64,000 nt of DNA. Origin: Brachyspira sp. SAP_772 (lineage in GTDB: Bacteria > Spirochaetota > Brachyspiria > Brachyspirales > Brachyspiraceae). The stretch is taken from assembly GCF_009755885.1 (NCBI RefSeq), contig NZ_VYIX01000002.1, positions 602,875-666,874 on the forward strand. Reading direction: 5' to 3'. Below are positions 1-64,000 of this stretch, one piece after another (the first letter of the stretch is position 1; each line of letters begins with the position of its first letter). Below the pieces are notes generated by a model. That model saw nothing but the letters and a program-made list of their open reading frames with translations. It was not told the origin of the DNA and searched no databases. The position numbers were made by a program, and so were the translations under genes.

Positions 1-1
1 T

Positions 2-871
2 GGCAGCAGTTCCATACTTAATGGTTATTTTAATCCTGCAGACTTAATAGAAGGGCAGGGTAATAATGCTGATATGCTTTATATGGACTTAGGAGGTCTT
101 AATAGTTATCCTGATTATATGGCTGGAACAATATTACATGAATTGCAGCATTTAATAAATTACAATGTTAACGTATTAAAAAATGGCAAAGAGATGGATG
201 TATGGCTTAATGAGGCTTTATCAGAATCTACTTCTGTTTTATTTAATAACGCAACAGTTAATAGCAGAAATAAAGAATTTAACAATATAAATTATTATTG
301 TTTTTATACTTGGGATTTACCTATAAATGTATTTGCTAATTATCCTTCTGCTTCTGTTTTTATGAATTGGCTTTATGTTAAAAGTGATTATAATGAGAAT
401 GTATTTAAAAATATTGCTGCCTTCAAAGATACTTCATCATATAATAGAGTTTTATCTCAAGTAACTTCTATTTCAGCTACTTGGGATGAATTATTGCTTC
501 AATGGATAGCTGATGTTAATAGTGGTATTGTAACAGGGGCTAAAATTAATAAAATTAATAATAATTATATTAATACATCTATACCTTTATATCCGGGTGC
601 TTTATTGGCTTTTGAGGCATCTAGTATAGTAAATGTTGACACTAGTAATTCTCTTTTGAAAACTAAACAAAATAATAAGGCTTTGATATTATTGAATAGT
701 GATACATATATAGGAAGTAATCCTACTTCTATCAATATTGCATTAACTTCTATTAGCAGCAGTTCTATTTTAAGAAGTGCTAAATCATCAGCACAAACTA
801 ATTCTTATTTGGAAGTGATAAGTAATACTAAGCCTAAATATAGAAATATATTATTAAATAAAATAAATTGA
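2..871 (+). CDS. M30-like zinc metallopeptidase, 3' part (5' end outside window)
   Basis: The frame is open from base 2, so the true start lies upstream; the first in-frame ATG at 74 is internal. About 290 residues are visible. A zinc-protease motif HELQH (bases 137-151) sits in a helix reading ILHELQHLINYN, and about 21 residues later WLNEALSES supplies a Glu that could be the third zinc ligand. This arrangement resembles peptidase family M30 (hyicolysin type), usually secreted or surface-exposed. The C-terminal 120 residues are rich in Ser, Asn and Thr and show no known domain. The export signal would be in the missing N-terminus. The gene converges on ptsI and shares a terminator with it. 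Family assignment is from motif recognition; the substrate is unknown. Confidence 0.75.
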   Translation, partial: GSSSILNGYFNPADLIEGQGNNADMLYMDLGGLNSYPDYMAGTILHELQHLINYNVNVLKNGKEMDVWLNEALSESTSVLFNNATVNSRNKEFNNINYYCFYTWDLPINVFANYPSASVFMNWLYVKSDYNENVFKNIAAFKDTSSYNRVLSQVTSISATWDELLLQWIADVNSGIVTGAKINKINNNYINTSIPLYPGALLAFEASSIVNVDTSNSLLKTKQNNKALILLNSDTYIGSNPTSINIALTSISSSSILRSAKSSAQTNSYLEVISNTKPKYRNILLNKIN

Positions 872-886
872 TAAATACTGATTAAT

Positions 887-930
887 AAAAAAGGAGCTTC
901 AATTAATATTAAAGCTCCTTTTAATTTTTT
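887..930. terminator. Bidirectional intrinsic terminator
   Basis: An 11-bp perfect stem (889-899 with 912-922, arm AAAAGGAGCTT) is flanked by an A-run on the left and a T-run on the right. It lies between the convergent peptidase and ptsI genes, so it can end transcription from both sides. Confidence 0.85.
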
Positions 931-940
931 CTTAAATTCA

Positions 941-2686
941 TTAATAACTTATAGTTTCGCCTCTTTCATGCATTTCTAAGAATCTAAGCAACTCAGCTTT
1001 TACCTCTTCTGCAGTAGATAAAGTGAGAACTCTCTTAGCAAGCATAGCACATTCACTTTTGTCTAAAGATATAATCATTTTCTTAACTTCAGGCACAGAT
1101 ATAGCTGACATAGAAAATACATCAAGTCCTAAACCAAATAGTAAAGGCACAGCAAGTAAATCTCCAGCAAGCTCTCCGCACATTGATATAATAATACCAT
1201 TAGCATGAGCTCCATCTATAGCCATTTTTATAGCAATAAGCACAGAAGGGTTATAAGGGTCACATATAGAAGCTATTTTCTCATTACCTCTATCAGAAGC
1301 TAAAGTATATTGAGTTAAGTCATTTGTACCTATAGAGAAGAAATCAGCTTCTCTAGCAAAAGCTTCAGCTCTAAATACTACAGAAGGAGTCTCTATCATC
1401 ATTCCAAGCTCTAAAGCTTCATTGAAAGCTATGTTTTCTTTCATAAGTTCTAATTTACATTCATTAAATATATTTTTAGCCTTTCTCAATTCTTCTATAG
1501 ATACAATCATAGGAAGCATTACTTTAATTTTTCCAAAAGCAGAAGCTCTAAGTAAAGCCCTAAATTGAGTTTTTATAATAGCAGGCCTATCTAAACATAT
1601 TCTTAAAGCTCTCCACCCCAAAGCAGGGTTTTCCTCTTTCGGCATCTCCAAATAAGGTAAATATTTATCTCCGCCAATATCCATAGTTCTTATTGTAACA
1701 GTATGTCCGCTCATAGCTTCAGCAACTTCTTTATATGCTTTAAATTGCTCATCTTCTGTAGGGAAGTTTGTATTTTCCATAAAAAGAAATTCTGTTCTAT
1801 AAAGTCCAATACCATCAGCACCGTTTTTTAATACACCGCCTAAATCAGCAGGAGAACCAATATTAGCATAAACTCTTATTTTTGTTCCATCTTTAGATAT
1901 AGCATCTCTATGGGCATATTCTTTTAATAGAGCTCTTTTTTTATCAAATTCTTCTTTTAATTTTTCACACTCTTCTATAGATTGCTCAGTTGGATTTATA
2001 ATTACCCCGCCTGTATTTCCATTTAATATAATAATATCTTCGTTTTTTATATCATTTATTATTTCACCAATACCAACAACAGCAGGAATCTCTAATGATC
2101 TAGCCATAATAGAAGTATGCGAAGTACGTCCGCCTATTTCTGTAATGAAACCTAATGTATTATCTAAATCTAAATTAGCAGTGTCTGATGGTGTTAAATC
2201 TCTTGCTACAACTATTGAGTTCTCAGGAAGAGCAGATAAATCTAAAATTTTCTCGCCTCTAATATTTCTTATCCATCTTTCTGCTATATCAGTTAAATCA
2301 TTAACTCTTTCTCTTAAATATTCATCTTCCACTTCAGATAAAATTTGTTTATATATTTCTATTCCTTTTGATAAAGCATAATCAGCTGCAACTTTATCAT
2401 CACTAATAATATTATTTACTTCTTCTAATAAATCCTCATCCTCAAGTAAAGTAATATGTGCATCAAATATAACAGCCTTATCTTCAGAAACTTTTTTTGA
2501 TGCTATTTCTTTTATCTTTTCGAGCTGTTCTCTTGTTTTGTTTCTAGCCTCAAGGAGTTTGATTTTTTCTTGCTCTGGATCTTTACATGGACATTTATTA
2601 AGCTCTATTTTCTTAGGGTTAAATATATAAATTTTACCTATTGCTATACCGGGAGATACCCCAATACCAGTTATTCTTTTTTCCAT
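941..2686 (-). CDS. ptsI: PTS enzyme I (phosphoenolpyruvate-protein phosphotransferase)
   Basis: Cytoplasmic enzyme that takes phosphate from PEP and passes it to HPr, the first step of the sugar phosphotransferase system. Length 581 residues is normal for the family. The phosphorylated His is H190 in GGRTSHTSIMAR; the PEP-binding barrel follows, with RTMDIGGDK and the late SMCGELAGD motif containing the catalytic Cys. It begins 20 bases after ptsH on the same strand, so the two form an operon with HPr first. No sugar-specific EII gene lies in the window, so HPr and EI must serve transporters or regulators coded elsewhere. The identification is firm. Confidence 0.97.
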   Translation of the reverse strand: MEKRITGIGVSPGIAIGKIYIFNPKKIELNKCPCKDPEQEKIKLLEARNKTREQLEKIKEIASKKVSEDKAVIFDAHITLLEDEDLLEEVNNIISDDKVAADYALSKGIEIYKQILSEVEDEYLRERVNDLTDIAERWIRNIRGEKILDLSALPENSIVVARDLTPSDTANLDLDNTLGFITEIGGRTSHTSIMARSLEIPAVVGIGEIINDIKNEDIIILNGNTGGVIINPTEQSIEECEKLKEEFDKKRALLKEYAHRDAISKDGTKIRVYANIGSPADLGGVLKNGADGIGLYRTEFLFMENTNFPTEDEQFKAYKEVAEAMSGHTVTIRTMDIGGDKYLPYLEMPKEENPALGWRALRICLDRPAIIKTQFRALLRASAFGKIKVMLPMIVSIEELRKAKNIFNECKLELMKENIAFNEALELGMMIETPSVVFRAEAFAREADFFSIGTNDLTQYTLASDRGNEKIASICDPYNPSVLIAIKMAIDGAHANGIIISMCGELAGDLLAVPLLFGLGLDVFSMSAISVPEVKKMIISLDKSECAMLAKRVLTLSTAEEVKAELLRFLEMHERGETISY

Positions 2687-2706
2687 AATTTGTTATCCAA
2701 ATAATA

Positions 2707-2973
2707 TTAATCTTTTAAATTAGCTAAAAACTCTTCTATTTTTTTCAAAGCTTCTTCTTCATTTTCTCCATCACAATATACAGTTAAAATAGAACCTTTC
2801 TTTACACCAAGAGATAACACTTTTAAAAGTGATGAGGCATTAACTTTTTTTCCTGCTTCATTTTCTATTTCTACTTTACAGTTAGTTAAAGTTTTTATAA
2901 ATGTAACGAATTCATTACCAGGCCTAGCATGAAGACCTGTTTCATTTTGTATAGTAACTTGTCCTTTAGTCAT
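2707..2973 (-). CDS. ptsH: PTS phosphocarrier protein HPr
   Basis: Small cytoplasmic phosphocarrier of 88 residues. H15 in the NETGLHARPG motif is the site that accepts phosphate from enzyme I. A Ser equivalent to the regulatory Ser46 of Gram-positive HPr is present (S48, in NASSLLKVLSLG), so HPr-kinase control is possible, but no hprK lies nearby. The start is fixed by an AGGAG ribosome site a few bases upstream. It is the first gene of a ptsH-ptsI operon behind a near-consensus promoter. Confidence 0.96.
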   Translation of the reverse strand: MTKGQVTIQNETGLHARPGNEFVTFIKTLTNCKVEIENEAGKKVNASSLLKVLSLGVKKGSILTVYCDGENEEEALKKIEEFLANLKD

Positions 2974-3004
2974 ATATACTCCTTTTTACATTATTCTATA
3001 TTAA

Positions 3005-3032
3005 AGTATAGCAGTTTTTTCTATTTTGTCAA
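3005..3032 (-). promoter_or_regulatory. Sigma-70-type promoter of ptsH-ptsI
   Basis: On the minus strand TTGACA (3027-3032) and TATACT (3005-3010) are spaced by 16 bp and lie about 30 bases upstream of the ptsH start. The match is by eye to the consensus; no transcription start is known. Confidence 0.7.
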
Positions 3033-3101
3033 ATAATAAGTATTTTAGTACAAAAAAGATATTATATTTATATATAATAGACGAATATTATAACATAAAA
3101 A

Positions 3102-3884
3102 TTATTTTCTTCCATAACTGGTATCTATCATATTAAAATATATTCCCTGTAATACCAAGTATGGGTATATTTTACATTTTAACAGTTTTAAATTTGATAT
3201 ACCGCCTGTAAGAAATATTTTGCTTTTTATATTATATTGTTCTTTTATTGCTTTTTTTATCTCTGAAGCACCATAGTTTACGGCACCTATTGTATTATAA
3301 ATAGAACCTGCTACTAAAGCATTTTCAACATTATTATTAATAGGATTTGGAAGATCAGTGATTTCTCCTATTTGAAAATATGGCAAAGAGGTTTTTCTTG
3401 ATAAGGCAAAAGAACTAGTTTTAGTGCCCGGCATAATCATTCCGCCTAAAAATACAAAATCTGAAAGCATAATACTTATAGTGGTAGCTGTACCCATATC
3501 TATAACAATAGAAGCATATTTGTTTTCTTCATTAAAGCCCTCTAAACATATTGAAGCATAGGTTGAAAGTATTCTATCTATACCAACAGAATCTTTTGGC
3601 TCATACATATTATCTTTTAATTGTATATCTTTGTGTGTAACTCTATATACATCTTTTTTTAATATGTCTTTAACTGATGAAACAAACATATCATTTACTT
3701 TAAAAGATACACTGCTGTAAAAAGCTTTATCTATTTTGCCATCAAAATTTTCTTTTATCTCTCTTAAAGTTTTAAATAACCCCAAAGCATTATGTTCATT
3801 GGCATTAAAATATATTGGATTATGGTCATCATCAAATATAGCTGATTTTATTCTAGTATTTCCAATATCTCCTATTAAGTACAT
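3102..3884 (-). CDS. coaX: Type III pantothenate kinase
   Basis: Phosphorylates pantothenate in the first step of coenzyme A synthesis. The 260-residue protein has the ASKHA-fold marks of CoaX: phosphate-binding DIGNTRIK at residues 6-13, GIDRILSTYA at 101-110 (the pantothenate/catalytic region) and DMGTATT at 129-135. CoaX enzymes are not feedback-inhibited by CoA and typically need a monovalent cation (family knowledge). It starts 2 bases after the stop of the upstream CCA-adding gene, so the two are co-transcribed and probably translationally coupled. Confidence 0.93.
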   Translation of the reverse strand: MYLIGDIGNTRIKSAIFDDDHNPIYFNANEHNALGLFKTLREIKENFDGKIDKAFYSSVSFKVNDMFVSSVKDILKKDVYRVTHKDIQLKDNMYEPKDSVGIDRILSTYASICLEGFNEENKYASIVIDMGTATTISIMLSDFVFLGGMIMPGTKTSSFALSRKTSLPYFQIGEITDLPNPINNNVENALVAGSIYNTIGAVNYGASEIKKAIKEQYNIKSKIFLTGGISNLKLLKCKIYPYLVLQGIYFNMIDTSYGRK

Positions 3885-3886
3885 CG

Positions 3887-5281
3887 CTAAGCCTCATTAT
3901 TAATATTATTGCTTTCTAAAAAATTCTTAGTTTTCTCTATTAAAATATCTTTTTCATTTAATTCTGGTTCATCTAATATTAAGTCTAAAAGATAATTAAG
4001 TATTTTACCTATCATAGGTCCTTGTTTTAAATTAAACTCTTTAATTAAATCATTTCCGTCAATTTTTAAGTCTTTTACAGTGATAGCATTTTCTGCTTCT
4101 ATGATTTTATCTATTCTAGCTAAAAGTTTTGGTATTGCTTTGCTTTCTTTATCTTTTCTATTACCGCTTCCAATCCTATCTGCTTCCCTTAGTTTTAATA
4201 AAGGCTTAATGTTTTCAACTCCCACAGCACGCATAAATCTTCTAACAGCTCCATCAGTCCACTCATCTTGATAATAAAACATATGCTGTCTTACTAAAAG
4301 TGAAACAAACTCTATTTCAGCATTAGAATATTTTAGTCTTTTCATTATTTTTTTAGCAACAGAAGAGCCCACAACCTCATGATTATAATAAACAGGATCT
4401 TCTTGCTTTGATACTTTCTTTTGAACCATAGGCTTAGCAATATCATGAAATAATGCTGCAAGTCGCACCAATAAAGTTAATTGATCATTTTCTAATGGTT
4501 CTACGGCTTGTATGGTATGAAGTATATGATAATAAACATCATATTTGTGGAATTTATTTTGATTAACTCCAAAGCCTTGCATTAATTCAGGTAATATTAA
4601 AGGAAGAATACCTGTTTTTCTAAGAAGTTCTATACCTCTAAAAGGATTATCTGATAAAAGTATTCCGTTAAACTCTTCTCTAATTCTTTCAGCTGCAATA
4701 GAGGCTAGCATACCAGTAGAATGACATATAGCTTCAAAAGTTTCTTTCTCTATTTCAAAATTGAGTTTTGTAGCAAATCTAATAGCCCTCATTATTCTAA
4801 GGCCGTCTTCGGTAAATCTTTCGTAGGGGTTGCCCACAGAACGTACAACTTTTCTTTTTATGTCTTTCATGCCGTCAAACATATCTATCAATGTGCCGTC
4901 TAATACATTATAGGCCATAGCATTTATAGTTAAATCTCTTCTTGGCAAATCTTCTTCTATGCTTGATGCATATTCCACTTTATCTGGGTGCCTTCCATCG
5001 CTGTAGTTTCCATCACTTCTAAAAGTAGTGATTTCTACATGCATGTCTTCTATTATTACTAATACTGTTCCATGTTTTATACCTGTTGGAACGGTGTATT
5101 TAAACATTCTTTGCACGTCTTCTGGTTTTGCATCTGTGGTGATGTCATATTCATGAGGCGTTATTCCCATTATAGAGTCTCTAACGGCACCTCCTACAAG
5201 AAAGCATTTGAAGCCTTCTATATGTAATATTCTCGCTATTTCTTTTACTGCATGCGGTATGTTTGTAAATATTTTTTTCAC
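3887..5281 (-). CDS. cca: CCA-adding tRNA nucleotidyltransferase / poly(A) polymerase family, with HD domain
   Basis: Nucleotidyltransferase of 464 residues that adds or repairs the 3' CCA end of tRNAs. The N-terminal polymerase domain shows LVGGAVRD (28-35), the metal-binding EYDITTD (44-50, Glu in place of the first Asp of the usual DxD) and RRDLTINAMAYN. A central arm/neck region follows, then an HD phosphohydrolase-like domain with LFHDIAKP. Bacterial class II enzymes of this shape can be CCA-adding or poly(A) polymerases, and the two cannot be separated by eye. No tRNA in the window shows whether CCA is encoded. First gene of a short operon with coaX. Confidence 0.88.
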   Translation of the reverse strand: MKKIFTNIPHAVKEIARILHIEGFKCFLVGGAVRDSIMGITPHEYDITTDAKPEDVQRMFKYTVPTGIKHGTVLVIIEDMHVEITTFRSDGNYSDGRHPDKVEYASSIEEDLPRRDLTINAMAYNVLDGTLIDMFDGMKDIKRKVVRSVGNPYERFTEDGLRIMRAIRFATKLNFEIEKETFEAICHSTGMLASIAAERIREEFNGILLSDNPFRGIELLRKTGILPLILPELMQGFGVNQNKFHKYDVYYHILHTIQAVEPLENDQLTLLVRLAALFHDIAKPMVQKKVSKQEDPVYYNHEVVGSSVAKKIMKRLKYSNAEIEFVSLLVRQHMFYYQDEWTDGAVRRFMRAVGVENIKPLLKLREADRIGSGNRKDKESKAIPKLLARIDKIIEAENAITVKDLKIDGNDLIKEFNLKQGPMIGKILNYLLDLILDEPELNEKDILIEKTKNFLESNNINNEA

Positions 5282-5862
5282 TAATTGCTATCCAACTTTT
5301 TACTTTTTATTCTTTATAGTATATACAATTTTTATCTTATTACAAATTTATAAACTAATAAAACGAAATCATTATATTGATAAAATGATAAAAGTCAAAT
5401 ATGTATTAATAAAAAATTATTTATTAACTTCAATATTTATATCAGCAACTATACTAACAAAAGCCGAATTATTAGATTTTTTAGTTTTCCCAAAGTATTA
5501 ATTAAATTTATAACTTCTACAAACGCATGCAGAGTAAAGCTAAAAATATTGATTTATTTGTAATTCAAATTTTGATTATATTATTAATTTAGTTTACCGT
5601 GCGTGAAATTCATTTTTTATCTAATAAAAGCTTTATGGTCTGAAATGTATAATTAAGTTATTAGTATATTTAATATTTGAATTAAAAAATCATTATAAAT
5701 AATGAAGGCTGGGTATGTAATCAAAGTTTTAAAACTTAAATTACATTTGCCCGCCCCTTATATTCAAAGTTTTTATCTGTAATATAAACTTTAATTTTCC
5801 TTGTTACAGAATTAGATTTTTTATCTGCCCGCACAAGATTTTTTTAAATTTAAAACTTACAA
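5282..5862. other. Gene-free interval with a degraded copy of the CCGCACG palindrome repeat
   Basis: No convincing gene in 580 bp. Around 5523-5612 the sequence resembles the element at 25529-25611: a CGCATGCAGAG start, an AT-rich middle with poly-T/A runs, then ACCGTGCG. The stem is partly decayed here (CGCATGC against CCGTGCG). From 5708 to 5840 two short GC-rich patches (GCCCGCCCC, TGCCCGCACA) also recall parts of the repeats near 26 kb. I read this as an old, diverged copy. Confidence 0.45.
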
Positions 5863-6597
5863 TTATTCTTCATCATCACTATTCAAATCTATAAATAATG
5901 TGTATAATGCACATATATTATCATTTTCATCATAAGCAAAATAGGAAGGATAATAACCATCACCATAACCGCTTGTAAATAATACTATATTAGAATCGCT
6001 TTCACCTACATTCCAATTAAGCCAATCGCCATATTTAGATTGATATTTTGGATTCTTTTTTGCATTATCTTCTAATAAATCAGAAAATAAATCATCGTAT
6101 CTGTTGTCAAAATCTTCGCCTTTTTCTTCTTTAAGTTTATTTTCGTATTCAAAATATTTTTTAGCTGCATCATAATCGCAAAAACAACCCATACCAGCAT
6201 CTACTGGATATCCAAAAAACTCTCCTTCTTCTACTTCAGATAAATCCTCTTCGCCTATAACAGCAAGTTCATATCTTTTAGGTTTATTATTAGAGAAAGA
6301 AATTTTAGCTATAGAAATTCTCTCTTCATCTTTTATTATAAGAAGCGAAACTTTATATTTATCAGGCTTTACAGTTTGAATGAATGGATATACTTCATTC
6401 TCATATAAATATGCTAAAGGATCACAGGCAATTATTTTTCCTGATGATAAATTAACTTCTCCTATATCTAATATATCAAGTTCTATATCATTAAATTTTT
6501 TATCACTAAAAGGCTTATCCAAATCAAAACTAGGTATAAGAAGATGTTTTACTTTTTCAAATTGTTCTTTAAAATTTTTATCCATATACTGCTCCAA
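5863..6597 (-). CDS. DUF4241 domain protein
   Basis: Cytoplasmic protein of 244 residues with the hallmarks of the DUF4241 family: LSSGKIIACDPLAYL near residue 50, a PDKYKVSLLI strand, the central FFGYPVDAGMGCFCDYDAAKKY block, and the terminal GYGDGYYPSYFAYDENDN block. There is no signal peptide or membrane segment. The family has no assigned biochemical role; members are often lone accessory genes, as here. The run is rich in Asp and Glu. A gene-free stretch on the left and the glycerol-cluster terminator on the right suggest it is transcribed on its own. Confidence 0.8.
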   Translation of the reverse strand: MEQYMDKNFKEQFEKVKHLLIPSFDLDKPFSDKKFNDIELDILDIGEVNLSSGKIIACDPLAYLYENEVYPFIQTVKPDKYKVSLLIIKDEERISIAKISFSNNKPKRYELAVIGEEDLSEVEEGEFFGYPVDAGMGCFCDYDAAKKYFEYENKLKEEKGEDFDNRYDDLFSDLLEDNAKKNPKYQSKYGDWLNWNVGESDSNIVLFTSGYGDGYYPSYFAYDENDNICALYTLFIDLNSDDEE

Positions 6598-6648
6598 ATA
6601 GTTATTATTATAATGACAATATACTATAAAAAATAAATAAAAACAAAT

Positions 6649-6682
6649 AAAAAAGGCACTCTATATAATAGAACACCTTTTT
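6649..6682 (-). terminator. Intrinsic terminator of the glycerol cluster
   Basis: The hairpin arms are 6651-6663 and 6669-6681. Read as minus-strand RNA the three plus-strand mismatches become G-U wobbles, giving a continuous 13-bp stem followed by a U-run. That asymmetry shows it serves minus-strand transcription ending just after the DUF1667 gene. Confidence 0.8.
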
Positions 6683-6716
6683 ATAAGAATTTTAATGAAC
6701 AGTATTCAATAATTAA

Positions 6717-7076
6717 TTAAACGGCCTCGATATTTCTAGTAGCAACTATACTAACACCAGCTGCATTCTCTACAACAATATCACCTATATGAATAGGTGC
6801 TTTCACTTCTACAGTTTTTAAAGCTTCAAGACATTCATTAATTTTTGATTTGTCTATAGGCTCTTTAGTTTTTACAGGAAGCATTCTTAATTTTCCGTTT
6901 TTTACTTTTACTATAGAAGTAACCATTCTCACAGGACGAACAACTTCATCTCTAGCATAAGTGTCGCCTCTTTTGCAAGTGTTTCCGCTTACAGTTAAAA
7001 CATTACTTCCCTCTAATTCTACAGACAAAGCACAGCCCATAGGGCAGCATATACAAGTTAATTCTTTTTTTTCCAT
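6717..7076 (-). CDS. DUF1667 Cys-rich protein, partner of the glycerol-3-phosphate oxidoreductases
   Basis: A 119-residue protein beginning MEKKELTCICCPMGC, with Cys at 8, 10, 11, 15 and 34. The cysteines look like ligands for a metal or Fe-S centre. DUF1667 proteins are nearly always coded beside a GlpA/GlpO-like flavoprotein and an NADH-oxidase-like flavoprotein, as seen here, and are thought to be the small redox subunit of that enzyme. It is the last gene of the cluster and has a good AGGA ribosome site. The redox role is inference from context and cysteines. Confidence 0.85.
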   Translation of the reverse strand: MEKKELTCICCPMGCALSVELEGSNVLTVSGNTCKRGDTYARDEVVRPVRMVTSIVKVKNGKLRMLPVKTKEPIDKSKINECLEALKTVEVKAPIHIGDIVVENAAGVSIVATRNIEAV

Positions 7077-7131
7077 AATTAATTACTTCCTTATATATTT
7101 TTTTTAATTATTTTTCTATATTATTTTATAG

Positions 7132-7998
7132 TTACTTAAATAAGTCTAAATCTTCCATCATATTTTTTAACATTATCTCAACTCTTGGCATATGTTCTGC
7201 TATAGTAAATCCAACAATATCTTTTTCTTTTGCAATATCATTTATTATTTTTATTACTTCGTTTATCTTCATTCCATTTGGAGAAACACCAACAGCAGCT
7301 ATTATCTCATTAGGCTCAAGCACATCCAAATCAAAATGTATTAAAACTTTAGAAGCATTACATTTCTTAAGCCACTTTATTATATTTTCACTTGAAGCTT
7401 CTTGAGGAGCAAAATGGGGTATGCTGTATTCTTCTTGACGTTTTTTTATCTCATCTCTCTCCCAATCTCTAAGTCCTACAAATAATATTTTGTCAGCTGA
7501 AATTTTGCTTGTAAGTATAGAGCTTATCTCTTTATCAACATTACCCATACAGCTACTTACAGCCATAGCATGATATCCTGCATAGGTATTATCTTCTGGC
7601 AAAGTGATATCAGGGTGAGCATCTATCCAAATTAAAGCAGCATCATTATCATATTTTTTATTTAAATATGTGAAAGGCACTACACTTACAGAACATTCTC
7701 CTCCAAAAGTTATTATTTTATCAGGATTATTTTTATTTAAAATATCCAATGCATTTTTAGTTTGAGATATTATAAAATCATAATCCATAATGCCGTTTTT
7801 TATTTCTCTGTTTTTTATATCCAAAGAAACAGGAACTTCTAAAGTTTTATGATTATCATTTTGAGGAGCAAGTATGCTGAGCAGTTTCGCACCAATATAA
7901 TAACCTCTTGAAGAATCTTCAGGTTTTAGTTCAGGTATCCAATGAGAAATAATACCGCCCTGCCACTGCGGATAAATTAATCTTATAGTTTTACTCAT
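7132..7998 (-). CDS. Arginase/agmatinase/formiminoglutamase-family hydrolase with a changed metal ligand
   Basis: A 288-residue ureohydrolase-fold protein. The Mn-binding segments are DAHPD (126-130) and HFDLD (221-225), matching the DAHxD and SxDxD motifs of arginases. The first motif, usually GGDHS, reads GGECS (99-103), so Cys replaces the histidine that normally binds one Mn. Several bacterial arginase-family proteins have such a Cys, and their substrate is mostly unknown. The gene sits between the NAD/FAD oxidoreductase and the DUF1667 gene on the same strand, which is not an obvious metabolic fit. Ribosome site GAGG is about 10 bases upstream. Substrate cannot be stated. Confidence 0.8.
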   Translation of the reverse strand: MSKTIRLIYPQWQGGIISHWIPELKPEDSSRGYYIGAKLLSILAPQNDNHKTLEVPVSLDIKNREIKNGIMDYDFIISQTKNALDILNKNNPDKIITFGGECSVSVVPFTYLNKKYDNDAALIWIDAHPDITLPEDNTYAGYHAMAVSSCMGNVDKEISSILTSKISADKILFVGLRDWERDEIKKRQEEYSIPHFAPQEASSENIIKWLKKCNASKVLIHFDLDVLEPNEIIAAVGVSPNGMKINEVIKIINDIAKEKDIVGFTIAEHMPRVEIMLKNMMEDLDLFK

Positions 7999-8067
7999 AT
8001 GTAAATAACCTCTTTTTGATATTTTTAATGCTTTTATTATATATCATAAAAATTGTTATTTAAAACT

Positions 8068-9342
8068 TTAATTATCTTCTATTTTAAACTCAATATTTTT
8101 TAAACCCTCTTTTGAAAGCATAGCCTTATCAAGCTTAACAGTCTCCATCTCTCCCGGAGCAAATATTAAATGCTTTTTATGTATCACTCTCTCACCATCA
8201 AAATAAACATTTAAGAATTTATTCTGAAATATATTGCTTACTCTAAATCTCACCATCACATGATCATCCACATTATCAGCATTAATCATAGAAGGTACAG
8301 TGTATCTCACACCATTAGAGCCTTTTAATAAAATAGAGTTTTTATCATCTCTTCTTTTGTTTTTAAGAACATAAGAAGCGGCACTTTTTCCTGCAGTTTC
8401 AGCTTCCTCAGATACAAAGTCTACCAAGTCATGAACATGAAGAACATTACCGCAAGAGAATACTCCATCAATACTAGTCTCTAAACTTTCATTAACTATA
8501 GCTCCAGAAGTGATAGGGTTAATCTCAACACCAATCTCTTTTGAAAGCTCATTTTCAGGAATAAGCCCAACAGATAAAAGCAAAGTATCGCAAGAATAAT
8601 ATTCTTCAGTGCCTTTAATAGGCTTCATATTCTCATCAACTTTAGCTATTGTAACACCCTCAAGTCTCTCTTTTCCTTTAATGTCAATAACAGTATGACT
8701 AAGTTTAAGAGGTATGCCAAAATCGTCTAAACATTGAACAATATTTCTTTTAAGCCCTCCAGAGAAAGGAAGTATCTCAGCCACCACTTTTACTTTAGCT
8801 CCTTCAAATGTCATTCTCCTAGCCATAATAAGACCAATATCCCCAGAACCAAGTATAACAACCTCTTTTCCGGGCATATATCCTTCAATATTAACTAAAT
8901 GCTGAGCAGCACCTGCAGAAAATATACCAGCAGGTCTAAAACCCGGTATATTTAAAGCACCCCTAGAACGCTCACGGCAGCCCATAGCAAGTATTACAGC
9001 TTTAGCATTTATTTGAACTAAACCTTCTTCTTTGTTTATATAAGTAATTGTTTTTGTTTTATCATCGTTAAGAGCAATGTCCAAAACCATAGTATTAAGT
9101 TTATAATTAATATTTAAATCATAAACTTTCTCTATAAATCTATAAGCATATTCAGGCCCTGTAAGCTCTTCACCAAATCTATGAAGCCCAAAACCATTAT
9201 GTATGCATTGATTGAGTATGCCTCCAAGCACACTATCACGCTCTAACATAAGCAAATTATCTATTCCATTTTCTTTAGTAGAAATGGCAGCAGCAAGTCC
9301 AGCAGGACCGCCTCCTATAACAACAACATCATAAGATTGCAT
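8068..9342 (-). CDS. NAD(P)/FAD-dependent oxidoreductase of the glycerol-3-phosphate cluster (NADH-oxidase-like)
   Basis: Flavoprotein of 424 residues. The N-terminal FAD-binding motif is VVVIGGGPAGLAAA (GxGxxG at 10-15). C46 in ILNQCIHNG may be redox-active. A second dinucleotide site reads VVILGSGDIGLIMARR, and a late SCGNVLHVHDLVD segment closes the FAD site. This type is found with a GlpA/GlpO-like flavoprotein and a DUF1667 protein in many anaerobes, including the Thermotoga glycerol cluster, and probably carries electrons between glycerol 3-phosphate oxidation and NAD(P) or another acceptor (inference). A repeat element separates it from the upstream gene. Confidence 0.88.
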   Translation of the reverse strand: MQSYDVVVIGGGPAGLAAAISTKENGIDNLLMLERDSVLGGILNQCIHNGFGLHRFGEELTGPEYAYRFIEKVYDLNINYKLNTMVLDIALNDDKTKTITYINKEEGLVQINAKAVILAMGCRERSRGALNIPGFRPAGIFSAGAAQHLVNIEGYMPGKEVVILGSGDIGLIMARRMTFEGAKVKVVAEILPFSGGLKRNIVQCLDDFGIPLKLSHTVIDIKGKERLEGVTIAKVDENMKPIKGTEEYYSCDTLLLSVGLIPENELSKEIGVEINPITSGAIVNESLETSIDGVFSCGNVLHVHDLVDFVSEEAETAGKSAASYVLKNKRRDDKNSILLKGSNGVRYTVPSMINADNVDDHVMVRFRVSNIFQNKFLNVYFDGERVIHKKHLIFAPGEMETVKLDKAMLSKEGLKNIEFKIEDN

Positions 9343-9400
9343 TTTTTACCTCGTTTATTTTTATATACTAAAAATTGTTAAATTTGTCAATTTTTTGTTG

Positions 9401-9481
9401 TTCTTTTTCCCGCCTTCGCACCCACAGGCACTCCCGTTGGTCGCTGTGCGGACTTCGTCAAAAGAACCAAAAAGTGCAAGT
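9401..9481 (+). repeat. Solo right-hand (B-type) hairpin repeat inside the glycerol cluster
   Basis: GC-rich hairpin block in AT-rich DNA. It runs from TTCTTTTTCCCGCC through a CGCAC/GTGCG inner stem to GAACCAAAAAGTGCA. The same block recurs near 15.9, 29.2, 31.2 and 33.5 kb. Here it separates two genes of one apparent operon (gap 9343-9549), so it may lower or end read-through. No left-hand (A-type) half is present. Confidence 0.75.
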
Positions 9482-9549
9482 GTAAAATTAGTGCAAACCA
9501 CACTAATCTTGTTTTATATATAAAAATATATTATACAAAATACTAACTA

Positions 9550-10989
9550 TTATAAAGCTTCCTTGTCATAGCCAATAACTATTTCAGAACCCTTACCGCA
9601 TTTTGTAATAGTTATAGGTGAAACATTAAGCTCCCTAGCCAAAATCTCTATTATCTTAGGAGAACAGAAACCGCCCTGACATCTTCCAAGCCCAGCACGT
9701 ACACGCCTTTTAACTCCGTCAATAGATTTTGCTCCTATTGGGCTCTTTATAGCTTCTACTATTTCGCCCTCTGTAACCTTCTCGCATCTGCAAATAATAT
9801 GTCCGTATAAAGGATTTTCTTTTATAAGTTTATTTTTCTCTTCATTAGAAAGAGCATTAAAATGAGTAATTCCTTTTCTCTTTTCTATAAAGTTTTCTTT
9901 TTTCTCAAAGTTTCCTTTTTTGCTTACAATATCTGCAACCATAACCCCAATAGCAGGTGAAGAAACAAGTCCGGGAGATTCTATTCCAGCACAGTCAAAA
10001 AATCCCTCGCAGTCTTCAATTTCTTTAATGATAAACTCATGATTATCCTCATGAGGACGAAGCCCGCAGAAAGAAGTAATAACTTTATTGTAAGGAATAT
10101 TTTTTACTGTCATTTTGGATTTTTCTATAATTTGTGTAAGCCCTTCAGCGGTTGTGTTTAAACCTTCTTTGTCTTCTATATCAATTGCAGTAGGCCCAAG
10201 CATTATATTGCCATGAGCTGTTGGAGTAACCAAAATACCTTTACCTAGTTTTGTAGGCAAAGCAAATATTGTAGAAGTAACAAGATTATCAACTTCCTTA
10301 TCAAGTAAAATATAATCTCCTCTTCTAGGGGTGATATGTATTTTGTTTTTACTCATCATATTATGAAACTTATCAGCATAAACACCCGCAGCATTTACAA
10401 CATATTTTGCTTTTATAGTGCCGTTATTAGTTTCTACTTCAAAAGTGCCGTCAGAAAGTTTTTTGATATTAATTACTTCTGTGTAAAACTTAAACTCTAC
10501 ACCATTTGCATGAGCATTTTCAGCATAAGCAATATTTAATATAAAAGGGTCAACTATACCTCCAGTAGGAGCATACAAAGCCGCACATACATTATCATTA
10601 AGATTAGGCTCTTTTTTGTGAACCTCTTCTCTGTTTAATATTTGAAGCCCTTCAACTCCGTTTTTTATTCCTCTTTCGTATATTACTTTTAAATTAGGAA
10701 TATCCTCTTCATTGGTGCATACCACCAAAGAACCATTCTGTCTAAAAGGCACATCAAGGTCTTCTGCTATTTTTTTCATCATCTTATTTCCTAAAACATT
10801 TAATTTAGCCATAAGAGAACCATTAGCAGCATCAAACCCAGCATGCACTATTCCGCTATTAGATTTTGAAGTGCCTGAGCAAACATCTTCCCCCCTCTCA
10901 ACAACGCATATATTAGCCTTATATCTTGAAAGCTCACGTGCTGAAGAAGTACCAGAAACACCCGCACCTATAATTAGTACATCATACAT
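9550..10989 (-). CDS. FAD-dependent glycerol-3-phosphate dehydrogenase/oxidase-like protein with BFD-type Fe-S domain
   Basis: About 479 residues. The DAO-type FAD domain starts with DVLIIGAGVSGTSSARELSRY. The C-terminus carries a BFD-like [2Fe-2S] domain with CRCEKVTEGEI and, about 35 residues later, GRCQGGFCSP. This combination is typical of GlpA/GlpO-like proteins in anaerobes that oxidise glycerol 3-phosphate to dihydroxyacetone phosphate. Neighbours glpF and glpK upstream support that role. I chose the ATG at 10989: an ATG nine bases earlier is only 2 bases from the GAGG site, whereas 10989 has normal spacing. Whether the electron acceptor is O2 (making H2O2) or a partner flavoprotein cannot be seen. 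Confidence 0.87.
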   Translation of the reverse strand: MYDVLIIGAGVSGTSSARELSRYKANICVVERGEDVCSGTSKSNSGIVHAGFDAANGSLMAKLNVLGNKMMKKIAEDLDVPFRQNGSLVVCTNEEDIPNLKVIYERGIKNGVEGLQILNREEVHKKEPNLNDNVCAALYAPTGGIVDPFILNIAYAENAHANGVEFKFYTEVINIKKLSDGTFEVETNNGTIKAKYVVNAAGVYADKFHNMMSKNKIHITPRRGDYILLDKEVDNLVTSTIFALPTKLGKGILVTPTAHGNIMLGPTAIDIEDKEGLNTTAEGLTQIIEKSKMTVKNIPYNKVITSFCGLRPHEDNHEFIIKEIEDCEGFFDCAGIESPGLVSSPAIGVMVADIVSKKGNFEKKENFIEKRKGITHFNALSNEEKNKLIKENPLYGHIICRCEKVTEGEIVEAIKSPIGAKSIDGVKRRVRAGLGRCQGGFCSPKIIEILARELNVSPITITKCGKGSEIVIGYDKEAL

Positions 10990-11082
10990 AATATACATTT
11001 CCTCTATTATTACATTATTATATTACATTATTAAAAAACGATTATTATTAATATTATTAATTTAGAATTAAATAATAAAAAA

Positions 11083-12582
<1,500 letters not shown>

Positions 12583-12602
12583 TTATAAATTATTTTAAAT
12601 TA

Positions 12603-13343
12603 TTATTTTTTAGAAAATATATTTCCTATTGTAACATCATAAACGATAGCTCCAAATATTCCCCCTACTATTGGTCCTATTATTGGTACTATCCAAACAT
12701 TACTGCCGTCTGTAAGCCCATTGTTTTTAAAACCTACTAAAACAGCAAAAAGTCTAGGTGCTAAGTCGCGTGCAGGATTAATAGCATAACCATGCATAAA
12801 TCCAAATGACATACCTATAGCTACTATTATAAGACCAACTATTATAGGTCCTAAATTAGCACCAGCAGGCGTATTGTTAGCATCACCTGTGGCAAGTATT
12901 AGAAATACTAAAAGAAATGTTCCTACAACTTGATCTATAAATCCGTATAAAAAACCGGGAACTGCTGGGAAAGTAGTAAATACCCCTGCAGTATTCTCAA
13001 GATTAGGATCAACCTCTATCCATTTTCCATAATAAACAGCAAATACTATAGCAGCTCCAATAAAAAACCCTATCATCTGTGCTAATATATAATACCAAAC
13101 TTTAGACCATTGAAACCTTCCTGTTGCAGCTAATGCAAGTGTAACAGCAGGATTTAAATGAGCACCGCTTATTTTACCAGAAGCATATATACCAAATGTA
13201 ACAGCAAGTCCCCAAGCTATATGTATATTAATAGGAGCACCATTGTTTCCTACAACTACAGATGCTACAACTCCGCATCCAAATAATGCTATAAACATAG
13301 AGCCAATTATTTCTGCTAAAAATTCTGATTTCTTAGTGTACAT
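12603..13343 (-). CDS. glpF: Glycerol uptake facilitator (aquaglyceroporin)
   Basis: Inner-membrane MIP-family channel of 246 residues with six transmembrane segments and both NPA half-helices: SGAHLNPAVTLAL and GYAINPARDLAPRL. The Asp after the second NPAR, as in E. coli GlpF, marks the glycerol-conducting branch rather than a water-only aquaporin. It lies between rubrerythrin (23-base gap) and glpK, in one transcription unit. It lets glycerol diffuse in, where GlpK traps it. Confidence 0.95.
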   Translation of the reverse strand: MYTKKSEFLAEIIGSMFIALFGCGVVASVVVGNNGAPINIHIAWGLAVTFGIYASGKISGAHLNPAVTLALAATGRFQWSKVWYYILAQMIGFFIGAAIVFAVYYGKWIEVDPNLENTAGVFTTFPAVPGFLYGFIDQVVGTFLLVFLILATGDANNTPAGANLGPIIVGLIIVAIGMSFGFMHGYAINPARDLAPRLFAVLVGFKNNGLTDGSNVWIVPIIGPIVGGIFGAIVYDVTIGNIFSKK

Positions 13344-13366
13344 AATATATAACCCCCATAAAATAT

Positions 13367-13864
13367 TTAATTGATTCCGCCAACTCTATATTGTTCGCAT
13401 ACTGGACATCTCTTTGGTGCTTTAGCCTCTGTATGTATATATCCGCATTTTTTACATTGCCATTTTGATACTTCATTAGCTTTTTCTCCTAAGAAGTTTT
13501 CAAACATCTTTTTATGTCCTTCTTCTATTTTTGCTACATGTTCAAAGAGAATAGCTATATCATTAAATCCCTCTTCTTTTGCAGTTTTTGCAAAGTTTAA
13601 ATACATTTCTTCAGATTCATAAGTTTCTCCTGCAATTGCATCTTTAAGATTTTCATCTTTAGATAAAATTCCATGATAGCGTTCAAACCATAATTTTCCA
13701 TGTTCCTGTTCATTTCTTGATGCCTTCTCAAAAGCTAATGCCAAACACTCCATTCCTTCTTCTCTTGCCTTTTCAGCATAATATATATATTTGCACCTTG
13801 CCATTGCTTCACCAATAAAGGCTGTTTTTAAGTTTTCACTAGTCTTCGAGTTTTTTAAATCCAT
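13367..13864 (-). CDS. rbr: Rubrerythrin
   Basis: Cytoplasmic non-haem iron peroxidase of 165 residues that reduces H2O2 in anaerobes. The di-iron four-helix part shows Glu/His ligand sets at E19, E52/H55, E80 and E115/H117 (motifs NEQEH and KIEEGHKKMF). The C-terminal rubredoxin-like domain has C137/C140 (CKKCGY) and C153/C156 (CPVC). It is the first gene of the run leading into glpF, glpK and the GlpO-like flavoenzyme, so peroxide defence is tied to glycerol oxidation. An AGGAGG ribosome site lies just upstream, and a TATACT box is visible near 13905 on the minus strand. Confidence 0.94.
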   Translation of the reverse strand: MDLKNSKTSENLKTAFIGEAMARCKYIYYAEKAREEGMECLALAFEKASRNEQEHGKLWFERYHGILSKDENLKDAIAGETYESEEMYLNFAKTAKEEGFNDIAILFEHVAKIEEGHKKMFENFLGEKANEVSKWQCKKCGYIHTEAKAPKRCPVCEQYRVGGIN

Positions 13865-14181
13865 ACTATTATTATCCTCCTAAAATATTAATATTTCATA
13901 TTTAATAGTATAGAAATTTTATTACCGAAATAAATATTCATGCACAAAAAATGATTTTTTTATTGTTTTTTATTTACAAAGAAAATTGAAAAATAATGAC
14001 AGTTAAATATAAATATACGTAACTATGGTATTGTTTATTTAAATAGAATTTAGGCAGAATTTAATTAAAAACTGATATAAAAATACATTTAGTATTATTA
14101 TGTCTATAAATATACGTATACGTAGTATAGCTATAATAGTGAAATAGTTTTAAAATGAAAATTATACATTTTATACATTTT
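13865..14181. promoter_or_regulatory. Upstream region of the rbr-glp cluster with a repeated 13-bp box
   Basis: No gene in this AT-rich stretch. The 13-mer ATAAATATACGTA occurs at 14009-14021 and again at 14106-14118 in the same orientation, 97 bp apart. The second copy overlaps a palindrome TATACGTATA. CG-containing words are rare in this AT-rich spacer, so the repeat stands out. It could be a regulator site for the rubrerythrin/glycerol operon; that is inference. Confidence 0.4.
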
Positions 14182-14325
14182 TCAACTTTTCTTCTTCTTG
14201 CAGCAGCATTCTTTGGATTCTCCCGAGCAGCCACATTCCTTCTTTACTATTTTCTTCCTTAACGAAAAAAACATTATTATTATTGCTAACAGTATTATTA
14301 TCGGTATTGCTATTATATCTATCAT
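14182..14325 (-). CDS. FeoB-associated-type Cys-rich membrane protein (47 residues)
   Basis: Short gene read by hand. The protein has one hydrophobic helix at residues 4-20 (a run of Ile, Leu, Ala and Met), a basic stretch, then a Cys-rich tail with C31, C33 and C40-C42 (ECGCSG, ECCCKKKK). This is the layout of the FeoB-associated Cys-rich membrane protein family, small inner-membrane proteins usually coded by ferrous-iron transporter genes. No feoA or feoB is in the window. The chosen ATG has GGAG 11 bases upstream; an earlier in-frame ATG at 14355 would add 10 residues. A longer ORF in another frame here looks spurious. Confidence 0.72.
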   Translation of the reverse strand: MIDIIAIPIIILLAIIIMFFSLRKKIVKKECGCSGESKECCCKKKKS

Positions 14326-14425
14326 TATTAAATAGGCTCCTATATTTGTTAGCATATTCTAACAAAATATAAAAACTTGTCAATATATAAATAAAATTTT
14401 TACAACATTTACACACAATAAACAT

Positions 14426-14454
14426 TTTACTATTTTTTAAATTAGTAGTATAAT
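14426..14454 (+). promoter_or_regulatory. Putative serS promoter
   Basis: TTTACT (14426-14431) and a perfect TATAAT (14449-14454) with 17-bp spacing, about 30 bases before the serS start. By-eye match only. Confidence 0.55.
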
Positions 14455-14485
14455 TAACATAAATTTTTATTTAAGGATTTTTATT

Positions 14486-15766
14486 ATGATAGATGTAAAA
14501 TTAATAAGAGAGAACATTGAATTAGTAGAAGAGAATTTAAGAAAGAGGAGGAGCAAAGTTTCTCTTGACAAATTAAAAGCTTTAGAGCATGAGAGATTAA
14601 ACCTTTTAAAAGAAGTAGAACAAGATAGAGCAAAGAAAAATGAATCTTCAAAAAAAGTCGGTGAATATATGAAAGCTGGCAAGAAAGAAGAGGCTGAAAA
14701 AATAAAAGAAGAAATGAAAGCCTTCACTGAATCCTTAAATAAAAAAGAAGAAAAATTAACAGAATTGGAAGAAGCTGTTAATAATGAAATACTTTATTTA
14801 CCTAATATGCTTTCTGAAGATGTACCTGATGGTGATGATGAGCATGCTAATAAAGAAATAATAAGATGGGGAGAGCCTCGCAAGTTTGATTTTGAAGTGA
14901 AAGACCATGTGGATATAGCTTTAGGGCTTGATATACTTGACATTGAAAGAGCTGTAAGAATGGCTAGAACTCGTTTTTCACTTATGAAAGGAAAGGGTGC
15001 TGCATTAGAGAGAGCATTGATTAACTTTATGCTTAAGAAACACACAAGCGAGCATGGTTATACAGAATATGTGCCTCCTATGCTTGTTAATGGCAGAACT
15101 ATGACAGGTACTGGTCAGCTTCCAAAGTTTGAAGAGGATTTATTTAAAACTACAGATGACCCTGCTTTATACCTTATACCTACTGCTGAAGTTCCTCTTA
15201 CAAACATATACAGAGAAGAGATTATACCTGAGAATATGCTTCCATTATATTGTACTGCTTATACACCATGTTTCCGTTCTGAGGCTGGTTCTTATGGTAA
15301 GGACATGAGAGGTTTAATAAGACAGCACCAATTTGACAAAGTTGAACTCGTAAAAATATGTGCTGCTGACAAGTCTAAAGAAGAACATGAGAAAATGCTT
15401 AAAGATGCTGAGAGTATTTTACAGGCATTAGAATTACCTTATAGAGTGGTTGTTCTTTCTTCTGGAGATATAGGAAATGCTGCATACAAAACTTTTGATA
15501 TAGAAGTTTGGCTTCCTTCACAAAACATGTACAGAGAAATTTCAAGTGTAAGTAACTGTTGGGATTATCAGGCAAGAAGGATGCAAATGAGAACTAGAAG
15601 AAACGGCAAAACTGAATTAGTACATACATTAAACGGTTCTGGTATTGCTGTTGGAAGAACTTGGATAGCTATACTTGAAAATTATCAGCAGGCAGACGGA
15701 AGCGTAATAATTCCAGATGCTTTAAGACCATTTACAGGGTTTGACAAGATAGAGAAGCCTAATTAA
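14486..15766 (+). CDS. serS: Seryl-tRNA synthetase
   Basis: Class II aminoacyl-tRNA synthetase of 426 residues that charges tRNA-Ser (and tRNA-Sec if present). An N-terminal coiled-coil arm rich in Lys and Glu spans about residues 1-100. The catalytic core has PTAEVPLTN, motif 2 with CFRSEAGSYGKDMRG, and motif 3 with NGSGIAVGRTWIAILE. Length is standard. It stands alone between its own promoter and a strong terminator. An AAGGA ribosome site precedes the ATG. Confidence 0.97.
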   Translation: MIDVKLIRENIELVEENLRKRRSKVSLDKLKALEHERLNLLKEVEQDRAKKNESSKKVGEYMKAGKKEEAEKIKEEMKAFTESLNKKEEKLTELEEAVNNEILYLPNMLSEDVPDGDDEHANKEIIRWGEPRKFDFEVKDHVDIALGLDILDIERAVRMARTRFSLMKGKGAALERALINFMLKKHTSEHGYTEYVPPMLVNGRTMTGTGQLPKFEEDLFKTTDDPALYLIPTAEVPLTNIYREEIIPENMLPLYCTAYTPCFRSEAGSYGKDMRGLIRQHQFDKVELVKICAADKSKEEHEKMLKDAESILQALELPYRVVVLSSGDIGNAAYKTFDIEVWLPSQNMYREISSVSNCWDYQARRMQMRTRRNGKTELVHTLNGSGIAVGRTWIAILENYQQADGSVIIPDALRPFTGFDKIEKPN

Positions 15767-15786
15767 TGTTTTAACAAGAAGCTAAT

Positions 15787-15820
15787 AAGTGTAAGTCCTA
15801 ATTAGGGCTTGCACTTTTTT
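15787..15820 (+). terminator. Intrinsic terminator of serS
   Basis: A 12-bp stem (arms AAGTGTAAGTCC and GGGCTTGCACTT, with two G-U pairs as plus-strand RNA) is followed by a run of six T. It lies 20 bases after the serS stop. Confidence 0.82.
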
Positions 15821-15854
15821 ATTGCATCAAAAGTTTATAGAATTTTTTTATCAT

Positions 15855-16023
15855 TATTTTCCCGCATTACGCTGTGCGGACTTCGTCAAAGAACCAAAAA
15901 GTGTATTTTTAATAACATCAATATGCCAACTATAAAAGGTTTCATTTTTGTTATTATATAATAATATATTTATAAACTAATTATAGTTTTTTATTTTCAT
16001 CAACTTTTTTCGTTAAAAAGTTG
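15855..16023 (+). repeat. B-type repeat fragment and a CAACTTTTT/AAAAAGTTG hairpin
   Basis: 15855-15905 is a shortened B-type repeat (CCCGC, then GTGCGGACTTCGTCAAAG, then AACCAAAAAGTG). 16001-16023 is a separate hairpin CAACTTTTT / AAAAAGTTG with a short loop, matching the one at 31705-31731 and the outer stem of full B elements. Nothing else is seen in the 303-base gap between serS and the next gene. Confidence 0.65.
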
Positions 16024-16069
16024 CAAAAAAACAATTTGCTAAATTATATATATTGAGGTTAATAATCCT

Positions 16070-17851
16070 ATGGAAATAAATGAAAGTTTATTAAAAATAT
16101 TAAATCTAATAGAAGAAAAACTAAAAAAAGAAGAATTTCAAGAAGCTTTAACTATTTGTACAGAACAAATAAAAATTAATAAACCAATGTTAGCACTATT
16201 TTTCTATAGAGGAAAATGTTATTATTATCTTGGACTAAAAAAAAATCATTCTGAATATTTCCAATTAGCTATTAAAGATTTTGATTATTCTTTACATTTA
16301 CTAAATAATACAGAAAGTAATTATACTGTTAAACATAATGAAATCTGTTTGTACAGAGGTCTAGCTAATATTCAATTAAAAAATTATGTAAATTCAATAA
16401 AAGATTTTTCAGAAATTATTAATATTGATAATTATAATATATCAGCACATTTTTATAGAGGACTATCATATTATAATTTAGGTTTAGCAAATAATAATGA
16501 AAGCTCTAAAACACATTTTGAATTAGCATTAAAAGACTTTAATAAAATATTAGAAATGGATTTTGAAAATGGATTTGATTATTACAACACATATTATAAT
16601 AGAGGACTTGTCAATGGCTCTTTGAATAATTTAGAGGAATCAATAATTGATTTTAATAAAGCTGTTGAATATGGTGCAAATATTAATTATGAACAAATTT
16701 ATTATAATCGTGCTGTATCATATTTTAGATTAACTTTAAATACAAAAAAGAATTATATAATATATTATAATGAATTTATAAAAGATATAAATAAAGCAAT
16801 AATATTAACTGATGAAAAATATAAATATTATTATTATAAATTTATATTTCATTTTTATTTAGCTTTATATAAAGATGATAATTTTCATTTTTTCTACAAT
16901 AATTTTTTAGATGACTTTAATTTTGCTTTAAAATGTGAAAAATCAAATGAATGTGAACTTTATATTAATAAAGGAATATTTTATTATTATTTAGGATTGA
17001 AATATAAAAATAATGAATATTTTAACTTAGCTGTAGAAAATTTTAATAACATATTAAATTTAATCAATAAAAATGCTAATCAATATCTATATAATAATAT
17101 TCCTAATTATGCACGTTCATACTATTACATTGGATTATCTTATTTTCAATTAAAAAATTATAAAAAAGTTATTAATATAACTAATAATTTAAAAAAATAT
17201 AAATTAATATATGAAAATATGTTGGAAATAAATAATGCTCAAATAGATTCTCTGTTAATAATAAATAACAAAAAATTAGAATCTAAAAAATTTCAAAATC
17301 AAATTTTATCTTTATATAAAGAGACTATAAAATTATATGATAATGTAAAATATGATAATACTAATTCTTTAACAACATTTAATATTATATTGTCAATTAC
17401 AGATAAATTGAATTCATTAAAAATAGATAATTTTAAAAAAATAGATTTTATAAAAAATTTTGAATATATAACTAATTTGATTTTGAAAACTCATTTCAAT
17501 ATAAAATATCATTATAAAATAGAGAATAATAGTTTATATAATTACACAAGAGTTAATAAAAATATATTAAGAAGTATATTAAATAATACTTTATGGTGCA
17601 GTAATACAAAAGAATTTAATGATCCTGTTGATCCATGTATTAGAAATTTGAGAAAAGAAAAACAAAACCAATTTTATGATTATTTATTAGAAAAAATAAA
17701 AGTAGCTTGTTTAACTACACATAATGATAATACTTTAATGTGGAGCCATTATGCTGATAAACATCAAGGTATATGTATTGAATATGATATTAATAATATT
17801 TATTATAAGAATAATATTATATTAAAAAAAATTGACTATAATAAAAAATGA
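16070..17851 (+). CDS. TPR protein with N-terminal half of a DUF2971 domain (interrupted by frameshift)
   Basis: 593 residues, no signal peptide. About residues 1-400 are tetratricopeptide-like repeats (recurrent YNRG, FYRGLSYYNLG and ALKDFNKILE phrases). From about residue 495 a DUF2971 domain begins: NILRSILNNTLWCSNTKEFND, then CLTTHNDNTLMWSHYAD and GICIEYDI. The frame stops at a TGA (17849-17851) right after an A6 run, in mid-domain. The rest of the domain continues in another frame from 17848. One extra A in the A6 tract would join both parts into a 700-plus-residue protein. TPRs usually bind proteins; the role of DUF2971 is not established. The gene is very AT-rich. Confidence 0.8.
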   Translation: MEINESLLKILNLIEEKLKKEEFQEALTICTEQIKINKPMLALFFYRGKCYYYLGLKKNHSEYFQLAIKDFDYSLHLLNNTESNYTVKHNEICLYRGLANIQLKNYVNSIKDFSEIINIDNYNISAHFYRGLSYYNLGLANNNESSKTHFELALKDFNKILEMDFENGFDYYNTYYNRGLVNGSLNNLEESIIDFNKAVEYGANINYEQIYYNRAVSYFRLTLNTKKNYIIYYNEFIKDINKAIILTDEKYKYYYYKFIFHFYLALYKDDNFHFFYNNFLDDFNFALKCEKSNECELYINKGIFYYYLGLKYKNNEYFNLAVENFNNILNLINKNANQYLYNNIPNYARSYYYIGLSYFQLKNYKKVINITNNLKKYKLIYENMLEINNAQIDSLLIINNKKLESKKFQNQILSLYKETIKLYDNVKYDNTNSLTTFNIILSITDKLNSLKIDNFKKIDFIKNFEYITNLILKTHFNIKYHYKIENNSLYNYTRVNKNILRSILNNTLWCSNTKEFNDPVDPCIRNLRKEKQNQFYDYLLEKIKVACLTTHNDNTLMWSHYADKHQGICIEYDINNIYYKNNIILKKIDYNKK

Positions 17852-18231
17852 AAAATTTTTATTTTTTAGAAAGTAGAATTAATACATTAATTGATATTAT
17901 TTTTATAGATGAAAATAGACATATAGAATATATTACTGATTTATTTACAGTAAAATCTAAAGAATGGGAATATGAAGACGAATATCGCATACTTTTTTAT
18001 GATGAAAAAAATGAAAATCCAAATGGAACACTTATTAATTTAGCAATAAAAAGTATTTGTTTCGGTGTAAAGACTTCAGATGATGATAAAGATCTTGTAT
18101 ACAATATAGTGAATTCAATTAATGAAAAAAGGCTTGATTATAACAATGATATAATTAAACTCTATCAGGCTGAACTTGATGACAATGAGCTTTTTAAGAT
18201 TAATATTAAGCCTTATGAACATAAAAGATAA
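17848..18231 (+). CDS. C-terminal half of the DUF2971 domain (frameshifted continuation)
   Basis: A 127-residue reading frame starting at an ATG that overlaps the upstream stop as ATGA. It contains the second part of the DUF2971 domain: SKEWEYEDEYRILFYDE and IKSICFGVKTS are typical of that half. No ribosome site precedes the ATG beyond A-rich sequence, so independent translation as a free half-domain is less likely than a frameshifted or phase-variable single gene. Translational coupling through the ATGA overlap remains possible. A hairpin repeat follows directly. Confidence 0.7.
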   Translation: MKNFYFLESRINTLIDIIFIDENRHIEYITDLFTVKSKEWEYEDEYRILFYDEKNENPNGTLINLAIKSICFGVKTSDDDKDLVYNIVNSINEKRLDYNNDIIKLYQAELDDNELFKINIKPYEHKR

Positions 18232-18241
18232 TTAATAATAA

Positions 18242-18310
18242 ATGCAGTTCTTTTGGTTCTTTTATACCAATAAAAGAACTGGGGGTGTGGGGGCTAGTCC
18301 CCACAAATAA
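18242..18310 (+). repeat. Solo left-hand (A-type) double-hairpin repeat
   Basis: Starts TGCAGTTCTTTTGG, then hairpin 1 (GTTCTTTTAT pairs with ATAAAAGAAC around ACCA), then hairpin 2 (GTGGGG pairs with CCCCAC around GCTAGT), ending CAAATAA. It lies between two convergent genes. Close relatives lie at 25.7, 28.7, 29.0, 31.3, 31.5, 31.8, 33.3 and 33.6 kb. Confidence 0.85.
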
Positions 18311-18322
18311 TTATTTAGATAC

Positions 18323-18356
18323 TAAAAAAGGCATGCATCATAAAATGCACGCCTTC
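18323..18356 (-). terminator. Intrinsic terminator of the MATE gene
   Basis: An 11-bp stem (18328-18338 with 18345-18355) whose one plus-strand mismatch becomes G-U on the minus strand, followed on that strand by a U-run. It lies 24 bases past the MATE stop. Confidence 0.78.
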
Positions 18357-18379
18357 AAAATAATTAGCTCTTATGTTTT

Positions 18380-19780
18380 TTATGTGTTAGAGTAAACTGC
18401 CTCTGATGAAGCCTCTTTATTATTCTTTTCTTCTTCTAAAGCTTTTCTTTTCATTTTTTGGTAAATGTATGTGTACATAATACTTGCCATTAAAACTGTA
18501 ACTATATCGGCTATAGGCTGAGCCCATATAATACCTTTTATGCCGAATAATTTTGTACCTATAAGTATTGTAGGTATAAATGCTATTCCTTGTCTGCTTA
18601 TAGAAAGTACTAAAGAAGGAATTGATTTTCCTAATGCTTGGAATGTAGACATAAATACAAATTGAAAGCCTATTATAGGAGCTATTGAATAACTTGCTAT
18701 CAAGAATCTCACTCCATAATCAATTACCTCTTCATTATTAATAAATACTTGAACAGAAGCTCTTCCAAATATTAAAGATAAAATTAAAAGCAAAAATCCT
18801 GTTATTACACTTACAAGACAAGATATTTTTATAGCAGCATTCATTCTCTTATAATTTCTAGCAGCAAAGTTGTATCCAACAAAAGGCTGAAGACCTTGAG
18901 CAAGTCCAATAAATATTAATACTACAAGTGTAAATATTCTCTGTGCTACGCCCAAACCAGCCACAACATTATCACTATATCCAGCAGCTAAATTGTTTAT
19001 AAGTATGTTTGAAGCACTCATAAGTATGTTGTTAATAGAAACAGGTATACCTATTGCAAATACATTTGAAAGTATATCAGACTTCAAAGAAAACTCTTTA
19101 AAATGTATTGATAAGAAAGATTTTTTTCTTAAAATATGGTATATGTAGTAAAAAGTAGAGCAAGCATTACCAATTATTGTAGCCAAAGCAGCACCAGCAA
19201 CCCCCATATTCATATAAAGAATCATTATAGGGTCTAATACTATATTAACTACAGTACCAATCATCATACCAATCATAGCCTCTTTTGAAGAACCTTCAGC
19301 CCTTACAATCTGCCCCATAGCCATTTGGTTGACTACAAAAGGAGCTCCAAGTGCCACTATAATTAAATAATCCTTAGAAAATTGATAAGTGTTCTGACTA
19401 GCACCTGATATTTTTAATATGTCTTTCATAAATATCAAGTATATAGCCATAGAAAGAAATCCTACTATAATACTTGCATAAAAAGCAAATGCTGATATCT
19501 TTTTTACAGATTCATAATCTTTAGAACCTAATTTTCTAGATATGTAAGAACCGCCTCCTATACCAAATATATTACCGAAAGCCATAAGAAGCAAATATAT
19601 AGGCATACACAATGATACAGCAGCAACCTGATTAGGGTCTCCTGTTTGTCCTACAAAGAAAGTATCTACCATATTATAAAAAACATTGACTAACATTCCT
19701 AATATTGTTGGAAGTGCTAGCGTAATTAGAGCTTTGTGTACGGGATAATTTTCGAACAGTTCGATTTTTTTATCTGTCAT
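18380..19780 (-). CDS. MATE-family multidrug efflux transporter
   Basis: Inner-membrane protein of 466 residues with about 12 hydrophobic segments. It matches the MATE/DinF group: ALPTILGMLVNVFYNMVDTFF in the first helices, the loop GIGGGSYISRKLGSKD, and AEGSSKEAMIGMMIGTVVNI. Such pumps export cationic drugs or metabolites using Na+ or H+ gradients (family knowledge); the substrate here is unknown. A very strong ribosome site (AAGGAGGT) precedes the ATG. The C-terminal 20 residues are charged and cytoplasmic. It seems to be a single-gene unit. Confidence 0.92.
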   Translation of the reverse strand: MTDKKIELFENYPVHKALITLALPTILGMLVNVFYNMVDTFFVGQTGDPNQVAAVSLCMPIYLLLMAFGNIFGIGGGSYISRKLGSKDYESVKKISAFAFYASIIVGFLSMAIYLIFMKDILKISGASQNTYQFSKDYLIIVALGAPFVVNQMAMGQIVRAEGSSKEAMIGMMIGTVVNIVLDPIMILYMNMGVAGAALATIIGNACSTFYYIYHILRKKSFLSIHFKEFSLKSDILSNVFAIGIPVSINNILMSASNILINNLAAGYSDNVVAGLGVAQRIFTLVVLIFIGLAQGLQPFVGYNFAARNYKRMNAAIKISCLVSVITGFLLLILSLIFGRASVQVFINNEEVIDYGVRFLIASYSIAPIIGFQFVFMSTFQALGKSIPSLVLSISRQGIAFIPTILIGTKLFGIKGIIWAQPIADIVTVLMASIMYTYIYQKMKRKALEEEKNNKEASSEAVYSNT

Positions 19781-20028
19781 ACGTTTGTACCTCCTTTTAT
19801 TGGTTGTTAAATTATAAATTATTAAATTATAGATTATACCAAATAAAAAAATATATCAAGCGATAAAAAATAGGTTTTTTTAATTTTTTTTGATATTGTT
19901 ATGGTATATTTTTATGTAAATTTATTATAATTTATCATTTTATAAAAAAATTATATAGTTTTATAATTAAAATAATGTTTGTAAAATACAAAAAATTATA
20001 AAAAGTTTATTAATATTTTAATTAAAAA

Positions 20029-20985
20029 TTATTTTGTATACTTCTTTATAAATTTTTCTACTACATCAAACATATCTTTAGTCCAAAACTGCCAATCGCT
20101 ATGATCAGCATTTTTTACAGTATAAAACTCATAAACTCTATTTTCTTTTTTTAACTTATCAGCTAAAATTTTACTCTGACTAAATGGCACAACACTATCA
20201 GTATCACCATGTGCTAAAAATATAGGCGGTAAATTATCAGCTTTTGAAATCTCATAATAAGGACTTGCTTTTTTTGCTTCTTCAGGATAATCATAAACAT
20301 TTTTTCTTCCTATTAATATTCCTTCAGGACTCTCAGCATCTCCTGTAGTAGTTTTTAATGGGTCATTTCTCATTTCAAGTATATCTGTTGGCGGATAATA
20401 TGCAATTATCGCATTCATATAAGGTATTGTATTATCATTATCGCTTAAAGGTATTGCTGTAAATAAAGCAGTATGTGCTCCTGATGAAGTTCCCCAAACA
20501 AATACATTATTAGTATCAACATTATATTTATCTGCATTATTTATCATAAAATTAAGTGCGTCTCTTGCATCTTCAATTTGTGCTGGAAAAATTGCTTCAT
20601 CGCTTGGTCTATATTCAACTATAGAAACAACATAGCCTCTTCTAGCAAAATCTCCCATCACTACTAAATTCTGATAAACATTCTGCTTTCTCCATCTTGA
20701 ACCTTGTATAAATAAAACTAATGGATATTTTGAGTTTGTATCATTTCTTTTTAGTTTTGGTGTTAATATTTGAAGAGATAAATCAATGCCGTCTTTATTT
20801 GTGTAAATAACATTTGGTGTGTAATCAACATTAAAAACAGTATTTTTTTCTTCTAATACTATATTGCCTTCTTCATTTGTGTATATTGTAAAATTATTCA
20901 TACTATTATTTCCTTCATTTTTAGATGAATTATTACAAGAAACAAAAATCAAACAAAAAATAAAAATCATTAAAATTTTTTTCAT
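20029..20985 (-). CDS. Alpha/beta-hydrolase lipoprotein (esterase/lipase-like), downstream copy
   Basis: A 318-residue exported lipoprotein: the signal peptide ends in the lipobox IFVSC (Cys17). The hydrolase fold resembles the BD-FAE/carboxylesterase group: PLVLFIQGSRWRKQN (oxyanion-hole region), nucleophile Ser in VWGTSSGAHTALF, Asp in HGDTDSVVPF, and His in KNADHSDWQFW. It probably hydrolyses esters at the outer face of the cell or in the periplasm. It is a close paralogue of the gene at 21249-22202, with long identical stretches, and so arose by tandem duplication. Substrate unknown. Confidence 0.88.
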   Translation of the reverse strand: MKKILMIFIFCLIFVSCNNSSKNEGNNSMNNFTIYTNEEGNIVLEEKNTVFNVDYTPNVIYTNKDGIDLSLQILTPKLKRNDTNSKYPLVLFIQGSRWRKQNVYQNLVVMGDFARRGYVVSIVEYRPSDEAIFPAQIEDARDALNFMINNADKYNVDTNNVFVWGTSSGAHTALFTAIPLSDNDNTIPYMNAIIAYYPPTDILEMRNDPLKTTTGDAESPEGILIGRKNVYDYPEEAKKASPYYEISKADNLPPIFLAHGDTDSVVPFSQSKILADKLKKENRVYEFYTVKNADHSDWQFWTKDMFDVVEKFIKKYTK

Positions 20986-21197
20986 TTGTGCTCCTAAATG
21001 TATATAAAAACATGTTTATATTTAGATATTACTAAAAATGTTTTATTATGTCAAATTTTTTATGCGTTAGATGAAATTATTTAAAAGTGTATAGTTGAAT
21101 GAAAATAATAAAATGAAATCAAGAAATTAATTCAAAAACTAAAATATTATATATTAATTTATTTTATAATATTTTATTTATGCAATTATTAATATAT

Positions 21198-21229
21198 AAC
21201 TATACTGCATAAAATAATGCAGTATAGTT
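21198..21229. terminator. Perfect 13-bp hairpin between the two hydrolase genes
   Basis: Arms 21198-21210 and 21217-21229 (AACTATACTGCAT and its complement) enclose a 6-base loop, 20 bases after the upstream paralogue's stop. There is no clear U-run on the minus strand, so it may be a weak terminator or an mRNA 3'-end stabiliser. Confidence 0.6.
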
Positions 21230-21248
21230 ACTATTTATTAAATAAAAA

Positions 21249-22202
21249 TTATTTTTTATATTTGTTTATAAACTCTTCAACAATATCAAACATATCTTTA
21301 GTCCAAAACTGCCAATCACCATGATCTGCATCTTTTAAAGCATAAAACTCATAAACTCTATTTTCTTCTTTTAATTTATCAGCTAAAATTTTACTTTGAT
21401 TAAAAGGAACCAAATTATCACCTGTACCATGTACTAAAAATATAGGAGGCAGCTCTTTAGCCTTTGAAATCTCATAATAAGGGCTTATCTTTTTAGCTTC
21501 TTCTGGATAGTCATAAACATTCTTTCTTCCTATTAATATGCCTTCAGGGCTCTCAGCATCTCCTGTAGTAGAACCTAAAGGATCATTTCTCATTTCAAGT
21601 AAATCTGTAGGAGGATAATATGCTATAATGACATTCATATTTGGTATTGTGTTATCATTATCACTCAAAGGTATTGCTGTAAATAATGCAGTATGTCCGC
21701 CTGATGAATCTCCCCACACAAATAAATTGTTTGTATCAGCATTATATTTATCAGCATTATCAAGCATAAATTTAATAGCATCTCTTGCATCTTCTATTTG
21801 TGCTGGAAAAACTGCTGTGTCGCTTGGTCTATATTCAACTATAGCAACAACATATCCTCTCCTCGCAAAATCTCCAAGAGCAACCAAATTTCTATACACA
21901 TTTTGTTTTCTCCATGCCGAACCCTGTATATAAACTATTAATGGATATTTAGCATTTGTATCAACATTAAGAAGTCTAGGAATCATTATTTGAAGAGTTA
22001 AATCTGTATTGTCTTTTCTAGCATATACAACATTTGGAATATATTCCATACTATAATGAATATTCTTTTGTTCAAATGTTACACTTCCATCTTCATTTGT
22101 AGTTGTTATTATAGTGTCCATATTACCTTCTACATTGTTGTTTGACTTACTGCATGAAACAAATATAATCAAAAAACTTAAAACAATCAATATATTTCTC
22201 AT
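21249..22202 (-). CDS. Alpha/beta-hydrolase lipoprotein (esterase/lipase-like), upstream copy
   Basis: About 317 residues. I take the ATG at 22202 (MRNILIVLSFLIIFVSCSKS): it has an AGGAG site at normal spacing and gives a standard lipoprotein signal with lipobox IFVSC. The frame extends 9 codons further upstream. Catalytic elements are VYIQGSAWRKQN, nucleophile Ser in VWGDSSGGHTALF, Asp in HGTGDNLVPF, and His in KDADHGDWQFW. The nucleophile elbow is GDSSG, against GTSSG in the downstream paralogue. The pair is probably transcribed together, with a hairpin between them. Confidence 0.88.
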   Translation of the reverse strand: MRNILIVLSFLIIFVSCSKSNNNVEGNMDTIITTTNEDGSVTFEQKNIHYSMEYIPNVVYARKDNTDLTLQIMIPRLLNVDTNAKYPLIVYIQGSAWRKQNVYRNLVALGDFARRGYVVAIVEYRPSDTAVFPAQIEDARDAIKFMLDNADKYNADTNNLFVWGDSSGGHTALFTAIPLSDNDNTIPNMNVIIAYYPPTDLLEMRNDPLGSTTGDAESPEGILIGRKNVYDYPEEAKKISPYYEISKAKELPPIFLVHGTGDNLVPFNQSKILADKLKEENRVYEFYALKDADHGDWQFWTKDMFDIVEEFINKYKK

Positions 22203-22327
22203 TTTTAAAACTCCTGTAAATAAAAACATGTTTATATTTATATATTACATGGATTTTATATTATGTCAATTGTTTAATATATTAGATTCAAAATTATATT
22301 AATTGTTAATTTATTTTTTGCTTTCTA

Positions 22328-23257
22328 CTATTGTTTATTTAAATTTTTTTTGATAAACATGCTTATAAAACCATTAGCCCAACTTAATGTTCCTATCTTT
22401 ATACCAATGATTAGATACTCAAAAAAATTCATCTTTTTATCAGATAAAAACTTTATATCTATATAATCATCATCTAAATTGTTCTCAAAATATCCATGAT
22501 TAAAATCAAATTTATGATAGCCCGTGCCATCAAAACCAATATTGTTTGTAAAAGATTTTTTTGACGGCCAAACACATAATTTTTTTCTCTGATACATTGC
22601 AAATGAATAATAAATATCCCATAAATTGTTTTGAATATAAAGATTATTCTTTACAGCTTTTTTTATAGCTAATAAATGAAACCATGAAAATACTCCGCCG
22701 AATATTTTATGTTTAATACTTTTGTTATACCAAGAAGTATCACAAGTATCCCAAGCTATATCATTCCATTTATTTCTCCAAGTACCCCAGCCCCAGCTAT
22801 GAAAAGCATATGTAAATATAACATCATGCTTATGCCTTTTAGTTGCTTGTTTATGAGCAAATGCAGTTACAGCAACAACATCTTCATCGTCTTTATAATA
22901 ATTTAAGGCGTTATTCATAAACTCAAGAAAATATTTATTAGTTTCAATATCATCTTCTAAGCCTATAAAATATTCATGATTTTCAAATATGGTATTTACT
23001 GCTTTTACAGTAGAATATTTGATGCCTAAATTTTGTTCAGCTTCATACACATAAACATTTTTAAAACCATCTTTTACAGTTTTAAGATATTCTCTAAGTT
23101 CAGAAACTGACTTTTCATCTTCTTTTTTGCTAGGGGCATCTGAAAATATATATAAATCTGTCTCAGATGCTAAAGTGTTTTTCTTTAATGCTTCAATTAC
23201 TCTTTTTGTGTGTTCAAGTCTATTGTATACTACCAATCCAACAGGTGCTAAGTTCAT
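22328..23257 (-). CDS. Family-2-like glycosyltransferase
   Basis: Cytoplasmic-facing protein of 309 residues with a GT-A fold start: APVGLVVYNRLEHTKRVIEAL, then DLYIFSDAPS, and a metal-binding acidic motif GLEDDIE in place of the usual DxD. The later HSWGWGTWRNKW phrase is common in this sugar-transferase subgroup. It probably adds a sugar to a surface glycan, lipooligosaccharide or glycoprotein. It is a lone gene with a GGAG ribosome site. Donor and acceptor cannot be told from sequence. Confidence 0.82.
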   Translation of the reverse strand: MNLAPVGLVVYNRLEHTKRVIEALKKNTLASETDLYIFSDAPSKKEDEKSVSELREYLKTVKDGFKNVYVYEAEQNLGIKYSTVKAVNTIFENHEYFIGLEDDIETNKYFLEFMNNALNYYKDDEDVVAVTAFAHKQATKRHKHDVIFTYAFHSWGWGTWRNKWNDIAWDTCDTSWYNKSIKHKIFGGVFSWFHLLAIKKAVKNNLYIQNNLWDIYYSFAMYQRKKLCVWPSKKSFTNNIGFDGTGYHKFDFNHGYFENNLDDDYIDIKFLSDKKMNFFEYLIIGIKIGTLSWANGFISMFIKKNLNKQ

Positions 23258-23810
23258 AATAAATCTCCATTTAATTTTATTAATATATATTTAGTATATT
23301 TTGTAAGTAAAGTTTTTTTATAAGTAAATAAAATTTATTAAGTAATATAAATATTGAAAAGAGTTATTGTTTTGATATTTTGAAAATAAGCAGAAAGATA
23401 TATTATTTTATTCTTTAGAATTAAATAATATTTTGAGAAAATCAAATATGTTTTTAATATAAAATTAATTATAAGAAAGTCGTTTAATGATAATATATAC
23501 TCATTCTTATAAGGAATGATTGATATTTTATTAGATATTAATGAGTTTTTAAATTCGAGTTCCATAATAAAAAATACTACATATTATTTTGTTGGCAAAC
23601 ATAATAACAAATTTTGATATTTAGTAAATATGAATATATGATATTTTTGTTTTTAAAGTTTACTTAATATACTATTTTAGTTGTTTTTTATAGCTAATAT
23701 TTAATATATTTTAGTTTTAATTAGTATTATTATATAACATAATAAAATTAAAAAATACTATATATGGTAATAAATATTTATGTGATATTAAAAGTTAATT
23801 TTTGTTATTT
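23258..23810. other. AT-rich gene-free stretch
   Basis: No supported gene in about 550 bases. A 75-codon frame on the minus strand (23338-23565) has no ribosome site and no recognisable domain. No GC-rich repeat is present either. Confidence 0.5.
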
Positions 23811-23848
23811 AAAATAAAAAACCGACCTGTTTACAAGAAACAAGTCGG
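23811..23848 (-). terminator. Intrinsic terminator of the vsp gene
   Basis: An 11-bp stem (23822-23832 with 23838-23848). As minus-strand RNA the single mismatch is a U-G pair and a U-run follows. It lies 35 bases after the vsp stop. Confidence 0.85.
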
Positions 23849-23883
23849 ATATCTATAAAACTAATTTTGGTTATCGTGGAATT

Positions 23884-25047
23884 TTAGTTTAATGAAGGTA
23901 AGTACCAAGTTATACCTGTAGTAGTTTCAAATAATACAGGAGATAGATTAGCATTAGCAGAAGTACCTTGTTGACCATTTACATTACCATTAACATCCAT
24001 CTCAAAGTACCATTCTAAGTCTTCAACAGGAGTTACATACATTTCTGCATAAGCCTGCCAAGTTAAATAATGCTGAGTTTCTTGTACTGAACCTGCTTCT
24101 TTTCTTTTTTGTGAAGTTACTGCATAACCTAAACCAGGTTCAAAATAAAGAGATACTATATCACTGCTTGCTGCCAAAGATAATATTGGTTTAACAGCTA
24201 CATAGAAAGGACTAACATCATATATGTCTGATTGCTTTTGAGTATTTAAATCTATAGCATTTGCACCATTATTATAATTATTATACATATTTTCTAATGT
24301 ATAATTGCGACCGAACTGATCAAGAGTAGCATAATTTCCTTTTAATGCTTGGTGATACTCTATTCTGATATAAGGATTAACTGCTACATTACCCACTTGA
24401 GTATTTAAGAAATATAATCTTAACTGCAAGCCAAGAGTTTCAATAGCATTTTTAGTTGTACCATTTTCCCAAGTACCGTTTTTATATGAAGCATATAATC
24501 TTATTAAATTAAATGCATCTATTCCTGTATAATATCTTAATTCTATTTGATTAAATCCTACACCAGTAAATTTACTACCTGCTACTCCATTAACTTTATC
24601 TGTTACAGCAACTTGTATAGGTGCTGCTATTCTTAAATTATTGTTTAAAGCATTAAATACTAATGTAGGTGTATGAACTTGTAAATATTTGTCTACATAA
24701 TTGAAGTTATATCCTACCCCTATACCAAACATATCAGAAGTGTATCCTATACCTGCAGACAAAGTAGGGTTAAAATCAACCTTATTATTTTCTGTAGTAC
24801 TAGGGCTTAGTATAGAACCCATCCAACCTTGATCAGCGTAAACACCAAAAGTACCTTTTATTGTACCATTTCCTAAAGTGAAGCCCAACTGATTCATTCT
24901 AGCTCTTAATTGATTGCCATGTACGAGGAAGTTAATCCAGTCATCACCGTCTACACCATACATACCAAATGCTGAAACTGATGTCATTAATAAAGAACCT
25001 ATTACAGCAACTAAGAACTTTATTTTTTTGCTAACTTTTTGTATCAT
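23884..25047 (-). CDS. Variable surface protein, Vsp39 family
   Basis: A 387-residue exported outer-membrane protein. The signal peptide (KFLVAVIGSLLMTSVSAFG) and the mature start GMYGVDGDDWINFLVHGNQ match the Brachyspira Vsp (Bhmp) family, including the GNGTIKGTFG and DQGWMGSI phrases that follow. The body alternates aromatic and polar residues, as expected of a beta-barrel. In B. hyodysenteriae these proteins occur as tandem vsp genes and are major, serologically variable surface antigens (established knowledge). Here only one copy is present. Expression is probably strong: AGGAG site, hairpin-bearing leader and own terminator. A 19-base homopolymer lies in the promoter region. Confidence 0.92.
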   Translation of the reverse strand: MIQKVSKKIKFLVAVIGSLLMTSVSAFGMYGVDGDDWINFLVHGNQLRARMNQLGFTLGNGTIKGTFGVYADQGWMGSILSPSTTENNKVDFNPTLSAGIGYTSDMFGIGVGYNFNYVDKYLQVHTPTLVFNALNNNLRIAAPIQVAVTDKVNGVAGSKFTGVGFNQIELRYYTGIDAFNLIRLYASYKNGTWENGTTKNAIETLGLQLRLYFLNTQVGNVAVNPYIRIEYHQALKGNYATLDQFGRNYTLENMYNNYNNGANAIDLNTQKQSDIYDVSPFYVAVKPILSLAASSDIVSLYFEPGLGYAVTSQKRKEAGSVQETQHYLTWQAYAEMYVTPVEDLEWYFEMDVNGNVNGQQGTSANANLSPVLFETTTGITWYLPSLN

Positions 25048-25111
25048 AAAGTTATCTCCTAAATATTTTTTATACTATTACCCATTGCTGAGTATAAGCA
25101 TCAATATAACT

Positions 25112-25135
25112 GCTGAACAAATTTCTTTGTTCAGC
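25112..25135 (-). promoter_or_regulatory. Perfect hairpin in the vsp leader
   Basis: A 10-bp perfect stem (GCTGAACAAA with TTTGTTCAGC) around a 4-base loop, 65 bases upstream of the vsp start and inside the presumed 5' UTR. Such leader hairpins can stabilise abundant mRNAs; the role here is inference. Confidence 0.6.
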
Positions 25136-25165
25136 ATTAGAGAAAAAGTTTTATTAACTACAAGT

Positions 25166-25192
25166 ATTGTAAAAAAAAAAAAAAAAAAACAA
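25166..25192 (-). promoter_or_regulatory. Candidate vsp promoter containing a 19-base T tract
   Basis: On the minus strand 19 consecutive T (25171-25189) end in TACAAT (25166-25171), a good -10 box. TTGTTT (25187-25192) is a possible weak -35 box; the spacer would then be 15 bp and consist entirely of T. Changes in tract length would alter box spacing, as in known phase-variable promoters. Box assignment is by eye. Confidence 0.5.
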
Positions 25193-25261
25193 TATGAAAA
25201 TATGATATTTTTGATATTTTTTACTTAAATACAGAAAAAATTTTGTGCAAATATGAGGCTT

Positions 25262-25440
25262 TGTTTTCGGGCAAAATTTCGATGGATTGGGCGGCGACTG
25301 CCCGCGGCGCGCCCGAAGGGTAGCGCCTTAGGGGGTCGCCACCGAAAGTGCCTGCGACCGAATGTATAGGCCTTCAGGGCGACCGTAGGAAGTACCCGCG
25401 ACTGAAAGGAGCGTGGGTATGGCTGTAGGGAGCGGTGCTA
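25262..25440. repeat. GC-rich mosaic repeat block upstream of vsp
   Basis: Strikingly GC-rich DNA in an AT-rich genome. It is built from variants of the motif GCGACCGAAGGAAGTGCC and its relatives (GTCGCCACCGAAAGTGCC, GGCGACCGTAGGAAGTACCC, GCGACTGAAAGGAGCG). These are the same modules that fill the hairpin interiors of the A and B repeats. No plausible gene: the open frames here have no ribosome site. Confidence 0.7.
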
Positions 25441-25625
25441 GCTGACTATTTAGCTTAACAAATTCATCAAAATTTGAACGACCTTTAGGCTTCCACCACA
25501 ATCTGTATACAAATTTACAGTATACACCCCGCACGCAGAACTAAATTTAAAATATTTATAAAATTATCATTAAAATTTTATTATATTAAAAAAGTTTGTT
25601 GCACCGTGCGGTTATAATTTTTGCA
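25441..25625 (+). repeat. CCGCACG/CGTGCGG palindrome element, copy 1
   Basis: Begins CTGACTATTTAG and continues through GACCTTTAGGCT and AAATTTACAGTAT to CCGCACGC (25529-25536). An AT-rich loop of about 65 bases follows, then CCGTGCGG (25604-25611) and TTATAATTTTT. It matches 25945-26175 in order and spacing, so the two are direct duplicates about 510 bp apart. Confidence 0.7.
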
Positions 25626-25697
25626 ATATTTTTTATTTATAAATAAATACCCAAACAACTATATTTTGTCAAAAATGAATTTTTAAAATTAAAATAT

Positions 25698-25786
25698 TTG
25701 CGGGGCTTTGCCCCGCACCCCAGTTCTTTTGCCGATAGGCACCTACTCGGTATTGGTATAAAAGAACCAAAAAAACTGCATTTTTA
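25698..25786 (-). repeat. A-type double-hairpin repeat, reverse orientation
   Basis: Read on the minus strand: TGCAG, GGTTCTTTTATACCAAT, an inserted inner hairpin (CCGA with TCGG), AAAAGAAC, then GCGGGGC/GCCCCGC around AAA, then CAAAT. The inserted inner hairpin is the same as in the copy at 31829. Confidence 0.8.
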
Positions 25787-25868
25787 ATCTAAATTTAGGT
25801 TATATCCACATTTAATATATATGTTTTTTATATAAAGTTTTAGTAATTGCTTTTTTGAGAAACTTGCC

Positions 25869-25940
25869 TGCGACCGAAGGAAGTGCCCGTGGTGCGACCG
25901 AAGGAAGTGCCCGTGGTGCGACCGAAGGAAGTGCCTGCGG
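25869..25940 (+). repeat. 24-bp tandem repeat, three units
   Basis: Units are 25869-25892, 25893-25916 and 25917-25940. The first two are identical and the third differs only near its end. The core of each is GCGACCGAAGGAAGTGCC, the module found singly (mostly in reverse complement) inside the hairpin repeats at 9.4, 28.7, 29.2, 31.6 and 33.5 kb. Confidence 0.9.
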
Positions 25941-25944
25941 GGCA

Positions 25945-26175
25945 AATCTACTATTTAGTCCGAAAATTCATCAATTTGCCCGCCCTTTAGGCTCTTTGTC
26001 TGTATTTTCAATTCTTACTTTGCTATGATTTTCTGCTTTAGCCACTATCTTAGGCTTCCCGCCCAAGCTATATATAAATTTACAGTATCTGCACCGCACG
26101 CTAAGCAAAATTTACAATATCAATAAAATTTTATTATATTAGGAAATTTATTCCACCGTGCGGTTATAATTTTTT
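25945..26175 (+). repeat. CCGCACG/CGTGCGG palindrome element, copy 2
   Basis: CTATTTAGTC, GCCCTTTAGGCT and AAATTTACAGTAT lead to CCGCACGC (26094-26101). A loop of about 54 bases precedes CCGTGCGG (26156-26163) and TTATAATTTTTTT. It ends directly before the creD stop, so it may also serve as its 3' end. Confidence 0.7.
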
Positions 26176-26181
26176 TAATCG

Positions 26182-27549
26182 TTAATTATTTTCTCCATAC
26201 CAATCCACATTGCGTGTAAAGTACATAGCAAGAGCAATAACTGCAAATAGTCCTAATGTGCCCATGAGCAATGCATAGTCGGTTAATTGTAATATTCCAA
26301 ACAAGAATATATAAACCAAAGCTTCTACTATAGCCATAGAAATAGTGTATTTTGGAGATTTGATAATATATCCTATATAAATAGAAGTTAAAGCTGTAAC
26401 CATCAATGCACTTATAAAATAGCTAACATTAAAGTTAATATGTTCAGATATTGCTAAAAGCAGAAGATAAAATATTGCATTAGCTATGCCTATGAGTATA
26501 TATTGTACTGGGTGTATACGTTTTTTTGAAAGCACTTCGCATAAAAATAACACAAAAAACGGAATAAATATAAATAATATAGCATATTTTACGCTTCTTG
26601 AAGTTTTTTGATAGTTATCATTGAGGAGTAAAAAAGATACTAAAACATTATTAGACTCTTGATTGCTGGTATAATATTGGTTATTGTCTATATTATTTAA
26701 TCTATTAGCATTTTCATCACTAGTCCAATATTTTGTAAATGAGGTATTAAAACTTGCTATATTCCACTCAGCATTAAAACCGTTATTATTAACTTCTCTT
26801 TTTGTTGGTAAAAATCCACCTGTAAAACTAGGGTCTTTCCATTTTGAAGATATTTTAAAAGTGTTTTCAGAAGCTAATGGTGTTATTATGAGAGAGTTCC
26901 CGCCTTGAATGTCCATTGTAATATTAAAATCAAAACCGTTTAATATATTATCTCTTGAAATAGTGTACAAAAACTTGTTATTAAACATATTCAAATCTAT
27001 ATTAATATTCTTCTCATAATATTTAATTTCTTCATTATTATTAATTAATATATTAGGAAGTTTCATAAGATTTTTTTTGTTTCCTATGCCCAATATAATC
27101 ATAGCTTCATCATAAAGTATAATAGTATTGTTTTCATCTAGATTATATATTTCATCATTATATTTATCGAACCTTCCTATAATATTTAACTTAGTATTAA
27201 AAATAGGAGCTTTAAAAATACCTCTGCTTAAACTTGTAACTTCAACATCAGCAGTAACATTATATTCATTAGGCATATAAAAAATATATTTTCTTGTGTA
27301 GCCTATTTCTTTAGTGTCGCTGTCAATAAACTTTTCTAAATATGGTATAGCAATAACTACCCCCTGTATATTTGCACTGTCTCCCACAGGCTCTATTATA
27401 GAAGAGATTGCCTCATTTTGATAACGAATCCTATCTTTTACAACGCTATTTATAAAAGTCATAGGTATTAAAAGCAATAGTCCTAATACCACTATTATTA
27501 TTATTTTGAATCCTAAAGTTTTAGTTACTTCATTTATGTTTTTTATCAT
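26182..27549 (-). CDS. creD: CreD-family inner-membrane protein
   Basis: 455 residues. One N-terminal membrane helix (about 15-35) is followed by a periplasmic domain of about 270 residues and a C-terminal bundle of about six helices. The most conserved segment, KRIHPVQYILIGIANAIFYL with LAISEHINF just after, matches CreD (formerly Cet, colicin E2 tolerance). CreD is an inner-membrane protein of unclear biochemical role; in E. coli it is induced by the CreBC two-component system. No creB or creC is adjacent. A lone gene with a repeat at its 3' end. Confidence 0.9.
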   Translation of the reverse strand: MIKNINEVTKTLGFKIIIIVVLGLLLLIPMTFINSVVKDRIRYQNEAISSIIEPVGDSANIQGVVIAIPYLEKFIDSDTKEIGYTRKYIFYMPNEYNVTADVEVTSLSRGIFKAPIFNTKLNIIGRFDKYNDEIYNLDENNTIILYDEAMIILGIGNKKNLMKLPNILINNNEEIKYYEKNINIDLNMFNNKFLYTISRDNILNGFDFNITMDIQGGNSLIITPLASENTFKISSKWKDPSFTGGFLPTKREVNNNGFNAEWNIASFNTSFTKYWTSDENANRLNNIDNNQYYTSNQESNNVLVSFLLLNDNYQKTSRSVKYAILFIFIPFFVLFLCEVLSKKRIHPVQYILIGIANAIFYLLLLAISEHINFNVSYFISALMVTALTSIYIGYIIKSPKYTISMAIVEALVYIFLFGILQLTDYALLMGTLGLFAVIALAMYFTRNVDWYGENN

Positions 27550-27754
27550 TTTCCATCTAAAACAATGTATATTTAAGTATTATAACTTTATTAAATTAAT
27601 AATGTAAAATATATTTGTATTTTTATAGAGAGTTATTTGATTTTTTTGTATATTATAATATAATAAAGAAATTATTATATTATATTATTATTTTGTTAGT
27701 ATAATCATACCTAAAAATAATTTTTTGAATCATATAATAAAATTGGATTTTAAA

Positions 27755-28555
27755 ATGATTAAGGAAAAATTAGATAAAATTAATAAAATCGTATGGTTCA
27801 TACCATTTAGAGGATTAAGAAATAAGATTAGAGAAAAATTAATAAAACCAGAACAAATAAAATGGATTAATGAATGTATAGAAAAATATAATAGACTAAA
27901 TAAATCAGGAAGATTTCCAATAAAAAAAGAAAATAATTTTCATATATTTGGAGAAAATATAGCAAATATTGAGTTTGATTCACATTACTTATATCATCCT
28001 GCCTGGGCTGCAAGATGTCTTAAAGAAATAAATCCTAAAAAACATATAGATATATCTTCTATCACTTATTTTAGTACAATTGCTTCAGGATTTGTACCAA
28101 TAGATTTTTATGAATACAGACCGCCGCAAATTTATAATTTAAAAGGATTTACTCCTTGTTCATGTGATATAAAAAAACTTCCATTTGAAGATAATAGTAT
28201 AGAATCTATATCATGTATGCATGCAATAGAGCATATAGGTTTAGGCAGATATGGAGATGAAGTTGATCCTGATGGAGATATAAAAGGAATAAATGAGCTA
28301 AAGAGAGTAACTAAAAATAACGGTCATATACTTTTTGTTGTTCCTGTGGGTAAACCAAGAGTACAATTTAATGCTCACAGAATATATTCTTATGATATGG
28401 TAGTGGAATATTTTCAAGGTTGTAAATTAATTAATTATTCTTTAATACCTGATAATTCTGTAAAAGATAGTATTGGTATAATAAATAATGCTACAAAAGA
28501 ATTAACAGATAAACAAAAATACGGATGCGGTTGTTTTTGGTTTCAAAAAATATAG
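27755..28555 (+). CDS. DUF268 methyltransferase-like protein
   Basis: About 266 residues. The DUF268 family has a Rossmann-like methyltransferase shape: HIDISSITYFSTIASGF, the segment KGFTPCSCDIKKLPFEDNSI, and ISCMHAIEHIGLGRYGDEVD, ending with NAHRIYSYDMV. It is often found in surface-polysaccharide loci. I prefer the ATG at 27755; an in-frame TTG at 27725 would add 10 residues, and neither has a clear ribosome site. No sugar-synthesis partner is adjacent here, but a glycosyltransferase lies 4.5 kb away. Confidence 0.75.
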   Translation: MIKEKLDKINKIVWFIPFRGLRNKIREKLIKPEQIKWINECIEKYNRLNKSGRFPIKKENNFHIFGENIANIEFDSHYLYHPAWAARCLKEINPKKHIDISSITYFSTIASGFVPIDFYEYRPPQIYNLKGFTPCSCDIKKLPFEDNSIESISCMHAIEHIGLGRYGDEVDPDGDIKGINELKRVTKNNGHILFVVPVGKPRVQFNAHRIYSYDMVVEYFQGCKLINYSLIPDNSVKDSIGIINNATKELTDKQKYGCGCFWFQKI

Positions 28556-29357
28556 TTTTGTCATAATGATATTATTCTTTAACTATAATTATGATATATG
28601 AAAAATATATTAAACTTATTTCAAAACTAAATTAATAAATATTTATAAAATAAAGTAATACCAATATTTGAGATAAAAAAATGCAGTCTTTTTGGTTCGG
28701 CCATACCTGAAGATACTTCCTTCGGTCGCTCTGAAGGACTCCTTTCAGTCGCAAAAGAATTGGGGGGCTACACTAGGGGTACGCTTCGCAGTGGGGTAGT
28801 CCCCACAAATAAAAAACTTAAAAATATTTTCTGGTAAACTAAAATCGATATATTCTAAAATAATTATATTTTGTTACATGATTTTTTTATTCAACTTTTT
28901 CCCTCGTACGAGCTGTACCACCTTGCCGCACGGTAATGCTATGCTTTAATTATAACTTTTTAGTCGTGCGGGGGAGTGCCTTTTAATGTACAATTAAATT
29001 ATGAAATTTATAATAGAAATGCAGTTCTTTTGCTTCTTTTATACCAATAAAAGAAGTGGGGGTGCGGGGGCTAGCCCCCGAGAATAAAAAAACATACAAA
29101 TATTTTTTGACAAACTAAAATCAATATATTCTAAAATAATTATATTTTGATTTTATTCAACTTTTTCCTGCCTTCGCACCCACAGGTACTTCCTTAGGTC
29201 GCTGTGCGGGCTTCATCAAAGAACCAAAAAGTGCAAGTACTTTGGCTTTATACTTTATAAATATTTATAAAAGAAGTATACCAATGTTTTAGCTAAAAAA
29301 TGCAGCCTTTTTGTTTTTTTGGGTTATGCCTAAAGGTGCTTCCTTCATTTGCTAACT
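28556..29357 (+). repeat. Repeat block 1: A-type, C-type, A-B composite and truncated A
   Basis: Gene-free 800 bp. Contents: A-type copy with an enlarged interior (28681-28810); CCGCACG element of C type (28908-29015; stem 28926-28932 with 28975-28981); complete A-B composite (A 29019-29090, B 29158-29235); truncated A (29300-29357) running into the stop of the next gene. A spacing of about 280-340 bp between successive TGCAG starts suggests repeated unit insertion or amplification. Confidence 0.82.
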
Positions 29358-31070
29358 TTATACTTCTTTTCTTACAATGCTTTCATTATTATTTATTATT
29401 GATATGCAATGATTTTTTACTTTTTTTGATTTTGCTGTATCTAGAACTTTGAAAACAAAATCAAATTTATTATCTATCAAATCTTTTAACTCATCACTGA
29501 AAATATAATCAATAAATGATATAGTACCTTGAATATTTGCTGTTATAGAAGTAATAAATGATTTATCTTCTATAATAGATTTCGTTTCTTCTACATTATT
29601 TTTTATAAGTGTGATAATATCCTCTTTTAATTCTAATAATGATAAATAAATATCTTTTAATTGCACTTTTTTATCATTAACTAATTTTTCTTTAATCAAT
29701 AAAATATCTCTGTTATAGAATGTTTTCTGAATAGAAGTATAAATATAAATTTTGCCGTTTATTCCATAATACTTTAATAATTTAGTAGTAATTTCTGATG
29801 CTTCATCATTGATACCGTCAAAAGACATTATAGCTGATAAATAATGACTATAATTATCATCATAGTAACGGTTTTCTTTTATATATTTAATGCTTTTAGA
29901 AATTATATCATCAAAACTTTTAATAGGTATAACCAGTTCTAATGACTTCACACATCTTTCTTTTAACTTTGCTACAATATAATCAGCATCAATATTATAT
30001 TTATTATCACCGCTTGCAAGCATAATTGATGAAAGCATAGCATAAAGTATATTATACTCATGATATAAATGTTCCAATTTTGACTTTTCTATTATCTCAT
30101 AAAGTTTATAAAAAGTTTCTTTGTCTTCATCATATAATTCTTTTGCTTCAAATATAAGTCCTGAAATAAAAAGAGCATTGTTATTAAGTATTGTGCTTAA
30201 TAAAATACATTCTTTAGGAAAAGAGCATGTTTCTAAATATGCAGGTATAAGTTTATTTGTGTAGTAATAATATTGTTTGTTTGCTAATCCTTTAAATAAT
30301 CTTTTATACAATTTTACTGCTTTTCTCATTTCAAGTTCTATATTTGCAAGAAAATAAATCATATTATTATCTTTATTTAAAATATTAATTAATCTTTTGT
30401 AAACTTCTTCATCTTTATCAGCTATAGTAAAAAGTAGTGCAGTAGTTTCTTCATAATTAATTTTTAGAGAGTCTATATAATTTAATAATGGTTTAATGAG
30501 TTTTTTATTATCATCTCTATTTATGAGGTATACCAAAATAGTTAATAATAAATGAGGTTCTTTTTTTAATAATATTTCATTGTTATTTTTTACTTTTTCT
30601 AAGTATTGATTAAAGTCTTTAGGTATATAATTTTCTAATTCTAAAAAACAATAAAAATAATATACTTGTATTTGTATGTATTTAAGTCCATCATTATTAT
30701 ATAAATGCACCTTAGCATATTTTGTATTATATATATATCTTTTAAATGTATTATTACAACTTTCTATTAATGCTTTTTCTAAATCTTCACCAACGCATAA
30801 CCTTAAAATTATATTGGCAGTGTCGCCTTTGTATATATCTTTAATTATAGTTGCAGCGTATCTTGATATAGCTTTTTTATCTTTTTTTGAAGTATTTTCA
30901 TCAAAATAAAATTTGAAAATTTCTTCAGCATCATAGCTATAATAATTTTGTAAAATAGGACAGCTATCTGTTCTTCCGTAAAAATAATCAAGGGATGCAT
31001 TTTTATTGTTTTTATATTGGAATATTCTTTCAAACTTATTTTTTATTTGTTCTTCATTATTATTTTCCAT
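29358..31070 (-). CDS. Unrecognised helical protein, 570 residues
   Basis: I do not recognise this family. It has no signal peptide or membrane segment and is rich in Lys, Tyr, Ile and Asn. The predicted all-helical character, with repeated 35-45-residue blocks (for instance KRLFKGLANKQYYY, then EAKELYDEDKETFYKLYEII), suggests a solenoid repeat protein of HEAT/TPR type. The 3' end abuts a truncated repeat element, so the C-terminus (NNNESIVRKEV) may be shortened relative to an ancestral gene. The start ATG has only a weak G-rich upstream site. It sits among repeat blocks and TPR genes in the accessory part of the window. Confidence 0.7.
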   Translation of the reverse strand: MENNNEEQIKNKFERIFQYKNNKNASLDYFYGRTDSCPILQNYYSYDAEEIFKFYFDENTSKKDKKAISRYAATIIKDIYKGDTANIILRLCVGEDLEKALIESCNNTFKRYIYNTKYAKVHLYNNDGLKYIQIQVYYFYCFLELENYIPKDFNQYLEKVKNNNEILLKKEPHLLLTILVYLINRDDNKKLIKPLLNYIDSLKINYEETTALLFTIADKDEEVYKRLINILNKDNNMIYFLANIELEMRKAVKLYKRLFKGLANKQYYYYTNKLIPAYLETCSFPKECILLSTILNNNALFISGLIFEAKELYDEDKETFYKLYEIIEKSKLEHLYHEYNILYAMLSSIMLASGDNKYNIDADYIVAKLKERCVKSLELVIPIKSFDDIISKSIKYIKENRYYDDNYSHYLSAIMSFDGINDEASEITTKLLKYYGINGKIYIYTSIQKTFYNRDILLIKEKLVNDKKVQLKDIYLSLLELKEDIITLIKNNVEETKSIIEDKSFITSITANIQGTISFIDYIFSDELKDLIDNKFDFVFKVLDTAKSKKVKNHCISIINNNESIVRKEV

Positions 31071-31958
31071 ATATCCCCCATCGACGGTATTTTTATACAG
31101 TATAATTAAATTTTTTTATTCTGTCAAATTTTTATTACTGTTGCTATGTTCGCCTTCGCACCCATACCTAAAGGTACTTCTTTCACTCGCTCTGTGGACT
31201 TCGTCAAAGAACCAAAAAATGCAAATATTTAACTTTTATATATAGGAAATATATTAAATAATACCATATATTTTTATATATACTTCATAAAAATGCAGTT
31301 CTTTTGCTTCTTTTATACCAATAAAAGAAGTAGGGGCGTGGGGACTAGTCCCCACAAATAAAAACTTAAATATTATAAAATAACTATATTTTGTTATATT
31401 TTCATTCAACTTTTCCCGTAGCAAAAAGTTTTTGCCCTTCGGGCACGCTTCGCGAAAGTACAAGTATAAAGTTAATACAAAATCATAATAATTTTATATG
31501 TAAGATAAATCATTGAATTTAATTAGACCTAAAGGGGGACTTCATAAAATACAGCCTTTTTGCTTCTTTGTGGCACGCCGCAAGGGCACTTCCTTCGGTC
31601 GCAAAAGAAGTGGGGGTGCGGGGGCTAGCCACCGATAACAATAAAAAAATAAATTTTAACAAACTTAAAAATTTTTAGTGCATATTAAAATAATAATTTT
31701 ATATCAACTTTTTTGTCGCTCAAAAAAGTTGCAAAAAACACAAGTACTATAGCTTTGTATTTTTTAAATATGTATTAAGTATAAAATAATGTTTGCATTT
31801 TTGGATATGCTTAAAAGCTAATTTTTTAATGCAGTTCTTTTGCTTCTTTTATACCAATACCGAGTAGGTGCCTATCGGCAAAAGAAGTAGGGGCGTGTAC
31901 CCTAGGGCACGCTTCGCAGGGGGCAAAGCCACCACAAACAAAAAACTTAAAATATATT
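31071..31958 (+). repeat. Repeat block 2: B, then three A units with variable right halves
   Basis: Gene-free 890 bp. B-type at 31150-31223; A at 31293-31365 with a B-like right half at 31407-31464; A at 31549-31640 followed by a perfect 10-bp hairpin CAACTTTTTT/AAAAAAGTTG at 31705-31731; A at 31829-31940 with an extended inner hairpin. TGCAG-type starts are 256 and 280 bp apart. Small open frames here are products of the repeats and lack ribosome sites. Confidence 0.82.
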
Positions 31959-32999
31959 TTAATAATCTATATTATTATTTTTTAAGAACTCTATGGCAGG
32001 CTCTATATTTTCAGCGGCTAATTCTTTCATATTATCCATAATTGCATTCATTTCATATCCATCATTCTTTTCTAAAGCTATTTCATAAGATTTATTAAAA
32101 TACTCTAATGCTTCACTATTCAATTTATTATAATTTTCTATATTGTTTTTTTCTTTTAAAGCCAATCTTGATTTCACTTCTCCTATATTATTAGGAGGAA
32201 GGGCAAGTTCAGAATTTATTTCTAATGCTTTATATAAATTTTCTAATGCCTTGTCATATTCTTTTAATTTTACATAACAGCTTCCCAAATTATTAAAAGC
32301 ATATTCATGTTCTTTATTTAATTTCACAGTCATTTCATAATCTTTAGAAGCTTCTTCATAATTGTCTAATGCCTCATTAGCAAGACCCCTATTATAATAT
32401 GTTTCATAATAATTAGGATTTAATTCTATAGACTTATCAAAATCTTTTACAGCCTCTTCATACAAAGATAAATCAAGTTCAGCAATCCCTTTATCATAAT
32501 ATATTTTATAATTATCCGCGTCTAATTCTATAGCCTTTTTATAATCACTAATAGATTCTTTTATTAATCCTGCATTATATTTGGCAATAGCTCTTTCACA
32601 ATAACATTCATATCCAAGTTTTATCGCCTTAGTATAATTTTTTATGGCTTCATCATAGTTTTCTGACCTTTCATTTAAAGTGCCTCTCAAATTATATAAA
32701 TAAGCTTTATCAGAATCTGACTTTGCATTATATAAAACTTTATCAAAATCTTTCATTGCCTCATCATATAAATTCAAATTAATCTTTGCCATAGCTATTT
32801 TATAATAAGCCTCTATATAATCACTATCTAATTCCAAAACTTTATTATAATCTTCAATAGCTTCTTCATAAAGTTCTAAATCAGATTTATTATAAATATC
32901 AATCATCTTTTGCAAGTTGTAAATAGCTTCTTCGTATCTTTCTTCTATAAAAGCATTTTTACCTAATTTAAATAATTGCTGTATTTCTTTTTCTATCAT
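31959..32999 (-). CDS. TPR-repeat protein
   Basis: 346 residues made almost wholly of tetratricopeptide repeats of 34 residues: AIEDYNKVLELDSDYIEAYY, AVKDFDKSIELNPNYYETYY, KALENLYKALEINSEL and similar phrases, about eight to nine copies. No signal peptide, so a cytoplasmic scaffold or adaptor. A good AGGA ribosome site lies before the ATG. It is flanked on both sides by hairpin-repeat blocks. Brachyspira genomes hold many such TPR genes; no specific role can be stated. Confidence 0.88.
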   Translation of the reverse strand: MIEKEIQQLFKLGKNAFIEERYEEAIYNLQKMIDIYNKSDLELYEEAIEDYNKVLELDSDYIEAYYKIAMAKINLNLYDEAMKDFDKVLYNAKSDSDKAYLYNLRGTLNERSENYDEAIKNYTKAIKLGYECYCERAIAKYNAGLIKESISDYKKAIELDADNYKIYYDKGIAELDLSLYEEAVKDFDKSIELNPNYYETYYNRGLANEALDNYEEASKDYEMTVKLNKEHEYAFNNLGSCYVKLKEYDKALENLYKALEINSELALPPNNIGEVKSRLALKEKNNIENYNKLNSEALEYFNKSYEIALEKNDGYEMNAIMDNMKELAAENIEPAIEFLKNNNIDY

Positions 33000-33714
33000 T
33001 TATTTATCCTGAGTAGAAATTTAGAATTCAAATATTAAAATATTTTTATAATTTTTCAATTAAATTGAGGCTTTGCCTTATAAAAATGCAATATATTTAT
33101 AAGCCAAAGCCATGCAAATAATAAAAATAAAGAAAGTTAAAAATTTGCAGTATATAGTAAAACAATTATTCTATATTAATTTTTTGTTGTTCTTTTTCCC
33201 GCGTACGAGCTGTACCACCTTGCCGCACGGTAATGCTATGCTTTAATTATAACTTCTTAGTCGTGCGGGGGAGTGCATTTTAATGTACAATTAAATTATA
33301 AAAATTATAATAAAAATGCAGTTATTTTGGTTCTTTTATACCAATAAAAGAAGTAGGGGTTTGGGGACCAGTCCCCAAAATATAAAAACAAAAATTGATA
33401 AATTAAAAGTTTTCAAATATATAATAAGTTTTTTTGTCAACTTTTTCCCGCCTTCGCACCATAGGCACTTCCTTCGGTCGCCCTGAAGGACTCCTTTCAG
33501 TCGTGGTGCGGACTTCGTCAAAGAACCAAAAAGTGCAAATGTTATAGCTTTATATGTTTGGAATATATAAAGCTAAAATAATATTTATATTTTTTATATA
33601 TAAAAAAATATACTTCATTAAATGCAGTTATTTTGGTTCTTTTATACCAATAAAAGAACTGGGGGTGCGGGGGCTAGTCCCCGCAAATAAAAAAACATAA
33701 AAAATATTATTAAT
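33000..33714 (+). repeat. Repeat block 3: C-type, complete A-B composite, solo A
   Basis: C-type element 33186-33305 (stem 33223-33229 with 33262-33268), nearly identical over about 100 bp to 28915-29015. Complete A-B composite 33316-33538: left end TGCAGTTATTTTGGTTCTTT, right end AAAGAACCAAAAAGTGCA, internal hairpins and a CGCACCA/TGGTGCG stem. A solo A copy lies at 33622-33690, just upstream of the alcohol dehydrogenase promoter. Confidence 0.85.
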
Positions 33715-33743
33715 TTGATTTAAATACGGCACAGTTGTATAAT
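33715..33743 (+). promoter_or_regulatory. Putative promoter of the alcohol dehydrogenase gene
   Basis: TTGATT (33715-33720) and TATAAT (33738-33743) with 17-bp spacing, about 36 bases before the ATG and right after a repeat element. Confidence 0.6.
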
Positions 33744-33778
33744 TTAAATCATTCATTATTATTAATAGGAGCTATATT

Positions 33779-34939
33779 ATGAATTTTAATTTTTATATGC
33801 CAAGTAAAGTAATATTTGGTACAGGTTCTCTGAATAAACTACATGAACAAAAACTTCCGGGCAAAAAAGCATTAATTGTTACAGGCGGTACTTCTATAAA
33901 GAAATATGGTTATTTAAATAGATTAGAAGAAGAATTAAAAAAAGCAAATGTAAGCTATGTTTTATTTGACAAAATTTTACCAAACCCTATAAAAGACCAT
34001 GTAATGGAAGGAGCTGCTTTAGCAAAAAAAGAAAATTGTGATTTTGTAATAGGTATAGGCGGTGGAAGCAGTATTGACTCATCAAAATCTATTGCTGTAA
34101 TGGCGGCAAATGACGGAGATTATTGGGATTATATATTTGGCGGTACTGGTAAAGGTAAAGCAATACCTAATGACCCTCTTCCAGTGGTAGCAATAACAAC
34201 AACTGCAGGCACAGGTACAGAAGCTGACCCTTGGACTGTTATCACTAACGGCAATGAAAAAATAGGTTTCGGTTATGAGAAAACTTATCCTTATCTTTCT
34301 ATAGTAGACCCTGAGCTTATGAAAACAGTTCCTCCTAAACTCACTGCTTATCAAGGTTTTGATGCATTATTCCATAGCACTGAGGGTTATATTAACAAAA
34401 TTGCAACAGATATGAGCGATTTGTTTGCATTAAAAGCAATAGAGCTTATAGGAAAGAGTTTGGCTGATGCTGTTAAAGACGGAAACAACATGAAAGCAAG
34501 AGAAGATGTTGCTATGGCTAATACTTTATCTGGAATAGTGGAAAGTACTTCAAGCTGTACATCAGAACACTCTATGGAGCATGCTTTAAGTGCTTATTAT
34601 CCAAAACTAGAGCATGGTGCGGGTCTTATTATAATAAGTAGAGAATATTACACTACAATAGCAAATGCTCATGATTGCGATGAAAAAATGATTGATATGG
34701 CTAAGGCTTTAGGTAAAAAAGATGCTGCTAAGGCTATGGATTTTGTAGAAGCTTTGGTTGATTTACAGAAGGCTTGCGGTGTAGATAATCTAAAACTTTC
34801 CGATTATGGTATTACTAAAGAAGATTTGCCAAAAATAGCTAAGAATGCTAGATTTGCTATGGGCGGATTGTTTGAATGTGATCCTCATAACTTTACTGAT
34901 GAAGAAGTATTAACTATATTAGAAAAATCTTATAGATAA
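33779..34939 (+). CDS. Iron-containing alcohol dehydrogenase
   Basis: Cytoplasmic group III alcohol dehydrogenase of 386 residues. The NAD(P)-binding loop reads GIGGGSSIDSSKSIAVM. The iron ligands are the Asp and first His of FDALFHSTEGYI and two further His in MEHALSAYYPKLEHGAG. It resembles butanol/lactaldehyde dehydrogenases and probably reduces an aldehyde to an alcohol during fermentation, regenerating NAD(P)+. It has its own promoter and terminator and a GGAG ribosome site, so is a monocistronic unit. The exact substrate is not decided by sequence. Confidence 0.93.
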   Translation: MNFNFYMPSKVIFGTGSLNKLHEQKLPGKKALIVTGGTSIKKYGYLNRLEEELKKANVSYVLFDKILPNPIKDHVMEGAALAKKENCDFVIGIGGGSSIDSSKSIAVMAANDGDYWDYIFGGTGKGKAIPNDPLPVVAITTTAGTGTEADPWTVITNGNEKIGFGYEKTYPYLSIVDPELMKTVPPKLTAYQGFDALFHSTEGYINKIATDMSDLFALKAIELIGKSLADAVKDGNNMKAREDVAMANTLSGIVESTSSCTSEHSMEHALSAYYPKLEHGAGLIIISREYYTTIANAHDCDEKMIDMAKALGKKDAAKAMDFVEALVDLQKACGVDNLKLSDYGITKEDLPKIAKNARFAMGGLFECDPHNFTDEEVLTILEKSYR

Positions 34940-34961
34940 TATTTTTTATTAAAAAACATTT

Positions 34962-35004
34962 AAAAGCTATAGTATTACATTCATTTTAATGCTATAGCTT
35001 TTTT
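34962..35004 (+). terminator. Intrinsic terminator of the alcohol dehydrogenase gene
   Basis: A 16-bp stem (34962-34977 with 34987-35002, one G-U pair) ends in a T-run. It is among the strongest terminators in the window. Confidence 0.88.
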
Positions 35005-35076
35005 ATTATATTCTTTTATAATGGTTTTTATTTTATAATATACAATGCAAGATAGATATTATATTAGGAGTTGTTT

Positions 35077-37134
35077 ATGAAGAAATTAAATAGTTTAGGT
35101 TTTAAGATACCGTTTGTAATATGTTCTATAGTTGTTTTAATTATAATAGTGATGTTAATATCTTCTGTTAATATAGCAAGCACTGGTATTAGTAAAAGCA
35201 AATTAGGCGGTTTTGACAGCACTATAGCTGGATATGCATCCGTTTTAGATACTTGGTTTGATTTGCAAACATCTCTAATAAGTACATATTCTGTAACTCC
35301 TACAGTTGTGAAATATTTAGAAAATGACGTTAATTTTACTGAAGAATTATTGTCTGAAACTATAAATAAATTCAAAGATAATAATCTCTATCTCATTAAT
35401 TTTGGTATAGCCGATTCTGAAGGGGATATATTTTTAGATTCAATGTCTTCTTCTGCTTTGGGTAAAAACCTTAAAGATTATATTCCCAATGCTTGGAACA
35501 AATTGATTGCTTCAAATACAGACAGCGTTGTTTATGCTGATGAACTAATGCAATCAGAAATTACTTCAAAATGGGCTATGCCTGCTATAAAGCCTGTTAA
35601 AGATTCGTATAATATTACAATAGGCTATATTTATATTTTCTTAGATTGGTATATGCTTCATCAAACTCATTTCACAGGTATAGATTTAGGTAAAACAGGA
35701 GGGCTTTTTATAACTACTGATAAATTATATAATATAATGGATTCTTTATATGAAAATATAGCAGTTATGAAAATAAATCCTGTATATCAAGAAGCTTTTA
35801 GAAGCGGAAATGTAGACGGAAATTTAACATATGAAATCAATGGTCAAAAAAGAACAGCTGCATATCATAAATTAAAAAACCAACCATGGATAATTGCACT
35901 TGCTATGATGAACTATGAAATATATGAACAAAACATGAAATTAATAATAGCTATAAGCATAATAGGTATAATATCTACTATTATTTTAGCTATACTTGTT
36001 AATTTGTTTATAAGAACAATTACTAAGCCATTAGAAATAGTGGTAGAAGAGGCATCAAAAATAGAGCATGGCGATTTAAGCAGTTCAAAACAGCGTATAA
36101 AACCAAGAAAAGATGAGATAGGCATTTTATCAAAATCTTTTGTGAGTATGAGAAATAAACTAGTAGAAACTATCACAGAAGTTAATGAGGCTTCTAATAA
36201 TATAGTTAATGCTGCAAAAGAGCTTTCTACTAGTAATACAGATTTATCAAGAAGAACAGAATCACAGGCTGCAAGTTTGGAAGAGACTGCTAGTTCTATG
36301 GAAGAGATGGCTTCTACAATAAAATCTTCTACCGATTATGCTATAACAGGAAATAATATGATGGTTTCTTCAAAAGATGCTATAGAAAATGCTGGAAGTA
36401 TTATTACAGAAACTACAAAAAATATAGAAGCAGTATTTGAAGCTAGTACAAAGATAAAAAATATTACAAAGATAATAGAAGATATTGCTTTTCAAACTAA
36501 TATATTAGCACTTAATGCTGCAGTTGAAGCGGCAAGGGCAGGCGAGCAGGGCAAGGGATTTGCAGTTGTTGCTAGCGAGGTTAGAAATTTGGCTCAAACT
36601 ACTCAGTCATCTGTAAAAGATATTACTGATTTGGTAGATAATACAAATGAAAAAATAAATAAAGCAACAGAAACAGCTCATCAATCACAAGAAATATTTA
36701 TTGATATTCAGCAAAAAATAGAAGATACTGCTAAAATAATGAAAAACATTAGTTCTACTGCAATGGAGCAACAGGCAGGTGTTGATCAGGTAAATATTGC
36801 TGTTTCAGAGATGGATACTGTTACTCAGCATAATGCTTCTTTAGTTCAAGAGAGTGCTTATACTTCTGATAATTTGCTTAAGCAGGCAAGAAGTCTTCAG
36901 GAGGCTATTAGCTTTTTTAAATTAAGCAGTGATGATGTAAAAAAATCAAAAGAAGATAAATCTAGTAAAAAAATAGATATTACTCCAAAAAAAGATGATA
37001 TTAAAAAAGTTAATATAGAGTCAAAACCGTTAAGACCAGTTAAAAAAGATGTAAGTATATCTAATGACAGAGAGTTTGGAGAAACTTTTTCAGGATCTGG
37101 CAATATAACAGATGATGGTTTTAGTACTTTTTGA
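35077..37134 (+). CDS. Methyl-accepting chemotaxis protein
   Basis: About 685 residues. A membrane helix (about 8-30) is followed by a periplasmic sensor of about 260 residues, probably a Cache-type ligand domain, then a second helix (about 292-316), a HAMP linker, and the cytoplasmic signalling domain with its hairpin tip [20 protein letters not shown] followed by [19 protein letters not shown]. The C-terminal tail is Lys-rich and lacks an obvious NWETF-type CheR-binding end. The receptor reports an unknown ligand to CheA/CheW. The ATG at 35077 is chosen because AGGAG lies 6 bases upstream; a TTG two codons earlier is in frame but too close. Confidence 0.93.
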
Positions 37135-37173
37135 TTATAATTATTAATTTTATTTTGATTGTATAATGGAGAT

Positions 37174-37851
37174 TTATGACTTCATTATGCAATCAATTTC
37201 TTCTTTTGTTAAATATTCAAAACTTCCTTCTTTAAGTTCATTTAGAAATATATTATTAATTCTTAGTCTTTTTAATATGATAACTTCAAAGCCTATCTTT
37301 TGGCACATTCTTCTTATTTGTCTGTTTCTTCCTTCTGTAAGAATTATGTTAAATGAGTTTTTTGCTGCTCTTTTTGTTTTAGCAGGCTTTAATTTTTTGC
37401 CATCTAAAGATATTCCGTATTCAAGTTTTTTTAATGCACCATCTGGTATATTATCATTTACCTTAACATAATATTCTTTTTCACAGTTAGAGTTTTCACC
37501 TATTATTTTTTTAGCAAATACCCCATCATTTGTAAGAAGTATAAGACCATTACTATCTTTATCTAATCTTCCAACAGGATAAACTCCTTTTACTTCATTA
37601 TTTAATAGTTGATAAATGGTTTTTCCTTCATCTCTGTTTGTAGATACAACATATCCTCTTGGCTTATTTAATTTGATATATATTTTACTCTCTTCATCCT
37701 TATTGCATTCTACTTTATCTGTTTCAGTAACTTGAGTTGCAGGGTTTAGTATTATTTCTCCGTTTACTTTAACTTTGCCGTTTTTTATAAGATTGTCAGC
37801 TTCTCTTCTGCTTGCTATGTTTAGAGAAGCAATATATTTGTTTAGTCTCAT
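37174..37851 (-). CDS. Pseudouridine synthase, RsuA/RluB/RluF family
   Basis: 225 residues. An N-terminal S4 RNA-binding domain (MRLNKYIASLNIASRREADN) is followed by the catalytic domain with VGRLDKDSNGLILLTNDG, whose Asp is the catalytic residue, and the late EGRNRQIRRMCQKIGFEV. The GRLDKDSxGL form is closest to RluF-type enzymes, which modify 23S rRNA, but the target nucleotide cannot be assigned by eye. Convergent with the chemoreceptor gene (39-base gap). Confidence 0.9.
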   Translation of the reverse strand: MRLNKYIASLNIASRREADNLIKNGKVKVNGEIILNPATQVTETDKVECNKDEESKIYIKLNKPRGYVVSTNRDEGKTIYQLLNNEVKGVYPVGRLDKDSNGLILLTNDGVFAKKIIGENSNCEKEYYVKVNDNIPDGALKKLEYGISLDGKKLKPAKTKRAAKNSFNIILTEGRNRQIRRMCQKIGFEVIILKRLRINNIFLNELKEGSFEYLTKEEIDCIMKS

Positions 37852-37984
37852 ATTTTTCTATTTCTTTCATTAAAAAATTAAAAATAATATTATCATAATA
37901 TATATTTAAATCAATTAATATAAATATTATGTTATTGCAATACGATATATTAAGGAATGGAAATTATAATTTTATATTTTATAG

Positions 37985-38013
37985 TTGACAATTTTTATTA
38001 TTAATAATATAAT
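37985..38013 (+). promoter_or_regulatory. Perfect-consensus sigma-70 promoter for the flaA pair
   Basis: TTGACA (37985-37990), a 17-bp spacer, then TATAAT (38008-38013): an exact consensus. It lies 54 bases upstream of the first flaA start. This suggests strong, constitutive transcription rather than a flagellar sigma-28 promoter. Confidence 0.85.
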
Positions 38014-38067
38014 TGTGCAAGTTATTGGATATAATTGCTTAGCTATAAATATTAAGGAGAGTGCGCT

Positions 38068-38898
38068 ATGAAATTCTATAGAAGTATGCGAGACATTTCT
38101 CGCTACCTCATAATCATTTGTCTATTCATATGCTTAGGTTCATTTGCTGTTTATGGACAAAGTGCTAGTGTTTATTTCGAAACAAGAGTGCTTTATAATT
38201 TTGAAACACTAGATGAATGGCAGCCTATATCAAATGGAAGTCGTTTCATGTTTACAGGCGATAGAACAAATGAAAATGGTGTTGTAATGAAATACCCAAA
38301 TATGAGATTATTTGCAACTAAACCTTTTGGTATGGGTAATCAAGGTTACAATTCCACTAATTCATTATCAGTAAGTGTATCATTCTTTAGAAAAGGATAC
38401 AATTTCTTTGATTTAGTACCAACAGTACAAAAAATTATCCCTGGTAAAGCTCAAACATTTGATGTATGGGTATGGGGTGGAAATTATGATTACACTATGG
38501 AAATGTTATTTGAAGATTATCGCGGTTATACTTATACATTGCCTATTGGTTCTTTAAAATATATTGGTTGGAGAAATTTAAGCACAGCAGTTCCTTCTTA
38601 TATACCTCAAGAGGAGCCTTATGTTCCTAGAGCTAAAGGTTTAAGATTCTTGAATTTCCGTTTCTGGGCTTCACCTGAAGAAAGAGCTGATAATTTTGTT
38701 GTATTATTAGACTATTTCCAAACAGTTACAGATACATTTAGAGAATCTTATGACGGTTCTGATATAGAAACTACTCTTGGTCAAGAAGTAGGCGGAAGTT
38801 CTGCTGAACAGTATGCTGAAGGCGGTGCAAAAGTTGTTGGTGAAGACGGTGGTACTACTACTACTGGTGATACTACTCAACAAGAAGCGCAACAATAA
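38068..38898 (+). CDS. flaA: Flagellar filament outer-layer (sheath) protein, FlaA family, first copy
   Basis: 276 residues with an N-terminal export signal (YLIIICLFICLGSFAVYG). The mature part matches the spirochaete FlaA family: an opening FETLDEWQPI strand, WVWGGNYDYTMEMLFEDYRG, IGWRNLSTAVPSYIPQ and LRFLNFRFWASP. FlaA coats the FlaB core of the periplasmic flagella and affects filament stiffness and helicity (established for spirochaetes). The C-terminal 45 residues are low-complexity Gly, Thr and Glu. AAGGAG ribosome site. It is followed after 24 bases by a second family member. Confidence 0.87.
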   Translation: MKFYRSMRDISRYLIIICLFICLGSFAVYGQSASVYFETRVLYNFETLDEWQPISNGSRFMFTGDRTNENGVVMKYPNMRLFATKPFGMGNQGYNSTNSLSVSVSFFRKGYNFFDLVPTVQKIIPGKAQTFDVWVWGGNYDYTMEMLFEDYRGYTYTLPIGSLKYIGWRNLSTAVPSYIPQEEPYVPRAKGLRFLNFRFWASPEERADNFVVLLDYFQTVTDTFRESYDGSDIETTLGQEVGGSSAEQYAEGGAKVVGEDGGTTTTGDTTQQEAQQ

Positions 38899-38922
38899 GG
38901 TTTTAGAAGGAGAAAAAATACA

Positions 38923-39609
38923 ATGAAAAGATTAAGTATTTTTATAACAATGTTGATTTTAACTGTTGCATTCTTGTTATTCGCACAGGATGCAGCACAA
39001 GATAATGGTCAAGAAGGAAATAATAATTTTGTTACTGAATCTTATACTAATTTCTTAATAGATGATTTTGAATTTGCTAATACTTGGCAAGCATCTATGC
39101 CTAGAGATTATGGTGTTATTAGTATAATTCGTCGCGAAGGCGGTCCTGCTGATGTTACTGCTGAAAACGCTGATGCTAATAAATATATTTTGGGTGCTAA
39201 AGTAGAGTATTTTAAAACTGGTTATCCTTGGTTTTCTGTTACTCCTCCTAGACCTGTTAAAATTCCTGGCTTCACTAAAGAAATTAGCGTTTGGGTTGCT
39301 GGAAGAAATCATAACAATAGAATGAGCTTCTATATTTATGATATTAATGGTAAACCTCAAAATATTGGTGATGAGCCTCTTAACTTTATGGGTTGGAAAA
39401 AAATTACTGTACAAGTTCCTGCTAAAGTTAAACAAGAAGATTTTAGAGGTCAAACTGAACAAGGTATAAGCTTTATGGGTATCAATGTTAAAGTTGATCC
39501 TAGAGATTCTTATGGTAAATATTATATTTACTTCGATAACTTGGAAGCTAGAACTGATATGTATTTAGAAACTTATAAAGAAGCTGATGATCCATTAGAT
39601 ACTTGGTAA
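38923..39609 (+). CDS. FlaA-family flagellar sheath protein, second copy
   Basis: 228 residues with signal peptide (ITMLILTVAFLLFAQ). It shares the FlaA layout: IDDFEFANTWQASMPRDYG, EISVWVAGRNHNNRMSFYIYD, MGWKKITVQVPA, GINVKVDPRDSYGKYYIYFDN. It is shorter than the upstream copy and lacks its Gly/Thr tail. The two genes are co-transcribed (24-base gap, AGAAGGAG ribosome site) from the consensus promoter and end at a shared terminator. The pair may form a heteromeric sheath layer; that is inference. Confidence 0.83.
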   Translation: MKRLSIFITMLILTVAFLLFAQDAAQDNGQEGNNNFVTESYTNFLIDDFEFANTWQASMPRDYGVISIIRREGGPADVTAENADANKYILGAKVEYFKTGYPWFSVTPPRPVKIPGFTKEISVWVAGRNHNNRMSFYIYDINGKPQNIGDEPLNFMGWKKITVQVPAKVKQEDFRGQTEQGISFMGINVKVDPRDSYGKYYIYFDNLEARTDMYLETYKEADDPLDTW

Positions 39610-39631
39610 TTAGATTTCTTTTAGATATAAT

Positions 39632-39670
39632 AAAAGGTGAGGTATTATTAATTACTTCACCTTTTATTTT
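39632..39670 (+). terminator. Intrinsic terminator of the flaA operon
   Basis: A 13-bp stem (39632-39644 with 39653-39665, one G-U pair) plus T-rich tail, 22 bases after the stop. Confidence 0.82.
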
Positions 39671-39696
39671 ATACAATTTTTTATTATGGAGAAATT

Positions 39697-39816
39697 ATGA
39701 TTAATAAACTTTTACTAATAGGTTTTGTATTACTTTGTATTTATGCTATTACTACAAGAATAGTAAACAATAGAAAAGACAAGAACAAAGATGATAATAA
39801 AGATAATAAAGATTAA
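39697..39816 (+). CDS. Small membrane protein, 39 residues
   Basis: A short frame with a clean GGAG ribosome site 5 bases before the ATG. The protein has one hydrophobic helix at residues 5-18 (LLLIGFVLLCIYAI) and a charged tail of Lys, Asp and Asn. Its TAA overlaps the mfd stop codon by two bases on the opposite strand, so the two genes converge tail to tail. No family recognised. The ribosome site, the hydrophobicity pattern and the position after a terminator support a real gene, but it is short enough to be chance. Confidence 0.5.
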   Translation: MINKLLLIGFVLLCIYAITTRIVNNRKDKNKDDNKDNKD

Positions 39817-42800
39817 TTATTTCTTTTATTGATTTTTATTATTTTTCTTTTTCTTGCATTATTTTGCTTATTTTTTTTCTGAGATTCTATATTAACATCT
39901 GCTAAACTTTTTTCTTTACTACTTTCTTTATATTCTTCTAAGCTTTCTATTTCTAATATTACTTCACGCACTTTATTTATCTTCCAAACTAAACTATCAT
40001 CTACTACTGGCATTATTAATTGATTAAGATTCTCTTTATCAAAATAAACCCCAGACCCTTCTAAAGAAACTAATTTTGAAACCTTCTTAGCATCTATTTT
40101 AGAATATTTATCAAGTTTTATATACATATTATAATGCCCTTCTATCACTGATAATACTCTAACCCTTTTTAATATAACTTTTAATTTGGCTATACTAAAT
40201 ATATCTTCCATCTCTTTAGGCATTTTTCCATATTTATCTATCATATATTCTTTAGCCATATCAATATCTTCATCGCTTTGTGAACGCATTATTAATTTAT
40301 AAACAGATATTTTTTCTTTAGGGTCTGATATATATTCATCTGGTATAAATAAATTATGCTTAAAATCTATAACAGTATCAAAAGTAACCTCTTTTATTTC
40401 TCCCTTATATTCATTAGTAGCCTCTTCAAGCATTTGTGTATAAAGCTCATAACCAACCTGATAAATCATACCAGATTGCTCTTTACCCAATATATTGCCT
40501 GCACCTCTTATTTCTAAATCTCTCATTGCTATCTTAAAACCAGCACCTAAATCTGTGTGTTCTGATATAGCTTGAAGCCTTTTATAAGCTACTTCTGTTA
40601 ATGCTAAGTTTTCAGGATAAAACATATAAGCATAAGCCTCTCTATCACTTCTTCCAACTCTTCCTCTCAATTGATAAAGTTCTGAAAGACCTAGTTTATT
40701 AGCATTGTCTATTAATATAGTGTTGGCATTAGGTATATCAATTCCGTTTTCTATTATTGTGGTGGATACTAATATATCATATTTATGATTAATAAAATCT
40801 GACATAATTTTTTCTAACTGAACACCAGTCATTCTTCCATGTGCTACACATATAGAAGCTTTTGGGCATAGTTTTTTTATCATTAAGGCAAATGATTCTA
40901 TTGTGTCTATTCTATTATACAGATAAAATACTTGACCATTTCTTTTTAATTCTCTCTCTATTGCACTTACAACAGTGTTTTCATTAAACTCCATTACGTA
41001 AGTTTTTACAGGTATTCTATTTAGCGGAGGAGTTTCTATTATGCTTATATCTCTTATACCTGTTAATGCCATATTCAATGTTCTTGGTATTGGTGTTGCA
41101 GATAATGTAAGCACATCGGTTTCAAATCTAAGTTTTTTTAATGCTTCTTTATGTTTTACACCAAATCTCTGCTCTTCATCTATAACTATTAAGCCTAAAT
41201 TTTTAAACTTAATATCATCAGATAAAAGCATATGTGTGCCTATGATGATATCACAAGAACCATTTTCAAGCATTTCTTTATTTTTTTTAGCCTGTCTTGA
41301 AGAGACAAATCTATTTAAGACTTCTATACGAACAGGAAAATCTTCAAATCTTTTTTTGGCATTATTATAGTGCTGCTGAGAGAGTATTGTAGTAGGGCAG
41401 AGTATTGCACATTGTTTACCCGCCATAACAGCTTTAAATATAGCCCTAAAAGCAACCTCAGTTTTTCCAAATCCAACATCTCCGCAAACAAGCCTATCCA
41501 TCATCTTGTCACTTTCCATATCTGATTTTATATCATTAATAGCCCTTAGTTGATCAACAGTCTCTTCATAACTAAATGAAGCCTCAAAGTCGTCTTGCCA
41601 CTGAGTGTCTGGTCCATAAATATTTCCATGAACACTAGAGCGAATTGCATATATTTTTATAAGGTCTCTTGCTGTAGCCAAAGCATCTTCTCTAGCTTTA
41701 CTTTTTATTTTATCCCAAGCACTTCCGCCTAATGCTGTTAATTTTGGCTCTTCTCCGCTTCCAGATATATATTTCTGCACAAAGTTCATCTGCTCTACTG
41801 GTATATAAAGTTTATCTCCTTTGGCATACTCTAATGTTAAATAGTCTTTTTCTTTTCCGTTTGAGAGTTTTCTCGTTAAGCCTAAATATTTACCTATACC
41901 ATAATTTACATGAACTGCATAATCACCTATGTTTAAATCAACAAATGTTTCTATAATATTTTTATTTACTTTCGGTATCTTTTTTACTCTTTTTCTTTTT
42001 CTTCCAAATACTTCCCAGTCTGCTATAAATATTGTTTTTATATCATCTTTAATAAAGCCTGATGCTGATTGTGTTGTTATTATATAGAAGTTATTTTTGT
42101 TATTAGAGAAATCAAGATTTTCTTCATTATCTATTATATTGTTTTCTTCTATTGTTTTACTCTCTTCATTAATGTTTTCTTCTGAGGCAATTAATTTAGG
42201 CTCTAAATTATCCATTATCTTATAGAACCTTTTTGCTTGGTCATAATGACTAGTAGAGAGTATAATAAAATAATCTTTTTTTCTATAATCCTTAATATAA
42301 TCCAAAAACTCTGTTAGCTTTGATTTGAAAGAAACTCCTTCTTCAAAACTAAATTTATGAATATTATTATCTACTATAAAGGGGCTTAAATTAATTGCAT
42401 TTTTTATAATGTTTTCAAAATAATTTATATCTATATAAAGTGAGTTTATATTATCATAAATAGATTTAAATATATTATCTATATCATTAAAATTCTCTTC
42501 TGTAGTTGATAAAACATTTATTAGCTTATTTTTTAATTTTAATGCATCATCTGTAAATATAATGCTTTCATTAGCATAATCAAATATAGTTTGCAAGTTG
42601 CTGTTAAATATTCCAAGTAAGTTCTCATTTCCTGCAAAATATTTACTTTTTTGTATATTGTCTTTTAATTCACTGTCAATATCTTTATCTAAAAACTCTT
42701 CTATAAGTGAATCTTTATAAATTGATTCCCTCACAGGATATATTGTAATCTCTTCAATATTTTTATATGACTTTCCATCTTCTATATTAAAAAACCTTAT

Positions 42801-43406
42801 ACTCTCAACTTCATCATCAAACAATTCTATTCTAATAGGGTCATTGTAAAGAATAGAATATATATCTATTATACTCCCCCTCACAGCACAAGTACCAACC
42901 TCAGAAACTTCTCTCTCTATCACATATCCTAAATCATATAAATTAAGCCTTAAAGAATCAATATTTAATTTGTCATTAACTTTTATGTTGATTGTATTAT
43001 TTTTTAATGTTTCTTTGTTTGGAAGTTTTCTTGCGATTGATTTTATTGTTGTTATTAAAATAAATTTATCTTCATTAATTAATTTATATAAAATACTTAA
43101 TCTGTCTTGCACTATATCTGTAATTGGAGACATTTTTGTAAAAGGTACGCTGTCATAATCTGGAAAATAATAATTCTCAATATTATAAAAGTTTAAAGCT
43201 TGACTTAAGAGCATAGCTTCATTTTCATCTTCTTTTATAATCATTAAGCTTTTATTTTTATCATTAAAAAGAGCAGCAAAAAAAAGAGAATCGCCTCCTC
43301 CTTTTATGCCATATATGTTTTTTACAGTGTTTAAATCAAAAGATTTGTATTCTTCGCTATTTTTAAACTTTTCTATTAAGATATTTGATATTTCAGTATT
43401 TTCCAT
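39813..43406 (-). CDS. mfd: Transcription-repair coupling factor
   Basis: 1197-residue SF2 translocase that removes stalled RNA polymerase at DNA lesions and recruits UvrA. Domain order fits Mfd: a UvrB-like N-terminal part, the RNA-polymerase-interacting domain near IGDYAVHVNYGIGKYLGL, Walker A CGDVGFGKTEVAFRA, the DEEQ box in VIDEEQRFGVKHKE, LSATPIPRTLNMAL, and the TRG/C-terminal domain with RGRVGRSDREAYAY and LEIRGAGNILG. An acidic insert (about 410-440) and a Lys/Arg-rich tail are local additions. Single gene. Confidence 0.97.
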   Translation of the reverse strand: MENTEISNILIEKFKNSEEYKSFDLNTVKNIYGIKGGGDSLFFAALFNDKNKSLMIIKEDENEAMLLSQALNFYNIENYYFPDYDSVPFTKMSPITDIVQDRLSILYKLINEDKFILITTIKSIARKLPNKETLKNNTINIKVNDKLNIDSLRLNLYDLGYVIEREVSEVGTCAVRGSIIDIYSILYNDPIRIELFDDEVESIRFFNIEDGKSYKNIEEITIYPVRESIYKDSLIEEFLDKDIDSELKDNIQKSKYFAGNENLLGIFNSNLQTIFDYANESIIFTDDALKLKNKLINVLSTTEENFNDIDNIFKSIYDNINSLYIDINYFENIIKNAINLSPFIVDNNIHKFSFEEGVSFKSKLTEFLDYIKDYRKKDYFIILSTSHYDQAKRFYKIMDNLEPKLIASEENINEESKTIEENNIIDNEENLDFSNNKNNFYIITTQSASGFIKDDIKTIFIADWEVFGRKRKRVKKIPKVNKNIIETFVDLNIGDYAVHVNYGIGKYLGLTRKLSNGKEKDYLTLEYAKGDKLYIPVEQMNFVQKYISGSGEEPKLTALGGSAWDKIKSKAREDALATARDLIKIYAIRSSVHGNIYGPDTQWQDDFEASFSYEETVDQLRAINDIKSDMESDKMMDRLVCGDVGFGKTEVAFRAIFKAVMAGKQCAILCPTTILSQQHYNNAKKRFEDFPVRIEVLNRFVSSRQAKKNKEMLENGSCDIIIGTHMLLSDDIKFKNLGLIVIDEEQRFGVKHKEALKKLRFETDVLTLSATPIPRTLNMALTGIRDISIIETPPLNRIPVKTYVMEFNENTVVSAIERELKRNGQVFYLYNRIDTIESFALMIKKLCPKASICVAHGRMTGVQLEKIMSDFINHKYDILVSTTIIENGIDIPNANTILIDNANKLGLSELYQLRGRVGRSDREAYAYMFYPENLALTEVAYKRLQAISEHTDLGAGFKIAMRDLEIRGAGNILGKEQSGMIYQVGYELYTQMLEEATNEYKGEIKEVTFDTVIDFKHNLFIPDEYISDPKEKISVYKLIMRSQSDEDIDMAKEYMIDKYGKMPKEMEDIFSIAKLKVILKRVRVLSVIEGHYNMYIKLDKYSKIDAKKVSKLVSLEGSGVYFDKENLNQLIMPVVDDSLVWKINKVREVILEIESLEEYKESSKEKSLADVNIESQKKNKQNNARKRKIIKINKRNN

Positions 43407-43549
43407 AAATATAATAACTACAACAAAATAAATTATTCTATAAATATAAACAATATTTTATTAAATAGCAATATATTATAATGTTTGTAATTCTAAATTT
43501 TTATTGTATAATTTTATTAATTTTTTGATTTTATTATATTAGAGTTTGT

Positions 43550-45274
43550 ATGTTAAATGATATAAAAAAGAATATATGTATAATAACAGATATTAATGGT
43601 ATATACGGCTATGGACATTTTACCCGTATGAGTCTTATTGCTAATAAATTAAGTGATATATATGATTTTACTTTTTCTTCTATAAATAATGAAAGTGAAT
43701 TATATAAAAGAACTGACATAAAAACTATTGAGTTTAATAAGATAGGAGAAATAAAACCATACATTATAATTGTTGATGCGAGAGAAGTTGAAGAAAAATA
43801 TATAAGTTATTTAAAAAAAATATCATCTGTTATAATAATAGATAGTATTGGAAGTGAGAGAAGGTTGGCTGATATTGTAATAGAAATGCTTCCTAATTTG
43901 GATAACTCTAAAGAGGTAAATATTAAGCCATTTATTGCTACAATATTAAATAATTCTATAAAACCTATATATAATGAAGAATCTCTAATACTTGTTTATT
44001 TGGGGTTCAATAAACAACTAAAAGATAAAGCAATTCAAATAATATCAAAAATAAATAATAAAAGATTTATAGTAATAGATGTTAAAAAAGAAAGTGAGTT
44101 TTCTAATATAGAGTATATTGATTTTTCAAAAGATATATTTGCTAATTCATATTCTGGAGTTATAACATATTTTGGGCTTACCGCTTTTGAATGCATAGAA
44201 TCAAAAATTCCTACTATACTTTTTTCACCTACTAAGTATCATGATGAATTGGCTAATAAGTGTGATGATATATTTTTTAATTTGGGTTTTTTTGAAGAAG
44301 CTGATATCAATGAGAGTGTAAAAAAAATAGAAGCTTTTATAAACAATAAAGAAAAGCAAAGTAGTTTGATAGAGAATGCTCGGCAAATAAATACTGATGA
44401 ATCTATAGAGAGATTAAAGACTATTTTTTATAATATTAAAGATTTTAAAGATATAAAATGTCCTTTCTGTAAAAGCTCTAATATAGAGAGAAAAAACAGA
44501 AATTTAGAATCAAATTTATATAAATGTCATCATTGCAATACTTTGTTTAGAAAATATTTTTTATCTCCTTTTACAGATTATTCATCAAAATATTTTGTAG
44601 AAGATTATAAAAAACAATACGGCAAAACCTATGAAGAAGATGTTGAAAATTTAAGCCGATTAGCAAAGAGAAGAATAGAAAAAATAAAAAAAATAAAACC
44701 AAACGGAAAAGTATTAGATATTGGAAGTGCTATGGGTTTTTTTCTTAAAGAGGCTTCTAAATATGGATATATTACTGAGGGCATAGAGATAAGCGAGTAT
44801 GCTTCAAATTACTGCGTTAATACTTTACACCTAAATGTGCATAATTGTTCTTTGCTTGATTTTAAGTATAAAGAAAAAGAATATGACATAATTACGGCTT
44901 GGTATGTTGTGGAGCATATTTATAATTTTGATAAAATTTTTGAACATATTTTGTATTCCCTAAAGGATGATGGAATATTTGCTTTAGCTATGCCTAATGG
45001 TTATGGGGTTAGCGGAAGGTTTAATAAAAATTATTATTCTATAGTTCCTAGTGACCATGCTTTTGAGGCTAATCCTAAATCTTTGGATATGTTTTTTTCT
45101 AAATATTCTCTTAAAAGAATTAGTTTAGAAAATCAGAGTGTTTATTATAATAGATTTACTGATGTATTTAAGATTTTTAAAAATTCTAAACTATCAGAAA
45201 AACTATATAAAAAACTCGCACAAAAATTTAATTTGGGTGATACGTTTGAGTGTATATATCAAAAGGTGAAATAG
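43550..45274 (+). CDS. Fusion of a PseG/SpsG-like glycan enzyme with a zinc-ribbon SAM methyltransferase
   Basis: 574 residues in two parts. The N-terminal part (about 1-290) resembles PseG/SpsG-type UDP-sugar hydrolases or glycosyltransferases (GT-B fold): GYGHFTR at 20-26, IIVDAREVEE, and the late TYFGLTAFECIES with ILFSPTKYHDE. Then comes a zinc ribbon with CPFC (about 304) and CHHC (about 326), followed by a class I methyltransferase with VLDIGSAMGFF (about 388) and ITAWYVVEHIYNF. PseG acts in pseudaminic acid synthesis, a flagellin-glycosylation sugar; a methyltransferase fused to it suggests a modified nonulosonate or related sugar (inference). No other such genes adjoin. Confidence 0.8.
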   Translation: MLNDIKKNICIITDINGIYGYGHFTRMSLIANKLSDIYDFTFSSINNESELYKRTDIKTIEFNKIGEIKPYIIIVDAREVEEKYISYLKKISSVIIIDSIGSERRLADIVIEMLPNLDNSKEVNIKPFIATILNNSIKPIYNEESLILVYLGFNKQLKDKAIQIISKINNKRFIVIDVKKESEFSNIEYIDFSKDIFANSYSGVITYFGLTAFECIESKIPTILFSPTKYHDELANKCDDIFFNLGFFEEADINESVKKIEAFINNKEKQSSLIENARQINTDESIERLKTIFYNIKDFKDIKCPFCKSSNIERKNRNLESNLYKCHHCNTLFRKYFLSPFTDYSSKYFVEDYKKQYGKTYEEDVENLSRLAKRRIEKIKKIKPNGKVLDIGSAMGFFLKEASKYGYITEGIEISEYASNYCVNTLHLNVHNCSLLDFKYKEKEYDIITAWYVVEHIYNFDKIFEHILYSLKDDGIFALAMPNGYGVSGRFNKNYYSIVPSDHAFEANPKSLDMFFSKYSLKRISLENQSVYYNRFTDVFKIFKNSKLSEKLYKKLAQKFNLGDTFECIYQKVK

Positions 45275-45335
45275 TATATTGCAATAATAATTTTATTGTT
45301 TATAATAAAAGTTAACATATTTTATTGGTTAAAAA

Positions 45336-45869
45336 ATGGAAGAAGATAAATATATTTTTGAAAAATTAAAACTAAATTTAGACAGAAACTTTCCTGTAGA
45401 TAATAATATAGATAATGATAAAGAATATTCTAATAATAATTTAAATAATTCTAATGATGAAAGTTTAGTGATATTAGAAACGAAAAGAAATATATCAAAA
45501 ATAAAAGAATATTCAAAAGAGATTAATGATGCTGAACTTAATCCTGCTTTATCTGAAATGATTTCTATACTTGACAATATGGTTGCTTATTCTAAGGCTA
45601 ACAAAGAAGGAGAGAAGAAACTTGAAAAGATAAATGAATATCATCTTCCAACTGCTATAAAAATGCTTAAATATTATATTGATTTTTGCAATTTACCTGT
45701 TAAAAATTCCAATATAGAAAACACTTCTTTAGAGATAGAAGATGCTATAATAAAATTAAATGAGGCTTTAAAAAAAATGCTTCTTGAGATGAATGAAAAT
45801 AAATTAATTGACATAAATAGCGATATAGATGTATTAAAAAATATGCTTGAAAAAGATGGATTAATATAA
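45336..45869 (+). CDS. XpaC-like protein, short form, paired with TelA
   Basis: 177 residues, charged and helical. The segment EYHLPTAIKMLKYYIDF resembles the conserved LPTTxKLL region of XpaC (5-bromo-4-chloroindolyl phosphate hydrolysis protein), which is usually coded beside telA. The N-terminal membrane part of XpaC is absent and replaced by an Asn/Asp-rich stretch. Position 21 bases before the TelA gene supports the call. No catalytic residues can be named. No good ribosome site is seen before the ATG. Confidence 0.6.
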   Translation: MEEDKYIFEKLKLNLDRNFPVDNNIDNDKEYSNNNLNNSNDESLVILETKRNISKIKEYSKEINDAELNPALSEMISILDNMVAYSKANKEGEKKLEKINEYHLPTAIKMLKYYIDFCNLPVKNSNIENTSLEIEDAIIKLNEALKKMLLEMNENKLIDINSDIDVLKNMLEKDGLI

Positions 45870-45890
45870 TTTTTTTGGAGGTTTTTATTT

Positions 45891-46967
45891 ATGCAAGAAA
45901 ATAATAATAATTCTTTAAGTTTAGAGATTCAAAAAAGTATTGATTCTAAAATAAGTGAGAATGATAATAACAAAATAAAAGAATTATCTAATAGTATAAA
46001 TTTAGAAGATTCTGTTTCTATAATGTCTTATGGTTCTGCTGCACAAAGTAAAATGGTACAATTTTCTGAAAATACATTAAGTACTGTGATGAATAAAGAT
46101 TTGGGAGATATAGGAAACACTATTAGTGATTTGATAGTAGAGCTTAAAGGTTTTGATATAGAAAAAGAATCTAAAGGGATATTTGGCTTTTTTAAGAAAG
46201 GAATTAATAATTTGGGTAAATTAAAAACTAAATACTCTAAAGTTGAAGTTAATATTGATGGAATAATAAAGATATTAGAAAATCATCAAAGAACATTGTT
46301 AAAAGATATTAGTATATTAGACCAAATGTATGATTATAATTTAGATTATTTAAAAGAGCTTGAATTATATATTAAAGCTGGAAAAGAAAAATTAAATAAT
46401 GATATAAACAAAAAAATATTAGAACTTGAAGAGAAAGCAAAACAAACCAACACAGCAGAAGATGCACAAGCTGCAAGAGATTATAAAGATTTAGCTAATA
46501 GATTTGAAAAGAGATTACATGATTTAGAGCTAACCAAAACAGTATCAATACAAACTATACCTCAAATAAGAATGGTTCAAAATAATAATGTAGTTATGAG
46601 TGAAAAGATTCAATCTACACTTGTTAATACCATACCTTTGTGGAAAAATCAAATGGTATTAGCTATAGGGCTTTATCATTCTAATGAAGCAGCCAAAGCA
46701 CAAAGAGCTGTTACTGATACCACTAATGAACTTCTTAGAAAAAATGCTGACATGCTAAAAACTTCTACTATAGAAACAGCAAAAGAGTCTGAAAGAGCTA
46801 TAGTTGATATTGAAACATTAAAGCATACAAATGAACAATTAATTTCTACATTGGACGAAGTAATAAAGATACAAAAAGAGGGCAGAGAAAAGAGAAAAAA
46901 TGCTGAAATGGAATTAGTAAACATTGAAAATGAACTTAAAAACAAGATATTGAGTATAAAAGAGTAA
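45891..46967 (+). CDS. TelA-family (toxic anion resistance) protein
   Basis: 358 residues, largely coiled-coil, no membrane segment. It matches the TelA/KlaA family: FFKKGINNLGKLKTKYSKVE, RTLLKDISILDQMYDYNLDYLKEL, the middle IQTIPQIRMVQNNNVVMSEKIQ and LVNTIPLWKNQMVLAIG are characteristic. TelA was linked to tellurite resistance on plasmids; chromosomal members probably act in envelope stress, with unknown mechanism. A strong GGAGG site precedes it. It follows an XpaC-like gene, the usual partner. Confidence 0.88.
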   Translation: MQENNNNSLSLEIQKSIDSKISENDNNKIKELSNSINLEDSVSIMSYGSAAQSKMVQFSENTLSTVMNKDLGDIGNTISDLIVELKGFDIEKESKGIFGFFKKGINNLGKLKTKYSKVEVNIDGIIKILENHQRTLLKDISILDQMYDYNLDYLKELELYIKAGKEKLNNDINKKILELEEKAKQTNTAEDAQAARDYKDLANRFEKRLHDLELTKTVSIQTIPQIRMVQNNNVVMSEKIQSTLVNTIPLWKNQMVLAIGLYHSNEAAKAQRAVTDTTNELLRKNADMLKTSTIETAKESERAIVDIETLKHTNEQLISTLDEVIKIQKEGREKRKNAEMELVNIENELKNKILSIKE

Positions 46968-46969
46968 TT

Positions 46970-47566
46970 ATGATATATTTAAAATATGTTTTTAATAATG
47001 AATATAATGGCAATATAGAAAGTTTATCAAAAGAGATGGCTTACAAGCATTATAATAAAGATGGTTTGGTAATAAAAAGAAATGATAATGGTAAGCCTTA
47101 TTTTGAAAATGAGAATAATATATTTTTTAATGGTTCTCATACCAATGATTTAATTTGCGTTGGAATGTCTGATAGTCTTATAGGGGTTGATGCTGAGTTT
47201 ATTAAAGAGAGAAAATTTTTAGATATTGCAAGTGAATATTTTTCTTTTAAGGAGTGCAAGTTTTTAAAGTCTTCAAAAAAATTAGAGATAGATTTTTTTA
47301 CTTTGTGGACATTAAAAGAGGCTTATGTTAAAAAACTTGGTAAAGTGATTTTTGATATAAAAGATTCTATAGAGATAGATTTAGATGAAAGAGTGATATA
47401 TAATGCTGATAATTTATTTTTTGCTACATTTATTCTTGATGATTCTTACATAATAAGTTTATGTTCTGATATGAAAGATAGAGATATTATAATAACTACT
47501 GATGATTTTAATCTTAATATGCTATTTTCTTATCCTGTGCTTCCTCAGATAGATATTTCTATATAG
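46970..47566 (+). CDS. 4'-phosphopantetheinyl transferase, Sfp type
   Basis: 198 residues. Moves the phosphopantetheine arm from CoA onto a Ser of carrier proteins. The two diagnostic motifs are IGVDAEF and FTLWTLKEAYVKKLG; NGSHTNDLI is the conserved N-terminal part of the active site. Its size is that of an Sfp-type enzyme rather than the ~120-residue AcpS. Which carrier it serves (acyl carrier protein or a peptide/polyketide synthase) is not visible here. It starts 2 bases after the TelA stop, so it is coupled to it. Confidence 0.88.
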   Translation: MIYLKYVFNNEYNGNIESLSKEMAYKHYNKDGLVIKRNDNGKPYFENENNIFFNGSHTNDLICVGMSDSLIGVDAEFIKERKFLDIASEYFSFKECKFLKSSKKLEIDFFTLWTLKEAYVKKLGKVIFDIKDSIEIDLDERVIYNADNLFFATFILDDSYIISLCSDMKDRDIIITTDDFNLNMLFSYPVLPQIDISI

Positions 47567-47587
47567 TAGTTTGATTTTTTATAGCTA

Positions 47588-47616
47588 TTGACTTTTTTTG
47601 TTCAAGTGTATACAAT
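47588..47616 (+). promoter_or_regulatory. Promoter of the FecR-domain gene
   Basis: TTGACT (47588-47593), 17-bp spacer, TACAAT (47611-47616): each box has one mismatch to consensus. It is 46 bases upstream of the chosen start. Confidence 0.7.
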
Positions 47617-47661
47617 TATATTACTTGGCGGAGCTTTGAAGTTTGCCGAGGAGTTATGAGT

Positions 47662-48651
47662 ATGAAAAAAACTATATTATTTTTATTGAATATATTTATA
47701 CTCTTTAGTAGTAATACACTTTTCTCTCAAGATATAACTTTTAAAATCACAGGTATATCTGGAGTTGCTTTTATAGAAAGAGCTGATAAGTCATTAAGGG
47801 TTTTCAGAGGCAGTGAAATACATGAAGGCTATAAATTATCAGCAAACAGTAATACAACAGTAGAAATTACAGTATTAAAAAATGGAAACAATATAGGAAG
47901 TATTTCTTTAAATGAAAGAAGTATAATGATGGTTAATTCTTCTATTTCTAGTGAAGATTCTTATATATCATTGTCTTTACTTCATGGATATTGTACTCTT
48001 AGTATAGAAGATGATTATCAAGTACATACCGCTAATGTTTCTTCTATGGTTACATATAATAACACTCCTGCAAAGCTTGAGATTGCTTTTTCTGAAGATG
48101 GTTCTACTATAGTAATTCCTATTAATTCTAAAGTTAATGTTTATACGGATAATGATGAGAGAGTAATTAATCCTAGAGAAGTTTATATAGCTAATTTCGA
48201 TGGAAATAATAAGGTAGTAAAACAGGGCAGTGATACAGATCCTTTAGTATTTTTAAATAGAGGTGAAGAGAATGCAAGGTTGGATTCTACTTCTACTATA
48301 GAAAGTTTAATTTCTGCTATGGAGGATATTTCTCAAAATGATGTTGCTGCAGTTTCTAGGGTATCATTTACTGACGTAGATAATAGCGAAAAAGATATTT
48401 ATAGTTTTGAGATGAAAAAAAATAGAATGATAGCTGGTAATGAGGGATATTATAGTTCTATAGTTAGACTTATTAATTCAGACTCTGTAAGGAAAAATGA
48501 GATGATACCTTATGCAAGAAAATCATTAGGATTATATAGTGCAAATCAAAGGGCTATTAGTAAGATGGACTCTGCATTAAATAGAACACGCGATAAATTT
48601 AACAGAATTAAAAAAGAGTTTGACAGCAAGATGTATGGTGTTTCTGAATAG
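47662..48651 (+). CDS. Exported FecR-domain protein
   Basis: About 329 residues with a cleavable signal peptide (TILFLLNIFILFSSNTLFS). The N-terminal part (about 30-180) has the FecR fold seen in many spirochaete exported proteins: GVAFIERADKSLRVFRGSEIHEGYKLSANSNTTVEI reads as the repeated beta-strand pattern. The rest is Ser/Asp-rich and ends in a helical segment. FecR domains in TonB systems are anti-sigma regulators; without a neighbouring sigma factor this is more likely a periplasmic structural or binding protein. The ATG at 47662 has GAGGAG 8 bases upstream; the one at 47656 is too close. Confidence 0.75.
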   Translation: MKKTILFLLNIFILFSSNTLFSQDITFKITGISGVAFIERADKSLRVFRGSEIHEGYKLSANSNTTVEITVLKNGNNIGSISLNERSIMMVNSSISSEDSYISLSLLHGYCTLSIEDDYQVHTANVSSMVTYNNTPAKLEIAFSEDGSTIVIPINSKVNVYTDNDERVINPREVYIANFDGNNKVVKQGSDTDPLVFLNRGEENARLDSTSTIESLISAMEDISQNDVAAVSRVSFTDVDNSEKDIYSFEMKKNRMIAGNEGYYSSIVRLINSDSVRKNEMIPYARKSLGLYSANQRAISKMDSALNRTRDKFNRIKKEFDSKMYGVSE

Positions 48652-48725
48652 CTATTAATTTTAAGCTTATAATCTTTTATTCTAATATTTATTTAAAATT
48701 CATTATATTATAAAAAAGGTATTAA

Positions 48726-49856
48726 ATGAGTAAGGTAGTTATAATTAAATGTGATAATTATGATTTGGATATGGTTAAATCTGCCATTAATCGCGGTATA
48801 GATTTACTTGGGGGTATAGATTTATTTGTTCACAGTAACGATAAGGTATTATTGAAGCCAAATTTATTAGCGGCAGAAACAGCTGATAAATCTGTAACTA
48901 CACACCCTATTGTTTTTGAAGCTATAGCATCAATTTTACAAGAGAAGGGTTGTAAAGTTTCTTATGGAGATTCACCCGGTGTTGGAAAGGGAAGCAGTGT
49001 TGCTATGAAGGCTGGTATTGATGAGGTTGCCAGTAGACTTAATGTAGAATATGCTGATTTTGATGAGCCTGTTGGGGTTAATTTTCCTGAGGGAGTTCAA
49101 GAGAAAAGTTTTACTGTAGCGAAGCCTGTTACGGAGGCAGATGTTATAATTAGTTTGCCAAAATTAAAATCGCATGCTTTAACTGTGATGACGGGAGCTG
49201 TAAAAAATCAATTTGGATGCATACCCGGTTTTAGAAAGGCTGAGTATCATTTAAAGTTGCCTGATTTTGAAGATTTTTCTACTATGCTTTTGGATTTAAA
49301 TAAATATGTTAGTCCAAAATTATATATAATGGATGCTATACTTGCTATGGAGGGCAATGGACCAAGAAGCGGAAATCCTAGAAAAGTAAATGCATTGCTA
49401 TTTTCTACTGATGCTGTTGCTTTAGATTATATTGCTTCAAAGATTATATCTTTTGATTATAATAATATACCTACTTTAAAAATGGGTTTTAAACATAATT
49501 TCTCTAATAAAGACAATATAGAAGTTTTGGGGGATGATATAGAGATTGTTAAGGTTCTTGATTTTAAAAAGCCTCATAAAAGAATAGGGATAGGAAGAAG
49601 TTTGATGAAATTTGCTAACTTTCCTATGGTGAAAAGGTTATTTTCTTTTATTATACCTAAGCCTGTTATAGATAAAAACAAATGTGTAAAATGTGGGGTA
49701 TGTGTTAAGGTTTGCCCTGTTACTCCTTTAGCTTTAAATTTCGATAAAAAAGGTAAAAATCATCCTCCTGAATATTATTATGATAAATGCATTACTTGCT
49801 ATTGCTGTCAAGAATTATGTCCTCATAAGGCAATATTTTTAAAAAGAAAGTTTTAA
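48726..49856 (+). CDS. DUF362 protein with C-terminal two-cluster ferredoxin domain
   Basis: 376 residues. The DUF362 part (about 1-300) shows KVLLKPNLLAAETADKSVTTHP, YGDSPGVGKGSS, LPKLKSHALTVMTGAVKNQFGC and FSTDAVALDYIASK. The end is a 2x[4Fe-4S] ferredoxin module: CVKCGVCVKVCP and CITCYCCQELCP. Proteins of this family are common in anaerobes; the function is unknown but must involve electron transfer. No membrane segment. A lone gene before the lipid A operon. Confidence 0.88.
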   Translation: MSKVVIIKCDNYDLDMVKSAINRGIDLLGGIDLFVHSNDKVLLKPNLLAAETADKSVTTHPIVFEAIASILQEKGCKVSYGDSPGVGKGSSVAMKAGIDEVASRLNVEYADFDEPVGVNFPEGVQEKSFTVAKPVTEADVIISLPKLKSHALTVMTGAVKNQFGCIPGFRKAEYHLKLPDFEDFSTMLLDLNKYVSPKLYIMDAILAMEGNGPRSGNPRKVNALLFSTDAVALDYIASKIISFDYNNIPTLKMGFKHNFSNKDNIEVLGDDIEIVKVLDFKKPHKRIGIGRSLMKFANFPMVKRLFSFIIPKPVIDKNKCVKCGVCVKVCPVTPLALNFDKKGKNHPPEYYYDKCITCYCCQELCPHKAIFLKRKF

Positions 49857-49937
49857 ATTGCTTGAAGTTTAGTTAATATTATGGTATCATTATAGAAATA
49901 TTATAAGTAGAATTTTTTAAAAAAAAGGTAATTATAA

Positions 49938-50402
49938 ATGGAAAATATTAATATAACTAAAATAATGGAGCTTCTTCCACATAGGTATCCTTTCTTACTA
50001 GTAGATAAGGTAATAAGTATAGAAGAAGGCAAAATACATTCTGTAAAAAATGTTACTTTTAATGAACCTCAATTTACAGGACATTTTCCAGAAAGCCCTA
50101 TAATGCCCGGAGTTTTAATGGTTGAGGCGATGGCACAAACTTCTGGTATATATTGCTATATGAAGCTTTTAAAGCCTGAAGAGATTGGCAAAAAGTTTAT
50201 GTTCTTTGCTAAAATAGATAATGTTAAGTTTAAAAATCCTGTTATACCGGGTGATGTAATGGATATGTTTGTTACTGTTGAGGCTTTTAATGGAACTTTA
50301 CTTAAAACACATGGTGAAGTTAGAGTAGGGGAGAGTTTAGCTTGTTCTGCTGATTTGGGGTTATTTTTAGTAGATAAAGAAGCTATGAAAATTAATAAAT
50401 AA
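49938..50402 (+). CDS. fabZ: 3-hydroxyacyl-[ACP] dehydratase FabZ
   Basis: Hot-dog-fold enzyme of 154 residues that dehydrates beta-hydroxyacyl-ACP in fatty acid synthesis. Catalytic H49 lies in TGHFPESPIMPGVL and E64 in MVEAMAQTSG; HRYPFLLVDKV is the usual N-terminal block. It stands first in fabZ-lpxA-lpxB, where it competes with LpxA for the 3-hydroxyacyl-ACP pool, a gene order common in Gram-negative bacteria. GGT-type ribosome site, own promoter region upstream. Confidence 0.96.
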   Translation: MENINITKIMELLPHRYPFLLVDKVISIEEGKIHSVKNVTFNEPQFTGHFPESPIMPGVLMVEAMAQTSGIYCYMKLLKPEEIGKKFMFFAKIDNVKFKNPVIPGDVMDMFVTVEAFNGTLLKTHGEVRVGESLACSADLGLFLVDKEAMKINK

Positions 50403-50416
50403 TTGGACAATGAAAA

Positions 50417-51211
50417 ATGAAAAAAGATATACATGAAACTGCTATTATTTCAGAATCTGCTAAGATATCTGATAATGTAAAAATAGGTCCTTATAGTGTA
50501 ATAGAAGGCAACGTAACTATAGGAGAAAATACTGTAATAGGTGCTCATAGTATTATAAAAGAGTATACTAATATAGGTAAAAATAATATAATTCATGATA
50601 ATGTTGTTTTAGGTGATTTACCTCAAGATATACATTTTGATAGAAAGACTGTTACATTTTTAGAGATTGGTGATAATAATGAGATAAGAGAGTTCGCCAA
50701 TTTGCATAGAGCATCAAAAGAAAATCAAAAAACTATCATAAAAAATAATTGTTATATAATGGCTACTGGTCATGTTGCTCATGATTGTGAGATTAATGAT
50801 AATGTTATTATATGTAATGGTGCTTTAGTTGCTGGGCATGTAAAGGTTGGAAAGGGAGCTTTTATTTCTGGTAACTGTGTTGTACATCAATTTTGTTCTA
50901 TAGGCGAATATGCTATGATTAGCGGAATGTCTGCGGTTGGCAGAGATATACTTCCATATGCTTTAACTGCTCATGCTGGTGAAGCTATTGTATATAAACT
51001 TAATTTAGTTGGAATGAGAAGAGCTGGTTTTACTTCAGAACAGATTAGTCAGGCTGAAGAGGCTTATGATATGTGGTTTAATTGGAATAAAACAAAACAA
51101 GAGTTTTTAGATAGATATTTAAATGATGATAGTTTAAATGATATAGCTAAAAAAATAGTTGTTTTTATATCAGAGTCTAGAAGAGGCATAACTCCAAGAA
51201 AAACAGTATAA
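50417..51211 (+). CDS. lpxA: UDP-N-acetylglucosamine O-acyltransferase
   Basis: 264-residue left-handed beta-helix enzyme, first step of lipid A synthesis (3-O-acylation of UDP-GlcNAc). Hexapeptide repeats fill residues 8-190; the active-site region reads MATGHVAHDCEI, with H119 and H122 matching H122 and H125 (catalytic) of E. coli LpxA, and the substrate segment IGDNNEIREFANLHRAS. A C-terminal helical domain follows. It starts 14 bases after fabZ. Confidence 0.96.
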   Translation: MKKDIHETAIISESAKISDNVKIGPYSVIEGNVTIGENTVIGAHSIIKEYTNIGKNNIIHDNVVLGDLPQDIHFDRKTVTFLEIGDNNEIREFANLHRASKENQKTIIKNNCYIMATGHVAHDCEINDNVIICNGALVAGHVKVGKGAFISGNCVVHQFCSIGEYAMISGMSAVGRDILPYALTAHAGEAIVYKLNLVGMRRAGFTSEQISQAEEAYDMWFNWNKTKQEFLDRYLNDDSLNDIAKKIVVFISESRRGITPRKTV

Positions 51212-51235
51212 GAAGGCAGTTAAAAAGATTAATAT

Positions 51236-52357
51236 ATGCGAATATTTATAGCTACAGGAGAAGTATCTGGCGACATTCAGGGAGCCTTAATTGCAAATGA
51301 GATAAAAAAGTTAGCACCAGAAACTATATTAGATGGATTTGGCGGCGTTGAGATGAAAAAGGCTAATGTGAATATTTTATCAGATATGTCAACTTTATCT
51401 ACTATGGGTATATTTGAGGGTATTAATCCCAAATTTGCTTTTAAAAAACTTGGTGCTTTCAATATATTAAAAGAGTATCTTAAAAATAATAAAGTTGATA
51501 TAATGCTTCTTGTAGATAATCAGGGGGTTAATCTTATATTAGCAAAGTATTGTGCAAAAAATAATATTCCTTATATTTATTATTTTCCGCCTCATGTTGG
51601 TATATGGGGGGAGTGGAATGCTAAAAGGCTCTTATCTGCTAAAAAAATAATCACTCCATTTAAATTTGATTATGATGTTTATAAAAAATATAATTGTAAT
51701 GTTGTTTATAGCGGACATCCTTTTGCTGATATTAATTATGATAGAGAAATATCTCCGTTAAATATGGATAAAAAAGAATATACAGTTGGTGTATTATTTG
51801 GAAGTAGGTATCAAGAGATTAGAAAACTTGCTCCTGTGTTTATCAAATCTATGAAGATACTTAATGATATGCTGTTTGGAAATATAAGATTTATTATACC
51901 TGTTGCTTATCCTGAATATAGAGAGCCTATAGAAAATATTATTGATAGTTATAAAGATTTATTAAAAGGAGTATGTTACTCTGTTATAGACAATAAAGAT
52001 GATATTTATATATATTCTGATGCTCTTATAATGTCCAGCGGTACAGCTAGTTTAATAGCTGCTTGTTATGGAAAACCTATGGTTATATGTTATAAAATAT
52101 CTCATTTAACTTTTTTGCTTGGTAAGCTTTTAACTAATATCAAATATGTTGGTATGCCTAATGTTATGCTTAATGAAGAGGCTGCTCCTGAGCTTCTTCA
52201 GAGAGATTGTAATGCAAATGCTATTAGCAGTCATATAATGAAATATTTAACAGATAAAGAATATTATAATAAAACTAGTTCTAATTTACTTAGAGTAAGA
52301 GAATTACTCGGTGATAAAAATGTATTAGAACGTGTTGCAAAAGAGATTATTAATTAA
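51236..52357 (+). CDS. lpxB: Lipid A disaccharide synthase
   Basis: 373-residue peripheral membrane GT-B glycosyltransferase (family GT19) joining lipid X and UDP-diacylglucosamine into the lipid A disaccharide. Seen are the GEVSGDIQGA start, DGFGGVEMKKANV, YYFPPHVGIWGEWN, YSGHPFAD and the late SSGTASLIAACYGKPMVICYK. Together with lpxA it shows that this spirochaete makes lipid A (lipooligosaccharide). LpxC, LpxD and LpxK are not in the window. The next gene begins 2 bases after its stop. Confidence 0.95.
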   Translation: MRIFIATGEVSGDIQGALIANEIKKLAPETILDGFGGVEMKKANVNILSDMSTLSTMGIFEGINPKFAFKKLGAFNILKEYLKNNKVDIMLLVDNQGVNLILAKYCAKNNIPYIYYFPPHVGIWGEWNAKRLLSAKKIITPFKFDYDVYKKYNCNVVYSGHPFADINYDREISPLNMDKKEYTVGVLFGSRYQEIRKLAPVFIKSMKILNDMLFGNIRFIIPVAYPEYREPIENIIDSYKDLLKGVCYSVIDNKDDIYIYSDALIMSSGTASLIAACYGKPMVICYKISHLTFLLGKLLTNIKYVGMPNVMLNEEAAPELLQRDCNANAISSHIMKYLTDKEYYNKTSSNLLRVRELLGDKNVLERVAKEIIN

Positions 52358-52359
52358 AA

Positions 52360-53154
52360 ATGATAAATGATGATTTTTTTAATAATATAGAAGAATATAT
52401 AAAAAAAACCGATATAGAGTTTAATATTCTTTTTATTAATTCAATTACAAAAGATAAAATAGACTTATTAGTAAATAAAATATTAAATAAATACAAAGTT
52501 GAAAAATATTATGAAGATGTTATTTATATATTAATGGAGCTTATTAGTAATGCTATTAAGGCTAGGTATTTACATTTAATTAGTTTAAAAGTACTTAATA
52601 AGATGTATCCTAATTATTCTTTAGATGAATATTATAATAATGCTGAAATAATGAAAAAATATTCTGATATATTTAGGGATGATGAAAGCAGGGATAAGTT
52701 AAAAAGTATTTTAAAGAATGAAAATAAATTTATATCCTCTAATAAAGAAATAGATATTGATAATTTTTATAATGATATTTTATTATTAAATGAAAATACT
52801 AAGAAAAAATTTATTATAAAATTACTTATTCATATTACCAAAAACAATATAGAGTTTGATGTTGTAAATGATTCTCCACTTATTATGTTGGGAAGAACAA
52901 GAATAGACAGTAAGAGATTAACTTTCAAGGAATATTACAACAATGATATGGTAGAGAGTTTTTTCTTAGAGCAATTAGATAATACTGAAAGTGCGGGTTT
53001 CGGTTTGGCTTTGTGTGACCTTAGATTATATAATGTTGGACTTGAACCAACAAAGTATTTAAAAATATATAATGATAATAATAAAACACATTCAAAATTG
53101 ATAATACCTATAAAAAGTGTATTTAGTCATTTGGTATTCCATAATAAATATTAA
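52360..53154 (+). CDS. Histidine-kinase-like ATPase domain protein
   Basis: 264 residues without a membrane segment. An N-box-like ILMELISNAIKAR (N64) and a late G-box-like ESAGFGLALCDLRLYN suggest a GHKL/histidine-kinase-type ATPase fold. There is no phospho-accepting His domain, so it may be an ATP-binding regulator (anti-sigma-like) or an uncoupled kinase core. It starts 2 bases after lpxB, so is co-expressed with lipid A genes. The middle (about 75-140) is a charged insert. Its stop overlaps the infB stop on the other strand by 4 bases (53151-53154). Confidence 0.6.
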   Translation: MINDDFFNNIEEYIKKTDIEFNILFINSITKDKIDLLVNKILNKYKVEKYYEDVIYILMELISNAIKARYLHLISLKVLNKMYPNYSLDEYYNNAEIMKKYSDIFRDDESRDKLKSILKNENKFISSNKEIDIDNFYNDILLLNENTKKKFIIKLLIHITKNNIEFDVVNDSPLIMLGRTRIDSKRLTFKEYYNNDMVESFFLEQLDNTESAGFGLALCDLRLYNVGLEPTKYLKIYNDNNKTHSKLIIPIKSVFSHLVFHNKY

Positions 53155-55472
53155 AGCTCTTGAGCAATTTCTTCAATTTTAAATATCTCTAATAAATCAC
53201 CTTTTTTAACATCATTAAAGTTTTCTATAGAAGCACCGCATTCATATCCGCTAGCAACTTCTTTAACGTCATCTTTAATACGTCTTAAGCTTGATATTTT
53301 GCTAGTATAAATAAGAACGTTATCCCTCATTACTCTAACACCAGCATTTCTCTCTATTTTACCGCTAGTTACATAACAACCAGCTATAGTGCCAACTTTA
53401 GGTACATGGAATACATCTCTAACTTCAACAGTGCCAATATCCACTTCTTTTTTAAGTCTTTCAAGAGATCCCTTCATAGCATTTTGAATAGATTCTATTG
53501 CTTCATAAATAATGTCATATCTCTCTATAGGGATAGCAAGTTTTTCAGCTAACTCTCTTGCCTTACCAGAAGGACGAACTCTGTATGCAATTATTATAGC
53601 ATTAGAAGCATGAGCTAAGTTTACATCACTCTCAGTAACAGCTCCTGATGCACTATATATTGAAACAAAACGTATTTTATCACTTTGTATTTTGTTTAGA
53701 GCATCTCTTAAAGCCTCAGCACTACCCTGAACATCAGCTTTAATTATAACCTTAAACTCTTTCATAGCATCTGAAGCTATTTTCTCATAAAGATTTTCTA
53801 AAGTAACTTTAACATTAGCCTTTAAAGCCTCTTGCTGTTTTAATTGTACTCTCTTGTCAGCAATAGCTTTAGCTTCTTTTTCATCAAGCATAACATTGAA
53901 AGATTCACCAGCTTCAGGAGTCTTCTCAAAACCTAAAACTTCAACAGGTGTAGAAGGCAAAGCTTTTGTAACTCTCTGACCTAAATCATTAACCATTGCA
54001 CGTACTTTACCAACAGAAAGTCCGCAAACAAAATAGTCTCCTATTTTTAAAGTACCATTTTGAACTAATACAGTACCAACAGGACCTCTTCCTTGGTCAA
54101 GTGAAGCTTCTAATACTATGCCAATAGCTTCTCTATCAGGATTAGCTTTTAGTTCTAGCATTTCAGCTTGAAGTATAATAGCTTCTAAAAGGTCATTAAT
54201 GCCTTGTTTAGTTAAAGCACTCACTCCAATATATTGAGTATCTCCTCCCCATTCTTCAGGAGTAAGACCATGCTCAGATAAAGCAGCCTTAACCTTATCC
54301 ATAGAAGCATTAGGTAAATCCATCTTATTAACAGCAACTATTATAGGTACATTAGCTTCTTTAGCGTGATTTAAAGCTTCCAAAGTTTGAGGCATAACAC
54401 CGTCATCAGAAGCAACAACAAGTATTACTATATCTGTACTTTTTGCTCCCCTTGCTCTCATCATAGTAAATGCAGCGTGTCCCGGAGTATCAATAAAAGC
54501 TATCTCTCCGCTAGGTATTTTTACTTTATAAGCACCTATATTTTGTGTAATACCGCCGCTTTCTTTAGCAGTAATATTACTATGTCTTATAGCATCAAGA
54601 AGTGAAGTTTTACCATGGTCAACGTGTCCCATAATTGTTACAACAGGAGGACGAGGTTTCAAATCTTCTGGCTTATCTTCTTTTATTTCTATAGTAGCCT
54701 CTTCTTGTAATGAGATAACATTAACCTTACAGCCAAAATCATCTGCTATAATTGTAGCTGTATCAGAGTCTATTATATCATTAACTCTAGCCATAGTACC
54801 CATACCCATAAGTTTAGATATTATGTCTGAAGCTCTTAAATTCATCTTTTTAGCTAAATCTCCAACAGTGATAGTTTCCATTATACTGATTTCTTTCTCA
54901 ACACTTGCAAGTCTTTGTTCTTGCTGAAGTTTTTTAGCTTGCATTTTATTAAAGATTTTATTTTCTTGTCTTTGAGCTGCTTCTGCTTTAGAGTCTTTTT
55001 GAGAAGATTTTTTATCATATTCTTTTTCTTTCTTCTCATAATCTCTTTTTTTGTTGTCTTTTTTGGTGTCTTTTTTGAAAGATACATCTTCTACCGGTGC
55101 AGGAGCAATTTGATTGTTTTTATATTGTTGTTGATGTTTATCTTTACTAAAATCTTTATTAAATTCTTTGTTGGATTCTTTATTATAAGTTTTATTAGTA
55201 TCTCTATTATCTTTATTGTTATTAAATCTATTAAAGTTTTTATGTTCTTGAGGAGTAGGAGCCTCTTTTACATCTTCTTGTTTTTCACTTTTATTATGTA
55301 TTATGAATTTCTTCTTTTTAATTATAACTTTTTTTACAGTAGCACTAGCTTGGCTTTCTTCATTAGTATTAGAATTATTAGATTTCTTATTAATAATTAC
55401 TTTCTTAGGTTTGTTATCAGGTGATAAGTTTTGCTGATTTTTGTCATTACTCTCATTTATTTGAGGCATCAT
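53151..55472 (-). CDS. infB: Translation initiation factor IF-2
   Basis: 773-residue GTPase that delivers initiator tRNA to the ribosome. The N-terminal 190 residues are low-complexity Lys, Asn, Asp and Gln, as usual for the IF-2 N-domain. The G-domain shows GHVDHGKT (G1), DTPGHAAF (G3) and NKMD (G4); domains II, III and IV follow, with [13 protein letters not shown] and [25 protein letters not shown]. The first two codons are ATG-ATG; the second (55469) has the better distance to GAAGGA. A perfect hairpin lies just upstream. Confidence 0.96.
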
Positions 55473-55498
55473 CTTCCTTCTTTATTTATAGTATATTA

Positions 55499-55528
55499 CT
55501 TGCAAGATAAATTATATTATCTTGCAAG
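55499..55528. promoter_or_regulatory. Perfect 12-bp hairpin in the infB leader
   Basis: Arms CTTGCAAGATAA (55499-55510) and its exact complement (55517-55528) enclose a 6-base loop, 27 bases upstream of infB and 20 bases after the upstream gene's stop. The T-rich side is on the plus strand, so for minus-strand genes it is not a textbook terminator. It could separate the two transcripts or act on the infB leader. Confidence 0.6.
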
Positions 55529-55547
55529 TTTTATTTATTTATATTTA

Positions 55548-56270
55548 TTAATTTGTTGCTCTAGGCAATAAATTATTAGTTACTTGTCCTTGTGTATTTG
55601 GCATAGCAGGAGGAACTATAGTTGCTTCTCCTAATACTGCATTATTTCTCTCTATTACTGCTTTATCTTTTAAATCTATTATATCTCTTTGAACATTTTG
55701 TTCAGCATAAACTCTTTTATAGATATCAGCTATATATGGAGCTGTTTGTGTATTGTATTCTGTGATACCATATTGTGCTAATTGTAATTGATCTTTTGCT
55801 TGATCAAAGAATGCTTTAGCTTGTTCTGGAGTTGGATTTGGTACATTGCTTGCTGCTTGTTCTATTAATTTTTGATAATAATATTGAGCTTTAATGTTTC
55901 TAATAGTAGCATCTATTGTAGATTTAGCTTCTTCTGTTTCAAAGAATTTATCTGCTTCTGCTTTTTTTAGTAGAAGTATTTGGTTTATTAAATCTTCAGC
56001 GTAATTTTGTTTATATCTACTATCACTTTCCATCATAGCTATTTGTTCAGGACTTGCTCCTTGTGCTCTGAAGGAATTTAAAAATACTTTATAATCTTTA
56101 TTAAAATTAGTTTGATTAATTGTGAAATCATCTATTTTTAATACCCATTCTCCTTCCCCGCCTTGAAGATATGCTATTGAATCTGAAGAGGTTGAAGAAT
56201 TTGTTTTTGAACAAGATACAAAAAATGCCGATAGAATTATCAATGATAAAAATAATTTTTTAATATACAT
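55548..56270 (-). CDS. SurA-N-like lipoprotein (chaperone-type, no PPIase domain)
   Basis: 240 residues. Lipoprotein signal with lipobox FFVSC (Cys20). The helical part resembles the N-terminal chaperone domain of SurA/PrsA-like foldases: WVLKIDDFTINQTNFNKDYK, then NYAEDLINQILLLKKAEAD and NIKAQYYYQKLIEQAA. No parvulin (PPIase) domain follows; the tail is Pro/Asn-rich. Probably a periplasmic or outer-membrane-anchored holdase helping outer-membrane proteins such as Vsp (inference). Located upstream of infB on the same strand but separated by a hairpin. Confidence 0.72.
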   Translation of the reverse strand: MYIKKLFLSLIILSAFFVSCSKTNSSTSSDSIAYLQGGEGEWVLKIDDFTINQTNFNKDYKVFLNSFRAQGASPEQIAMMESDSRYKQNYAEDLINQILLLKKAEADKFFETEEAKSTIDATIRNIKAQYYYQKLIEQAASNVPNPTPEQAKAFFDQAKDQLQLAQYGITEYNTQTAPYIADIYKRVYAEQNVQRDIIDLKDKAVIERNNAVLGEATIVPPAMPNTQGQVTNNLLPRATN

Positions 56271-56358
56271 AAAGAATACTCCTTAATTTACAATACAACT
56301 TAATAGTTGCAATAGTTTATCATATATATATTATTAGTGCAAGCTATTTTATAAATAT

Positions 56359-57852
56359 TTATTTCTTGCCAGAATACATATTTATCACTAAATTATTAAG
56401 CTCTTTTTCTAATATACCATACCAGATAGATTTTCTTCTTTTTAGAGCACTGCTATCTAAGGCATATTTCATTAATTTATTATAAGTTTCATTTGCTTTT
56501 TGTACATTTTGAAATATAGGTATATGATTGGCAGGAAATATTTCTGTTAGGTTCATTTCTATTTCTTTTTTAATTACTGTATCATATACAGGTAAAACTT
56601 TTTCGTATCCATTGCATATACTTTCTGCATATTCTAATACCATAGGGTCAAAATCTGGAATTGTTTTTAGAAGTTTTATTATAAGTGCGAAAGTATCTAT
56701 TGCTTCTTTATAATTTTCTTTTACTACGTAGGAGCCATTTGCATTATTGCATAAGTCGCATATAGTTTTATTATCATAAGCAGATATATATTCATTAACT
56801 CTTTTATTTATTTGGAATTTAGGCATAGAGCTGGCAGCTTTTGAAATTAAATCTAATATGCTTGTAAATAATCTCTGTTTCCACAAATTGCCTTTTATAC
56901 TTTTTACAAGTTCTTCCATTTCATTAAAGAAAGCTTCTTTATATTTTTCATTAGGGTTAAATATTGCTTCTACTATAGGAATTTCAGTTCCTTTAAAAGA
57001 TATCATACCATTATCATAGAAAGATATAATATTTTTTTCAAATATTTCACTTTTTGTTTTACTATTTTCTTTAAGAAAGTTAAACTGCAAATTTTTTGTA
57101 ACAATTATTTTAGTTTCTTTCGGAGATAGCATATTTGCCCTTGCTTGCATTCTTGCTGCATTATTAATTAGAAAGCCAGATAAATCTCCATCTTCTGTGA
57201 TTATAAGAGAATTGTTGCTCATTCCGCCAGCTATACCAGCACTTACTTTAAATTCTGGAAATATTGATGTATCTATATCAGGGCATTCTGTTAATATTCT
57301 TTTTTTACTTAAAGCTCCAATAATAGCCATAGTAGCACTTAAAGCATCGGTTGCAGATGGGCACATCATTACTATTTCATCGCCTTGTTTTCTATGTGAT
57401 ATAACATTATAAAATTTTGTAAGTTCGCCTATTTTGTTTTGCAACAAATCATCTAAAGCATGCATTTTAGAAAGATTGTTTTTATTCTCTTCACAAAACT
57501 TAGTATATCCATGAATATCAAGCATTGCTATATAAATATCAGCTATAGTTAAATTAAGTTTTAAATCTCCAGCAAAATTATATTTATGATTTTCTATAAC
57601 AAATTGATCCCACAACTTTGGATATGTTTCTTTATCTAAATTATTAAAAAATCCCCAATAAATCTTTCTTATAAGTTTGAATAATCCTTTTAAAATATTA
57701 TTATGGTCATTGATTTTTTCAAAATTAACATTACTAGCATAAGTAAATATTTCTGAGAATGTTCTTATTTTTCCAGATACTATTTGTTCGCTTAAATGAG
57801 TGTATAACTCATATTTTGATGTTGATGGGGTATAATCTTCTATTGTGTTCAC
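56359..57852 (-). CDS. Class III nucleotidyl cyclase-like protein
   Basis: 497 residues. The cyclase domain (about 105-270) has metal-binding D112 in MLDIHGYTKF, D158 in KQGDEIVMM, and the transition-state pair N230/R234 in INNAARMQ. The residue that usually marks the base (Asp in GDxVN) is Phe here (GFLIN), and the Lys before GD is shifted, so activity and ATP/GTP choice are uncertain. Flanking parts are helical without known domains. The start is GTG with AAGGA 6 bases upstream. If active it would make cAMP or cGMP for signalling; no cNMP receptor is in the window. Confidence 0.75.
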   Translation of the reverse strand: MNTIEDYTPSTSKYELYTHLSEQIVSGKIRTFSEIFTYASNVNFEKINDHNNILKGLFKLIRKIYWGFFNNLDKETYPKLWDQFVIENHKYNFAGDLKLNLTIADIYIAMLDIHGYTKFCEENKNNLSKMHALDDLLQNKIGELTKFYNVISHRKQGDEIVMMCPSATDALSATMAIIGALSKKRILTECPDIDTSIFPEFKVSAGIAGGMSNNSLIITEDGDLSGFLINNAARMQARANMLSPKETKIIVTKNLQFNFLKENSKTKSEIFEKNIISFYDNGMISFKGTEIPIVEAIFNPNEKYKEAFFNEMEELVKSIKGNLWKQRLFTSILDLISKAASSMPKFQINKRVNEYISAYDNKTICDLCNNANGSYVVKENYKEAIDTFALIIKLLKTIPDFDPMVLEYAESICNGYEKVLPVYDTVIKKEIEMNLTEIFPANHIPIFQNVQKANETYNKLMKYALDSSALKRRKSIWYGILEKELNNLVINMYSGKK

Positions 57853-57946
57853 ATTGTTTCCTTAAAAATTATTAATATATATCTCAAACCCATTTAAAAC
57901 TTTAACTCATAAACAAAAAAAAGCAATAGTAATTGTACTATAATTT

Positions 57947-58819
57947 TTATGTAAAAAACCTTGCATATATTCCTGATGGCAGTATTAAATCGCTGTTTTC
58001 TATAGGAAGAGCTATCTCTCCGCTTTCAAAAGAACCATTATTTTTAATTTGAGTTTGTAAAATGTTTTTAAGAGATATATGAGAAAAACTTGCAGTATAG
58101 CAGTTAATTAAAAATAGAATAGGGGAGCTTGATAATAGTTTAACACATTCTTCTACTAATCTTGTTAAACTTGTCTCTATTTGCCAAAGCTCTCCATTAG
58201 GACCTCTTCCATATACTGGAGGATCCATTATAATGACATCGTATTTTCTCTCTCTTCTCACTTCCCTTAAAACAAATTTTATAACATCTTCTATAATAAA
58301 TCTTACTTTTTTATTTTGAAAATTATTAATTTCAATATTAGTTTTTGCATGCCCAACAATTTTTTTTGAAGCATCAACATGCACTATTTCATCACAATCA
58401 GCATAAGCACAAGCAACAGTAGCACCTCCTGTGTATGCAAATAAGTTTAGAGCTTTTATTTCTTTATTTTTATGAGTAGAAGATTTTTTTTCTTTAATTT
58501 TGTCTATTATAAATTGCCAATTAACAGCCTGCTCAGGAAAAAGTCCAATATGTTTAAAATTTGTAAACTCAATTTTGAATGATAAGTCTTTGTATTTGAT
58601 GATAAAGTTTTCTTTTGGACTGTTGATATACTGCCAATAACCTCCGCCCTTATCAGAGCGATGATATATAGCATCTAAATTATTCCATTTATTTAATTGC
58701 TTTTGCCAAATAATTTGAGAATCAGGACGCGATACTAAAAAACCTCCTATATTCTCAAATTTTTCGCCATTTCCAGCATCTAAAATTTTATAGTCTTTCC
58801 AATCTCTCGCTACAATCAT
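57947..58819 (-). CDS. RlmI-like class I SAM methyltransferase
   Basis: 290 residues of the Methyltrans_SAM group (23S rRNA cytosine methyltransferase RlmI-like). The SAM site is LNLFAYTGGATVACAYADC with EIVHVDASKKIV, and the catalytic-loop motif is IIMDPPVYGRGPNGELW. The N-terminal part (KFENIGGFLVSRPDSQ, then IYHRSDKGGGYW) is typical of short bacterial members that lack a PUA domain. Probable substrate is rRNA, not proven. It starts 11 bases after motB, in the motility transcript, but has no clear link to motility. Confidence 0.82.
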   Translation of the reverse strand: MIVARDWKDYKILDAGNGEKFENIGGFLVSRPDSQIIWQKQLNKWNNLDAIYHRSDKGGGYWQYINSPKENFIIKYKDLSFKIEFTNFKHIGLFPEQAVNWQFIIDKIKEKKSSTHKNKEIKALNLFAYTGGATVACAYADCDEIVHVDASKKIVGHAKTNIEINNFQNKKVRFIIEDVIKFVLREVRRERKYDVIIMDPPVYGRGPNGELWQIETSLTRLVEECVKLLSSSPILFLINCYTASFSHISLKNILQTQIKNNGSFESGEIALPIENSDLILPSGIYARFFT

Positions 58820-58830
58820 ACAATTATTTA

Positions 58831-59631
58831 TTATTTTTGATTATAGTAAGTTACATCATTACGAACAACAACTATATCAACTCTTCTATTTAAAGCTCTT
58901 CCATCTGGTAAATCATTAGAAGCCACAGGTCTAGTGTCGGCATAACCCGCAACAGAATATTTATTTATATCCAACTTTCCTGTTTGGTCGCTTTCAAATA
59001 TTTTTTCTAATACAACAATAGCCCTTGCAGTAGAAAGTCCCCAGTTGTTTCCAAACTTTTGTTCAGTAGCACTTCCTTCTAATATTGCACCTGAGTCTGT
59101 ATGACCTTCTATTCTTATATCATTTGGTAATGTGCTAAGCACTGAAGCTATTTTTATAAAAGTTTCTGTGTTGTTTTGAGTGTTTACTATGTTTGTGGAA
59201 GCTGATTCAAAATATTGGTCTGCTCCTAATGTGATAACAAATCCTCTTTCATCTTCAGATACTCTTACTTTGTTGTTTTTTATTTCTGATTCTAATACAG
59301 ATACAGCTTTATCTACACTTCTGCCCATAGAATAACCTCTATCCATAGCAGGTAAAGCGTCTACATTAGCACCACCAGCAACTAATTTACTCTGCGATAA
59401 GGTAACTCCTCCAGATAAATTACCGAAAGAGCCCTGAAAAGCAGTAGCAAGAAGCTGCATAGTAGAATCACTAATAGATTCAGACATAGTAGAAAGCAGT
59501 AATACGAAGAAAGTAAGTACCAAAGTAACGAAGTCTCCATATGTTTGAAGCCATAATGGAGCAGAAGGACCCGGTACCTGTGCTTTATCACCAGCTTTTT
59601 TAGCTTTTTTACCAAATTTAATAGTAGCCAT
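58831..59631 (-). CDS. motB: Flagellar motor stator protein MotB
   Basis: 266 residues. One membrane helix (about 28-50) starts WLQTYGDFVTLVLTFFVLLL, with D33 as the proton-carrying Asp. The C-terminal OmpA-like domain binds peptidoglycan: RIEGHTDSGAI, NWGLSTARAIVVLE and GRALNRRVDIVV. With MotA it forms the ion-driven stator that turns the periplasmic flagella. It starts 18 bases after motA. fliL, the usual next gene in spirochaetes, is replaced by an rRNA methyltransferase gene. Confidence 0.96.
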   Translation of the reverse strand: MATIKFGKKAKKAGDKAQVPGPSAPLWLQTYGDFVTLVLTFFVLLLSTMSESISDSTMQLLATAFQGSFGNLSGGVTLSQSKLVAGGANVDALPAMDRGYSMGRSVDKAVSVLESEIKNNKVRVSEDERGFVITLGADQYFESASTNIVNTQNNTETFIKIASVLSTLPNDIRIEGHTDSGAILEGSATEQKFGNNWGLSTARAIVVLEKIFESDQTGKLDINKYSVAGYADTRPVASNDLPDGRALNRRVDIVVVRNDVTYYNQK

Positions 59632-59649
59632 TATATATCCTTAAATTAT

Positions 59650-60441
59650 TTATCTGTCTCCAACCTGCTCATTAACTTTTTGACGTTGAGGAGGAGGTAA
59701 GAAAGATACTAATTTATCTTTAACAATTCTAGGGTTATCACCAGCTTGTATAGATAATATACCCTCAAGCATAATACTCTGTACAATAGCCTCAGAAGCA
59801 TGTCTTGCAGCAAGTCTGCCAGCTATAGGCAAAGCAAAACCGTTAGCTATAACCGAACCATAGTAAGTAGTAATAAGTGCTACCGCCATACCAGAACCGA
59901 TGGCTTCAACACCGCCACCGCCTCCTAAGCTTCTAAGCATTATTACAAGTCCGATTAATGTACCAATCATACCCCAAGCAGGATATAATGAAGCAGCATC
60001 TTCAAATACCTTTCTTACTGTATCGTGCCTTGCTTCTACGTTATCTATTTCTGTATTCAAAATGTTTTTTACTAGTTCTGGGTCGGTTCCATCTACTACA
60101 AGCTGCATACCTTTTTTAAGAAAAGGATCTGCTACTTCTTGTATATCGTCTTCAAGTACAAGCAAACCTTCTCTTCTTGCCTTTTCAGAGAAACTTATTA
60201 AAGTAATAATTATTTGTGCTTCATCATAGTTAGGTTTATTCAAAAGAACTTTAATAGCTCTAGGTACACCCAATATAGTTCCTATGTCATTTGCAACGAA
60301 AAGAGAAGTAGTTCCTCCTAGTCCTGTTACAACTGCAGAAGCAATGTCCACCATGTGCCCAACATTACCACCACCTGAAATTATACCAAATAAATTGATA
60401 CCTATAACTAATAAAAAACCTAAAGGTACTATAATATCCAT
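59650..60441 (-). CDS. motA: Flagellar motor stator protein MotA
   Basis: 263-residue inner-membrane protein with four helices, the stator partner of MotB. Helix 1 is PLGFLLVIGINLFGIISGGG; the large cytoplasmic loop (about 60-150) carries charged residues that contact FliG; helices 3 and 4 contain YPAWGMIGTLIGLVIMLRSL (with the conserved Pro) and the Ala/Thr-rich GMAVALITTYYGSVIANGFA. Sits between flbD and motB in the flagellar operon. Confidence 0.96.
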   Translation of the reverse strand: MDIIVPLGFLLVIGINLFGIISGGGNVGHMVDIASAVVTGLGGTTSLFVANDIGTILGVPRAIKVLLNKPNYDEAQIIITLISFSEKARREGLLVLEDDIQEVADPFLKKGMQLVVDGTDPELVKNILNTEIDNVEARHDTVRKVFEDAASLYPAWGMIGTLIGLVIMLRSLGGGGGVEAIGSGMAVALITTYYGSVIANGFALPIAGRLAARHASEAIVQSIMLEGILSIQAGDNPRIVKDKLVSFLPPPQRQKVNEQVGDR

Positions 60442-60484
60442 ATTTTTTACTCTCTAATATTTTATTTATTTTTTTATTTTCTTT

Positions 60485-60709
60485 CTAATCTTCATTACCA
60501 TAGAAAGAAGGTTTTTTAGTAGAATTTTCATTTACTATTCTAGTTCTATATTCCACTATTCTATTTAATACAGTTTCAAAACTATCTTTAGTTACTACTT
60601 TTCTTCCAGATAGCATAGTAATTACCAAATCAGGAGTTTCCTCCATAAACTCTATTTGATGTGGATTAATATATAAAACGCTTCCGTCAAATCTAGTTAC
60701 ATATATCAT
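60485..60709 (-). CDS. flbD: FlbD family protein
   Basis: 74 residues: MIYVTRFDGSVLYINPHQIE followed by TPDLVITMLSGRKVVTKDS. This small protein of the spirochaete/clostridial flagellar operons (FlbD, also called FlbEp) always sits between flgE and motA, as here. The exact function is unknown; a regulatory or assembly role has been proposed. No membrane segment. Gap to flgE is 63 bases. Confidence 0.9.
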   Translation of the reverse strand: MIYVTRFDGSVLYINPHQIEFMEETPDLVITMLSGRKVVTKDSFETVLNRIVEYRTRIVNENSTKKPSFYGNED

Positions 60710-60772
60710 AAATTAAGAAACTCCTAACCATTATATTATACTAAAAAAAAACAAAAAGTCTAATATTTTTAT

Positions 60773-62098
60773 TTATCTTTTAAGTGCTATAACCTCTTGA
60801 AGTAGTTGATCAGCTGTAGTTATAGTTCTAGCATTAGCTTGGAAACCTCTTTGAGTAACTATCATATCTGTAAACTGTTCACTCAAATCAACGTTAGACA
60901 TCTCTAAAGTACCAGCTTTAATAGAACCTCTTCCTTCAGCAGCAGCAACACCAATATTAGCAGCACCAGAGTTATTGCTCTCTACAAATAAAGTATCTCC
61001 TGCTTTTTCCAAACCGCCTGCATTATTAAACTTAGCTAAAGCAACCTGTCCTAAAGTTTTTCTGTTACCATTTGTAAATACTCCAGTAATTTGACCGCTG
61101 TCATCAAAGCTGAAGCCTTCAAGCATACCCATAGTATAACCGTCTTGCTCTATAGCTTTAGTTGTAGAAGGTGATTCAAATTGTGTGATACCATTAAATA
61201 AACCAACCTCTCCTAAAGTAAGGTTAATAGTTTGATTTACTTCTCCGTCTGTACCTGTATATGTGAAAGATACATTAGGCATTAATACGCCTTCAGTTTG
61301 AGTGTTAGTACCATCGCTTACAGAAATTAATGAACCAGCATCATTAAATACTAATTGGAAAGTATTGTTTCCGCCGCCTTCAACAGGATCGCCTGCTGAA
61401 ACACTTACGCTTCCCTCTGTTGCTTCTGGCACTTCTATTACCATATCCCATCTGTTAACATCTGTTCTGTTGAATGTTGCTCTTAATTGACGAGGTATTC
61501 CTGTAGAATCATAAATAGTTAAATCTGCTTGGTGAGTATCGCTATTTTTTTGTAGGTTACAAAAGAACTTAGTGTTTTGTGTAGCACGTGCGGGATCTTT
61601 TGAACCTACTGGTATAATTAAATCTTCTACGCCAGCAGCTGTGTTTAATTCCATCATTCCTGTTTCTGGATTAAGTACCGCATTCCAACCTTGTACCTTA
61701 TAACCATTAGAAGGATTAACTAAATAACCATCTTTATCTAAAGAAAAAGCACCATTTCTTGTATAATAAGAGTTATTTCCTCTCTTTTCAATAAAGAAAC
61801 CTTCTCCTTGAATAGCTAAATCTGTATTTACACCTGTAACTTGTAAAGCTCCTTGTGTGTGTATTGTATCTATAGTAGCTACCTGCATACCAAGACCAAC
61901 CTGTTGAGGATTGATACCGCCTCTATCTTCCTGCGGTTTAGCAGCTCCGCTCAAAGATTGGCTTATCATATCCTTGAAAGTTACTCTACCTTTTTTAAAA
62001 CCGTATGTATTTACATTGGATATGTTATTACCAACAACATCCATTCTAGTTTGGTGATTCTGTAATCCAGATACACCTGCAAATAATGAACGCATCAT
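60773..62098 (-). CDS. flgE: Flagellar hook protein FlgE
   Basis: 441 residues. The N-terminal rod/hook family motif is SLFAGVSGLQNHQTRMDVVGN; the C-terminal one is LEMSNVDLSEQFTDMIVTQR. C180 in FFCNLQKNS and K167 in VGSKDPARA are 13 residues apart, the same spacing as Lys165 and Cys178 of Treponema denticola FlgE, which form lysinoalanine cross-links that lock the spirochaete hook (established). The hook of this organism is therefore predicted to be covalently cross-linked. First gene of flgE-flbD-motA-motB; GGAGG ribosome site 10 bases upstream. Confidence 0.96.
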   Translation of the reverse strand: MMRSLFAGVSGLQNHQTRMDVVGNNISNVNTYGFKKGRVTFKDMISQSLSGAAKPQEDRGGINPQQVGLGMQVATIDTIHTQGALQVTGVNTDLAIQGEGFFIEKRGNNSYYTRNGAFSLDKDGYLVNPSNGYKVQGWNAVLNPETGMMELNTAAGVEDLIIPVGSKDPARATQNTKFFCNLQKNSDTHQADLTIYDSTGIPRQLRATFNRTDVNRWDMVIEVPEATEGSVSVSAGDPVEGGGNNTFQLVFNDAGSLISVSDGTNTQTEGVLMPNVSFTYTGTDGEVNQTINLTLGEVGLFNGITQFESPSTTKAIEQDGYTMGMLEGFSFDDSGQITGVFTNGNRKTLGQVALAKFNNAGGLEKAGDTLFVESNNSGAANIGVAAAEGRGSIKAGTLEMSNVDLSEQFTDMIVTQRGFQANARTITTADQLLQEVIALKR

Positions 62099-62316
62099 AA
62101 GGCGAATTCCTCCATAAAAGTAATTTTTTTATATTTAATTAATTTGTTATATTCTTATAATTATTTTCGGTATAATTAAAATTTGCTTAATATTTTTTTA
62201 TATACATTTAGTTTTAATATTATGAAATTAATACTTATTGTTTTTTGATAAAATTAGAAAATATTTATTAATGACTTTTAAATTATTGTTAGATTTTTTT
62301 AAACATTGAGATACAT

Positions 62317-62349
62317 AAAAAAGAGACGCTGCCTTTCGCAGCATCTCTT
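62317..62349 (-). terminator. Intrinsic terminator of the PepSY-like gene
   Basis: A 12-bp stem (62321-62332 with 62338-62349), fully paired with one G-U as minus-strand RNA, then U-run. It isolates the flagellar genes from the upstream gene. The rest of the 285-base gap up to flgE holds nothing recognisable. Confidence 0.82.
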
Positions 62350-62383
62350 AAAAATAATACTTTTTCATAAACCTTTTATATAA

Positions 62384-62815
62384 TTAATCATCAAATTGCT
62401 GTCCCATTAATTGTCCATTAGATGATATAAACATTTCCATCATATTATTGAGTTTTATTTTGTAATTACCCCATTCTTTTTCTACGCTTACCATCATAGC
62501 TTGAGGATATGTCTTTTTTACTGTATTAGCAACAGCTTGAGGCAATACACTAAAAGGTACCCCATTATAATCTCCGTCTATATTCACCCAGTCACCATTT
62601 GTTAAGAAATCTATACTAGCACCATTCGATAACTCAACATCAAATTTTCTGCCATCTCTTTCTACTTTCCATATTTGAGCACTAGGATATATTTTCTTGA
62701 TAAATGTTACTGCCTGATTTGGCAATGCTGAAGCAGGAACTATCATATCAGCAAATAGAATTGATGTAGAAAAAATTGATAATACTATTAGTGAAGATAA
62801 TATTTTCTTTATCAT
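62384..62815 (-). CDS. Exported PepSY-like (DUF2874) protein
   Basis: 143 residues with a signal peptide (LSSLIVLSIFSTSILFA). Two tandem repeats follow, each an AxxFIKKxYPxA helix and three strands: AVTFIKKIYPSAQIWKVERDG and AVANTVKKTYPQAMMVSVEKEW. This is the PepSY-like/DUF2874 fold known from periplasmic proteins of Bacteroides and spirochaetes. A binding or inhibitor role is presumed for the family, none is shown. Separate transcription unit. Confidence 0.82.
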   Translation of the reverse strand: MIKKILSSLIVLSIFSTSILFADMIVPASALPNQAVTFIKKIYPSAQIWKVERDGRKFDVELSNGASIDFLTNGDWVNIDGDYNGVPFSVLPQAVANTVKKTYPQAMMVSVEKEWGNYKIKLNNMMEMFISSNGQLMGQQFDD

Positions 62816-62915
62816 ATTAAACTCCTCTATAATTTACTACTATGTTTAGTAGCAAATTACATTTATAAAATTAATATAAACAAAAATTAGATTTATGTCA
62901 ACATATTTTATAATT

Positions 62916-63377
62916 TTATTCTGTTAAATCTACTTCTATATTTGAAATTTTATTTATTATTTCATCATAACTCATTTTAGCAAGAGAACTATCGCTTCCG
63001 CAAGCTATATATAAATCATCAAATCTCTTCATGCTTTTATCAACTAATACTGTAATTCTTTCATCTATTCCAAATGGGCATACCCCTCCAAAAGTAAAGC
63101 CTGTTAAATTAAAAGTATCCTCTGCACTTGCAAAATTGGTTTTACAGCCAAAGTATTCTTTAGTCTTTTTTGATGATATTTTTTTATCTCCAGATGCTAT
63201 TAGCATAAAAAAATCTTTTTTTACCGGTTTTAATAATATAGATTTAGCAACCTGTCCTTTTTCTATATTTAAAGACTTAGCAGCATCTTCAACAGTCTTT
63301 GTAGCACCACTTTCTTCAAATTCTTTATGCTCTATGCCAAGCTCATTTAAAACTTTTAATACTTTATCACTAATCAT
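62916..63377 (-). CDS. YbaK/EbsC-family aminoacyl-tRNA deacylase
   Basis: 153 residues. The YbaK/ProX editing fold is shown by VAKSILLKP (with the catalytic Lys region), the middle FGCKTNFASAEDTFNLTGFTFGGVCPFG, and the end ACGSDSSLAKMSYDEI. These enzymes hydrolyse mischarged tRNAs such as Cys- or Ala-tRNA(Pro) in trans. The exact substrate is not visible. It begins 19 bases after the EamA transporter gene stop on the same strand, so the two form an operon. Confidence 0.9.
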   Translation of the reverse strand: MISDKVLKVLNELGIEHKEFEESGATKTVEDAAKSLNIEKGQVAKSILLKPVKKDFFMLIASGDKKISSKKTKEYFGCKTNFASAEDTFNLTGFTFGGVCPFGIDERITVLVDKSMKRFDDLYIACGSDSSLAKMSYDEIINKISNIEVDLTE

Positions 63378-63396
63378 AAATATTCTCCATTTATAT

Positions 63397-64000
63397 TTAA
63401 TTTTGTTTATGTTCTTTTAAAAATAATCCTATACCAAATAAAATTACTATTATTCCTATAAGTTGATTAATGCTAATACTCTCTTTTAATATAAAATATC
63501 CTAATATACAAGCCCCAACAGCCTCTCCCAATATAGTCATAGATACAACACTAGCAGAGAACCATTTTAAAAGCCACATAAATATAACATGTCCAAGCAT
63601 TGTAGAAATTAAAGCTAAACCTAGTATATTTAACCAAGTATATGAAGGATATCCAATGAGAGGTGTATTTGTTAATATTACTACAAAAAACAAAAATACT
63701 GATGCTGCAAAATAAGTTATAGATGTGTATGTTATGGCAGATATTCTCTTTCGTACATATTCACCCAATACAAAGTTGGCACTCATAAGCCCAGCAGCTA
63801 TAAAAGCTAAAATGTCTCCAAATAATGCATTTGCACTTACCTGAAAATCTCCCCAGCCTATTATTACTGAACCTACTATTGCTATAATAAATCCAAGTAT
63901 TGCTAGTTTGGTATATCTCTCTTTAAAAATAAAATAACCTGCTATTATAGAAAATAAAGGCTGAAGTGTTACTATTACAGTAGAGCTTGCAACGGATGTG
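63397..64000 (-). CDS. EamA/DMT-family transporter, C-terminal part (5' end outside window)
   Basis: The frame stays open to base 64000, so the gene continues beyond the window; the ATG at 63786 is internal. About 201 residues are visible, with six or so hydrophobic helices. The typical EamA repeat signature TLQPLFSIIAGYFIFKERYT is followed by VGSVIIGWGDF, and a second half ends GEAVGACILGYFILKESISI. These inner-membrane permeases move small metabolites or amino acids; the substrate cannot be told. Confidence 0.85.
   Translation of the reverse strand, partial: TSVASSTVIVTLQPLFSIIAGYFIFKERYTKLAILGFIIAIVGSVIIGWGDFQVSANALFGDILAFIAAGLMSANFVLGEYVRKRISAITYTSITYFAASVFLFFVVILTNTPLIGYPSYTWLNILGLALISTMLGHVIFMWLLKWFSASVVSMTILGEAVGACILGYFILKESISINQLIGIIVILFGIGLFLKEHKQN

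Follow-up and report, generated by a model that had tools for sequence, protein, structure and literature searches.

The window, the whole 64-kb stretch of DNA analysed here, carries on its minus strand a vsp gene preceded by a long T homopolymer. The Serpulina_VSP profile (PF05540) matches residues 10–382 of the 387-aa product over profile positions 2–403 of 403, with an E-value of 1e-102 and 344 bits against a cut-off of 22.9. The domain thus spans the whole protein and places it in the Brachyspira Vsp family, in agreement with the first-pass annotation, which had named the gene downstream of the tract as vsp. Vsp proteins are major antigens of the outer membrane, with a profile that varies widely from strain to strain (PMC5415613), and the PF05540 match together with that reported location marks the product as surface exposed. 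The features of the gene and of the region upstream of it are as follows.

23884–25047, minus strand: vsp, variable surface protein of 387 aa.
25056–25060, minus strand: ribosome-binding site AGGAG, read from the sequence and invariant in six species.
25072–25095, minus strand: leader hairpin 2 (ATACTCAGCAATGGGTAATAGTAT), conserved; a one-sided change keeps one pair.
25111–25136, minus strand: leader hairpin 1 (TGCTGAACAAA-GAAA-TTTGTTCAGCA), in which three base pairs show compensatory changes across five species.
25166–25171, minus strand: putative −10 box TACAAT, invariant in six species, which shares its first T with the end of the tract.
25171–25189, minus strand: T19 homopolymer filling the promoter spacer, T18–T20 across six species.
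25187–25192, minus strand: putative −35 box TTGTTT (TTGCTT in G004), with TTG invariant in six species.
25193–25211, minus strand: A/T-rich block (ATATTTT.ATA) 5′ of the −35 box, conserved in the six-species alignment; possible UP element.

The coding strand of vsp (minus) reads CATATTG-T19-ACAATACTTG, which on the plus strand of the window appears as ACAAGTATTGT followed by A19 (25171–25189) and CAATATG. The tract (25189 to 25171 on the minus strand) lies 123 nt 5′ of vsp, and the sequence bears out the earlier report of a 19-base homopolymer beside TACAAT. That report had 19 T directly preceding TACAAT and a TTGTTT on the far side; the adjacency and the hexamer are both there, although T19 includes the first T of TACAAT (25171 to 25166) and, at its other end, the final TTT of TTGTTT (25192 to 25187). 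With TTGTTT as the −35 box and TACAAT as the −10 box, the spacer consists of T only and is 15 bp long, the length originally given. The repeat tract therefore sits between the predicted boxes, as in phase-variable promoters of the vlp and porA type, and touches TACAAT rather than forming a T-rich run upstream of the −35 box, as in the extended promoters of Borrelia. Transcription of vsp is predicted to start near 25159, giving a leader of ~110 nt. The pairs of leader hairpin 1 were counted by hand, RNAalifold having misplaced its loop-length difference, and a search of Rfam with the leader hairpins returned no match. Other vsp genes carry different but recurring leader hairpins (AGAGGATC and GATCCTCT types). 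Elsewhere in the window, a dispersed repeat at ~25610–25940 (~70–170 bp, dozens of genome copies) is G+C-rich in an A/T-rich genome, and two adjacent, closely similar esterase-like lipoprotein genes (20029–20985 and 21249–22229, by inspection) are likely a tandem duplication.

After T19, the longest A/T run of the window measures 9, and T19 is the sole A/T run of at least 12 in the whole 3.04-Mb genome. A first-order Markov model built from the window sequence predicts, per genome, 33 runs of at least 12, 4.9 of at least 14 and 0.04 of at least 19. Long A/T runs are thus depleted in this genome, to which T19 is an exception, and because of this depletion a chance origin in an A/T-rich genome is ruled out. 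Likewise, an assembly or sequencing artefact is ruled out because five other Brachyspira genomes have T18–T20 at the same site. Twenty-six Brachyspira genomes together contain 68 runs of at least 12, of which two genomes matching uncultured-bin assemblies (G020 and G021) account for 20.

A search across genomes with both flanks and a free gap between them recovered the promoter in six genomes, with one assembly per species, and every tract is T18–T20. The window genome (G000), B. alvinipulli (G002) and G018 have T19, G023 has T18, G004 has a C followed by T18, and G022 has T20; none of the six intact genes with this promoter has a shorter tract. Both boxes are conserved across the six species, and the alignment retains TTG, the tract, TACAATACT and the leader through to the start codon. 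Conservation begins at the A/T-rich block (25193–25211) and is lost beyond ~20 nt 5′ of the tract; a conserved stretch running from there to the start codon is what is expected of a promoter spacer. The promoter is real and conserved, and its spacer is probably slippage-prone. In a seventh species (G025), the vsp orthologue is disrupted by several in-frame stops; in this pseudogene the tract has shrunk to T7 and TACAAC replaces TACAAT while the leader is otherwise well conserved. All six intact promoters therefore have a long tract and the sole dead copy a short one, which is what selection on the tract would predict in this single case.

The species that bear the tract are scattered over the rpoB tree, where the window genome groups with G011–G014 (95–96% identical). 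No gene neighbourhood was found to be shared between the window locus and the other tract-bearing genomes, so that gene order gives no clue to function; since it is unshared, the promoter and the vsp gene appear to travel together. Five of the tract-bearing genes could be placed in a tree of 44 Vsp proteins, where they all fall in a single seven-member clade (support 80/93), whose remaining members, from G010 and strain G79, have a different promoter; this pattern fits a single origin followed by promoter replacement. A scan of viral contigs for the vsp leader gave no match. B. hyodysenteriae is the usual model for Vsp variation. G007, which is presumed to be that species by inference, lacks the tract and has no A/T run of at least 12, so that, if the assignment is right, this promoter cannot explain Vsp variation in B. 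hyodysenteriae.

Spacer length would offer a route from tract length to promoter activity. In the fetched Brachyspira DNA, a sample enriched for vsp loci and with partly related sequences, promoters of the form TTGACN-n-TATAAT have n = 16 in 24 cases, n = 17 in 18 and n = 15 in one. Tracts of T18, T19 and T20 correspond to spacers of 14, 15 and 16 bp, which puts the T19 of the window one base below the usual 16–17 bp. With usual spacers of that length, T18–T20 should cover weak to normal activity. For vsp, low expression is predicted at T19, increasing with one or two extra T's; tracts of ~T20–T21 should give high expression and shorter ones low.

Similar promoters occur elsewhere in the genus. 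A TTG lies within 6 nt 5′ of the tract in 19 of 46 distinct intergenic tracts of T12 or longer, compared with 3 in the mirror control; because these 19 include four vsp copies and a few others that are mutually related, the independent cases number about a dozen. A −10-like hexamer (at least 4 matches to TATAAT at a spacing of 14–19 bp) follows in 15 of the 19. The genes 3′ of such TTG-tract pairs mostly encode exported proteins, as judged by eye from their N-termini, namely lipoproteins and outer-membrane-like proteins; the lipoproteins include one with BspA-type LRR_5 repeats (E 6e-40) and one NMT1-like binding protein (E 1e-13). Two products do not fit this pattern, a GTPase-like protein (G015) and a 52-aa protein (G008 and G019). 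Tract length differs between closely related copies. The tract of one lipoprotein promoter is T12 in G015 and T17 in G022; the two loci are identical over 400 nt on the downstream side and 96% identical over 100 nt on the upstream side. If a TTGTTT ending five bases 5′ of the tract is taken as the −35 box, the spacers would be 16 and 21 bp. A second pair, whose upstream side is interrupted by a contig end, has T12 in G009 and T23 in G022 with 98.7% identity over 399 nt downstream, and paralogue pairs within G001 have T16/T17 and T12/T13. In contrast, a TTGC-T10 promoter has T10 in 15 of 15 copies measured, although its loci were fetched by a pattern requiring at least T10, which shorter versions would escape, so that this control shows only the absence of longer versions.

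Poly-T spacer promoters (T12–T23) were seen across the genus (loci L058–L087, L127–L156 and L217–L250). Poly-G tracts of G10–G17 (loci L088–L117) are present in many Brachyspira genomes, often within coding genes for epimerase-, methyltransferase- and radical-SAM-like proteins, and look like candidate frameshift switches. The window genome itself has G13 within an epimerase-like gene (L099, G000:C2:437064), and B. innocens has a G11 tract ~227 nt 5′ of a vsp gene, between two vsp genes (L094, G008:C106:23787). It is about as likely as not that contingency promoters whose spacers are poly-T (T12–T23) form a genus-wide set before lipoprotein and outer-membrane genes, vsp being the most conserved, alongside the poly-G tracts in coding genes. 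If such a set exists, every cell would have its own combination of surface components.

The best explanation of the vsp tract, and in our judgement a fairly probable one, is phase or level variation of vsp by slippage in the promoter spacer. The T19 tract would form the spacer of a sigma-70-type promoter in which replication slippage within a clone adds or removes T's; the changed T count would alter the distance from the −35 box (TTG) to the −10 box (TACAAT), and with it the rate of transcription. One of several Vsp proteins would in this way undergo reversible variation in phase or level, from which the cell could benefit. The possible phase-variable switch put forward in the first-pass annotation is well supported by comparison in its promoter-spacer geometry and its slippage-prone tract, the latter through T18–T20 in six species, T7 in the pseudogene and length differences between near-identical flanks; control of expression by tract length we only infer. 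Changes in the length of this long tract were seen between species only (T18–T20 at vsp, larger differences at similar tracts). Counting against a switch, TTGTTT is a weak −35 box, the tract is missing from the presumed B. hyodysenteriae genome (G007), the vsp range is narrow and none of the six promoters has a 17-bp spacer; a fixed length with modest drift would be compatible with these lengths.

Such a fixed length is what would be found if the T tract served the promoter structurally, as a stretch of stiff or bent DNA aiding RNA polymerase, near-constant in length and without a switching role, as in Borrelia vmp/ospAB. We consider this unlikely. It is kept alive by the narrow length range at vsp, which stays within T18–T20 in species of several clades, and it draws further on the constant T10 promoter described above and on the T-run that is reported, in work cited in PMC3974855 and PMC2525819, to enhance transcription at variable surface protein promoters of another spirochete. 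The run in B. hermsii, however, lies upstream of the promoter, whereas the Brachyspira tract fills the spacer and touches the −10 box, and this position between the boxes weakens the explanation. Moreover, a pure T19 would be inherently unstable as a fixed element, were T-richness alone important, interrupted tracts such as that of G004, with its C, should be more common, and similar tracts in the genus differ by 5–11 T between near-identical loci.

Two other accounts would deny spacer length the leading role. Slippage may be real with control exerted by a regulator bound to the inverted flanks (TATTGT / ACAATA), which would offset the short spacer and leave tract length to fine-tune expression, an arrangement that we find quite improbable. 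The TATTG/CAATA inverted repeat around the tract is conserved in six species, and the spacer is one or two bases under the usual range, as such a regulator would allow; yet the repeat, short and overlapping both promoter boxes, may be due to chance, and no regulator is known. It seems very improbable that the promoter lies elsewhere, either with a start well upstream, so that the tract is transcribed as a U-run, or just downstream, with the tract having no spacing role in either case. The window does contain a weak TTGTAG-16-TCTAAT pair just 3′ of the tract, but this pair is unconserved, G004 lacking its TTG and the other species its −10 box, and the end of conservation ~20 nt 5′ of the tract leaves little room for a second conserved promoter.

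A slippage promoter would offer a simple and directly testable mechanism for Vsp variation in several species, would bear on Vsp proteins as vaccine candidates, and the same promoter design may explain other surface lipoproteins. Our search of open-licence papers found nothing relevant on homopolymer-based switching, phase variation or simple repeats in Brachyspira, and the open-licence literature searched describes no switching mechanism for Vsp.

The vsp tract likely joins a known kind of slippage switch. The comparison with porA of Neisseria meningitidis, drawn in the first-pass annotation, is apt: as reviewed in PMC3899988 (van der Ende 1995), a poly-G homopolymer separates the −35 box from the −10 box, and single-base changes alter the promoter spacer of an outer-membrane protein gene, although the porA tract is shorter, consists of G and has been shown by experiment to act in this way. 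Among spirochetes, Borrelia vmp/ospAB likewise has a long T-run at variable surface protein gene promoters (Sohaskey 1999, as cited in PMC3974855 and PMC2525819). Unlike the vsp tract, the B. hermsii run is upstream of the promoter and is reported in those sources as an enhancer, and antigen variation in B. hermsii proceeds by gene conversion. The vlp genes of Mycoplasma hyorhinis come closer. According to the review in PMC10502178 (Citti and Wise 1995), slippage in a promoter poly-A tract turns vlp transcription on and off. Both vlp and vsp are variable surface protein genes with an A/T homopolymer in the promoter, and the two tracts are similar in length. The vlp tract, poly-A on the coding strand where vsp has poly-T, precedes all members of its family, whereas the Brachyspira tract occurs in one vsp lineage only; switching was shown by experiment for vlp, and for vsp it is predicted from the sequence.
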